This document shows positions 1 to 33,763 of a DNA stretch of 33,763 bases, piece after piece (positions within the stretch are counted from its first letter, which is position 1; the number at the start of each line of letters is the position of its first letter). The DNA comes from a virus. Both the position numbers and the translations under genes were made by a program. The notes beneath the pieces are model-generated. The model saw nothing but the letters and a program-made list of their open reading frames with translations. It was not told the DNA's origin and ran no database searches. Location of the stretch: IMG/VR virus record IMGVR_UViG_3300035688_000036, positions 1 through 33,763 of that record; one strand, written 5' to 3'.

Positions 1-102
1 GACGGCCTGAATGAGCCCGGGTCGTCACGATCAGGATGGACAGGCTGGAGCCGCGATAAAGCGGACCAGGACAAGGAGCGAGGTAGCGTGGGATTCTGTT
101 AG
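1..102 (+). CDS. Possible C-terminal end of an upstream gene (partial)
   Basis: The first forward frame is open from base 1 to a TAG at 100-102, while the other two forward frames stop within the first 14 bases. In Mu-like genomes the gene before the MuB-type ATPase is normally the DDE transposase (MuA), so this 33-codon tail could be its C-terminus. The residues are polar and charged and carry no motif I recognise. The assignment rests on position only and is weak. Confidence 0.25.
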   Translation, partial: DGLNEPGSSRSGWTGWSRDKADQDKERGSVGFC

Positions 103-185
103 GGGCGCCGCCGCCGCCCGTATGGCAGCGACCCGACCTTCGCGCAGGAGTGAGGGCGGGATCATCATAGGAGAGGAGATTCAAA

Positions 186-428
186 ATGTGGGCATGGATG
201 AAGTATCTGGCGATTGCGATGAGGTTGAGCATGTTCCTGGGCAATCTCCAGGCAGTGCGGGCGAACGACCCGACGACCACGGCTGCCAGCTATCAGCCGG
301 CGGCGGACATGATCCTGACCAGCGGCGACGGGCAGGCGTTCCTGGCCCGGTTGACGACGGAGCAGAAAGCCGCGGTGGCAGCCGGATTGCCGCTGGCGAT
401 CTGGCTGATTGATCACCTGACGGAATAA
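186..428 (+). CDS. Small hypothetical protein with hydrophobic N-terminus
   Basis: An 80-residue protein preceded by a strong purine-rich ribosome binding site (GGAGAGGAG at 170-178), which fixes the ATG at 186. Residues about 5-26 are hydrophobic with a Lys near the start and a possible cleavage region around 'QAVRAND', so it may be exported or membrane anchored. A second hydrophobic stretch lies near residues 64-76. It sits directly before the MuB-like ATPase. I do not recognise the family; other frames across this stretch give longer but compositionally odd shadows and were not chosen. Confidence 0.6.
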   Translation: MWAWMKYLAIAMRLSMFLGNLQAVRANDPTTTAASYQPAADMILTSGDGQAFLARLTTEQKAAVAAGLPLAIWLIDHLTE

Positions 429-442
429 GGTGACCGGGGATA

Positions 443-477
443 GATTCTTCGGTTGCAGCGGCTCCCTCAGAATGACA
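443..477. repeat. Interspersed repeat, type C (GATTCTTCGG...CTCAGAATGACA)
   Basis: An approximately 35-bp element starting GATTCTTCGGTTGC and ending CTCAGAATGACA. A close copy lies inside the small terminase gene (6129-6162) and a degraded copy in reverse orientation lies at 33088-33121. The sequence type resembles a short repeat seen many times in unrelated GC-rich bacterial genomes. Here it lies just before the Shine-Dalgarno of the MuB-like gene. Confidence 0.7.
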
Positions 478-495
478 GTTGTAAGGAGACCATGA

Positions 496-1224
496 GTGAG
501 GACGATCTCGATAGACGGCACCGAGATCCACGCGATCAAACCGTGGATGGAGTATCAGCGGCTGCTTGCGGCGGTGGCGGATTTGCGCAATCTGAAGGAG
601 AAACTCGCCCTTTTTGTGGGCGAGCAGGGCGTCGGGAAGACTCTCGGTGCCCGGTACTTCTGCGAGAATAACCGCCATGCGGTCTATGTCGAGGCGCTGC
701 CGCGTGCGGTGAACAGCGAATCGCGGCTGCTGCGACAGATCGCCCAGGGATGCGGGATCAATGACGCGGCGCCATCGCGTTATGACTTGCTCCTCCGCCT
801 CGAGGAGCATTTGCGGGGAAGTGGTCAGGTGCTCATCATAGACAACGCCGATCGCCTGGGCACCTACCGCTTCCTCGATATGCTCCGGTACCTACACGAC
901 CACGCCGGCGCGCCGATCTGCTTCGTGGCGACGCCGGCGCTCGAGCGGCCATTCGCGGAGAACCGCGAGCTCGCGGGGCGGGTCGTGCTTCATCGACAGT
1001 TGCGGCTGGCGACGGCGGCAGAAATCCGGCCGGTGCTCGAGGGGTTCAGCGACGAGGTGGCGCAGCGCGTGTGGGAGATCACGCATGGGCGCATGCGCGA
1101 GGTCATGGCGCTGCGCTATAACCTGATCTCGCTGGCCAAGCAGAATGAGATCAAACCGGCGGCGATCACGCCGGAGAATGCCGAGCAAATCGCGCAGAGT
1201 TTTATGCTGCGCGCGAAGGCGTAA
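496..1224 (+). CDS. MuB-like AAA+ ATPase (transposition target activator)
   Basis: A 242-residue AAA+ ATPase. Walker A is GEQGVGKT at residues 42-49 and Walker B is VLIID at 112-116, followed by NADRL, the arrangement of the MuB/TniB group. MuB proteins bind DNA as ATP-dependent filaments, select target DNA and stimulate the MuA transposase. A GTG start at 496 follows AAGGAG (483-488) at normal spacing; the ATG at 492 is in another frame and gives a composition unlike a protein. The C-terminal third (about 175-242) is helical and could be the DNA-binding part. It is the main evidence that this is a transposable phage. TniB of Tn7-like elements or a generic phage ATPase are alternatives, but the downstream gene order favours MuB. 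Confidence 0.85.
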   Translation: MRTISIDGTEIHAIKPWMEYQRLLAAVADLRNLKEKLALFVGEQGVGKTLGARYFCENNRHAVYVEALPRAVNSESRLLRQIAQGCGINDAAPSRYDLLLRLEEHLRGSGQVLIIDNADRLGTYRFLDMLRYLHDHAGAPICFVATPALERPFAENRELAGRVVLHRQLRLATAAEIRPVLEGFSDEVAQRVWEITHGRMREVMALRYNLISLAKQNEIKPAAITPENAEQIAQSFMLRAKA

Positions 1225-1225
1225 A

Positions 1226-1399
1226 ATGATCGGCCTGCTGAGCACATTGATCGTGGCGATATTCCTGGCGATGGGGCAGCCGGTCGAGGAGCCGGTGTGG
1301 ATATCGGCGCCGGCGGCGGCCCAGACATATTACATGGAATCGCGGTCCCACGGATCGCCGGGTTATGTTCTGGGGGCGGGAAAGGATGGCAAACGATGA
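1226..1399 (+). CDS. Small single-pass membrane protein
   Basis: A 57-residue protein starting one base after the MuB-like stop codon. Residues 2-17 form a hydrophobic segment (starting MIGLLSTLIVAIFLAMG), followed by a short polar tail containing 'APAAAQTYY', which resembles a signal-peptide cleavage site. Its stop overlaps the next start (ATGA), so it is probably translationally coupled. Family unknown. Confidence 0.5.
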   Translation: MIGLLSTLIVAIFLAMGQPVEEPVWISAPAAAQTYYMESRSHGSPGYVLGAGKDGKR

Positions 1400-1638
1400 T
1401 CTGGATCGCAATGATCGGCTGGTGGCTCTATCTCGGCATCTGCGTGGCCCTGGACGGCCTGGGCGGCGCCTGGTGGCATTGGCCGTATGTCCTACTGACC
1501 GTGGCCGGCGGATGCGTCATCCTGGCACGCGAGGAATTGCAGACCCGGCGGATGCGGCGATCGTGGATGGCGAACGCGCCGCGCGTGCTGGGCGAGAGTG
1601 AGTCGCCGGTCCAGTGGTTCAATCGGACGTGGGAATGA
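1396..1638 (+). CDS. Small two-helix membrane protein
   Basis: An 80-residue protein rich in Trp and Leu. It has two predicted membrane segments, about residues 3-20 and 29-44, then a basic cytoplasmic tail (RRMRRSW). The ATG overlaps the stop of the previous gene and AAAGG lies about 10 bases upstream. It ends in an ATGA overlap with the zinc-ribbon gene. I do not recognise it; small membrane proteins in early phage regions often modify the host envelope or block superinfection, but nothing here proves that. Confidence 0.6.
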   Translation: MIWIAMIGWWLYLGICVALDGLGGAWWHWPYVLLTVAGGCVILAREELQTRRMRRSWMANAPRVLGESESPVQWFNRTWE

Positions 1639-1874
1639 CCGCCTGCGCCCGGTGCAATGCTCCCCTACCGCCGCGACAGGGCAAGGGGAGGCCGCGCATC
1701 TATTGCCCGACCTGCGCGCCTATCGTCAAGCGCGAGACGAGCTATGCTTGGGAGCGCCATCGCAGCAAGAAGCGCCGACCGCGCGGCGAGGATTCAGACA
1801 TACGGCTGGGCGCGGCAGCCCTGCGATATCCGCCCGCAGTGGCGGCGCTCTACGAGGCGGTAAGGGATGCGTAA
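1635..1874 (+). CDS. Small zinc-ribbon protein
   Basis: A 79-residue protein with two Cys pairs, CARC at residues 4-7 and CPTC at about 27-30, separated by a basic Pro/Gly-rich stretch (RQGKGRPR). This is a treble-clef or zinc-ribbon pattern of the type used to bind nucleic acid. A Lys/Arg-rich segment (RSKKRRPR) follows. The start overlaps the preceding stop and the end overlaps the HAD gene by 8 bases, consistent with one early operon. The function is unknown; a DNA-binding or RNA-polymerase-binding role is an inference from the Cys pattern. Confidence 0.7.
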   Translation: MTACARCNAPLPPRQGKGRPRIYCPTCAPIVKRETSYAWERHRSKKRRPRGEDSDIRLGAAALRYPPAVAALYEAVRDA

Positions 1875-2322
1875 ACTCATCATCGGGCACGTCGCGGACG
1901 GACTCCGCCGGCCCATCGTGGCGGTGGATTTCGACGGGACCTTGTGCGAGGACAGGTTCCCGGAGATCGGTCCGGCGCGGCTATTCGTTGTGGGGGCGGT
2001 CCGCGCCCTGCACAATCTCGGATGGCGAGTGATTATCCATACCTGTCGCGCGAACGGCGCATTTTCCTCGGGCGAGATAGCGGGCGACCGGCTGCATCGG
2101 TGCATGGAGATGCTGCGCTGGCTGCGCGACGAGGGCGTGCCCTACGACCAGGTATGGGGTCTACGGATCGATCATCCGGATGGCCTGGACTTTGCATTTG
2201 TGTTTGACCATGAACAGACCGGCAAGCCGGGGGCCGATGTCTATCTGGACGACAAGGCGATCAATGTCAACGAGGGGCCGGGAAACATCGTGCAGACCGC
2301 GGTGGGGTTCGCAGGAAGGTGA
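1867..2322 (+). CDS. HAD-superfamily phosphatase-like protein
   Basis: A 151-residue protein with the HAD catalytic motif DFDGT at 21-25 (nucleophile Asp21, acid/base Asp23), a motif II threonine in IIHTCR (Thr59), Lys120, and the metal-binding pair Asp128-Asp129 in VYLDDK. The architecture matches short capless HAD proteins found in phages and in Bacteroides (BT0820-like). These proteins hydrolyse phosphate esters; the substrate cannot be read from sequence. It overlaps the zinc-ribbon gene and its stop overlaps the next start, so it belongs to the same transcription unit. It is an uncommon but not unheard-of cargo for a transposable phage. Confidence 0.85.
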   Translation: MRKLIIGHVADGLRRPIVAVDFDGTLCEDRFPEIGPARLFVVGAVRALHNLGWRVIIHTCRANGAFSSGEIAGDRLHRCMEMLRWLRDEGVPYDQVWGLRIDHPDGLDFAFVFDHEQTGKPGADVYLDDKAINVNEGPGNIVQTAVGFAGR

Positions 2323-3116
2323 TGGCACAGACGCGCACGAGCAACCCGAGCCAGGCGCAGATCGCGCGGCTCTATACGCTCGCCGGCAAGGCGAGCCTGG
2401 ATCATAGCGCGGTGATCGCGCAGCTGCGCGGGGCCTACAACGTCGAGTCCACGCGGCAACTCAGCCTGCCCCAGTACGAGGAGTTCTGTTTGTGGATCAA
2501 GGGGCGAATCGGGGCGCGCGCGACCGGCGAAGGCGCGCCGCCGGCGCGCGAGGGGCAGCTCTGGCAGCGCGCCCAGGTGGTGCGGATCTTGGACGAGGAG
2601 CTGGCCACGATGGTTCCGGGCGGTGTGCCGGCGCCCGCTGAAATGCGCGAGCACCTGGCGGATGTTTTGGATGATTTCCGGCTCTACCGGGGCACCGGCC
2701 GGATCAGCGCGGCCCTTCTGCGGGCGCTCATCCAGCAGATCCGCCGCTATCATCCGAGCATCATCACCGCAGCGTGCGAGGTTTGGCTGGCGCACTACCG
2801 CGAGCGGAATGAGGCGTATTTCCTGGGCATCCTGCGGCGGATCAAACGCGAGACGAAAAACCAGGCGCGGACGGCGCAGCGCCGCGATACCCGCGAGACC
2901 GAGACCGCCGACCGGGAGCGCGAGGCGCGCCAGGAGAAACTCGTGCGCGAGATGGAGGCGAACGGCTGGACCCGGATCGGACGTATGGCCGGCGGCGAGC
3001 CGGTCTATCAATTCGCCAGCGCCATCGCCCCGCAAATCTGTTGGGTGCGTGGCGGTTACCGCCGGATGCTGCCGCCGAGCCAGCACGATCAAATCATCCG
3101 GGGGTTGGATCAATGA
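2322..3116 (+). CDS. GemA/gp16-like phage protein with C-terminal extension
   Basis: A protein of about 264 residues. The N-terminal region (residues about 8-60, SQAQIARLYTLAGKASLDHS then LSLPQYEEFCLWIKGR) resembles the DUF1018 / Mu gp16 (GemA) fold and related helical DNA-binding modules. The middle and C-terminal parts hold a highly charged helix (about 180-215) and 'AHYRERNEAYFLGILRRIKR', reminiscent of replication accessory proteins. The start can be GTG 2319 or ATG 2322, both overlapping the HAD stop. GemA affects host supercoiling in Mu. Fold assignment is moderate and function is uncertain; a replication-initiation helper is the main alternative. Confidence 0.65.
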   Translation: MAQTRTSNPSQAQIARLYTLAGKASLDHSAVIAQLRGAYNVESTRQLSLPQYEEFCLWIKGRIGARATGEGAPPAREGQLWQRAQVVRILDEELATMVPGGVPAPAEMREHLADVLDDFRLYRGTGRISAALLRALIQQIRRYHPSIITAACEVWLAHYRERNEAYFLGILRRIKRETKNQARTAQRRDTRETETADREREARQEKLVREMEANGWTRIGRMAGGEPVYQFASAIAPQICWVRGGYRRMLPPSQHDQIIRGLDQ

Positions 3117-3424
3117 TAACCCGCGCCGACGCCGAGGCGGCTGTGAGCGATCTCCGACTCCCATCATGCCGCGCCAACAGCATCATAATGGATTCGGAGG
3201 CGCTGCGAGTGGTCCTCGGCATCGCACACCAGGTAATCGCCCTCGGCGCGTCCGAGCTGACCGTGATCTCGATATATGTCAGCGGCACTGTGCTCGGCTA
3301 TCAACTTGCTGTGGCCGAACAACGGCGCCTGGTGGGCGCGACCATCTATCCGACCTCGTCGGTCCCGCCGGGATTGCCGGAACCGCAAGCCGAGTCGCCG
3401 GCAGCCGGAGAATCGGCCGGATGA
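3113..3424 (+). CDS. Hypothetical protein
   Basis: A 103-residue protein with a central hydrophobic region (about 33-68) that alternates in a way compatible with a small mixed alpha/beta domain, then a Pro/Glu-rich tail. The ATG at 3113 overlaps the preceding stop, and its own stop overlaps the next ATG at 3421. Chain overlap is the best evidence that it is translated. No recognised family. Confidence 0.5.
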   Translation: MITRADAEAAVSDLRLPSCRANSIIMDSEALRVVLGIAHQVIALGASELTVISIYVSGTVLGYQLAVAEQRRLVGATIYPTSSVPPGLPEPQAESPAAGESAG

Positions 3425-3897
3425 TCGCGGCCGGCGAGATGCACGCGCCATCGCGCGCACAGCGCGTACTCGACCTACTGCGCAAGCGCCGGGGGCCGCA
3501 TATGGCGATCACGGCGAGCGCGATTGCGGGTCAGCTTTTCGGCGACCGTGGGCTCGATCGCCAGGTGCGTCTGATCATCGCGGAATTGATCCAAATCGGC
3601 GGGCACGGCGAGATTCTGGCGACCACGGGTGGCGAGGCATTCCCCGGATCCACGCCCGGGTATTTCTGGGCGGAGACCTGGCAGCAGGCGCAGGCATATT
3701 ATGATGTCCTCGTGTCGCGGCTGGAGGAGATCCGCAAGCGCATGGATGGCGTTTGGGCGGCGCGGCAGCGGCTGCGCGATATCCCGCCGCCGCAACCTAG
3801 TCTGGGGCTCGACGGCGATCCCGCCCGGCCACAAGCGGCCGCGATGAACCCGAAATACCGCTGGGGGTTCGATCCTTCTGGGGGCAGAAGGCGATGA
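3421..3897 (+). CDS. Hypothetical protein, winged-helix-like N-terminus
   Basis: A 158-residue protein. Residues about 9-75 (SRAQRVLDLLRKRRG, then ITASAIAGQLF and VRLIIAELIQIGG, then a Gly-rich hairpin and YFWAET) have the spacing of a winged helix-turn-helix with a beta-wing. The following helix (about 78-110) is a likely dimerisation coil. A longer open frame exists upstream but overlaps two other genes, so the ATG that overlaps the previous stop is preferred. A DNA-binding regulator of the early-to-late switch is possible; this is inferred from fold impression and position. Confidence 0.55.
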   Translation: MIAAGEMHAPSRAQRVLDLLRKRRGPHMAITASAIAGQLFGDRGLDRQVRLIIAELIQIGGHGEILATTGGEAFPGSTPGYFWAETWQQAQAYYDVLVSRLEEIRKRMDGVWAARQRLRDIPPPQPSLGLDGDPARPQAAAMNPKYRWGFDPSGGRRR

Positions 3898-3901
3898 GCA
3901 G

Positions 3902-4066
3902 ATGTGGGGCTATGATCGTGTCTCTCCGGGGGCGCTCGCGTGGTTCTGGGTCATCGTGTGGTGGGCGGTCGTCGCGGTGGCCGTATGGTTCGGCAGCGGC
4001 TGGTGGGGGCCAGTCTGGATCCATAATCATCCCGCGGAGGTCGCGCGGCAGTTGAGGCATAGGTAG
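3902..4066 (+). CDS. Very small tryptophan-rich membrane protein
   Basis: A 54-residue protein. After a short polar start (MWGYDRVSPG) there is a strong membrane helix at about 11-36 that is very rich in Trp, Val and Ala, and then a short basic tail ending LRHR. GAAGG lies about 10 bases upstream of the ATG. It is the fourth very small hydrophobic protein in the early region. Family unknown. Confidence 0.55.
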   Translation: MWGYDRVSPGALAWFWVIVWWAVVAVAVWFGSGWWGPVWIHNHPAEVARQLRHR

Positions 4067-4135
4067 ATCTGATCGGTCCGATGGGTCACACTCGTTCGAC
4101 CGGAAGGATATCTGGGGGCGGAAAGGTGGTGTCCA

Positions 4136-4522
4136 TTGACACCAAAGGAGCAGACGAAGCTGACTGGGATTCTGAGGGAGGGATTGAAGCTGACCGAGAA
4201 GCTGGCCGCGACCGAGGCGCAGCTCGATGGCCTGCGGCGCGAGGCCGCGCAGTTGATGGACGACACATCGTTCATCGTGGAGAGAATCGGGCGCGTCACC
4301 CGTGCCCCGAATGCCCGCACTGTGGTGGATCGGAAGAAATTGGTCGCGCGGCTAGCCGAGAACGCCCTCAAATTCTTCCTCCGGCCAATCTACACGAAGG
4401 ACACTCTGGATGAGGCGCTCAGCCAGGGCATCATTGACGCCGATCTCTACGGCAAAGTCATCGAGGTGCGTCAGGACGAGAAGCGCCCCTGGAAGGTGTC
4501 ATTCGTGCCCGATCAGGGGTAA
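4136..4522 (+). CDS. Hypothetical protein with coiled-coil N-terminus
   Basis: A 128-residue protein with a TTG start at 4136 behind GGAAAGGTGG. Residues about 5-50 form a heptad-like charged helix (KLTEKLAATEAQLDGLRREA) and the remainder is a compact alpha/beta region ending in a Lys/Trp-rich strand (KRPWKVSFV). The position matches Mu genes such as gam or the other small DNA-binding middle genes, but the length and pattern do not convincingly match Gam. Function not assigned. Confidence 0.65.
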   Translation: MTPKEQTKLTGILREGLKLTEKLAATEAQLDGLRREAAQLMDDTSFIVERIGRVTRAPNARTVVDRKKLVARLAENALKFFLRPIYTKDTLDEALSQGIIDADLYGKVIEVRQDEKRPWKVSFVPDQG

Positions 4523-4568
4523 CTGGGCGCGCGAGCTGACAGGGCGCGCGCCCATTGGGGGTGCTGAT

Positions 4569-5129
4569 TTGCGCGGGTGCCGCCACCTCCAGGCGACCGA
4601 GCAGTACGACGAATGGGTGTGCGACATCACCGGCGCCCAGGTGGATAGCCAGTGCGGGAATGTCAGGGATTCCCTGGGCATCGTCGTTCCCTGTATTCCG
4701 CTCGCGGCGCTGCATTATCGCGCGGGCACGATGTCACTGGATGGGATCGAAAAATTGACAAGGAGTACGATCATGAGGACGGCACGGCAGATTGCGGAAC
4801 GCCAGGATGCGGGCGACTTAACGGATGCCCTGGCCGGGAAAACCGATGGTGAACTCAAGGCGCTGATACTGGCGGCCCAGCGCCAGCAGCGGGCAATGCG
4901 GAGCGGGAAATCCCAGTTACCGCGGCTCATCGAGCACCAGACGGCGGTCATGTGCGAACTGGCGATTACCAACGAGGCGATCGCAGCGCTGCGGGAAGGA
5001 CGGGCACCGAAGGTCATGCCGAAGATCAAACGCCCGATCTCGCCAGAGGCCCGTGCACATATGGCGGCGGCCGCCCGCGAGCGCATGAAGCGGTTAAACC
5101 GACCGCCGCCCGGAGATGCCAATGCCTAA
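4569..5129 (+). CDS. Hypothetical protein, Cys-rich N-terminus and basic C-terminus
   Basis: One frame is open from the possible TTG at 4569 to TAA 5127-5129. The first part encodes a Cys-containing segment (Cys in CRHLQ, VCDITG and SQCGN) that looks protein-like. The second part, from ATG 4773 with a strong AAGGAG at 4759-4764, is a 118-residue helical protein with a basic end (PKIKRPIS, RERMKRLNR). Either a single 186-residue product or, because of the strong internal ribosome site, two products from one frame are possible. The basic C-terminus suggests nucleic-acid contact. No family recognised. The start is uncertain. Confidence 0.55.
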   Translation: MRGCRHLQATEQYDEWVCDITGAQVDSQCGNVRDSLGIVVPCIPLAALHYRAGTMSLDGIEKLTRSTIMRTARQIAERQDAGDLTDALAGKTDGELKALILAAQRQQRAMRSGKSQLPRLIEHQTAVMCELAITNEAIAALREGRAPKVMPKIKRPISPEARAHMAAAARERMKRLNRPPPGDANA

Positions 5130-5292
5130 AGGGCGTGGCGACCCGCTCAAATGGTTATGGAGTCTTGAAGCGGCCGAAACGCAGTTGGTGAAAACCGTGC
5201 GGCGCGTCGAGAAGGGCCAGGTGGTGGTCGAGGTCGAGCAGGGGAAGATCATCCATATCCGCGCGGCCGAGGCGAAGGCCCTCGACAATTGA
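5122..5292 (+). CDS. Small DUF2292-like protein
   Basis: A 56-residue protein whose ATG overlaps the previous stop. The core (VRRVEKGQVVVEVEQGKIIHIR) is a three-strand pattern with a G-x-V/I repeat like the small DUF2292 family, in which 'G-V-I-V-Q-D-G-K-V-V-Q-I-E' is typical. The family has no established function. It closes the early operon, and the following 197 bases contain a promoter and a structured element. Confidence 0.6.
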   Translation: MPKGRGDPLKWLWSLEAAETQLVKTVRRVEKGQVVVEVEQGKIIHIRAAEAKALDN

Positions 5293-5314
5293 GGGGAATC
5301 CGGTCCCATCGTGC

Positions 5315-5344
5315 AGGACAATATGCCTATGGATGTGATATAAT
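5315..5344 (+). promoter_or_regulatory. Sigma-70-type promoter with extended -10
   Basis: A perfect extended -10, TGATATAAT (TATAAT at 5339-5344), is preceded 18 bases upstream by AGGACA (5315-5320, matching the last four bases of TTGACA). A start would fall near 5351, exactly where the structured element begins, about 140 bases ahead of the terminase genes. Confidence 0.6.
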
Positions 5345-5350
5345 CCTGAC

Positions 5351-5437
5351 ATCGGCGGAATGGGACGGCCTCTGACCGGCGCGATGGTCGGAGCCATTGC
5401 GCGCCAGATGCGCGTCCCGTTCCGCCGTTTATTTTTA
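5351..5437 (+). ncRNA. Candidate small structured RNA or attenuator
   Basis: Arms CGGCGGAATGGGACG (5353-5367) and CGTCCCGTTCCGCCG (5413-5427) pair over 15 bp with one G-U. They enclose an 8-bp hairpin (5370-5377 with 5386-5393, one G-U) and a 4-bp GCGC hairpin (5399-5402 with 5410-5413), a three-way-junction layout. The outer stem is followed directly by TTTATTTTTA. With the promoter ending at 5344, a transcript would start at the stem and stop after it, giving about 85 nt. It could be an independent small RNA or an attenuator in front of the terminase operon. I could not match it to a known RNA family. Confidence 0.5.
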
Positions 5438-5489
5438 GTACCGATTGCAGCCGGCCCGACCTGGGAGGACCCAGGGGCCAGAGGAAGCA

Positions 5490-6200
5490 ATGAATCTAGC
5501 CACGACGACCATCACCCTGCCCCCGATTGCCCTGCGGTCCCGTTGCGCGATCTGCCAGTTGTGGCACGCGGATCCGGCCCTATTTGACGACCTAAACGAG
5601 AAATTGCTCGGCGGCTTTGGCCAGACCAAGCTCCTGGCGTGGCTAAAAACCAAGGGCTTCCGCACGAATCAGACGAGCCTGTCGCGCCACAAGAACAAGC
5701 ATTTGCAGCCCTATTTCAACGATGCCATCGAGATATTACAGACCGCCCGTGCGATCGCCACTACCACCGGCGGCATGGAGAACATCACGCTGGCCGGTGT
5801 CATCCTGCGCGTCCTGGCCGCCAAGGTGCATGATGCGGTCAGTGACATCACCCCGGGCAACATTGGCAAGCTCGACACCCTGGATTTGATGAAGATGGCG
5901 ACGAAATTAGCGGAGGCGATCGCAATGGCCGACCGGACGGCCGCCGATTCGGCTCTCAAGGCCGAGGAGCTCGAGCTGCGCAAACTCCGCTTGGCGAAGA
6001 GCAAAGAAGAGCTTGCGGCGCTCGCCGTGGATTGGCTGCGCAAGGAATTGGCCGGGCGCCCGGACCTGGTGGAGCATCTGCGCGAGCAACTCGCCCTGCC
6101 GGTGCCGGCAGGGGCGGAGTCAGAGCCGGATTCTTCGGTTGCTCCACCGCCTCAGAATGACAAACCCAAGGCGCGCCCGCGGAAGAAGGCCCATGCCTAA
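5490..6200 (+). CDS. Terminase small subunit
   Basis: A 236-residue protein. The N-terminus has the CAIC...H pattern (about residues 19-26) followed by a helical segment ending 'TSLSRHKNKHL' (about 62-72), a known signature of phage small terminases that recognise DNA before packaging. The rest is helical (Ala/Leu/Glu/Lys-rich, about 135-195) and probably oligomerises. The ATG at 5490 follows GAGGAAG at normal spacing; the open frame extends upstream without support. The C-terminal tail (about 214-224) is encoded by a type C repeat at 6129-6162. It overlaps the large subunit start by 8 bases. In Mu the equivalent is gp27. Confidence 0.8.
   Translation: MNLATTTITLPPIALRSRCAICQLWHADPALFDDLNEKLLGGFGQTKLLAWLKTKGFRTNQTSLSRHKNKHLQPYFNDAIEILQTARAIATTTGGMENITLAGVILRVLAAKVHDAVSDITPGNIGKLDTLDLMKMATKLAEAIAMADRTAADSALKAEELELRKLRLAKSKEELAALAVDWLRKELAGRPDLVEHLREQLALPVPAGAESEPDSSVAPPPQNDKPKARPRKKAHA
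6129..6162. repeat. Type C repeat inside the small terminase gene
   Basis: Starts GATTCTTCGGTTGC and ends CTCAGAATGACA, matching the element at 443-477 except in the loop. It is read in frame as a Ser/Pro-rich part of the terminase tail. Confidence 0.75.
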
Positions 6201-7902
6201 ACGCCTGGATCAGATACTCGAGGAACTGGGTGCACCGGCCAATCTAACCGATCCCGTGGCCTGGTTCCAGTCACATATCCGCCTGCGCGGCAAGCCGTGG
6301 GCGCTCGACGGCCACGAATACCTGCGCGCGATCGTCGAGGATCCCGCCGAGCACATTGTCATCGAGAAAGCCGCGCAGCTCGGCATCTCGACGGCGGTGA
6401 TCGGCCGCATGATTCTTGCCTGCCTGACTGGACTCAAGGCTGGGTACTTTTTGGAATCGCGCGGGTACATGACCACATTCGTCCAGGATCGTTTCGACCC
6501 CATCATCACCGCGGACAAGCGTCTCGCGCGGGCCGTGGTCGAGGGCGAGTACCAGGTAGAGGACCTCGCCGGCCGCCACAAGCGGGCGGATAGCGTCCGG
6601 CTCAAGCACATCGGGCCGGGATCGGCCTATTTCTGCGTGACGCAGAAACGGTCGGATGTCAAAAACGTGGACCTCGATCTCGTGATTCTCGATGAGGTCG
6701 CCGAGCTCAATGCCGAGTTGGTGGACTGGGTGGATGACCGCCTGCTCCACAGCGGCTACAAACGGCGCTACGAGGTCAGCCAGCCGGACGTGCCCAACTG
6801 GGGCATTGACGAGCGTTTCCGGTTATCCGATCAGAAATACTGGGCGCTGCGCTGTCCGCGCTGCCGCCTGCGCACGGCGGTCGAGCTGGAGTTCCCTGCC
6901 TGCCTGGAATGGGTGGATGGCAAGCGGCGCATCTCGGCCGGCGATTTCATTCTCGACGAGACCTGCCGGGGCCTCACCACAGACAATTTCCGTCTCGTCT
7001 GCCCGCGCTGCCATGCCCGCCTCGATCCCGAGGCCGGCGAATGGATCACACGCAATCTCGGCGCCCGCATCTCCGGCTATCATCTCTCGCAACTCTATGG
7101 GCCGGCCATCGATGCCCCGGCGATCGCCCGGAAGTGGATCGCGGCTCAAAGTCGGCCGTCACGGATGGCGAACTTCTATATCTCGATCCTCGGTCTGCCC
7201 TATGCTGGCGATCGCCAGCCGCTCACCGAGGAATTGCTCGCCGAGCACTGCGGCGGCTGGCGTCCGAGCCCGAGCGGCACCACGGAGAATCTGCCGAGCG
7301 GCGCCGCCTTCGCGGGGATTGATGTCGGCGATGTCTGCCACCTAGTGATCGTGCGCCGCGGCGACGACGGAGTTTTCCGGTTGGTCTGGGGCGAGGCGAC
7401 GGGCAGTTGGCAACTGCTCGAGCGCCGGCTGCATGATTACGACGTGCGCATGGTGGTCGTGGATGCCATGCCGTACAAAACATCCGCGAAGGCGCTGGTG
7501 CGGGCGTTCAAACGCGGCGCGATCTCCTACATGAGCGCGCAGAGCACGCGCTACAGCATCGAGGACGGCGAGACCGACCCGGTGCACGTGATCAACTGCG
7601 ACCGCACCGAGGCTACCGACGCCCTGGTGGATGCGATGACCGCCGGCGATCTGTGGCTGCCGCGCTCCTCGGAGTTGCTCACGGCGAGCATCAAGGCGCA
7701 CCTGAAAAATCTGATCAAGGATAAGAACGCGGACGGCAGTATGACCTACAAGCGCGGCCTCGATGACCACTATGCCCAGGCCCTCATCCGCGCGCTGCTC
7801 GCGGCGGGCGGCAGCAAGGCGCTGGGCATGGGGCCTTGCGAGCACCTCGGCGACAGCCGGTCGTGGCGCGTGGGCCGCTCCATCGTGCCGACCAAGTGGT
7901 AG
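6193..7902 (+). CDS. Terminase large subunit (GpA/Mu gp28-like)
   Basis: A 569-residue packaging motor protein. The ATPase half has a Walker A-like motif with 'EKAAQLGIST' at 58-67, a deviant form without the usual GKT as in GpA and Mu gp28 types, and Walker B LVILDE (163-168). Two zinc pairs (both CPRC) lie in the central region, typical of the GpA family. The nuclease half has acidic residues in FAGIDVGD, MVVVDAMP and GLDDHYAQAL, the RNase H-like arrangement that cuts DNA at the end of packaging. The upstream part of the open frame (6013-6192) is a shadow of the small subunit. Mu-like phages package by headful from the left end, so the right end of virion DNA carries host sequence. Confidence 0.92.
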   Translation: MPKRLDQILEELGAPANLTDPVAWFQSHIRLRGKPWALDGHEYLRAIVEDPAEHIVIEKAAQLGISTAVIGRMILACLTGLKAGYFLESRGYMTTFVQDRFDPIITADKRLARAVVEGEYQVEDLAGRHKRADSVRLKHIGPGSAYFCVTQKRSDVKNVDLDLVILDEVAELNAELVDWVDDRLLHSGYKRRYEVSQPDVPNWGIDERFRLSDQKYWALRCPRCRLRTAVELEFPACLEWVDGKRRISAGDFILDETCRGLTTDNFRLVCPRCHARLDPEAGEWITRNLGARISGYHLSQLYGPAIDAPAIARKWIAAQSRPSRMANFYISILGLPYAGDRQPLTEELLAEHCGGWRPSPSGTTENLPSGAAFAGIDVGDVCHLVIVRRGDDGVFRLVWGEATGSWQLLERRLHDYDVRMVVVDAMPYKTSAKALVRAFKRGAISYMSAQSTRYSIEDGETDPVHVINCDRTEATDALVDAMTAGDLWLPRSSELLTASIKAHLKNLIKDKNADGSMTYKRGLDDHYAQALIRALLAAGGSKALGMGPCEHLGDSRSWRVGRSIVPTKW

Positions 7903-7915
7903 GAGAATGTGAATC

Positions 7916-8317
7916 ATGGGAAGTTTCTCGAACTATGCCAAGTTGAAATTGCTGGATGAACTGGTCGGCAAGACGGCATTCGCTATGCCAACCGTCTACA
8001 TCGCGCTGTCTACGGCCGATCCGACCGCAGACGGCAGCGGGATAGCGGAGCCGACCGATGCAGCATACGCTCGGATTGTGACGGCTGCCGCTGACTGGAA
8101 TACGGCGGCGGCAGGTCACACTGACAATGCTTCGACGCTCTATTCCCCCGCGGCGACACTGAGTTGGGGGCATCTCGCCTTCTTCGCTGGTTTTGATGCC
8201 GTCAAACCGGGCGGGAACATGCTGTTTTTCGGGGAGTTCACGACCCACAAGGACATTGACCAGGCTGGCGACATCGCGCGGATTGATCCCGGCGACCTGG
8301 ATATCACGCTAACCTAA
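7916..8317 (+). CDS. Virion structural protein, phage tail-fibre-associated family
   Basis: A 133-residue protein. The pattern 'LKLLDELVGK', 'VYIALSTADPT', 'AYARIVT', 'LSWGHLAFFAGFDA', 'NMLFFGEFT' and 'GDLDITLT' is the signature of a small phage protein family, usually annotated as tail fibre or minor structural protein, with a beta-rich fold. AGGAG lies 11 bases upstream of the ATG. It opens an accessory block between terminase and portal that Mu lacks. Location in the particle is unknown. Confidence 0.75.
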   Translation: MGSFSNYAKLKLLDELVGKTAFAMPTVYIALSTADPTADGSGIAEPTDAAYARIVTAAADWNTAAAGHTDNASTLYSPAATLSWGHLAFFAGFDAVKPGGNMLFFGEFTTHKDIDQAGDIARIDPGDLDITLT

Positions 8318-8322
8318 CGATC

Positions 8323-8811
8323 ATGCCAATCACTTGGCGGAGAACTCTGTGGACGCGGCGAATGGCGAGCACGACCTTGCAGGTGTGCTTCGAGGGCGAC
8401 ATTGACGTTGTAGAGCGCACCGATCTGGCGCTCAATGCAACCGACGCCAACGCGCAAACGTGGGCGGAGAAGCGGATCGCGCGCTTCGAGAGGGCGCTCG
8501 CGGTCTATCAGGATGCGGTGGGGCGGATCGGCGCGATCATCCAGATCGCTGGCTACCCGTTGTGGCGTGTCCGATTGGCTGCGGTGCGCTACACGCTGTC
8601 GCCATTGGCGGTGATTCTGGCCCTCGACCTCTATCACTCAACGCAGACGCAGCGCGCGCGAGCCGAGTACGTCGTGGACAGCCTGGACGACTACTCGCTG
8701 GCGCGCTTGCAAGCCTGGTTGCAGGCGTGGGCGGCGGATAGGCTGGCGCGATTCACCGCGGGGATGACCCCGGACGCGCAGGCGACGTTGGAGAGGGTGA
8801 TCGGGGAGTAA
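8323..8811 (+). CDS. Hypothetical protein in the accessory virion block
   Basis: A 162-residue, mostly helical protein rich in Ala, Arg and Leu, with a helical core at about 48-130. There is no signal peptide and no motif I recognise. It lacks an obvious Shine-Dalgarno at ATG 8323; ATG 8362 in the same frame is an alternative start. Its stop overlaps the ATG of the beta-helix gene (TAATG), so the two are probably coupled, and it may serve as an adaptor or chaperone for that protein. Confidence 0.55.
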   Translation: MPITWRRTLWTRRMASTTLQVCFEGDIDVVERTDLALNATDANAQTWAEKRIARFERALAVYQDAVGRIGAIIQIAGYPLWRVRLAAVRYTLSPLAVILALDLYHSTQTQRARAEYVVDSLDDYSLARLQAWLQAWAADRLARFTAGMTPDAQATLERVIGE

Positions 8812-10901
8812 TGGCTACCTTCACTTCGATAGCCGGGGGCGGGAACTGGAACGCCAGCGCGACCTGGGGCAAGACTGGCGATCCGGCAGTCGAGGGCACA
8901 GATTATCCGGGCAACGGCGACACCGTAGTCATCGCAAGCGCTGTCGCCACGCCGGTTATTCTCAACGGGCAGTATCCCGCCAGTGGCACCCTATCTGGCG
9001 GCATGACCATAAACGCGAACTGCAAGATCGCGGCTGATCCCAGCGTAAACACCAAACTCAACTTCGGCGACGCGAGCATCACGAACAATGGGACCTGCGA
9101 GTTTGGGAAGACCACCGCTCGCATCGCCGCTGGCAAGACCTGCCTAATCATAATCACTCCCAGCAGCGATGGCGGGCAGGGGCTACTCCAGAACGGCACC
9201 TTTACGATGGCGGGCCAGACGAAAGATCACATCCGCTCCCTGGCCGCCGACGTGGGCGGCTGGGCGACTTACGGGGATGTCCTGCCCGTGATTGATGTGC
9301 CGAGCATCACCCTCGACCAAGCGCCATCGGGTTGGCTGGCGGGCGATGTCATCGTGGTCGAACCGACGGGCCGGACTTACTCCCATTGGGATACGGCAGT
9401 CATTCAGTCCATTGCCGGGGCGGTCGTGACGGTGGGGGCGACTTGGCGGGGCACCGCGCCTCTTTACACTGACGGGGCCAATGCCCGGCCATCGTGGAAC
9501 CACCAGGGCGAAGGGACGCCGACGCAAGCGCGCGCGCGGGTCTTGAATCTGACGCGGAACGCCGCCTTCTACTCGGCGACCGCGAGTTTGCGGACCTACA
9601 TCAACCTCGCCGCCGCGGGCGTGTTGACGATGGACAGCGTAGAGATTTACAGCATCGGCTACAACGCGGCGGGCAAGTACGGGATCACCCTGGCGACCGT
9701 GTTCACCGGCACCTGTGCCTTGACCAATGTGGCGCTCCATGACAGTAACCTTAACGGCCTCCGCGCGGCAGGCACGATTACCACAGACACCTTGTCCCTG
9801 ACGAACTGCCTATTCTGGACGTTGGTCCACTACGGTATCTACCTGACTTCTGCATTCAGCGGCACCTACAGTTTTTCGGGCACCTATGTAGGCAACACGA
9901 CAGGTTCCGTCACATACGGATTCTATCTTAACGATGTTGCTGGCAGCATCTCGAACTGTGGGGCAGTAGGCTGCAACGGAATAGGTTGGTATTTTGGCGA
10001 GACCGGCGGTGCGCTCGGTGCTATTTCGGGCTTAGATGCTCATAGTAATGCTAGTTATGGGGCATACTTTACCTCCGTCTACAATACACCCACGAACCCT
10101 GCTGCGGGGATTTCCTATTGGCGTAATGGTAATTATGGCATATACATCAATCCGGCGACTCCCAGTCTATTTCTCGACTCCCCGGTGCTTTTCGGAAATG
10201 TGACCGCTCAGATCGGGCACAATGGTGGCCTGGCTGTAATCACGACGCCGAATCACGTGACGGACATCACGGCCTACGAGGGCAATGTGCCATATTATGC
10301 GTTTGCGGGCATGTTGATTTTCCGCGACGGCACCCTGCGTGGCACACCTAGAATTCGCTCCGGGACACCCATACTCAACAACGTCGCCTGGAACAATTAC
10401 GGCGCTCCGACCTTCGAGTATGGCGTGGGCGACTGGCCCTATGTGATCCATTTCCGCCACAACGCTACGCCGGACGACCATAGGGCGTTCTATCGGTATG
10501 GGCAGGTGGATTCACACGGCGGCGCCTATCGGCACACTGCCAGCGGACTTTCGTGGCAGGCCGTGCCGAGCGGCGGCGCGGCGGTTTGGCTGAAGCCGAT
10601 TCCGCCGGGCTACGGCACCTGGACAGTGCCAGCGGCTGCGAACGTTCCGATCACGTGCAAGGTGTGGGTCTGGGTGGACGGCACCTACAACGGCACAGCC
10701 AAGCCGCGCATCGTCTGCCTCGGCGGAATCCTACAGGGCGTCGCGGCGGACGTGGTAGGCACCAGCCACAGCGGCGCGCAGGCGTGGGAGGAACTGACGG
10801 TGACGGTAACCCCGACCGAGACGGGCAACCTGATTCTGCGCGTGGAGGGGCAGGGCTCCAATGGCAGCTACTATCTGGATGATGCGAGCGCGGTGATATG
10901 A
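8811..10901 (+). CDS. Beta-helix tail spike or surface protein
   Basis: A 696-residue protein. The start ('NWNASATWG...YPGNGDTVVIAS') is the G8-like opening often found on phage and surface beta-helix proteins. It is followed by about 400 residues rich in Gly, Ser, Thr, Asn and short repeated strands ('ALTNVALHDSNLNGL', 'SLTNCLFWTLVHYGIYL', 'SISNCGAVGCNGIGWYF'), typical of a right-handed parallel beta-helix. Residues about 560-696 look like a beta-sandwich carbohydrate-binding module. Such proteins bind or degrade host surface polysaccharide; no catalytic residues can be named. The middle (about 9840-10300) is visibly richer in A+T than its neighbours, suggesting recent acquisition. Confidence 0.75.
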   Translation: MATFTSIAGGGNWNASATWGKTGDPAVEGTDYPGNGDTVVIASAVATPVILNGQYPASGTLSGGMTINANCKIAADPSVNTKLNFGDASITNNGTCEFGKTTARIAAGKTCLIIITPSSDGGQGLLQNGTFTMAGQTKDHIRSLAADVGGWATYGDVLPVIDVPSITLDQAPSGWLAGDVIVVEPTGRTYSHWDTAVIQSIAGAVVTVGATWRGTAPLYTDGANARPSWNHQGEGTPTQARARVLNLTRNAAFYSATASLRTYINLAAAGVLTMDSVEIYSIGYNAAGKYGITLATVFTGTCALTNVALHDSNLNGLRAAGTITTDTLSLTNCLFWTLVHYGIYLTSAFSGTYSFSGTYVGNTTGSVTYGFYLNDVAGSISNCGAVGCNGIGWYFGETGGALGAISGLDAHSNASYGAYFTSVYNTPTNPAAGISYWRNGNYGIYINPATPSLFLDSPVLFGNVTAQIGHNGGLAVITTPNHVTDITAYEGNVPYYAFAGMLIFRDGTLRGTPRIRSGTPILNNVAWNNYGAPTFEYGVGDWPYVIHFRHNATPDDHRAFYRYGQVDSHGGAYRHTASGLSWQAVPSGGAAVWLKPIPPGYGTWTVPAAANVPITCKVWVWVDGTYNGTAKPRIVCLGGILQGVAADVVGTSHSGAQAWEELTVTVTPTETGNLILRVEGQGSNGSYYLDDASAVI

Positions 10902-11401
10902 GCGCATCCAGTCTTGATTTTGCGAACATCTATGGGGTCTGCGGCATCGTCGCCGTCTCGCCTGAAAACTACGCGAGCGTCCACGGTCTGGCGTCCCCGG
11001 GGCGATATGTCCTGATAGCGGGCTCGGCGGCCGCGGCCTCCGCCAGCAGCGCCGTCGCGGTCAAGCGTAGCCGGAGCCTGGCGGGTTCGGTCACTGCCGC
11101 CTCGACCACCGCCGCGGTCATCAAGCGCTCACGCGCGTTGGCGGGCACGGTCGTGGGCGCGTCCGCGACCACGGCCATCATCAAGCGCTCGCGGAGTTTC
11201 ACCGGCGCCGTCACGGCGGTGAGCGCGGTAACGGCGATTCTGAACAGACTGCGCGCCGTGATTCGCATCACGGGTTGGCGCCGGCAGGTCGCATTGCCGG
11301 AGGACTTGCGCACGACGATAGCGCTGCCGGAAAATCTACGGGCGACGGTCCCGCTACCAGACGACATCCGGGTTTCCGTCGAGTTACGAGGGGAATCATA
11401 A
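10898..11401 (+). CDS. Repeat protein with Lys-Arg-Ser-Arg periods
   Basis: A 167-residue protein. Residues about 42-125 consist of four 20-21-residue repeats, each an Ala/Ser/Thr/Val-rich strand pair followed by KRSR (the last degenerates to NRLR). After a short linker come three shorter repeats of the type 'ALPEDLR / ALPENLR / PLPDDIR' (about 128-158). The start overlaps the beta-helix stop. Repeats of this kind occur in virion proteins of environmental phages and probably build an elongated beta fold. Function unknown; the regular basic patches are unusual. Confidence 0.65.
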   Translation: MSASSLDFANIYGVCGIVAVSPENYASVHGLASPGRYVLIAGSAAAASASSAVAVKRSRSLAGSVTAASTTAAVIKRSRALAGTVVGASATTAIIKRSRSFTGAVTAVSAVTAILNRLRAVIRITGWRRQVALPEDLRTTIALPENLRATVPLPDDIRVSVELRGES

Positions 11402-11704
11402 GTGGCAAACTGGCATGTCGGCGATTGGGGGATGGATCTGCAATGGGTCGTCACGGACAACGGCATGGCCTACGATCCGACCGACGATACCCTGAGCCTC
11501 ACGATCCGCAAGCCCAGCGGCGCCGAAGTCAGCGAAATCCCGACCGTGGAACTGATTGACGGCCTCAATATGGTGGCCTATACGATCGAGGAAGGGCTGC
11601 TCGACGAGCATGGTGTTTGGGTCGCAGAACTGACCTGGGAGACCGCGGCCGGCGACACGCCGCGCGGGGCGGTCCGCATCACCACGTTCCAGGTGGATGG
11701 ATAA
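11402..11704 (+). CDS. Ig-like beta-sandwich virion protein
   Basis: A 100-residue protein with a GTG start directly after the previous stop. Strands such as 'MDLQWVVTDNG', 'TLSLTIRKPSG', 'NMVAYTIEEG', 'VWVAELTWET' and 'RITTFQVDG' give a single beta-sandwich domain like those found as N-terminal domains of baseplate upper proteins (BppU-like) and neck decorations. It probably attaches the accessory adsorption proteins to the particle. Assignment is from strand pattern only. Confidence 0.6.
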   Translation: MANWHVGDWGMDLQWVVTDNGMAYDPTDDTLSLTIRKPSGAEVSEIPTVELIDGLNMVAYTIEEGLLDEHGVWVAELTWETAAGDTPRGAVRITTFQVDG

Positions 11705-11706
11705 CT

Positions 11707-13608
11707 ATGAAGATCGGCCCACTCAACTTCTCAATTGGACGTAGGTTTGCGGAGACCAAGACCAAGCCGGCGCTGGGCGAGCTCGGCGCTGCCGGCACGA
11801 ATCTCTGGCGAGGCCTGGTCTTCGAGGAATATCTCACGGATCTGCGCGGCCGGAAGGCATTCGAAACCTACGACCGCATGTTGCGAGGCGATGGCCAGGT
11901 GCAGGCGGTCGAGTTGGCGGTCACCTTGCCCATTCGCGCCGCCGCATGGACGGTCGAGCCGGCCACGGGCGATGATAGTTCCGCCGGCCGCGAGGCGGCC
12001 GACCTCATCCAATCCAACCTGGTCGGCGGCATGACGATCACCTGGGACGAAGTGCTGCGCCATGCCCTGCTCGGGGCGCTCATGGGCGTGACGCTGTTCG
12101 AGAAGGTTTGGGAGATACGCGACGGTCTGGCGGCCTGGCGGAAACTCGCTCCGCGTCATCCGAAGACCATTCTCCGCTGGGAAGCCGACATCGGCGGCGG
12201 AATCCAAGGGATAGTCCAGGCGATCACCGACATCAACAGCAATTATCGGGAAATCCCTATCCCCATCGAGAAACTGATACGTCTCACCTGGCGCGAGGAT
12301 TACGGCAATCCCGAGGGGCGCGCGCTGCTCCGGCCGGCGTATAAACACTGGTACTTCAAGGATTTTCTCTACAAAACCGTCAACATCGCCATTGATCGCT
12401 TCGGCGTGGGGACGCCGCTCGGGCGCCTGCCGGTGGGTTGGACCGAGGAGGACAAACAGGCGTTGCTCCAGATCGTCAACGATTACAAGTCATCCGAATC
12501 TGCCGGATTCGTGCTGCCGCCGGGTTACGAGTTGACTCTCCTCGAATCCCAGTTGCGGTTGCAGGGCATCCAGGCCTACCTCGAACATCAGGACGTGATG
12601 ATCAGCCGCTCGGTTCTCGCGCAGTTTGTCAACCTGGGCACGACGGCATCCGGTTCGCGCGCCCTGGGCGAAGCGCAATCGCGGTTCTTCGTGATGATTC
12701 TCGATGCCATCGCCGATTGGTTCGCCGAGCGGATCAACCGCTACGCGATCCCGCAGTGGATGGGATACAACTATCCCGGCCTCAAGGTTCACCCGCAACT
12801 GACGCACACCGGCATGGATACCGTGCTCGACCCGGCGGGCATCGCAAATGGCCTCGCCCAACTCACCACCTCACACCTACTGACCCCCGACGACGACGTG
12901 GAGAATACCGTGCGAGGTTGGTTCGGGCTGCCCGAGTTACCTGAAGATCACCAACGCGCGGTGAATCAACCGCTCGACGAGACCGATCAATCGGGTGGCG
13001 GCGCCCAAACGGCCACCGACCATCCTTTCCGCATGGGTGATCGCCGCTATGATCCGCATCCGCACGTCGCGCGCGGGCGCGAGCTCGCGCGTGATGAATC
13101 GCGTTTCGAGGCGGCGATGAAACAGGTACTTGAGGAGCAACACAATCGCCTGCTCGACAAGTTGCGACCAATAATCGAGGACTTCCGCGCGGCTGATGCG
13201 AGCGCCAAGGGGCGGCATATCAGCCGGATGCAAGCGGTAGTCGTGCCGCTGGTGGGCAAATACCAGAAGATGCTCGAAGGCTGGCTCTGGGACCTATTTT
13301 CGACTGCCCGCGACCGCGCGGCGAGCGAGTTTGGGGCCAAACCGACCCCCGTCAGCGATGTCCTGCGGCAATGGATCGCCGCGAAAGCCCAGGTATTGGC
13401 CCAGGATCATGCGGAGAAACTCCGCGCATCTGTGCTGCATACCCTGCTCGACATGATCCGCCGCGAACTGCCGACCGCCGACATGCTCAAGGTGCTCAAC
13501 GAGGTCGCACGCGGCCGCGCCGGCGTGGACTTGACCGATGGTTTGCGCGCCGCCGGCGAGGAGCTGGTGGACCTGGTGAACGGCGCCCTGATCGCCGCGC
13601 AAAAATAG
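11707..13608 (+). CDS. Portal protein (DUF935, Mu gp29-like) with MuF-like helical extension
   Basis: A 633-residue protein. Residues about 1-425 match the DUF935 portal core, including 'EEYLTDLRGRKAFETYDRML', the Trp-rich clip region, 'NIAIDRFGVGTPLGRLP' and 'VNLGTTASGSRALGEAQS'. Portals form the dodecameric DNA channel at one vertex. Residues about 425-633 are a long charged, helical extension ('ESRFEAAMKQVLEEQHNRLL' onward) absent from most portals and similar in character to the N-terminal helical part of MuF/SPP1 gp7 proteins. The matching zinc domain appears as a separate gene at 14717. The ATG at 11707 is chosen because the upstream open frame overlaps the Ig-like gene. Confidence 0.9.
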   Translation: MKIGPLNFSIGRRFAETKTKPALGELGAAGTNLWRGLVFEEYLTDLRGRKAFETYDRMLRGDGQVQAVELAVTLPIRAAAWTVEPATGDDSSAGREAADLIQSNLVGGMTITWDEVLRHALLGALMGVTLFEKVWEIRDGLAAWRKLAPRHPKTILRWEADIGGGIQGIVQAITDINSNYREIPIPIEKLIRLTWREDYGNPEGRALLRPAYKHWYFKDFLYKTVNIAIDRFGVGTPLGRLPVGWTEEDKQALLQIVNDYKSSESAGFVLPPGYELTLLESQLRLQGIQAYLEHQDVMISRSVLAQFVNLGTTASGSRALGEAQSRFFVMILDAIADWFAERINRYAIPQWMGYNYPGLKVHPQLTHTGMDTVLDPAGIANGLAQLTTSHLLTPDDDVENTVRGWFGLPELPEDHQRAVNQPLDETDQSGGGAQTATDHPFRMGDRRYDPHPHVARGRELARDESRFEAAMKQVLEEQHNRLLDKLRPIIEDFRAADASAKGRHISRMQAVVVPLVGKYQKMLEGWLWDLFSTARDRAASEFGAKPTPVSDVLRQWIAAKAQVLAQDHAEKLRASVLHTLLDMIRRELPTADMLKVLNEVARGRAGVDLTDGLRAAGEELVDLVNGALIAAQK

Positions 13609-13671
13609 GGCCTGGAAGCCCCCAGGTTGGTTGAGGGCTATCAGAGTACCACCCAGGGGGCGAGCGTGCCC

Positions 13672-13690
13672 TGAATACAGTTGAATACAG
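13672..13690. promoter_or_regulatory. Tandem 9-bp direct repeat, possible operator
   Basis: TGAATACAG occurs at 13672-13680 and again at 13682-13690, a 10-bp period (one helical turn). It lies 16 bases before the GTG of the helix-turn-helix gene and ahead of AGGAAAG. In-phase repeats next to a regulator gene suggest an autoregulatory binding site, but this is inference. Confidence 0.4.
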
Positions 13691-13706
13691 GGTTAGGAAA
13701 GAAACT

Positions 13707-14006
13707 GTGACGGCATTGCAAGCGCTGAAATTGGAATCGCGGCTGAGTTACCAGGAAATTGCGGATGCGGTCGGCCTATCCAAGGGTCAGGTCAGCAATT
13801 TGATCCGCGGGCGCCGGACGAACCCCGAGCACATCCAGCGGATCCGCGTTTTCCTGCGCGGCCAGGTCAAACCGCAATCATCCGACCCCGAGTTCCTGGC
13901 GCAGATCCGCCAGATCGCCGTGCCCTTCCTGCGTTCCGACAAAAACGTAGGGGCGGTTCGTGAACCGCCCGCCCAACCCCAGACGCGGGTGCTCGTCGGT
14001 GTCTGA
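13707..14006 (+). CDS. Helix-turn-helix DNA-binding protein
   Basis: A 99-residue protein with a GTG start after AGGAAAG. Residues about 12-37 (LSYQEIADAVGLSKGQVSNL, then IRGRR) form a clear helix-turn-helix of the Xre/KorB or sigma region 4 type. The rest is a short helical tail. Residues 81-88 (VGAVREPP) are encoded exactly by a 24-bp GTAGGGGCG hairpin repeat, so the original C-terminus was altered. It overlaps the sigma factor by 8 bases and probably acts with it as a regulatory pair. Confidence 0.75.
   Translation: MTALQALKLESRLSYQEIADAVGLSKGQVSNLIRGRRTNPEHIQRIRVFLRGQVKPQSSDPEFLAQIRQIAVPFLRSDKNVGAVREPPAQPQTRVLVGV
13947..13970. repeat. Type A hairpin repeat inside the helix-turn-helix gene
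   Basis: GTAGGGGCGGTTC, then GT, then GAACCGCCC. The arms GGGCGGTTC and GAACCGCCC are perfectly complementary. The 24 bases equal eight codons. Confidence 0.85.
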
Positions 14007-14724
14007 TACCGAGCGCGAGCGGCTGGTGGCGCGGCACATGGGATTGGTTCACGCCATCGCCCGTCAATTCATCGGCCTCGGCGAACCCCTGGAGGACCTG
14101 GTGCAGGAGGGAATCATCGGACTGTTGCGCGCGATAGACCACTTCGATCCCACGCGCGGGATCCAATTCTCGACATACGCGTCCCACTTGGTCACCGGCC
14201 AGATCCGACATGCCCTGCGCGATCGCGGTCGCACGATCCGGCAGCCTGCGTGGGTGCGGGAGTCCATCGGCCGCATCGAGGCCGCGGCGGATGATCTGCG
14301 CCAGGAATTGCAGCGCGACCCGACCATCGAGGAGATTGCCGCGGCGAGTGACCTGCCGCCCGCCCAAGTGAGATTTTTGCGTGAGGTCCATATCCGCAAC
14401 CGCCTCGTCGAGTTCGACATGCCGGCAGACCCGTCCGATCAGTCCGACACATCCGGCTGGTTGGACAAAGTCCCCGCGCCGGCGCCCACTGGGTTTTCCC
14501 TCGAGGACCGGTTGCTGATCCGGCAAGTCTTCGCGCGCCTGCCCGAGCGCCAGCGGCAGATTCTCGTTCTCCGCTTCACCTATGAGTTGAACCACCGTGA
14601 AGCCGCCGTTCGTCTCGGCATCTCCGAAAGCCATTTTAGTCACATCCTGCACGGAGCGATCATGACCATGCGAATGAGGATCAGCCAGGTAACGGAGATG
14701 CCGGAGATACCCAGCCATGCCTGA
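13999..14724 (+). CDS. Sigma-70-family RNA polymerase sigma factor
   Basis: A 241-residue sigma factor. Region 2 (about residues 8-80) contains 'EDLVQEGIIGLLRAIDHFDP' and 'IQFSTYA', characteristic of core-binding and -10 recognition in group 3 (SigB/SigF/SigG-like) factors. Region 3 is at about 85-130 ('DPTIEEIAAASDLPPAQV'). Region 4 is at about 165-225 ('RLPERQRQILVLRF' and the HTH 'HREAAVRLGISESHFSHI'). The GTG at 13999 is preferred because codons upstream come from the repeat. A Ser/Asp linker between regions 3 and 4 is encoded by a GTCCGA-type repeat. It lies inside the virion operon and is likely to redirect host polymerase to phage promoters, a role taken by Mor/C in Mu. Confidence 0.85.
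   Translation: MSDTERERLVARHMGLVHAIARQFIGLGEPLEDLVQEGIIGLLRAIDHFDPTRGIQFSTYASHLVTGQIRHALRDRGRTIRQPAWVRESIGRIEAAADDLRQELQRDPTIEEIAAASDLPPAQVRFLREVHIRNRLVEFDMPADPSDQSDTSGWLDKVPAPAPTGFSLEDRLLIRQVFARLPERQRQILVLRFTYELNHREAAVRLGISESHFSHILHGAIMTMRMRISQVTEMPEIPSHA
14428..14457. repeat. Type D (GTCCGA) repeat inside the sigma factor gene
   Basis: Contains CCGTCCGATCAGTCCGACAC and resembles the tandem GTCCGACCGG-type tract at 18073-18117. It encodes the Asp/Ser-rich linker between sigma regions 3 and 4. Confidence 0.5.
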
Positions 14725-15262
14725 TCTGCCCGAGATCATGAATCAGCACCTGACGATGACCGCGACGGTTATCGTGGGAGAACTGGATGCCGAGGCCCGC
14801 GCGGAGCTCGCCGACCTCGCCCTCTGGCCATTGGCGCAGATCGTCGAGGTGCTCGATGAGCGCACCTGCCCGCTCTGCGAATACGTGGATGGCATGATCC
14901 TCGACCGGCGCTCGCCCGAGTTCGAGCGCTGGCGCAATCCCAGCCATATCAACTGCCGACGCACTCTCGCATATGTCAGCTCGCGTGAACGCGAGATCGG
15001 CCCGGATGGCCAACCGATTCCGACGCGGCCGGATTTTGTCGAGCCGCCCGCGGCCCTGATCTATAAGCACGGTCACTTCGTGGTGGACCCCGAGCGTTAT
15101 TCTCCCCTGCGCATCCCCGCGCAGCCCGAGGGCCGCGATTTCGTGTTCAAGCGCATCCGGGATCCCGAGAGTGGGGATTTGGTGTCGGTGCTCCACTGGC
15201 GGACGCGCATGTACGAGATACCCGGCCTCAAGCCGGGCACAATCCAGATTCCCGCGCCATGA
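14717..15262 (+). CDS. MuF-type head morphogenesis protein, C-terminal zinc domain
   Basis: A 181-residue protein with the signature 'DERTCPLCEYVDG' (about residues 52-64) followed by 'HINCRR' (about 77-82), the conserved Cys/His end of MuF/SPP1 gp7 minor head proteins. Full MuF proteins are 250-450 residues; the missing helical N-terminal part resembles the extension on the portal (425-633). MuF proteins sit inside the head near the portal and help assembly or DNA ejection. Its start overlaps the sigma factor stop. The split arrangement suggests that the regulatory pair was inserted here. Confidence 0.8.
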   Translation: MPDLPEIMNQHLTMTATVIVGELDAEARAELADLALWPLAQIVEVLDERTCPLCEYVDGMILDRRSPEFERWRNPSHINCRRTLAYVSSREREIGPDGQPIPTRPDFVEPPAALIYKHGHFVVDPERYSPLRIPAQPEGRDFVFKRIRDPESGDLVSVLHWRTRMYEIPGLKPGTIQIPAP

Positions 15263-15266
15263 GGGA

Positions 15267-15294
15267 TTGACAACCGGGCGATTCGTGGTATAAT
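15267..15294 (+). promoter_or_regulatory. Consensus sigma-70 promoter
   Basis: A perfect TTGACA (15267-15272) and a perfect TATAAT (15289-15294) are separated by 16 bases, five bases after the MuF-type stop codon. This is the strongest promoter-like sequence in the window and should be read by the host housekeeping sigma factor. Confidence 0.85.
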
Positions 15295-15344
15295 GCGAAT
15301 GTGATGTCGCGCGCCGGGTACCCCCGCGCGCCCGATAAAGCGGA

Positions 15345-15358
15345 AAAACTACATATTC
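15345..15358 (+). other. Internal match to the phage right-end repeats
   Basis: AAAACTACATATTC matches AAAACTACAAATTC of the right-end repeat (33513-33526) at 13 of 14 positions. It is an A+T-rich island in a very GC-rich leader and lies near the middle of the element. It may be an internal transposase-binding site; this is inference. Confidence 0.4.
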
Positions 15359-15411
15359 GCGGCGCCGCCGGGCAAGCTTGGCCCCCCCCGCTCGGTTGGT
15401 AGTCTGACCTA

Positions 15412-15492
15412 AAAGCCGAGAAGTCGCCCAATTCCCTATTGGGATGCGTGTTGCATCCAGGGGAATGCGGCAACCTCTCGGCTTTGCTTTTT
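15412..15492 (+). terminator. Rod-like hairpin followed by a T run
   Basis: The 10-bp closing stem (15412-15421 with 15476-15485), stacked internal helices and the following GCTTTTTC give an intrinsic-terminator-like end. It lies only about 18 bases before the ATG of the protease gene, so it would limit read-through into the head genes unless relieved. Confidence 0.55.
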
Positions 15493-15509
15493 CGTGGGAG
15501 CCGCCGATC

Positions 15510-16964
15510 ATGTCGGACATGACAATCGAGACGATCTTTCCACAGACCTTGCCGGCGCGGGTATTCGCCGAGCTCGGCCTCGCCGATGCCGTCGCCGAGG
15601 ATGAATCAAAAAACCAACGCTGGATTCCCCTGGTGCCTCTGGGCAAGTGGGATCATCCCCAGTACGGCAACCTGGAGATCACGCCCGCGACCATCCAGCG
15701 GATGCACGATAACCACGAAGTCGGTCTGCCCGGGATTGAACTCCCAATTGACATTGACCATTCTTATGGCGGTTCGTCCGAGGCCGCGGGTTGGTTGGTG
15801 AGCACCGAGGTTCGCGCCGATGGTCTCTGGGGATTGGTCGAGTTCAATGACTGGGGCATGGAACTCGTCGAATCCAAACGGTTTCGCTATATCAGCCCGG
15901 AATGGTTCCCGAAATGGAAGGACCCACAGACCGGCAAGCACTACGAGGATGTCCTGACATCAATCGCGCTCACGAACCGGCCGTTTTTCAAGGACCTTCC
16001 GGCGCTCCTGGCCAGCACGACCGATCGCGGCCGCACCTATGTCGCCTATCAATTCGCCTGGGAACAGAAGGGCGAGGAGATCTGGCACCGGATTCGCGAT
16101 CCGAAGGATTTTCGCCCCGATACCATGCGTTCGAAGGACATGCCCGGCATCAAGGGCGTGCGGATGATCCTGGGGAAGCTCAAGCCGGAGAATGTCGCCA
16201 AGGATGGCGATCCGGACGCGATGGTGCTCCAGGCCCTGCGATTCGATAAGGAAACGTGGACGGTCGAGAAAGCCAAGGAGTGGATAGGTAAACACCCCAA
16301 TATCAGGAAGGCTGCCGCCGACGTGGCGGCTGAGGATATTCGCCGCATGGCGGCAGATCAAACAGGAGATACTCACATGCCCGACGTTACCCCGAACCCG
16401 AACCCGATTGCCAATCCCGACACGGCGCCAAAACCGGACCCCGGCGCCACATCGACAACAGGCGCCGACAGCGGCGCCGGCGCCATCAGCATGGCGGAGT
16501 TTCAGGCGGTGAAGGCCCGCGCCGAGGCGGCTGAGAAGTCCGCCATCGAGGCGAACAAGGCCGCCGGCGCCGCCCAGGCCGAGCTCGACCGCACGAAGGT
16601 GCGCGGCGTCATTTCGGCCCTGCGATTCGGCGATGACAAGCGCCGCGCGATCGCGCCCGCGATGGTGGATGTGCTGACCGACACCGCCATGCGCTTCACC
16701 GCCGGCGAGGAACGCGACAAGCACCTCAAGTCTCTCGAGGGATTGTCGTTCGTCGAGCTGGGCGAGCGGGGCGATGGCGGCTCGGACGCCGCGGGCGGGA
16801 CCGCCAACGAGAAGCTCGATGCCGCGATCAAGGTGAAGATGGCCGCCACGAAGGATCTCGGGTACGGCGACGCCATGCAGATGGTCGCCAAGGAGCAACC
16901 GGGCCTCATCCAGGCACGTGATGCCGAGATTCGCGGCGCCCAGCCGGTTCTGCGTGGCAAGTAG
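15510..16964 (+). CDS. Mu I-like head maturation protease with scaffold region
   Basis: A 484-residue protein. Residues about 30-160 match the phage I protease family ('RWIPLVPLGKWDHPQYG', 'LPIDIDHSYGG' with Asp83-His84-Ser85, 'SKRFRYISPEWFP', 'SIALTNRPFF'). Residues about 188-270 are an inserted domain ('WHRIRDPKDFRPDTM', 'GIKGVRMILGKLK', 'WTVEKAKEWIGKH') that I know from other phage morphogenesis proteins. The remainder is Pro/Ala-rich and then coiled (about 330-365), the expected scaffold portion as in Mu I/Z. GGGAG precedes ATG 15510; the open frame further upstream runs through the RNA hairpin and is rejected. Confidence 0.85.
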   Translation: MSDMTIETIFPQTLPARVFAELGLADAVAEDESKNQRWIPLVPLGKWDHPQYGNLEITPATIQRMHDNHEVGLPGIELPIDIDHSYGGSSEAAGWLVSTEVRADGLWGLVEFNDWGMELVESKRFRYISPEWFPKWKDPQTGKHYEDVLTSIALTNRPFFKDLPALLASTTDRGRTYVAYQFAWEQKGEEIWHRIRDPKDFRPDTMRSKDMPGIKGVRMILGKLKPENVAKDGDPDAMVLQALRFDKETWTVEKAKEWIGKHPNIRKAAADVAAEDIRRMAADQTGDTHMPDVTPNPNPIANPDTAPKPDPGATSTTGADSGAGAISMAEFQAVKARAEAAEKSAIEANKAAGAAQAELDRTKVRGVISALRFGDDKRRAIAPAMVDVLTDTAMRFTAGEERDKHLKSLEGLSFVELGERGDGGSDAAGGTANEKLDAAIKVKMAATKDLGYGDAMQMVAKEQPGLIQARDAEIRGAQPVLRGK

Positions 16965-16994
16965 TCCCGCGGCATCCCGAGCCGGCGCGCGATG

Positions 16995-17046
16995 GTAGGG
17001 GCGATCCTTCTGATCGCCCAACGTAGGAGCGGTGCGTGAACCGCCC
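16995..17046. repeat. Two adjacent type A hairpin repeats
   Basis: Copy one at 16995-17019 has the GCGATC...GATCGC arms. Copy two at 17023-17046 begins GTAGGAGCGGT and ends ACCGCCC, with one mismatch in the arm. They fill most of the gap between the protease and the first signal-anchored gene and end five bases before its GAGGAG ribosome site. Confidence 0.8.
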
Positions 17047-17065
17047 GCCCGAGGAGATGACGATC

Positions 17066-17563
17066 ATGCAAAAACTATTGGCGAATCCGCGATTGGCAGT
17101 GCCATTGGCGATATTGGTAATGCTCGCGGTCGCCGCGAGCATCGCGTTCGCCGCGACGGTGTACGATCTGGTCGTGCGCGGCGCCGCCACCGGCACCGGA
17201 CGCGGCCTCCAGGCGTGCGTCGCGGCCACGATGATGTACACCAACAATGAGACCTGGACGCTGACCTCTACCAGTTACGGGAGGACCTTCAAGTGCCCCG
17301 GTCGGGTCGCCCAGACCATCACCTTGCCCGCCAATGGCGCTGTCGCCGGCAGCCAGATGTGGTTTATCGGCACCGGCACCGACAACTACATTCCGACTTT
17401 CACCGCGGCCACCGCGGACACATTGATCGTCCCGAACGACGCCACCGCGACCAGCGTCAGCTTCGACGCCGGCAGCCGCATCGGTTTCTACCTGCACCTC
17501 ATCAGCGATGGCAGCAAGTGGGTGGCCATCAATGAGGGCAGCACGACGATGACGAGTCAGTAA
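17066..17563 (+). CDS. Signal-anchored beta protein, paralogue 1
   Basis: A 165-residue protein. A Lys/Arg-flanked hydrophobic helix at about residues 10-31 (ending FAATVYD) looks like a signal peptide or membrane anchor. The rest is beta-rich, with 'YTNNETWTLTSTSYG', 'FKCPG', 'ITLPANGAVAGS', 'FIGTGTDNY' and 'RIGFYLHL'. GAGGAG at 17051-17056 supports ATG 17066 (another ATG at 17057 is too close). It is about half identical to the next gene, a tandem duplication. Its place between protease and decoration protein suggests a virion or envelope role; exported proteins are unusual here. Confidence 0.65.
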   Translation: MQKLLANPRLAVPLAILVMLAVAASIAFAATVYDLVVRGAATGTGRGLQACVAATMMYTNNETWTLTSTSYGRTFKCPGRVAQTITLPANGAVAGSQMWFIGTGTDNYIPTFTAATADTLIVPNDATATSVSFDAGSRIGFYLHLISDGSKWVAINEGSTTMTSQ

Positions 17564-17573
17564 AGGAGAGCCC

Positions 17574-18071
17574 ATGTCCAGATTCAACCGTCCTCTGGTG
17601 GTCTCGGTCGCGTGCTGGTTGATCCTGGCGATCTGCCTCACCGTGGCCTTTGCGACCACCATCTACGACCTGCGCGTCACGCGCAGCACATACATCAGCG
17701 CGCCGCTCCGCGCTCTGGTGATGAGCATGTCCATGTACACCAACGCCAGTACGTGGACACTCACCAGCGCGGATTACGGGAAGACCTTCAACTGCCCGGG
17801 CAAGGCCGCGCAGGCGATCGCATTGCCCGCCGCGGGCGCCGCAGCCGGATCGTGGATGCGTTTCATCGGCACCGGTGACAACAGTTATGCACCGACGTTC
17901 GCCACGCCGATAAGTGACAACCTGATCGCACCCAACAACGCGACCGCCGATAGTGTTACGTATGGTACTGGGCACCGTATCGGTTTTGCGTTGATTTTGA
18001 TGTCGAACGGCACCTACTGGTGTGCCCTCAACGAAAATGCGGGCTGTACCATGACGGTTACCGATACCTAA
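17574..18071 (+). CDS. Signal-anchored beta protein, paralogue 2
   Basis: A 165-residue protein, a tandem paralogue of the preceding one. The N-terminal hydrophobic segment (about 8-27, ending VAFATTIYD) and the pattern 'YTNASTWTLTSADYG', 'FNCPG', 'IALPAAGAAAGSWM', 'FIGTGDNSY' and 'RIGFALIL' align throughout. AAGGAGAG precedes the ATG. Both contain a Cys in the F-x-CPG motif. The conserved core with divergent ends suggests a domain of about 120 residues that folds outside the cytoplasm or in the particle. Function not known. Confidence 0.65.
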   Translation: MSRFNRPLVVSVACWLILAICLTVAFATTIYDLRVTRSTYISAPLRALVMSMSMYTNASTWTLTSADYGKTFNCPGKAAQAIALPAAGAAAGSWMRFIGTGDNSYAPTFATPISDNLIAPNNATADSVTYGTGHRIGFALILMSNGTYWCALNENAGCTMTVTDT

Positions 18072-18072
18072 G

Positions 18073-18117
18073 TCCGACCGGCCCGACTCGTCCGATGTGT
18101 CCGACCGGTCCGACCAG
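18073..18117. repeat. GTCCGA-type tandem repeat (type D)
   Basis: Imperfect tandem units of about 9 bp (GTCCGACCG, GCCCGACTC, GTCCGATGT, GTCCGACCG, GTCCGACCA) fill the gap before the decoration protein gene. Similar short tandem tracts occur as intergenic repeats in many GC-rich environmental bacteria. Confidence 0.7.
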
Positions 18118-18142
18118 AGCCAAGTAGAGAAGGGACAAAACG

Positions 18143-18520
18143 ATGAGCCAAAGCATTCCAATCCTCGCCCGGACGTTCAAGGCGGGGGCCGATTTCACCG
18201 TCGCCAACCGCGGCTGTGCGGTCTATCTGAGCGCGGCCGAGACGGTGGCGATCGCCACCAGCGCGGCCGTCACTCCCATCGGCATTCTCGACAGCTACGA
18301 TAAGACGGGCAAGCCCGTCCGCGTCGTGCTGCTGGGGACCTGCAAGGTGCGCGCGGAGACCTCCTTCAGCGCCGGCGACATCCTCGGGGTGGCGGATAGC
18401 GATGGTAAGCTGGACACCGCCGCCGTCCACGTTCCCGCGATCGCCATTGCGCTCGAGGCCGCCAGCGCCGAGGATAACCTGGTCGAGGCGCTGGTCTGCC
18501 ACTTCAGTACCCATGCCTGA
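18143..18520 (+). CDS. Head decoration protein (DUF2190-like)
   Basis: A 125-residue protein with the features of capsid cement proteins of the DUF2190 group: 'RTFKAGADFTVANRGCAVYL', 'TPIGILDSYDKTGKPVRVVL', 'SFSAGDILGVADSDGKL' and 'AIALEAASAEDNLVEALV'. Such proteins bind the outside of the HK97-fold shell and stabilise it. AGAAGGG precedes the ATG. The gene lies directly upstream of the major capsid, its usual place. Confidence 0.85.
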   Translation: MSQSIPILARTFKAGADFTVANRGCAVYLSAAETVAIATSAAVTPIGILDSYDKTGKPVRVVLLGTCKVRAETSFSAGDILGVADSDGKLDTAAVHVPAIAIALEAASAEDNLVEALVCHFSTHA

Positions 18521-18578
18521 GATGGGCGCGGAATTGCGAACTATGAAATATCGGACGGCAGAAAGCGAGTAGAGGCAA

Positions 18579-19532
18579 ATGCCTCCCGAAACAACCGATC
18601 TTTACCTCGACGTCCCCCTCACCAACGTCTCGATTGCGTACCGCAACCCCGGGTTCGTCGCCGAGGAAGTGCTGCCGATCATCCCGTTCGCGGCCAAGTA
18701 CGGGAAATATCCCGTGTTTGGCTACGAGCGGTTCATGATCCCGATGACGCACCGCGCGCCGCAGACTGCACCGGCGCGCATTGACTGGTCGCTCGCCTGG
18801 ACCGCCTTCGAGGCGGAAGAGCAGACCATCGAGGTCGCCCTCGATGATCAGCAGCGCCAGCAGAGCGGCTCGGTCAACGCCGAGCGCTCGAGCGTGAACA
18901 TCGTCACGGAGCAACTCCTGCTCGCGCGCGAGAAGCGCGTCGCCGACCTGGTGCTCAGCACCAGCGTGATCACGCAATACGACACCCTGGCCGGCGACGA
19001 GCAGTGGGATGACGCGGATTATGCCGCGGTCAATGATCCCATCGCGCGCTTCCTCACCGCGCAGGAGACCATCGCCGCGGCAACCGGGATGGTCCCCAAC
19101 CGCGCCGTGATGTCGCGTCAGGTCTTCAATGCGTTGCGCCGCCACCCGCTGATCCTCGAGCGGGTCAGCATGACCGGCACCGGCGGCCGCGATGCGCGAG
19201 TTATCAATGCCGAGATACTCGCCCAGGTCTTTGACCTCGAGCGCGTCCTCATCGCCGACACGCAGTACAACTCGGCGAAGGAGGGCGCGAGCGTGGACAT
19301 TGACCCGGTGTGGAGTGATTCGGTGCTCATCTACCACTACCGGCCAGGCCCCGAGCTCGAGATGCCGCGCCTGGGCGCGATTCTGAACTGGGAGGCGATG
19401 GCCCTTCCGCGCCAGATCACGCGCTACCGCGAGGCGCGGATCAAGTCGGACGTGTTCCAGTGCACCGAGTACGTGGATGAGGTAGTCATGTCGGCCCCGA
19501 GCGGCTACTTGCTCACGGACGTGCTCGCCTAA
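18579..19532 (+). CDS. Major capsid protein
   Basis: A 317-residue protein with the HK97-type capsid pattern: an N-terminal 'VPLTNVSIAYRNPGFVAEEV', a 'GKYPVFGYERF' strand, a helical P-domain ('QLLLAREKRVADLVL'), 'PNRAVMSRQVFNALRRHPLI', and a C-terminal 'YREARIKSDVFQCTEYVDEV'. It forms the icosahedral shell and is the likely substrate of the upstream protease, although there is no long N-terminal delta domain. AGAGG lies ahead of the ATG. Its length and context agree with capsids of Mu-like siphophages. Confidence 0.88.
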   Translation: MPPETTDLYLDVPLTNVSIAYRNPGFVAEEVLPIIPFAAKYGKYPVFGYERFMIPMTHRAPQTAPARIDWSLAWTAFEAEEQTIEVALDDQQRQQSGSVNAERSSVNIVTEQLLLAREKRVADLVLSTSVITQYDTLAGDEQWDDADYAAVNDPIARFLTAQETIAAATGMVPNRAVMSRQVFNALRRHPLILERVSMTGTGGRDARVINAEILAQVFDLERVLIADTQYNSAKEGASVDIDPVWSDSVLIYHYRPGPELEMPRLGAILNWEAMALPRQITRYREARIKSDVFQCTEYVDEVVMSAPSGYLLTDVLA

Positions 19533-19643
19533 AACCACGCCCGCGACGGGCTGTCGGACGCACGCGGTGTGCCGTCCACCGCTGCCGGCAAGGGCAGGCT
19601 CACACCCTGCTCTTCCGGGAACGGTTGACCCGCGAATCCGATT

Positions 19644-19667
19644 GTAGGGGCGGTTCGGGAACCGCCC
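19644..19667. repeat. Type A hairpin repeat
   Basis: GTAGGGGCGGTTC, then GG, then GAACCGCCC. It ends only 10 bases before the ATG of the gp36-like gene and occupies the place of its ribosome binding site. Bases 19533-19643 hold no gene; they contain GC-rich sequence that may include another repeat. Confidence 0.85.
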
Positions 19668-19677
19668 AAAGACGATC

Positions 19678-20130
19678 ATGGCCGACGGTACTTACCACGG
19701 CATAGCCGATATCCAGGCTCTGTTGAACACCCAGCAGATTGAGATCTCTGCGAGTTCTCAGCCTGCCCTCGCCGACGTGGAATCGTGGATCGCGGAAACC
19801 GAGGCCAAGGTGGACGGGGCGCTCAAAGGGCGGTATGATCTGCCGCCCACCGGCACCGCCGCCCTCGCGTTGCTGCGCGAGATCTGCGCGAAGTTCACCG
19901 CCAGCCGCGTCTGGTACGCCGTCTTCGGCGGCGCGACCGAGCCGGGCGCGCGCACGTACGGAGACGTGCTCATTCGGCAGGCCCAAGATGTCCTGAACGC
20001 CCTGGTGGCCGGCGACATCGAACTGCCTGACGAGGAGCCGTCCGGCGAAATCCCCATCGGCCCCGGTGCTCCTGCCGCGACGGAAGGGATCGAGCGGGAC
20101 CCCATTTTCACCATGCAGGACATCTTCTGA
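19678..20130 (+). CDS. Head-tail connector, DUF1320 / Mu gp36-like
   Basis: A 150-residue protein with the DUF1320 pattern: a start with 'YHGIADIQALL', 'WIAETEAKVDGALKGRYDLP' and 'LREICAKFTASRVW', then a disordered Pro/Glu tail. These proteins form the adaptor ring below the portal. It has no clear Shine-Dalgarno because a hairpin repeat ends 10 bases upstream; coupling or the repeat may set translation. The stop overlaps the next ATG by one base. Confidence 0.85.
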   Translation: MADGTYHGIADIQALLNTQQIEISASSQPALADVESWIAETEAKVDGALKGRYDLPPTGTAALALLREICAKFTASRVWYAVFGGATEPGARTYGDVLIRQAQDVLNALVAGDIELPDEEPSGEIPIGPGAPAATEGIERDPIFTMQDIF

Positions 20131-20642
20131 TGCCTGAACCGGGTTTCATCGAACTGACCATAGATGTTATCGGCACCCAAGGCTTTGACCGAATGATGGC
20201 CGGGCGCATCCGCGCGATCGAGGACTTGCGCGGGTTCTTCGAGACCGTCGCGGCTGACTGGTATCAATTCGAGACCAGCGTCTTTGCCGCCCAGGGCGCC
20301 GCCGAGGGGCTGCCCGGCTGGGCGGGGCTGAAACAGAAATATAGCCGGTGGAAGAACCGCCATTATCCCGGCGCCGGCATACTCGTGCAATCCGGTGCCC
20401 TGCGCGACGCGCTCACCCGCCGCGACGCGCCGGACAGCATTTTCAGCGTGAGCGACGATGAGTTGCGCATGGGCGCCCGCCGGATGACCGAGGATGGCCG
20501 CTGGGATCTCGGAATGATCCACCAGAAGGGCCGCGCGGACGGTTCGATGGTTGCGCGCCCACCTCTGCGACTGAGCAAGCCGCTGACATCGCGTTGGATG
20601 CGCTTCCTGCGCGAGCATATATTGGGACCATATCTCCGGTGA
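20130..20642 (+). CDS. Virion morphogenesis / tail completion protein (Mu gpG-like)
   Basis: A 170-residue protein with the gpG family pattern: 'GWAGLKQKYSRWKNRHYPGAGILVQSGALRDAL', where the W-x-x-L...Y..WK and L..SG.L elements are typical, and 'GMIHQKGRADGSMVARPPLRLS', where HQ.GR and RP are typical. It belongs to the head-tail joining or tail completion step. Start and stop fit the operon chain (TGATG overlap). Confidence 0.85.
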   Translation: MPEPGFIELTIDVIGTQGFDRMMAGRIRAIEDLRGFFETVAADWYQFETSVFAAQGAAEGLPGWAGLKQKYSRWKNRHYPGAGILVQSGALRDALTRRDAPDSIFSVSDDELRMGARRMTEDGRWDLGMIHQKGRADGSMVARPPLRLSKPLTSRWMRFLREHILGPYLR

Positions 20643-20648
20643 GGCCTG

Positions 20649-21119
20649 ATGCCGACCGCAACCGAAAACCTGGTGGACGCGATCATCGCCGGCCTGAAAA
20701 CCGGTCTGCCGGTGCTTCTCACCGATGCCGGCCTCGATGCGCCCACCGCGGACGATAAAGGCTACTCCTACGGCGAACCCGAGCTGAAGCCCACCTCGCG
20801 CACGCCCTACCTGTCGGTGGACATCTCCGGCTCGGGCCAGACGCCATACTCTATCGGTGGCGGCGTCGAGCGCAACGTGAGGGCGCTGATCTATGCGTTC
20901 ATCTCCGGCCCGGATCCGCAGACCGTCGCGCGCGATCTCCACCGCTGGGCCGATTGCCTGGTCAGCGCCATCGAGGGGCTGACCCTCACGGATGTAACGC
21001 AGCACGTGGTTAGCGATGTGGACTTCTCGCCGAATCTGCGCGGCGGCAATGTCCTGTTCCGCGGGGTCATGGTCGAGGTGACGATCACCGTGCACCGCGC
21101 CCGCGCATCCGTCCCGTAA
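20649..21119 (+). CDS. Tail terminator / Mu gp37-like connector
   Basis: A 156-residue alpha/beta protein. Helix at 5-20, 'TPYLSVDISGSG', 'ERNVRALIYAFISGPDPQTV', a helix 'DLHRWADCLVSAIEGL', and a final strand pair 'GVMVEVTITVHRARA' fit the minor tail or tail-terminator fold found after the gpG-like gene. It probably caps the tail tube at the head-proximal end. Family assignment is from order and strand pattern. Confidence 0.65.
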   Translation: MPTATENLVDAIIAGLKTGLPVLLTDAGLDAPTADDKGYSYGEPELKPTSRTPYLSVDISGSGQTPYSIGGGVERNVRALIYAFISGPDPQTVARDLHRWADCLVSAIEGLTLTDVTQHVVSDVDFSPNLRGGNVLFRGVMVEVTITVHRARASVP

Positions 21120-21120
21120 A

Positions 21121-21178
21121 TGTGGCACAGCCGCCCCCGGCTGTGAATCCGATTGTAGGGGCGGTTCGAGAACCGCCC
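21121..21178. repeat. Type B and type A hairpin repeats side by side
   Basis: A type B unit (21121-21148, GGCACAGCCG, then CCCC, then CGGCTGTG) is followed by a type A unit (21155-21178, with GGGCGGTTC and GAACCGCCC arms). Together they fill the gap before a short Pro-rich gene. Confidence 0.85.
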
Positions 21179-21190
21179 AGGGAGAAACCG

Positions 21191-21352
21191 ATGCCGAAAA
21201 CGATAACCAAGCCGCAGCCGCAAAAAACGCACGCCCTGCCCACGCCGCAAACCGGCGAGGCTCCGGCATCCGGCGTCGGCGGTGGCGCGAAGGCGCCCAA
21301 TGCGCCGCAGCCACCCGCGCCTCTGTCCGATGACGGGAAATCTGAATCGTAG
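21191..21352 (+). CDS. Short proline-rich protein
   Basis: A 53-residue protein made mostly of Pro, Ala, Gly, Lys and Gln ('PKTITKPQPQKTH', 'PNAPQPPAPLSDDG'), likely disordered. GGAGAAA precedes the ATG. A type A repeat begins three bases before its stop codon, so the end of the gene overlaps the repeat. It lies between connector and tail tube. It may be a residual or repeat-degraded gene. Confidence 0.4.
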   Translation: MPKTITKPQPQKTHALPTPQTGEAPASGVGGGAKAPNAPQPPAPLSDDGKSES

Positions 21353-21410
21353 GGGCGGTTCGCGAACCGCCCATCCGGATCCGATTGTAGAGGCGATCCT
21401 CGTGATCGCC
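21349..21410. repeat. Two type A hairpin repeats
   Basis: Copies at 21349-21372 (GGTTC/GAACC arms) and 21387-21410 (GTAGAGGCGATC...GATCGCC) precede the GAGGAG of the tail tube gene. Their arms differ in sequence but remain self-complementary. Confidence 0.85.
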
Positions 21411-21436
21411 TATTCCGAAAACCGAGGAGATAACAG

Positions 21437-22261
21437 ATGCCCATACATGGCTTCAGCGGCAACGTCCGCTACGGAATCCAGTCCGTCCCCGGCACGAAAG
21501 TCCCGATCCTCGACCGCGTGGACATGCCCGACTTCATCCGCCGCGTCCGCCAGAATGCCGAGCGAAACTACCACGAGGTGACCGGCATCGGGTCCGGTTA
21601 TCTCCAGGATCAGCAGCTCCTCATGCGGGCGCCGGTGATCGAAATTGAGCATGATGTCTGCGGCCCCGACTTCATCCTCAACTGCGTGCGCGCCGCCGGA
21701 CTGCTGCCGCTGCTCACGCTGGAGATCTCGCGCGCCCAATCGGGCGCCGCCCAGGCCAGCGCATGGGTGGACTGCCTGTGCGCCAGTATGCGCCTCGCCG
21801 CCGCGCAGCGCGAGCCCCTGCGCGCGACAACCACCTGGTGGCCGCTCACCGAAGAGGTCGAGGCCGGCGAGGAATGGGCCGCGCCGCTGGCGCCGCCGTT
21901 CGCCTTCATTCACGGCACCTGGAGCCTCGGCGGCGAGATCATCGGCATCGAGATTGACGTGGATCACGGCCTCAGCCGCGACCAGTACATCTCGACCGTC
22001 GCGCCCGGCGATCCCTACGCCCCGAGTTACGTGCTTGTCGGCCGCCAGGCGGTGACCGCGCGCATCCGCTCGACCACGATCTACGACATCACCGAAGTGG
22101 ATGATGTCATTGACGCCAACCTGGTCTTCACCAACGGTGCGGAGGTGCTCACCATCGCGCTGACCGCTGGCGCCTACCGCGGCCAGGAGCACGAGATGAG
22201 CGGCGATGCTGTGCAGGAGTTCGGCATCCCGCTGACCTTCCAGGACATCGCTATCTCGTAA
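21437..22261 (+). CDS. Major tail tube protein
   Basis: A 274-residue, beta-rich protein with an N-terminal 'GNVRYGIQSVPGTKVPI' and 'RNYHEVTGIGSG' and later strands ('TWSLGGEIIGIEIDVDHGL', 'TIALTAGAYRGQEHEM') typical of phage tail tube proteins of the lambda gpV/phi-tail tube type. CGAGGAG supports ATG 21437. There is only one such gene and no sheath gene beside it, so the tail should be long and non-contractile. Confidence 0.75.
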   Translation: MPIHGFSGNVRYGIQSVPGTKVPILDRVDMPDFIRRVRQNAERNYHEVTGIGSGYLQDQQLLMRAPVIEIEHDVCGPDFILNCVRAAGLLPLLTLEISRAQSGAAQASAWVDCLCASMRLAAAQREPLRATTTWWPLTEEVEAGEEWAAPLAPPFAFIHGTWSLGGEIIGIEIDVDHGLSRDQYISTVAPGDPYAPSYVLVGRQAVTARIRSTTIYDITEVDDVIDANLVFTNGAEVLTIALTAGAYRGQEHEMSGDAVQEFGIPLTFQDIAIS

Positions 22262-22290
22262 TTGGGCGCGGCCTTATAGACCACGCGATT

Positions 22291-22341
22291 GTAGGGGCGA
22301 TCCGGAGCCTGCCCTGCGCGACAGTCGAAGGGTGATCGCCC
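22291..22341. repeat. Type A repeat interrupted by another repeat
   Basis: GTAGGGGCGATCC (22291-22303) and TGATCGCCC (22333-22341) are the two halves of a type A unit. The 29 bases between them (22304-22332, GGAGCCTGCC...AGTCGAAGGG) match the general form of another widespread short repeat. This is a nested insertion. Confidence 0.75.
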
Positions 22342-22349
22342 ATATCCGC

Positions 22350-22373
22350 GTAGGGGCGGTTCGTGAACCGCCC
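22350..22373. repeat. Type A hairpin repeat
   Basis: A unit identical in sequence to 13947-13970 (GTAGGGGCGGTTC, GT, GAACCGCCC). It ends directly before the AAGGAGG of the tail chaperone gene. Confidence 0.85.
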
Positions 22374-22386
22374 AAGGAGGGATCCA

Positions 22387-22821
22387 GTGACAGACGGCAT
22401 CACATCCGATAGTCCGATCGGCGCCTCCGTCAACCGCGCCGAGCGCCGCGAGGCCCAGCGGCTCAAGTTGCTCAAATACGCGCGTTGGGTGGACATCCCC
22501 GGCTTCCCCGGGGAAAAGGTGCAATTGCGGCCGTGTACCTTCCACGATCTGCTGCAAGTTGACGAAGCGCGGGGCGAGGCTGAAGATCAACGCAATCTCT
22601 GGCCGGTGATCTCGGCGCTGGTGCAGGACTGGTCATTCACCGATGACGACGGCGCCGCATTGCCGCTTACCGAGGATGCCGTCCGCGACCAGATTCCGAT
22701 CATCATCCTCAAGGCGGTCTGCCTGGCGGCGATGCAGGCGGTGTCCGGTGATGACCGCATCCCTTTCGCACCGATGTCATCGTCAGCGCCCTCGCCGGCG
22801 AGCCCTGCGAAACCCGCTTAG
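22387..22821 (+). CDS. Tail assembly chaperone (short form)
   Basis: A 144-residue protein starting at GTG 22387 behind AAGGAGG. 'YARWVDIPGFPGEKVQLRPCTF' and the following helices are typical of small tail assembly chaperones placed between tail tube and tape measure. The C-terminus after residue 127 is Ser/Pro/Ala-rich and low in complexity. A slippery heptamer CCCTTTC (22761-22767) near the end allows a -1 shift into a second frame that encodes a compact helical domain, as in lambda gpG/gpGT and Mu gp41/42. Confidence 0.8.
   Translation: MTDGITSDSPIGASVNRAERREAQRLKLLKYARWVDIPGFPGEKVQLRPCTFHDLLQVDEARGEAEDQRNLWPVISALVQDWSFTDDDGAALPLTEDAVRDQIPIIILKAVCLAAMQAVSGDDRIPFAPMSSSAPSPASPAKPA
22761..22767 (+). 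promoter_or_regulatory. Programmed -1 frameshift site CCCTTTC
   Basis: The heptamer fits X XXY YYZ exactly in the reading frame of the chaperone gene (codons CCT TTC preceded by C). Slipping back one base gives CCC TTT and enters a frame open from 22755 to the TAG at 23004-23006. The two stops at 22749 and 22752 in that frame limit the shift to this short zone. Confidence 0.75.
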
Positions 22822-23006
22822 GCGAGGATCCGCTGCTCGCCGAGATGTTCGAGCTCTACTCGCTGGCGCAGGAGTTCGGTTGGACGATCTCCCAGATCCG
22901 GGCGATGCGCGGGCACCCGGCGCCCGATTTCATCACCGCCGAGGAGTGGAGGGTTTTCACACTTATCGCGCACGAAGCCGCCGCCCACCGCGCCCGTAAA
23001 ATCTAG
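22767..23006 (+). CDS. Tail assembly chaperone, frameshift extension
   Basis: A 79-residue extension in the -1 frame with 'PLLAEMFELYSLAQEFGWTI' and 'FITAEEWRVFTLIAHEAAAH', a helical domain like the T part of gpGT-type chaperones that bind the tape measure. It has no start codon or ribosome site of its own near the frame opening. The full product would be about 206 residues (127 + 79). Confidence 0.72.
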   Translation, partial: RTDVIVSALAGEPCETRLGEDPLLAEMFELYSLAQEFGWTISQIRAMRGHPAPDFITAEEWRVFTLIAHEAAAHRARKI

Positions 23007-23009
23007 CCT

Positions 23010-23038
23010 TGTGGCACAGCCGCCCTCGGCTGTGAATA
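23010..23038. repeat. Type B hairpin repeat
   Basis: TGTGGCACAGCCG, then CCCT, then CGGCTGTGAATAG. The arms CACAGCCG and CGGCTGTG are complementary. It ends nine bases before the tape measure ATG, where no Shine-Dalgarno is apparent. Confidence 0.85.
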
Positions 23039-23047
23039 GAACTGACC

Positions 23048-25846
23048 ATGCCCGACGAATCCACCTTAGACATAGTAATCCGCGCGAAAAACCTGGCCTC
23101 CGGCGTCCTCAAGCAGGTACAAAAGGACGTTCAGGATGCGACCAAAGCGGCCGCCGCGCCAGCCGCCATGCCGCGCGCCGCCGCGGTCGTCCCCGACGTC
23201 AAATCAGTGATGGCATCCCTGCACGCCCAGCAGGTGGCGATCCTCAAGCAGGGTTTGGCTGCTCCCGGCGACCTCCGGCGCCGCACGCGGTTGCTGGCGC
23301 AGGAAACTCTCGGGCGGCTCACCGCCGGTCCCGCCCCGGGCGCCGTAGGATTTGCCGCCGCCGCCGCCGCCGCCCCGACCATCCGTCGCATCCCCCTGCC
23401 CTCCGGCGCCACCCTCGGCCGCGAGATATTCTCCGACCTGGCCAGGGCATCCCGCGACACGATCCGCGATGCCGTCTCTCGCGTCCGCGCCGCCGCCGGC
23501 GCCATGCCCGCCGCCGTCCCCCGTGGAGCACAGCCGCCCTCGCCTGTATCTTTCCGCGCGCCCGACCTCTCCCTCTGGCAGCGTGCCCAGGGGTTGGCCT
23601 CCAGGATCGGCGCCTCGATCTCCGGTATGTTCCGCGGCGTGAGCCGAGACGCCGACCAGGCTGGATCTTCGCTCGAAGGTGCGAAACGGAAGTTCGACAT
23701 TTTCGGTGTCGGCGTCCTTCATCACCGCATTATAGGTAGTCTGTCCGGAACACTGATCCTGCGCGGCGCGGCGGGGATGCTCATTGGCATCTTCGGCGCC
23801 GTCGCGAGCGCGGTCGGCAGCATCATCCATATCCTGGATTCGGCCATCCAAGCCATCCTGCGTTTTGCCCAGGCGATCCTCTCGGCCGCCGTCGCCGCCC
23901 TCCACAAGCTCGTCCTTGCCGTGGGTGTCGCCGGCGCCGCGATCATGGGCTTCACGGCGATCCTGCTGCGCGTTGGCTTCGGGTATGAGGATTTCCGCCG
24001 CAACCAGATAGAAATGCTTGCCGTCCTGCTCAAGTCGCCGGCCGCCGCCACCGCCGCCTACAACTCGATGAAGAAATACGCCGAATCCCTGCGGCTCGAT
24101 CCCCGACCGATCATCGAGGCGGGGATAGCTCTCACCGATTTCGGTTTGGATGCCCAACGATGGCTGCCTGTCGCGGCCAATCTGGCTGCGCGCGCGCGCA
24201 AACCGATCCTCGAAATGGCCGAGTTGCTCGGGCGCGCCGGCGAGGAAATGATGCTCATGCGCGCCCTGGCCCAGATGCGCATCGGCCCGAAGGAATTGGC
24301 GACGGTCGGCGTCAAGTTCAGACAACCTACCCCCGGCAGCGCGCCCCAGCCTATGGATCGTGCGCAGCTCCTCGCTGGCATCGAGCGCCTCATGAAGCGC
24401 GATTTCCCCGACGCCGCCCGCGCCGGCATCTCCACTATCGGGCGTATCTGGCAGGGCATGAAGAATATCGCCGACAATGCCGCCCGCGAGATGACCCTCG
24501 GCGCCTATGCCGTCGTGCAGCGCGCCGGGGACCGCCTCTTCGCCCAGTGGGAGAAGTTCAAGACCTCTACCGCCTGGCAGACCATCAAGGAGCGCCTGGG
24601 CGGAGCCCTGGCCTATGTTCTCGATCTCATTACCCGCCTCATCGCCCGCGCACCGCAGTTGGCCGAGCGCATCGCCGCCATGCTCCAGCGCGCCCCCATC
24701 GAAGAGTTTCTGACCGGCCTGCGCGCGATTTCCATTTTCCTCTGGAATACCCTCAGCCGCACGGTCGAGACGGTCAGCAAGTTCATCGGCGAGAGCCTCC
24801 GCGCCGCCGGCTTCAACGGCGCGACCGGCTTCCAGGCGATCCTCATCGTCCTCGCCGAAGTCGCCGCCGGCACCGATGCCGTGATCACGACCATCATCGA
24901 AAACTGGGCGGAACTCTCGAACTGGATGAAGCGGGTCGCGGTTTCGATCAAGGCGGTGGTGATCGAGGTCTGGACTTTCGCCAAGACGATCCTGGGTGCT
25001 ATACTCCAAATCGCCGCACGCCCACTCGCCCTCCTCGGCCTTTTCGTGAATGTGTTGGCCGAGAAAATCATTTCAATCATCGCCCTGATAAAACAACTGA
25101 ATCCCGCGAATTGGAATGCTGCCGCCTTCGAGCGAATATGGGCTCCGGTTGCCAAGTTCCGCAAGGAATTGGAAGCCACCGATCGCATCTATACCGCCAT
25201 GCTCACGCGGGGATTCAAGGGCGGTTGGGAAGAAGTCCAACGCCAAGCGATGAAGGGGATCAAAGCCAAGGTTAGCCTCGATTTCCCCGAGATAGATCCG
25301 CTGTCGCTCGCCCGCAAGGCGGCCGATGCCGCCCGCGCCGCCGCCGGCAAGGCCCGCCAGGATATGTCCGTCCTGCTCACCCAAACCGTGAAGCTGCCGA
25401 TCATGCCGAAAGAGGATCCCGGGAAGGCCGTCGCCGACGGCGCCAAGCAGGGCATCGTCGAGGGCATGAAGGAAGTCGCCAAGGATTTCGTGTCCCAGGT
25501 CTGGGGGGGCACCGCCGAGATGCTGAAAAAGGCGGGCTTGACGGCCAAATACTATGAGCAGATCGGCGTCCCCACCGCCCACGGCGAATCCCGTGGTGGG
25601 GCACAGCCGCCCCGCCAAACAGCCGGCGGGCAAGCCTCGGCTGTGGCTTTTCCCGAGCGCGCCCAGGCCGGCCTCGCCAACCTGCGCCTCGCCGGCGCCG
25701 GCGCCGGGCCCGGCATCAACCTCAATCTCACCGTCAACGCCTCGCCCATGCTCGCCGCCGAGCTGCGCTCGCCCTCGGTGCGCCGCGAGATCGAAACCGC
25801 CATCGAGAGCATCATCGAGCGCGTCGCGCGGAGGTTCCGCGGATGA
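23048..25846 (+). CDS. Tail tape measure protein
   Basis: A 932-residue, mainly helical, Ala-rich protein. A hydrophobic region at about residues 225-320 ('GAAGMLIGIFGAVASAVGSI' onward) and a second at about 640-690 are typical of tape measures, which pack in the tail lumen, set tail length and can enter the host membrane. The N-terminus starts 'LDIVIRAKNLASGVLKQVQK', a usual opening. The length predicts a tail of roughly 140 nm by the common 0.15 nm per residue rule. Two type B repeats (23523-23550 and 25596-25646) are translated in frame as Pro/Gly/Ala-rich inserts. Confidence 0.9.
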   Translation: MPDESTLDIVIRAKNLASGVLKQVQKDVQDATKAAAAPAAMPRAAAVVPDVKSVMASLHAQQVAILKQGLAAPGDLRRRTRLLAQETLGRLTAGPAPGAVGFAAAAAAAPTIRRIPLPSGATLGREIFSDLARASRDTIRDAVSRVRAAAGAMPAAVPRGAQPPSPVSFRAPDLSLWQRAQGLASRIGASISGMFRGVSRDADQAGSSLEGAKRKFDIFGVGVLHHRIIGSLSGTLILRGAAGMLIGIFGAVASAVGSIIHILDSAIQAILRFAQAILSAAVAALHKLVLAVGVAGAAIMGFTAILLRVGFGYEDFRRNQIEMLAVLLKSPAAATAAYNSMKKYAESLRLDPRPIIEAGIALTDFGLDAQRWLPVAANLAARARKPILEMAELLGRAGEEMMLMRALAQMRIGPKELATVGVKFRQPTPGSAPQPMDRAQLLAGIERLMKRDFPDAARAGISTIGRIWQGMKNIADNAAREMTLGAYAVVQRAGDRLFAQWEKFKTSTAWQTIKERLGGALAYVLDLITRLIARAPQLAERIAAMLQRAPIEEFLTGLRAISIFLWNTLSRTVETVSKFIGESLRAAGFNGATGFQAILIVLAEVAAGTDAVITTIIENWAELSNWMKRVAVSIKAVVIEVWTFAKTILGAILQIAARPLALLGLFVNVLAEKIISIIALIKQLNPANWNAAAFERIWAPVAKFRKELEATDRIYTAMLTRGFKGGWEEVQRQAMKGIKAKVSLDFPEIDPLSLARKAADAARAAAGKARQDMSVLLTQTVKLPIMPKEDPGKAVADGAKQGIVEGMKEVAKDFVSQVWGGTAEMLKKAGLTAKYYEQIGVPTAHGESRGGAQPPRQTAGGQASAVAFPERAQAGLANLRLAGAGAGPGINLNLTVNASPMLAAELRSPSVRREIETAIESIIERVARRFRG
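23523..23550. repeat. Type B repeat inside the tape measure gene
   Basis: GTGGAGCACAGCCG, then CCCTCGCCTGTATC, a slightly decayed type B unit, read in frame as 'GAQPPSPVS'. Confidence 0.65.
25596..25646. repeat. Interrupted type B repeat inside the tape measure gene
   Basis: GCACAGCCGCCC and CCTCGGCTGTGG are the two halves of a type B unit, separated by about 22 bases (CGCCAAACAGCC...GGCAAG). The composite is read in frame as 'GAQPPRQTAGGQASAVA'. Confidence 0.65.
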
Positions 25847-28020
25847 GCCTCCCCACCTTCCGCCGCGTCCACGCCTACGCCCCCGGCCGCCATCCGCCTT
25901 ACTCCGGGCAGACTTGGCCGATCATCGACCTTACTCCTGATTCCCAAATTGGATACCCGACCGTGGCTCATGATGGCGATGGCCGCGATTGGCTGTTTGG
26001 CATCCGCGGCGGGCGGATCGTTAAACTCCAATACGATGATCTCGATCCATCCCTCCGGCCGGGTGACCTGGTGCAAGCCAGCGATCCTTCAGGGCCCCCG
26101 GATTATACCTGGGCTTTTCTCGCAACCGATCCTGCCGGCGATTATCTCTATCACATTGGGTGGCGACTCGGAGTCCAGCATGGCTATCAGGGTATCCGTG
26201 ACCGCACCGCCGTGTGGGTCAAACGCCGCCCGGACGATCTGGCGATCGTCGGCCAAACCGACCTGCCAGGTATCTACACGCCGTTCGACATGGCCCCGCC
26301 GATCTGCCAGAATTATCCCGCGCCCGGTTCCCGTTTAGATTATCTCATCGGTGCCTACCCATCGTCCATTGACGGTCGCTTCTATGTCCTCCGCCAATAT
26401 AGGATCTGGCCGGAGATGGATCCGGATTATTGTTACCAGCATGGCACCAGCCTACGGAGCCTCGATCTGGTCGAGGTACAGGTCGATCCATACCAGGTGC
26501 GTGTCATCAGTGATCTGCCGCCGCCTGCCGGTGAGGATAATTGGCCCATCTCATCGCACCGGTTGTATGGCGCTGCCGCTGCGCAGGAAATCTGGCTCGC
26601 CTGCCCCCGTTGGATCATTTATGGCCAATTCTGGGGAGTCAATATCAGCGTTTGGCACAGCGGCGATGGCGGCGCCACGTTTGACGGCCCTCACGACATG
26701 CCCCATAACCTGCTCTACGCGCTCGGAATCGTTGACGGACATCCGGTAGGCGTTGGCGCAGCAAGGGTTTTCGTGGCCGGCAATCCGGATTATCCCCTCG
26801 CGGGGTTTGACTCGGGGTGGCGGATGTTCGCCTGGGATCTTCTGCATCCGGCCGATCCCTTCTACTGGGAGCGCCTCCCCTATGTGCCCGGCGGCTCTAC
26901 TCCCGATAATTGCGAATGCGGCGTGGATTCCGATCTCTGGAATTACTGGGTTCGAGGTTGGGCAGATCGTCCTACTATCGGTTTTACCTATCATGCGGAT
27001 GATCGCAAACGGTTGTTGATCTCATCCAACGATCTCTGGGTATTGCATCACGGCGCCTCGCCCTGGCACTTCGCCGCGCCGGATACCGATCTGCTCGGTG
27101 AGCGATCCGCGATCTGGCTCTTCAAGGCCCATCATGCCTATTCCGACCTCAACCTCATCCAGGATTACAGCGACCTGGTGCATATCCACGTCGTCGGCGA
27201 TGACGGTCTGCGCCAGTACCGCGGCCCCATGCCCGACGTCGTCGCCGCCACGCCGGATGTCCTCGGCGATTATGGCGTGCCCGGCGCCGTGCGCCAGCCG
27301 GATGGCTTCCTGCACCTCCTGGCGGACGATGGCGGCGGCGCTATGGATCAGCTCACCAGCGATGATGACGGCGCCGCCTGGCCCTTGCAGGGCGCCGTGG
27401 CGACCCTGGCAGGCACCACTCGCCCGACAATCCACCCGCTTGCCGGGGGTGGGCAAACCCAGTCGCCCGGCGGCGCCGGCCGCAAGTCCCACGCTTATCT
27501 ATTGACCGCCTGGAAGGCTGACGATCTCCTCGTGTATGCCGCCACCGATGTTGATCTCACCTGGTCCCAGGTTGGTATTCTGGCCGAGGATGTTCCCGAG
27601 CAGAAGATAGATTTGGTCGTCCTCCCGGATGGCCGCTTGCGCGCTTATTATGCGTCATCCACGCCGATTATTTATAGTCGGCTATCCGAGGATGAAGGGC
27701 GCATTTGGGCCGCTCCAGTCGAGGCGCTCGCCGGTTGCACGAATCCTGCGGCCCTCATCCTACCTCATGGCGAGGTCCTTCTCGCCGCCTGGCAGGGCGA
27801 CCAACTCGTGATCGCCCGCGCATCGGATGGCATCACGTTTGGCGCCCCGCTCGATGTGCGCGATGCCGGCGCGACCAATCTGCCGGAGCACGGGTCTCCT
27901 CACCATTGCGCGCTCGCGCGCAGCGCCGGAGGCGTGATCTATCTCTACTGCTTCGACACGGACGATCTCAAGGCGGCCTGCAGCGAGGATGGCGGCCGCA
28001 CCTGGGTGCCGGTGACCTGA
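25843..28020 (+). CDS. Beta-propeller tail tip protein with Asp-box-like repeats
   Basis: A 725-residue protein. Several Asp-box-like turns are visible ('SGDGGATFDGP', 'TSDDDGAAWP', 'LSEDEGRIWAAP', 'SEDGGRTWVPV'), spaced as in six-bladed sialidase/BNR propellers. Trp- and Asp-rich strands fill the rest. No sialidase catalytic arginine triad can be claimed. Its position directly after the tape measure suggests a distal tail or receptor-binding component that contacts surface glycans. The ATG overlaps the tape measure stop. Confidence 0.7.
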   Translation: MSLPTFRRVHAYAPGRHPPYSGQTWPIIDLTPDSQIGYPTVAHDGDGRDWLFGIRGGRIVKLQYDDLDPSLRPGDLVQASDPSGPPDYTWAFLATDPAGDYLYHIGWRLGVQHGYQGIRDRTAVWVKRRPDDLAIVGQTDLPGIYTPFDMAPPICQNYPAPGSRLDYLIGAYPSSIDGRFYVLRQYRIWPEMDPDYCYQHGTSLRSLDLVEVQVDPYQVRVISDLPPPAGEDNWPISSHRLYGAAAAQEIWLACPRWIIYGQFWGVNISVWHSGDGGATFDGPHDMPHNLLYALGIVDGHPVGVGAARVFVAGNPDYPLAGFDSGWRMFAWDLLHPADPFYWERLPYVPGGSTPDNCECGVDSDLWNYWVRGWADRPTIGFTYHADDRKRLLISSNDLWVLHHGASPWHFAAPDTDLLGERSAIWLFKAHHAYSDLNLIQDYSDLVHIHVVGDDGLRQYRGPMPDVVAATPDVLGDYGVPGAVRQPDGFLHLLADDGGGAMDQLTSDDDGAAWPLQGAVATLAGTTRPTIHPLAGGGQTQSPGGAGRKSHAYLLTAWKADDLLVYAATDVDLTWSQVGILAEDVPEQKIDLVVLPDGRLRAYYASSTPIIYSRLSEDEGRIWAAPVEALAGCTNPAALILPHGEVLLAAWQGDQLVIARASDGITFGAPLDVRDAGATNLPEHGSPHHCALARSAGGVIYLYCFDTDDLKAACSEDGGRTWVPVT

Positions 28021-28037
28021 TGATTGGCCGCGCCATC

Positions 28038-28063
28038 GTAGGGGCGATCCTATGTGATCGCCC
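28038..28063. repeat. Type A hairpin repeat
   Basis: GTAGGGGCGATCC, TATG, TGATCGCCC. The GGGCGATC and GATCGCCC arms pair. The same unit occurs at 30139-30164, so these two are recent or gene-converted copies. Confidence 0.85.
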
Positions 28064-28078
28064 ATCCGGCTGGGGTGT

Positions 28079-30115
28079 ATGATGCAGATCTCTCTCCAAC
28101 TCGATACGGACCGCTACAGCCCCGCCGATCGCGGCTTCTTCCTCGATCTCATCGGCGATGAGGCATGGGCGCAGCGCCAGAACGCCGAGCGCGTTTACCT
28201 GGAACCGTCCAGCCGCTACCTCATCCTGGCGCCCATCCAAACCTATGACAGCCGCCCGCTGTCCGAGTTCACACCATCGGATTCCGAGAACTGGGAGGAG
28301 ATCGCCCAATATTGGCCCTTCGCCGGCCTCGCTCTGCATCACCGCAAGCGCGTGGTGAGTGCCATTGCGAAAACCGCCGCCCTCGAAATCAACCAGGCCA
28401 GCATCATCGGCATCCATACTGCCGAGCCGATTGACCAGGCCCCGATCTATCTGCGCTGGGGTCTCACCGGCTCGCCCGCCGTTCAACAGATCACCGTGAA
28501 GCTCGCACCCGGCGCGCGCCCCTACGTCGAGATCGCGGATATCTCCGCGACTCCGCCCTATCCCGTGATGACTTTCGAGATGTCCGACGGGCCCATCCTC
28601 GAGGCGGCGCGTCTCTATGGCCAGGCATTTACCGTTCTCTGCATCCCGCTGCGGCAGCGGCTGCTGCTCTGGAGCGAGTTGTGGGGCGCCTGGTTCATCA
28701 CGCCCGCATGGAGTGAGGGCAAGCCGCATTGGGTGGATGGATCGGTTACTCACTACTACTGCCTGCGCGCCGGGAAGTTCTCCGTCGAGTGCGATGCGAT
28801 CTTCGACCTGAGCTTCCGCGCACTCAGTTACGAGACCGCCGGCGAGTTCGAGATCCCCTTCGCCCTCGATTACACCCCCACCGTCATGCCCGAGGCCGAG
28901 ATTGATTGGGAGATGTTCTCCGGCTGCGGCGCCTCCGTCGTCGTTAAGCGCACCAATGGCACCGCCTACCAGCTCGGCGACACCGAGGGCAAGGTGATCG
29001 TCAATCTCATCGGCAACGGCCCCCATACCCCGATCATCAATAAGATCCTGGTCAAATGGGCGCCAACCGCCGAGTTCCTCGCCGGCAACCCGGTCGCGCC
29101 CGATCTCATCTCCCTGCGCGAAAATCTCTCCGCCGATCCCGGTCAGGACTCCATCGACTGCACCATCCGCCCCGGCGCCGGCGAAACCGGCCTCTGGAAA
29201 CGCCCCAACCTGCCCTTCACGGTCACCGTGGACGGCGACACCGTCCGCATGCGCGGCCTCGCCGACACCCCCACCCTCACCGAACCGGCCGCCGAGAACG
29301 CCACCTATGAGATGACGCTCCGCTCGGGGTGGAAGCGCCTGGAGCATGCCCTTATCGGCCAGGTGCAGGCGCACGCCTATGATGGCATGACCTTCACCGC
29401 CGCGATCATCGACCTGCTCCACATCGCCGGCGTGGACGATACCGAGATACATGTCGAGGCCGACACCACTCCCTTGCCCAGCGCCGAGGACGGCAAGGAG
29501 CCGCTCTACAAGTTCGCCCCTGGCATGACCGTCGCCCAGGCCATCGAGCAGTTGCGCGACGAGTGGAATGCCGATTGGGTCATGTACCATGCTCACGATG
29601 GCTTCCATATCCAGGCCCCGCCGGGCTCCACGCCGGCTTATACTTTCATCCGCGCCACCGATGCCGGCGCCGACCCCGATCACGTCGCCCGCGAGCTCGA
29701 GATCTGGAGCGATGACACCTACTTCTGCAACTGGCTTCTGGTCTGGGGCCGGGACGACGATGGCAATGTCATCCACTCCGATCTGCTCCAGGATGCCGAT
29801 AGCATCAACAATCCGGCGGCGGCTGATTATGTCGGCGAGTTGCGCGCCGTCATCATCCTCAACACGTCGGCCAATACCATTGCCAAATGCAACCTGATCG
29901 CCGCGAAGTTCTGGCCGGTCTGGAACTCGATCCCGCGCTTCTGCCGCTGGCGCGGGCCTTTCGTGAAGACGCTCTACCCCCACATGGCGGTTCTGATCGA
30001 GAATGTCGAGGGCAACCCCGCCGATGATCTCACCGTCCGCATCCTCGAAATGCGCACCGAGTTCCTCCCTAACCTCGGCCTCACCTCCTATTACGGCGAG
30101 GTGCTCCCCGCATGA
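28079..30115 (+). CDS. Tail tip / baseplate hub-like structural protein
   Basis: A 678-residue protein (ATG 28079 or 28082). It begins with a beta-rich domain (about 1-260), has a middle region with 'DSIDCTIRPGAG', 'LPFTVTVDGDTVRMRGLADT' and 'NATYEMTLRSGWKRLEHALI', and continues with 'ITPGMTVAQAI-type' hub features ('FAPGMTVAQAIEQLRDEWNA'), which resemble the gp27/gpD-like hub proteins at the tail tip of long-tailed phages. It probably forms the hub through which the tape measure is ejected. Order after tape measure and propeller supports this. Confidence 0.65.
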   Translation: MMQISLQLDTDRYSPADRGFFLDLIGDEAWAQRQNAERVYLEPSSRYLILAPIQTYDSRPLSEFTPSDSENWEEIAQYWPFAGLALHHRKRVVSAIAKTAALEINQASIIGIHTAEPIDQAPIYLRWGLTGSPAVQQITVKLAPGARPYVEIADISATPPYPVMTFEMSDGPILEAARLYGQAFTVLCIPLRQRLLLWSELWGAWFITPAWSEGKPHWVDGSVTHYYCLRAGKFSVECDAIFDLSFRALSYETAGEFEIPFALDYTPTVMPEAEIDWEMFSGCGASVVVKRTNGTAYQLGDTEGKVIVNLIGNGPHTPIINKILVKWAPTAEFLAGNPVAPDLISLRENLSADPGQDSIDCTIRPGAGETGLWKRPNLPFTVTVDGDTVRMRGLADTPTLTEPAAENATYEMTLRSGWKRLEHALIGQVQAHAYDGMTFTAAIIDLLHIAGVDDTEIHVEADTTPLPSAEDGKEPLYKFAPGMTVAQAIEQLRDEWNADWVMYHAHDGFHIQAPPGSTPAYTFIRATDAGADPDHVARELEIWSDDTYFCNWLLVWGRDDDGNVIHSDLLQDADSINNPAAADYVGELRAVIILNTSANTIAKCNLIAAKFWPVWNSIPRFCRWRGPFVKTLYPHMAVLIENVEGNPADDLTVRILEMRTEFLPNLGLTSYYGEVLPA

Positions 30116-30138
30116 CCCGCCTCATTCGTCATCCCAAT

Positions 30139-30164
30139 GTAGGGGCGATCCTATGTGATCGCCC
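30139..30164. repeat. Type A hairpin repeat
   Basis: Same unit as at 28038-28063. It is followed by a different repeat-like tract, 30170-30255. Confidence 0.85.
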
Positions 30165-30169
30165 ATCCG

Positions 30170-30255
30170 TTCCTGTCCCATCGGCGTCCGTCTGCGTCCA
30201 TCAGCGGTTCTCATTTGTCTCTGCGCCCTCTGCGCTCTCTGTGGTTCAATCCCGT
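30170..30255. repeat. Intergenic repeat-like tract (GCGTCCATC / CTCTGCGCCCTCTGCG type)
   Basis: Contains GTCTGCGTCCATCAGCGG and CTCTGCGCCCTCTGCGCTCT followed by CTGTGGTTCAA. Both resemble short intergenic repeats I know from diverse environmental bacteria. The stretch has no ribosome site or coding character until the GGAGG at 30261-30265. Confidence 0.55.
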
Positions 30256-30274
30256 TCCCCGGAGGCCAACTAAC

Positions 30275-31672
30275 ATGCCTCGCGGCTGGTTAGGTTTCGC
30301 CCGTCTCTTCCGCGAGCGCCATCCCGGCCAACCCGTGGTCATGGATCGCCGCGGCACCACCTTCCAGCGCCGCTACAATGAGTACCTGCGCTCCGGCACC
30401 CCGCCCACGTTCGGCCCGCCGCCCCATCTCTCCGAGATCACCGGCCCGCCGGGCGACACCGGTCCGGCGGGTCCAACGGGTCCCACCGGCCCGACCGGTC
30501 CCACCGGTCCGCCCGGCGCCAGCCGTTTCGACGCCCTCACTGATACATTCACCTACCCTGGCAACGCCCTCAAGCTCGTGCGCGTCAAAGAGGACGAATC
30601 CGGCCTCGAGCCCTTCGCTGGCGGTGGAAATCCTGCCGTCCCCGGTCACCCGCATCTCCTCGATGGTGCCAGTCTGCTCCGCGACGGCGCCTTTGAGCAC
30701 CAATCGCTCGCCCCCGGCTTCCCCGACTGGTGGGTAATCAATTACGATCTCTGCTCCGTCCGCCTCGTCGCCGGCGATAGCGCCGCCGGCGCCAATTGCC
30801 TTGAGTTCTACGACCGCACCGCGCCCGGTCAGGTGCGTGTGAATGCCATCTTCAATAACGTCGCCGACCTCCCCATTCATACCGTCGTGGATCCCGCCCG
30901 TATCTACGAGGTCTCCGCCTGGATCCGCCGCACCAACTCCGTGGACGATGGCAATTACATCACCCTTTGCGTCGGCTGCTATGACCGCGATGGTGTTCTC
31001 CTCGACGGCCGCGAGGCCGTGGCCGCCATCCCGCCCACCACCGCCTGGGTCTATCATTCCGGCCGCATCGGCCCCGGGCAAGCATATACCTGGCCCGCCG
31101 GCACCTATTACATCACCTTCTCCGTCCGCGATTACTCGACCGGCAACACCGCCGTCAACCGTGTGGATGCCGTCCGCCTCGTCATGCTCCCCGCCAACGA
31201 CCATGCCCTGCTCGAAATTGCCACTGCCGCCGAGACGACGACCGGCGCCGACGCGACGCGGGCGGTCTCGCCGGATGGTCTGGCCGGCAGTAGCATCTTC
31301 GGCGTCAAGGGCTTCGTTATTCAGGTGGTGGTGGACGCCACGGATGTGGACACGACTTCCGGTATCGCCTATGTGCCTATACCGGCGGCCCTGAACGGGA
31401 TGAACCTCATTCGCGCCCAGGCACACGTTACGACGGCGGGCACGACCAATCCCACGACGATACAGGTGCGGAACCTGACCAAGTACGCCAGCAATGATGC
31501 CCTTTCGACCGCAATCTCTATCGCGTCCGGGGAGACCAAGGGCACGGCAGGAATCGTCAACACGTCTTACGACGACGTCGCGACCGACGATAACATCAAA
31601 ATCTACGTCACGGCTCAGAGCACCACGAAGCCGAAGGGCTTGCGCGTTGTGCTGGAGTTCCAGTTGCCGTAG
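30275..31672 (+). CDS. Tail fibre protein with collagen-like segment
   Basis: A 465-residue protein starting at ATG 30275 behind GGAGG. A collagen-like run of about nine Gly-X-Y triplets, rich in GPT and GPP, lies at about residues 55-81 and should form a trimeric stalk. After it come a carbohydrate-binding-like beta-sandwich (about 115-310, 'FEHQSLAPGFPDWWVINYD', 'RIYEVSAWIRRTNS', 'YTWPAGTYYITFSVRDYS') and a C-terminal beta domain ('GFVIQVVVDATDVDTTS', 'LRVVLEFQLP'). Such proteins are trimeric receptor-binding fibres. The open frame upstream of 30275 runs through repeats and is not coding. Confidence 0.8.
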   Translation: MPRGWLGFARLFRERHPGQPVVMDRRGTTFQRRYNEYLRSGTPPTFGPPPHLSEITGPPGDTGPAGPTGPTGPTGPTGPPGASRFDALTDTFTYPGNALKLVRVKEDESGLEPFAGGGNPAVPGHPHLLDGASLLRDGAFEHQSLAPGFPDWWVINYDLCSVRLVAGDSAAGANCLEFYDRTAPGQVRVNAIFNNVADLPIHTVVDPARIYEVSAWIRRTNSVDDGNYITLCVGCYDRDGVLLDGREAVAAIPPTTAWVYHSGRIGPGQAYTWPAGTYYITFSVRDYSTGNTAVNRVDAVRLVMLPANDHALLEIATAAETTTGADATRAVSPDGLAGSSIFGVKGFVIQVVVDATDVDTTSGIAYVPIPAALNGMNLIRAQAHVTTAGTTNPTTIQVRNLTKYASNDALSTAISIASGETKGTAGIVNTSYDDVATDDNIKIYVTAQSTTKPKGLRVVLEFQLP

Positions 31673-31681
31673 AGAAGCCAC

Positions 31682-32158
31682 ATGGCGACAGTAACCTTAC
31701 GACCGAATGGGGACGCCGGACCGAACGACTGGCTGCCGATGCCAGGACCAACGCACTACACCGCCGTGGATGAAGCGGTCCTCGACAAGGCCGATTACCT
31801 GGAGGTAGTCAATGCCACCAGTGACATCCTCGACATGGAGACGGTTGCGGGCATCGATGTGGCGACGCAGATCGACATCCACGTTTACAATTACCTCACC
31901 GATAACCGCGACGAGATGGACGCCCACCTTATCATTGACGGAGCTGACCTGGGACGCGGCAGCAGCGAAGTTGGGCAGACGCCGGAAGGCGAAGGCGTGA
32001 CGAGTTTCACGGGAGTGTGGTCGCAGGCCCAGATTGATTCAATGAAAGTCAAGCTCTTTGGCTATATCGAGTACGGCGAATACGCGCGCGCCTACCAGGT
32101 GTGGGCAGTCGTCACATACACCGAACGCGCCGCGCAACCGTGGGTGGCGATGTTCTGA
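31682..32158 (+). CDS. Small beta-rich virion surface protein
   Basis: A 158-residue protein with strands 'TVTLRPNGDAGPNDWLPMPG', 'DILDMETVAGIDVATQIDIH', 'DAHLIIDGADLG' and 'YARAYQVWAVVTYTE'. This single jelly-roll-like domain pattern is common in phage minor virion proteins that read 'LRPNGD...W'. AGAGAAG precedes the ATG. It probably completes the fibre or adsorption cluster. No enzymatic motif. Confidence 0.65.
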   Translation: MATVTLRPNGDAGPNDWLPMPGPTHYTAVDEAVLDKADYLEVVNATSDILDMETVAGIDVATQIDIHVYNYLTDNRDEMDAHLIIDGADLGRGSSEVGQTPEGEGVTSFTGVWSQAQIDSMKVKLFGYIEYGEYARAYQVWAVVTYTERAAQPWVAMF

Positions 32159-32188
32159 CGCGCACTTGCGGGAAATAGGAGACCTTTC

Positions 32189-32485
32189 ATGGATGCTACA
32201 GTGCTCGATTTGCTCAAAGGTGGCGGCGTCGCCGGCGTCATCATCATCGCCTTCTGGTTGCTTATCCTGCCTATCATCAAAACCAGCACGGCTGAGGTCT
32301 CGGCCAGCCGCCAGGAGCGCCAGAGTGTGCTGTTGCCGATGGTCGAAAACATGACCCGGCTCACCCTCAGCATTCAGGAGAGCCAACGGCAGAATCAGGA
32401 GAGCCACACCGGCCTGATGCAGACCATCATCGGCCTCAAGAGCGCCGTGGACATCCTCTGCGAGAAGGCCAACGGCGGCAAATGA
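32189..32485 (+). CDS. Holin-like protein with one membrane segment
   Basis: A 98-residue protein. A single hydrophobic helix at about residues 12-30 ('GVAGVIIIAFWLLILPII') follows a short N-terminus, and a long polar helix with Gln/Glu/Ser repeats (about 36-80) follows. AGGAG lies ahead of ATG 32189. Position directly before the endolysin suggests a pinholin, holin or lysis-accessory role. A tail-associated coiled coil is an alternative. Confidence 0.6.
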   Translation: MDATVLDLLKGGGVAGVIIIAFWLLILPIIKTSTAEVSASRQERQSVLLPMVENMTRLTLSIQESQRQNQESHTGLMQTIIGLKSAVDILCEKANGGK

Positions 32486-32517
32486 TCCGGACGCGCTGTC
32501 CTATGGACTGCGCGATT

Positions 32518-32576
32518 GTAGGGGCGATCCTGGGGTGCCCCTGGTTCCAATTGTAGGGGCGGACAGGTGTCCGCCC
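32518..32576. repeat. Two type A hairpin repeats, one degenerate
   Basis: GTAGGGGCGATCC at 32518 continues into a divergent half (CTGGGGTGCCCCTGG, itself a short hairpin). A second unit at 32553-32576 has arms GGGCGGACA and TGTCCGCCC. They lie between the holin-like gene and the endolysin. Confidence 0.75.
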
Positions 32577-32592
32577 TCCGAAAAGGATCACC

Positions 32593-33075
32593 ATGCGCAC
32601 AATCAACCTGGTCGTCATCCACCAAACCGACACCGTGGACGCTACGGTCGAGGCCATAGACCGCTACCACCGCGAGGTCATGCACTGGAAGGGCATCGGT
32701 TATCATCAGGTCATCTACCGCGATGGATCCGTCCACCGCGGCCGCCTGGATTCGGTGATAGGCAGCCACGCCCGAGGCTACAATGCCCACAGCATTGGCA
32801 TCTGCCTCGTTGGCAAAGGCCCCGCATTTGTAGGGGCGGACACCTGTCCGCCCTCTGGATGGATGCCCTTCGGCGGTTACATGTTCCCTCCCCAATGGAC
32901 TGCTCTCTTGGCTTTCTGTGACATCTACCGGAGCGCCTACGGCGTCTCCTCGGCGCGTTTCGTGGGCCACCGGGAGCTGCCCCACGTCGCTAAGACCTGC
33001 CCAGGCTTCGAGGTCGGCATCCTGCGCGCGGCCCTCGCAGGTCATCCCGTCCCCGCCGACATCCGCCTCCTATGA
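32593..33075 (+). CDS. Endolysin, N-acetylmuramoyl-L-alanine amidase (Amidase_2/PGRP)
   Basis: A 160-residue amidase. Predicted zinc ligands by analogy with T7 lysozyme are His10 (VVIHQT), His126 (VGHREL) and Cys136 (TCPGF), with Lys134 near the catalytic position. 'GYHQVIYRDGSVHRGR' (36-51) and 'GSHARGYNAHSIGICLVG' (57-74) are the remaining family motifs. It cleaves the bond between muramic acid and the peptide stem for lysis. There is no signal peptide, so it would need a holin. Residues 80-87 (VGADTCPP) are encoded exactly by a 24-bp hairpin repeat inserted in a loop before 'PPQWTALL'. Confidence 0.9.
   Translation: MRTINLVVIHQTDTVDATVEAIDRYHREVMHWKGIGYHQVIYRDGSVHRGRLDSVIGSHARGYNAHSIGICLVGKGPAFVGADTCPPSGWMPFGGYMFPPQWTALLAFCDIYRSAYGVSSARFVGHRELPHVAKTCPGFEVGILRAALAGHPVPADIRLL
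32830..32853. repeat. Type A hairpin repeat inside the endolysin gene
   Basis: GTAGGGGCGGACA, CC, TGTCCGCCC, with perfectly complementary arms. It is eight codons long and in frame, nearly identical to the unit 280 bases upstream (32553-32576). Confidence 0.85.
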
Positions 33076-33087
33076 TGCCACCTCGAT

Positions 33088-33121
33088 TGTCATTCTAATC
33101 TAGCGAGGCGAGAGAGGAATC
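33088..33121. repeat. Degenerate type C repeat, reverse orientation
   Basis: TGTCATTCTAATCTAGCGAG, then GCGAGAGAGGAATCT, resembles the reverse complement of the elements at 443-477 and 6129-6162. Its AGAGAGGAA acts as the apparent ribosome binding site of the next gene. Confidence 0.5.
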
Positions 33122-33123
33122 TG

Positions 33124-33360
33124 ATGAGCAAACCGTCCCGTTGGGTGAAGCCCATCCTCGGCCGAGATGCCTACCAGGCGGCCTCAGCGCTCGCCACAGC
33201 AGATCTGCAGCTCGAGCTGAGGGTCTGGACGGCCCAACGCCTGCGCAGGGCCGGCCTGTCATCCAGGACGGCCCAAATGGTCGCCCGTGAAGTCATCGAA
33301 GAGGTGCTGTCGGCTGTGGATCGTAGAGGCGATCCTTGTGACTTGTCCGCCGGCCGTTAG
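33124..33360 (+). CDS. Small hypothetical protein, C-terminus and stop supplied by a repeat
   Basis: A 78-residue, helical, basic protein ('SRWVKPILGRDAYQAASALA', 'LELRVWTAQRLRRAGL'). A type C repeat upstream provides the Shine-Dalgarno, and a nested type A repeat from 33323 provides the last 12 codons and the stop. The original protein was probably longer or ended differently. As the last gene before the right end it may be an accessory lysis or lysogeny gene. Family not recognised. Confidence 0.5.
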   Translation: MSKPSRWVKPILGRDAYQAASALATADLQLELRVWTAQRLRRAGLSSRTAQMVAREVIEEVLSAVDRRGDPCDLSAGR

Positions 33361-33372
33361 GCGGATCGCCCA
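33323..33372. repeat. Type A repeat interrupted by another repeat
   Basis: GTAGAGGCGATCCTTGTG and GATCGCCC are the halves of a type A unit. The bases between (about 33341-33363, ACTTGTCCGCCGG...TTAGGCG) form a second short repeat-like element with its own CCGCC/GGCGG arms. Confidence 0.65.
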
Positions 33373-33512
33373 TCCCCCGGCACCTGCCCAGGCGGCAAAT
33401 ATGGGCGGGAATTGCCGCCCTATGAGGGGATTTATCCTGCCGGCGGTGCGCCGATCGGGACCGCCGCGAAATGGTTTTCGGGACCGCGACAGACGCCCGC
33501 TTCCTCCCTGAA
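33361..33512. other. Non-coding right-end region
   Basis: No credible gene is seen here. It holds the end of a nested repeat and a hairpin with arms GGCGGCAA and TTGCCGCC (about 33392-33420). It continues as GC-rich sequence up to the A+T-rich terminal repeats. The hairpin lacks a T run, so an intrinsic terminator is not supported. Confidence 0.6.
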
Positions 33513-33566
33513 AAAACTACAAATTCAAATTTATCACATCGCAAAACTACCTTATTCCAATTTATC
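33513..33566 (+). repeat. Right-end direct repeats, likely transposase-binding sites
   Basis: AAAACTAC followed by AAATTCAAATTTATC (33513-33535) and AAAACTAC followed by CTTATTCCAATTTATC (33543-33566) agree at 20 of 24 aligned positions and are 30 bp apart. They form an A+T-rich island just before the junction with atpA. Mu ends carry several MuA sites of this size with similar spacing. Confidence 0.65.
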
Positions 33567-33577
33567 CCCGCACTCTA

Positions 33578-33584
33578 CACCCGC
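33578..33584 (+). mobile_element. Predicted phage right terminus and target-site copy
   Basis: Mu-type ends finish with CA. CA at 33578-33579 is followed by CCCGC (33580-33584), after which atpA continues in frame. Restoring AA before C-CCG-CTC would give the usual Asn-Pro-Leu-Asp-Gly-Lys of AtpA. CCCGC is therefore the predicted 5-bp target duplication. CA at 33571-33572 is a less likely end. Confidence 0.5.
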
Positions 33585-33763
33585 TCGATGGCAAAGGGCC
33601 CATCGTCAGCGAGCGCTTCCGCCCCCTGGAAACACAAGCCCCGGGGGTCATTGAGCGCCAGCCCGTCAAGGAGCCGCTGCAAACCGGCATCAAGGCCATT
33701 GACGCGATGACCCCCATCGGCCGCGGCCAGCGCGAGCTCATCATCGGCGACCGCCAGACCGGC
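33581..33763 (+). CDS. atpA: ATP synthase F1 alpha subunit, internal fragment
   Basis: 61 codons are open to the window end and match the AtpA nucleotide-binding domain: 'PLDGKGPI', '[20 protein letters not shown]', '[20 protein letters not shown]', and then TG at the start of the P-loop (GDRQTGKT). The alpha subunit is part of the F1 hexamer that makes ATP. The fragment begins at about residue 120-125 of a normal protein, with no start codon, and directly follows the phage end. The gene is either interrupted by the prophage or present as flanking host DNA packaged with the phage. The rest lies beyond the window. Confidence 0.95.

Follow-up and report, generated by a model that had tools for sequence, protein, structure and literature searches.

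Promoter-terminator units before two late operons of a transposable phage suggest lambda-like restraint of late genes by early termination

A strong promoter in a non-coding gap between two head genes raises the question of what its transcript does. The DNA analysed here, called the window throughout, is an IMG/VR virus sequence of 33,763 nucleotides, and its gene content indicated a transposable Mu-like phage. A predicted RNA, named RNA1, fills the 247-nt gap between a MuF-like gene and a head maturation protease gene. The first-pass annotation had suggested two roles for it: a 6S-like RNA acting in trans, or a leader that gates head-gene expression. The leader was the better supported of these suggestions, with a syntenic unit in a related phage, a terminator before the ribosome-binding site of the protease gene and a second unit before the terminase operon. 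We consider it probable, by a narrow measure, that RNA1 is a late-operon leader gated by termination, following the design of lambda pR'-6S RNA-tR' at Mu-type positions.

Two relatives were used for comparison. A terminase search identified IMG/VR 3300032046_006286 (L032), the terminase of which was 77% identical, and a second search added L038. The genes of the window to which the text refers are as follows; a large terminase gene is also present.

496-1224: MuB-like protein
5490-6200, + strand: terminase small subunit-like gene (Mu Gp27-like), the first gene after the second unit, RNA2 (PF11985, E 2e-4, below gathering score); homologues at L032 8203-8987 and L038 7560-8264
11617-13608: Mu-type portal
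13707-14006, + strand: small HTH protein upstream of the MuF-like gene, candidate regulator, conserved in the three phages
13960-14724, + strand: sigma-70-family gene with regions 2, 3 and 4, among the three phages only in that of the window
14717-15262, + strand: short MuF-like gene for head morphogenesis, the neighbour upstream of RNA1 (phrog_241, E 3e-5; 66% identical in L032)
15510-16964, + strand: Mu gene I-like head maturation protease, the first gene after RNA1 (PF10123, E 3e-11; phrog_328, E 7e-18)
18579-19532: capsid
23048-25846: tape measure gene

The elements of the RNA1 unit, in order, are listed below.

15267-15294, + strand: RNA1 promoter, with TTGACA at 15267-15272, a 16-nt spacer, TATAAT at 15289-15294 and an extended -10 (CGTGG-TATAAT)
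15301-15493, + strand: predicted RNA1 transcript, non-coding, about 193 nt, drawn from the promoter and the terminator, with the start set by the -10 spacing
15357-15371, + strand: conserved block 1, TCGCGGCGCCGCCGG, identical in L032, containing the 10-nt palindrome GCGGCGCCGC
15398-15420, + strand: conserved block 2, GGTAGTCTGACCTAAAAGCCGAG, 22/23 identical in L032, the last 9 nt forming the 5' arm of the terminator base
15412-15493, + strand: RNA1 terminator, a rod at 15412-15485 followed by the U-tract GCTTTTTC (z -6.6)

The RNA1 promoter matched the consensus at 12/12 positions, and a TG one base 5' of the -10 hexamer made it an extended -10 promoter. Across 400 simulated windows with the dinucleotide make-up of the window, the number of perfect TTGACA/TATAAT pairs was 0, and TATAAT with at least 5/6 matches in the -35 occurred 0.015 times per window. 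These results indicated that the promoter is real and well above chance expectation, and the perfect TTGACA-16-TATAAT described at 15267-15294 was thus borne out. At the other end of the predicted transcript, the U-tract stops a few bases 5' of the GGAG in the ribosome-binding site of the protease gene. The earlier statement that no frame in the RNA is coding was nearly right: an ATG frame of 32 codons lies inside RNA1 at 15304-15402, and the corresponding stretch of L032 has no start codon. A leader peptide was rejected on the ground that this frame is not conserved in L032.

The stability of the RNA1 region was compared with that of shuffled sequences. The 196-nt region folded at -87.2 kcal/mol (z = -3.76), and all of its excess stability sat in the 3' rod at 15412-15485, which reached -41.1 kcal/mol (z = -6.6) and was matched by 0 of 1000 shuffles. 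The 110-nt 5' part (15301-15410) was about as stable as its shuffles (z = -0.41), as was the 5' part of RNA1 in L032 (z -0.04). The GCGCGC hairpin taken alone gave z = -2.3 and was absent from L032. Because the 5' part folded no better than shuffles, the GCGCGC and AAGCTT hairpins were regarded as near ordinary for their base composition. The elaborate fold that had been claimed for this RNA therefore held for the 3' rod followed by GCTTTTTC and failed for the 5' hairpins. The four stacked helices seen in the rod resolved into one continuous stem with small internal loops. In a custom scan, the rod ranked second in strength among terminator-like hairpins on the + strand of the window, and it stood outside the 12 most stable 85-nt folds of that strand. 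The description of RNA1 as the most elaborate fold in the window was accordingly not upheld, as the RNA2 rod (5346-5430, -56.8 kcal/mol) was more stable.

Next, the RNA1 unit was compared with its counterpart in L032. In the same gap, L032 carried a perfect TTGACA-16-TATAAT at 13649-13676, followed by a syntenic RNA1 homologue at 13683-13835. Block 1 was identical and block 2 read GGTAGTCTGAyCTAAAAGCCGAG (22/23), while the surrounding non-coding DNA had diverged. All of block 1 and the 5' portion of block 2 fall outside the terminator, and a bare terminator leaves both unexplained. The palindrome GCGGCGCCGC in block 1 is not a rare site, as the window contained 3 copies of it and the relative 6. 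The L032 spacer between promoter and block 1 was about 40 nt shorter and lacked the GCGCGC hairpin. The rod was 75 nt long in L032 (z -5.2), nearly equal to the 74-nt rod of the window, and its U-tract (TTTTCGCATTT) was weak. The base helix AAAGCCG/CGGCTTT was invariant between the two phages; in the inner rods most bases differed and both still folded (z -3.2 and -3.6). Covariation, proposed by the first-pass annotation as a check on the fold, was thus partly observed: compensatory changes were clear in RNA2, but RNA1 offered two sequences only, in which the base helix was invariant and the inner helices had diverged yet remained paired. L038 does not cover RNA1, because its record ends inside the MuF-like gene (15206), some 90 nt short of the expected RNA1 start. 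A competing antiterminator hairpin, CTCGG/CCGAG, was considered in the RNA1 of the window and rejected by inspection; it is not conserved in L032.

A second unit, RNA2, came to light through a 15-nt match of the RNA1 promoter to L038; it precedes the terminase genes (window 5315-5437) and was absent from the first-pass annotation.

5315-5344, + strand: RNA2 promoter, AGGACA-18-TATAAT (TATAAT at 5339-5344) with TGTGA before the -10, 10/12 matches plus extended -10
5351-5437, + strand: predicted RNA2 transcript, about 87 nt, with a rod at 5353-5427 and the U-tract TTTATTTTTA (z -6.8)

No 85-nt stretch on the + strand of the window folded more stably than the RNA2 rod. RNA2 was present in all three phages, with homologues at L032 8041-8131 and L038 7389-7455 and their TATAAT at 8029-8034 and 7377-7382, respectively. 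With up to one mismatch allowed, TGNGGTATAAT was found only at both units in the window and in the L032 record and once in L038, with 0 occurrences on the other strand. In the base helix of RNA2, 5/8 pairs had changed on both sides and 0 were broken across the three phages. Only 3/500 shuffles did as well, and sliding the partner strand destroyed the pattern. The three sequences were aligned manually on their common GGGACGG, which biases the comparison towards structure, and most of the changes are common to L032 and L038. RNA1 and RNA2 had no common RNA motif beyond the promoter and rod design.

To locate further units, we scanned for a strong -10 (with a -35 or an extended -10) that had a strong hairpin and a T-rich tail no more than 260 nt downstream. 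In the window together with portal-related contigs (341 kb), the scan returned 11 places, 5 of which were RNA1 or RNA2 units (2 in the window, 2 in L032 and 1 in L038), all on the + strand and before late operons. The remaining 6 places were weaker and scattered. The same scan returned 0 places in seven Mu-like phages (Mu, D3112, B3, martha, MuM16-2, YPCBV-1 and TJ1; 253 kb). Before gene I, these phages have about 130 to 340 nt of non-coding DNA or, in D3112, a moron region. The more distant portal relative L027, read directly, had no comparable unit, nor did the other portal relatives that were scanned; a weak promoter-hairpin at L002 2115 was judged not comparable. The DNA of RNA1 had no similarity among 50,697 phage records, and searches of genome contigs with a 22-nt pattern from the RNA and with an alignment of two terminase sequences recovered no relative. 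Among the viral contigs matched by 19- and 17-nt patterns, L032 was a true relative; L031, L033, L035 and L036 were chance matches in unrelated DNA and were set aside.

The arrangement suggests the following course of events. A strong promoter of the host sigma-70 type would start an RNA before the head protease gene, and the long-stemmed intrinsic terminator directly 5' of the protease ribosome-binding site would stop it after about 190 nt. The second, shorter unit of like design would head the terminase operon in the same way. Most transcripts made from the prophage or at the start of infection would then be short, terminated RNAs. At the late stage, a phage factor that acts at the promoter or through the conserved RNA blocks may let the polymerase read into the head genes. 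We infer that transcription starts and stops at the predicted sites and that read-through is regulated.

The terminated late transcript of lambda is the 6S RNA, of about 194 nt. The likeness to lambda pR'-6S RNA-tR' consists in a strong sigma-70 promoter, a non-coding RNA that is terminated early (RNA1 being about 190 nt long) and a terminator between this promoter and the late genes. Unlike lambda, the phage of the window is transposable, has two units rather than one and terminates at a long rod. In lambda, a DNA element recruits the Q protein, which is loaded where the polymerase makes a sigma-dependent pause close to the promoter (PMC7171158). In contrast, no Q-family protein was found here (PF06530 and PF03589 had no match in the three records, of which L038 and perhaps L032 are incomplete). 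A lambda-type pause element was not recognised by eye: the first 25 nt of the five units, counted from approximate, predicted start sites, had no consistent -10-like hexamer. A search with PF06323 gave no signal anywhere, controls included. Because no Q-family protein was found, we did not class the units as lambda-type late leaders and liken them to these only in their working.

Mu has four late promoters, including Plys and PI (PMC4461284). RNA1 lies at the position of PI, in the gap before gene I, where Mu also has a non-coding gap. RNA2 heads the gp27-like terminase operon, which in Mu is served by Plys, and both units lead late genes on the + strand. The late promoters of Mu have non-consensus -10 and -35 elements and need the activator C, whereas the RNA1 promoter is a perfect consensus and no Mor/C protein was found: PF08765 was absent from the three records (L038 and perhaps L032 being incomplete) and was detected in the Mu and D3112 controls. 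The RNA2 promoters of L032 and L038 have a poor -35 (3/6) and for that reason are compatible with the non-consensus promoters of Mu. RNA1 also has a terminator between promoter and gene, whereas the Mu gap showed none in the same scan. As neither the Mor/C nor the Q families were found, the antitermination step is drawn from the design only. The HTH protein at 13707-14006 and a 128-aa protein at 4136-4522 are candidates for the regulator.

The main rival is a trans-acting small RNA. RNA1 would then be a moron with its own promoter and terminator, expressed from the prophage, with host RNAs, phage RNAs or a host protein as its target, which we consider unlikely. A strong constitutive-type promoter, a dedicated terminator and the lack of a conserved coding frame all fit such a moron, and a trans role keeps some probability because two blocks outside the rod helices are conserved. 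The position fits as well. Mu-like phages of Pseudomonas have a moron site in the gap before gene I, which in D3112 is occupied by the anti-CRISPR gene acrF2. A promoter and a terminator typically flank a moron (PMC4378225). RNA1 resembles the D3112-like anti-CRISPR locus in lying in the gap between head gene(s) and gene I; it differs in holding no protein gene, in an unrelated promoter sequence and in having a second copy of the design elsewhere. A second unit of like design before the other late operon counts against a moron, as does a terminator that abuts the ribosome-binding site of the protease gene. No conserved antisense target of RNA1 was found within the window phage or L032. Rfam returned 0 families for RNA1 at the gathering threshold and nothing relevant at E up to 10, and the 5' domain folded no better than shuffles. 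A 6S-like RNA acting in trans, as first suggested, thus received no positive support; unlike bacterial 6S RNA, RNA1 had no match to an Rfam model. A tRNA or tmRNA was also considered, and none was found.

A still less probable explanation is an unregulated boundary, in which the rod serves to end transcripts of the operon upstream, a constant leak from the promoter through the rod sets the head-gene level, and the short RNA is a by-product. The phages martha and MuM16-2 carry a strong intrinsic terminator in the corresponding gap before gene I, and leaky terminators are common, which counts for this explanation. On the other hand, both terminators follow the promoter of their own operon, which would waste a perfect promoter, and the conserved RNA blocks would be left unexplained. 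An RNA anti-CRISPR (Racr), in which RNA1 mimics a CRISPR repeat and ties up Cas proteins, was considered because known Racrs lie shortly after a promoter and away from cas genes (PMC10651486), and D3112 has an anti-CRISPR site at the corresponding gap; it is highly improbable, as similarity to typical I-C, I-E, I-F and I-B repeats (generic forms, perhaps not those of the host) was weak and inconsistent between the two phages, only I-C did somewhat better than shuffles (15/300 and 5/300) and this in GC-rich sequence, and the GCGCGC hairpin is not conserved.

We therefore return to the termination-gated leader and its wider meaning. Transcription activators are the known means of late control in Mu-like phages. 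A bolder and rather unlikely reading is that this lineage uses paired promoter-terminator leaders in place of Mor/C activation, together with a new antitermination factor or a signal carried by the RNA itself, as HK022 put RNA does, for which the conserved blocks GGTAGTCTGAYCTAAAAGCCGAG and TCGCGGCGCCGCCGG would be the candidates. If the leader reading is true, lambda-style termination control also arose in transposable phages, with an antiterminator that the profiles used here missed. The two units would then form a two-site system for a direct search for the antitermination factor.

Several genes near the units had features of their own. The sigma-70-family gene lies between the portal and MuF-like genes, and a sigma factor of its own in the late block is unusual for a Mu-like phage. 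At the corresponding place, the L032 record had nothing above the cut-off, so this sigma factor is not required for RNA1 and was rejected as its cause. The HTH protein has homologues at L032 12715-13104 and L038 14475-14786, and a conserved SDPEFLAQIRQVAVPFL stretch is present in all three phages. A protein of 128-130 aa (window 4136-4522; L032 5841-6233; L038 4132-4524) was about 73% identical between phages by translated BLAST; it had no convincing Pfam or PHROG match and is among the best conserved genes of the lineage. Residues 181-288 of the protease (window 16050-16373) were 44% identical to L001 1183-1527, which lies inside a large ORF that appears to hold DNA methylase-like segments; this protease stretch looks like an inserted mobile domain. 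At L032 13842-13874, a perfect hairpin (CGCCCCGATTGCTCGGGGCG) stands between the GGAG and the protease start codon, as if bringing a distant ribosome-binding site close. Finally, L032 carries repeat-like intergenic text between late genes at 12560-12600 and 12965-13095 (TGGAGCACAGGCGCTCCCGCCTGTG and GAATCTGTGCAATCTGTGG), which might point to the host group.
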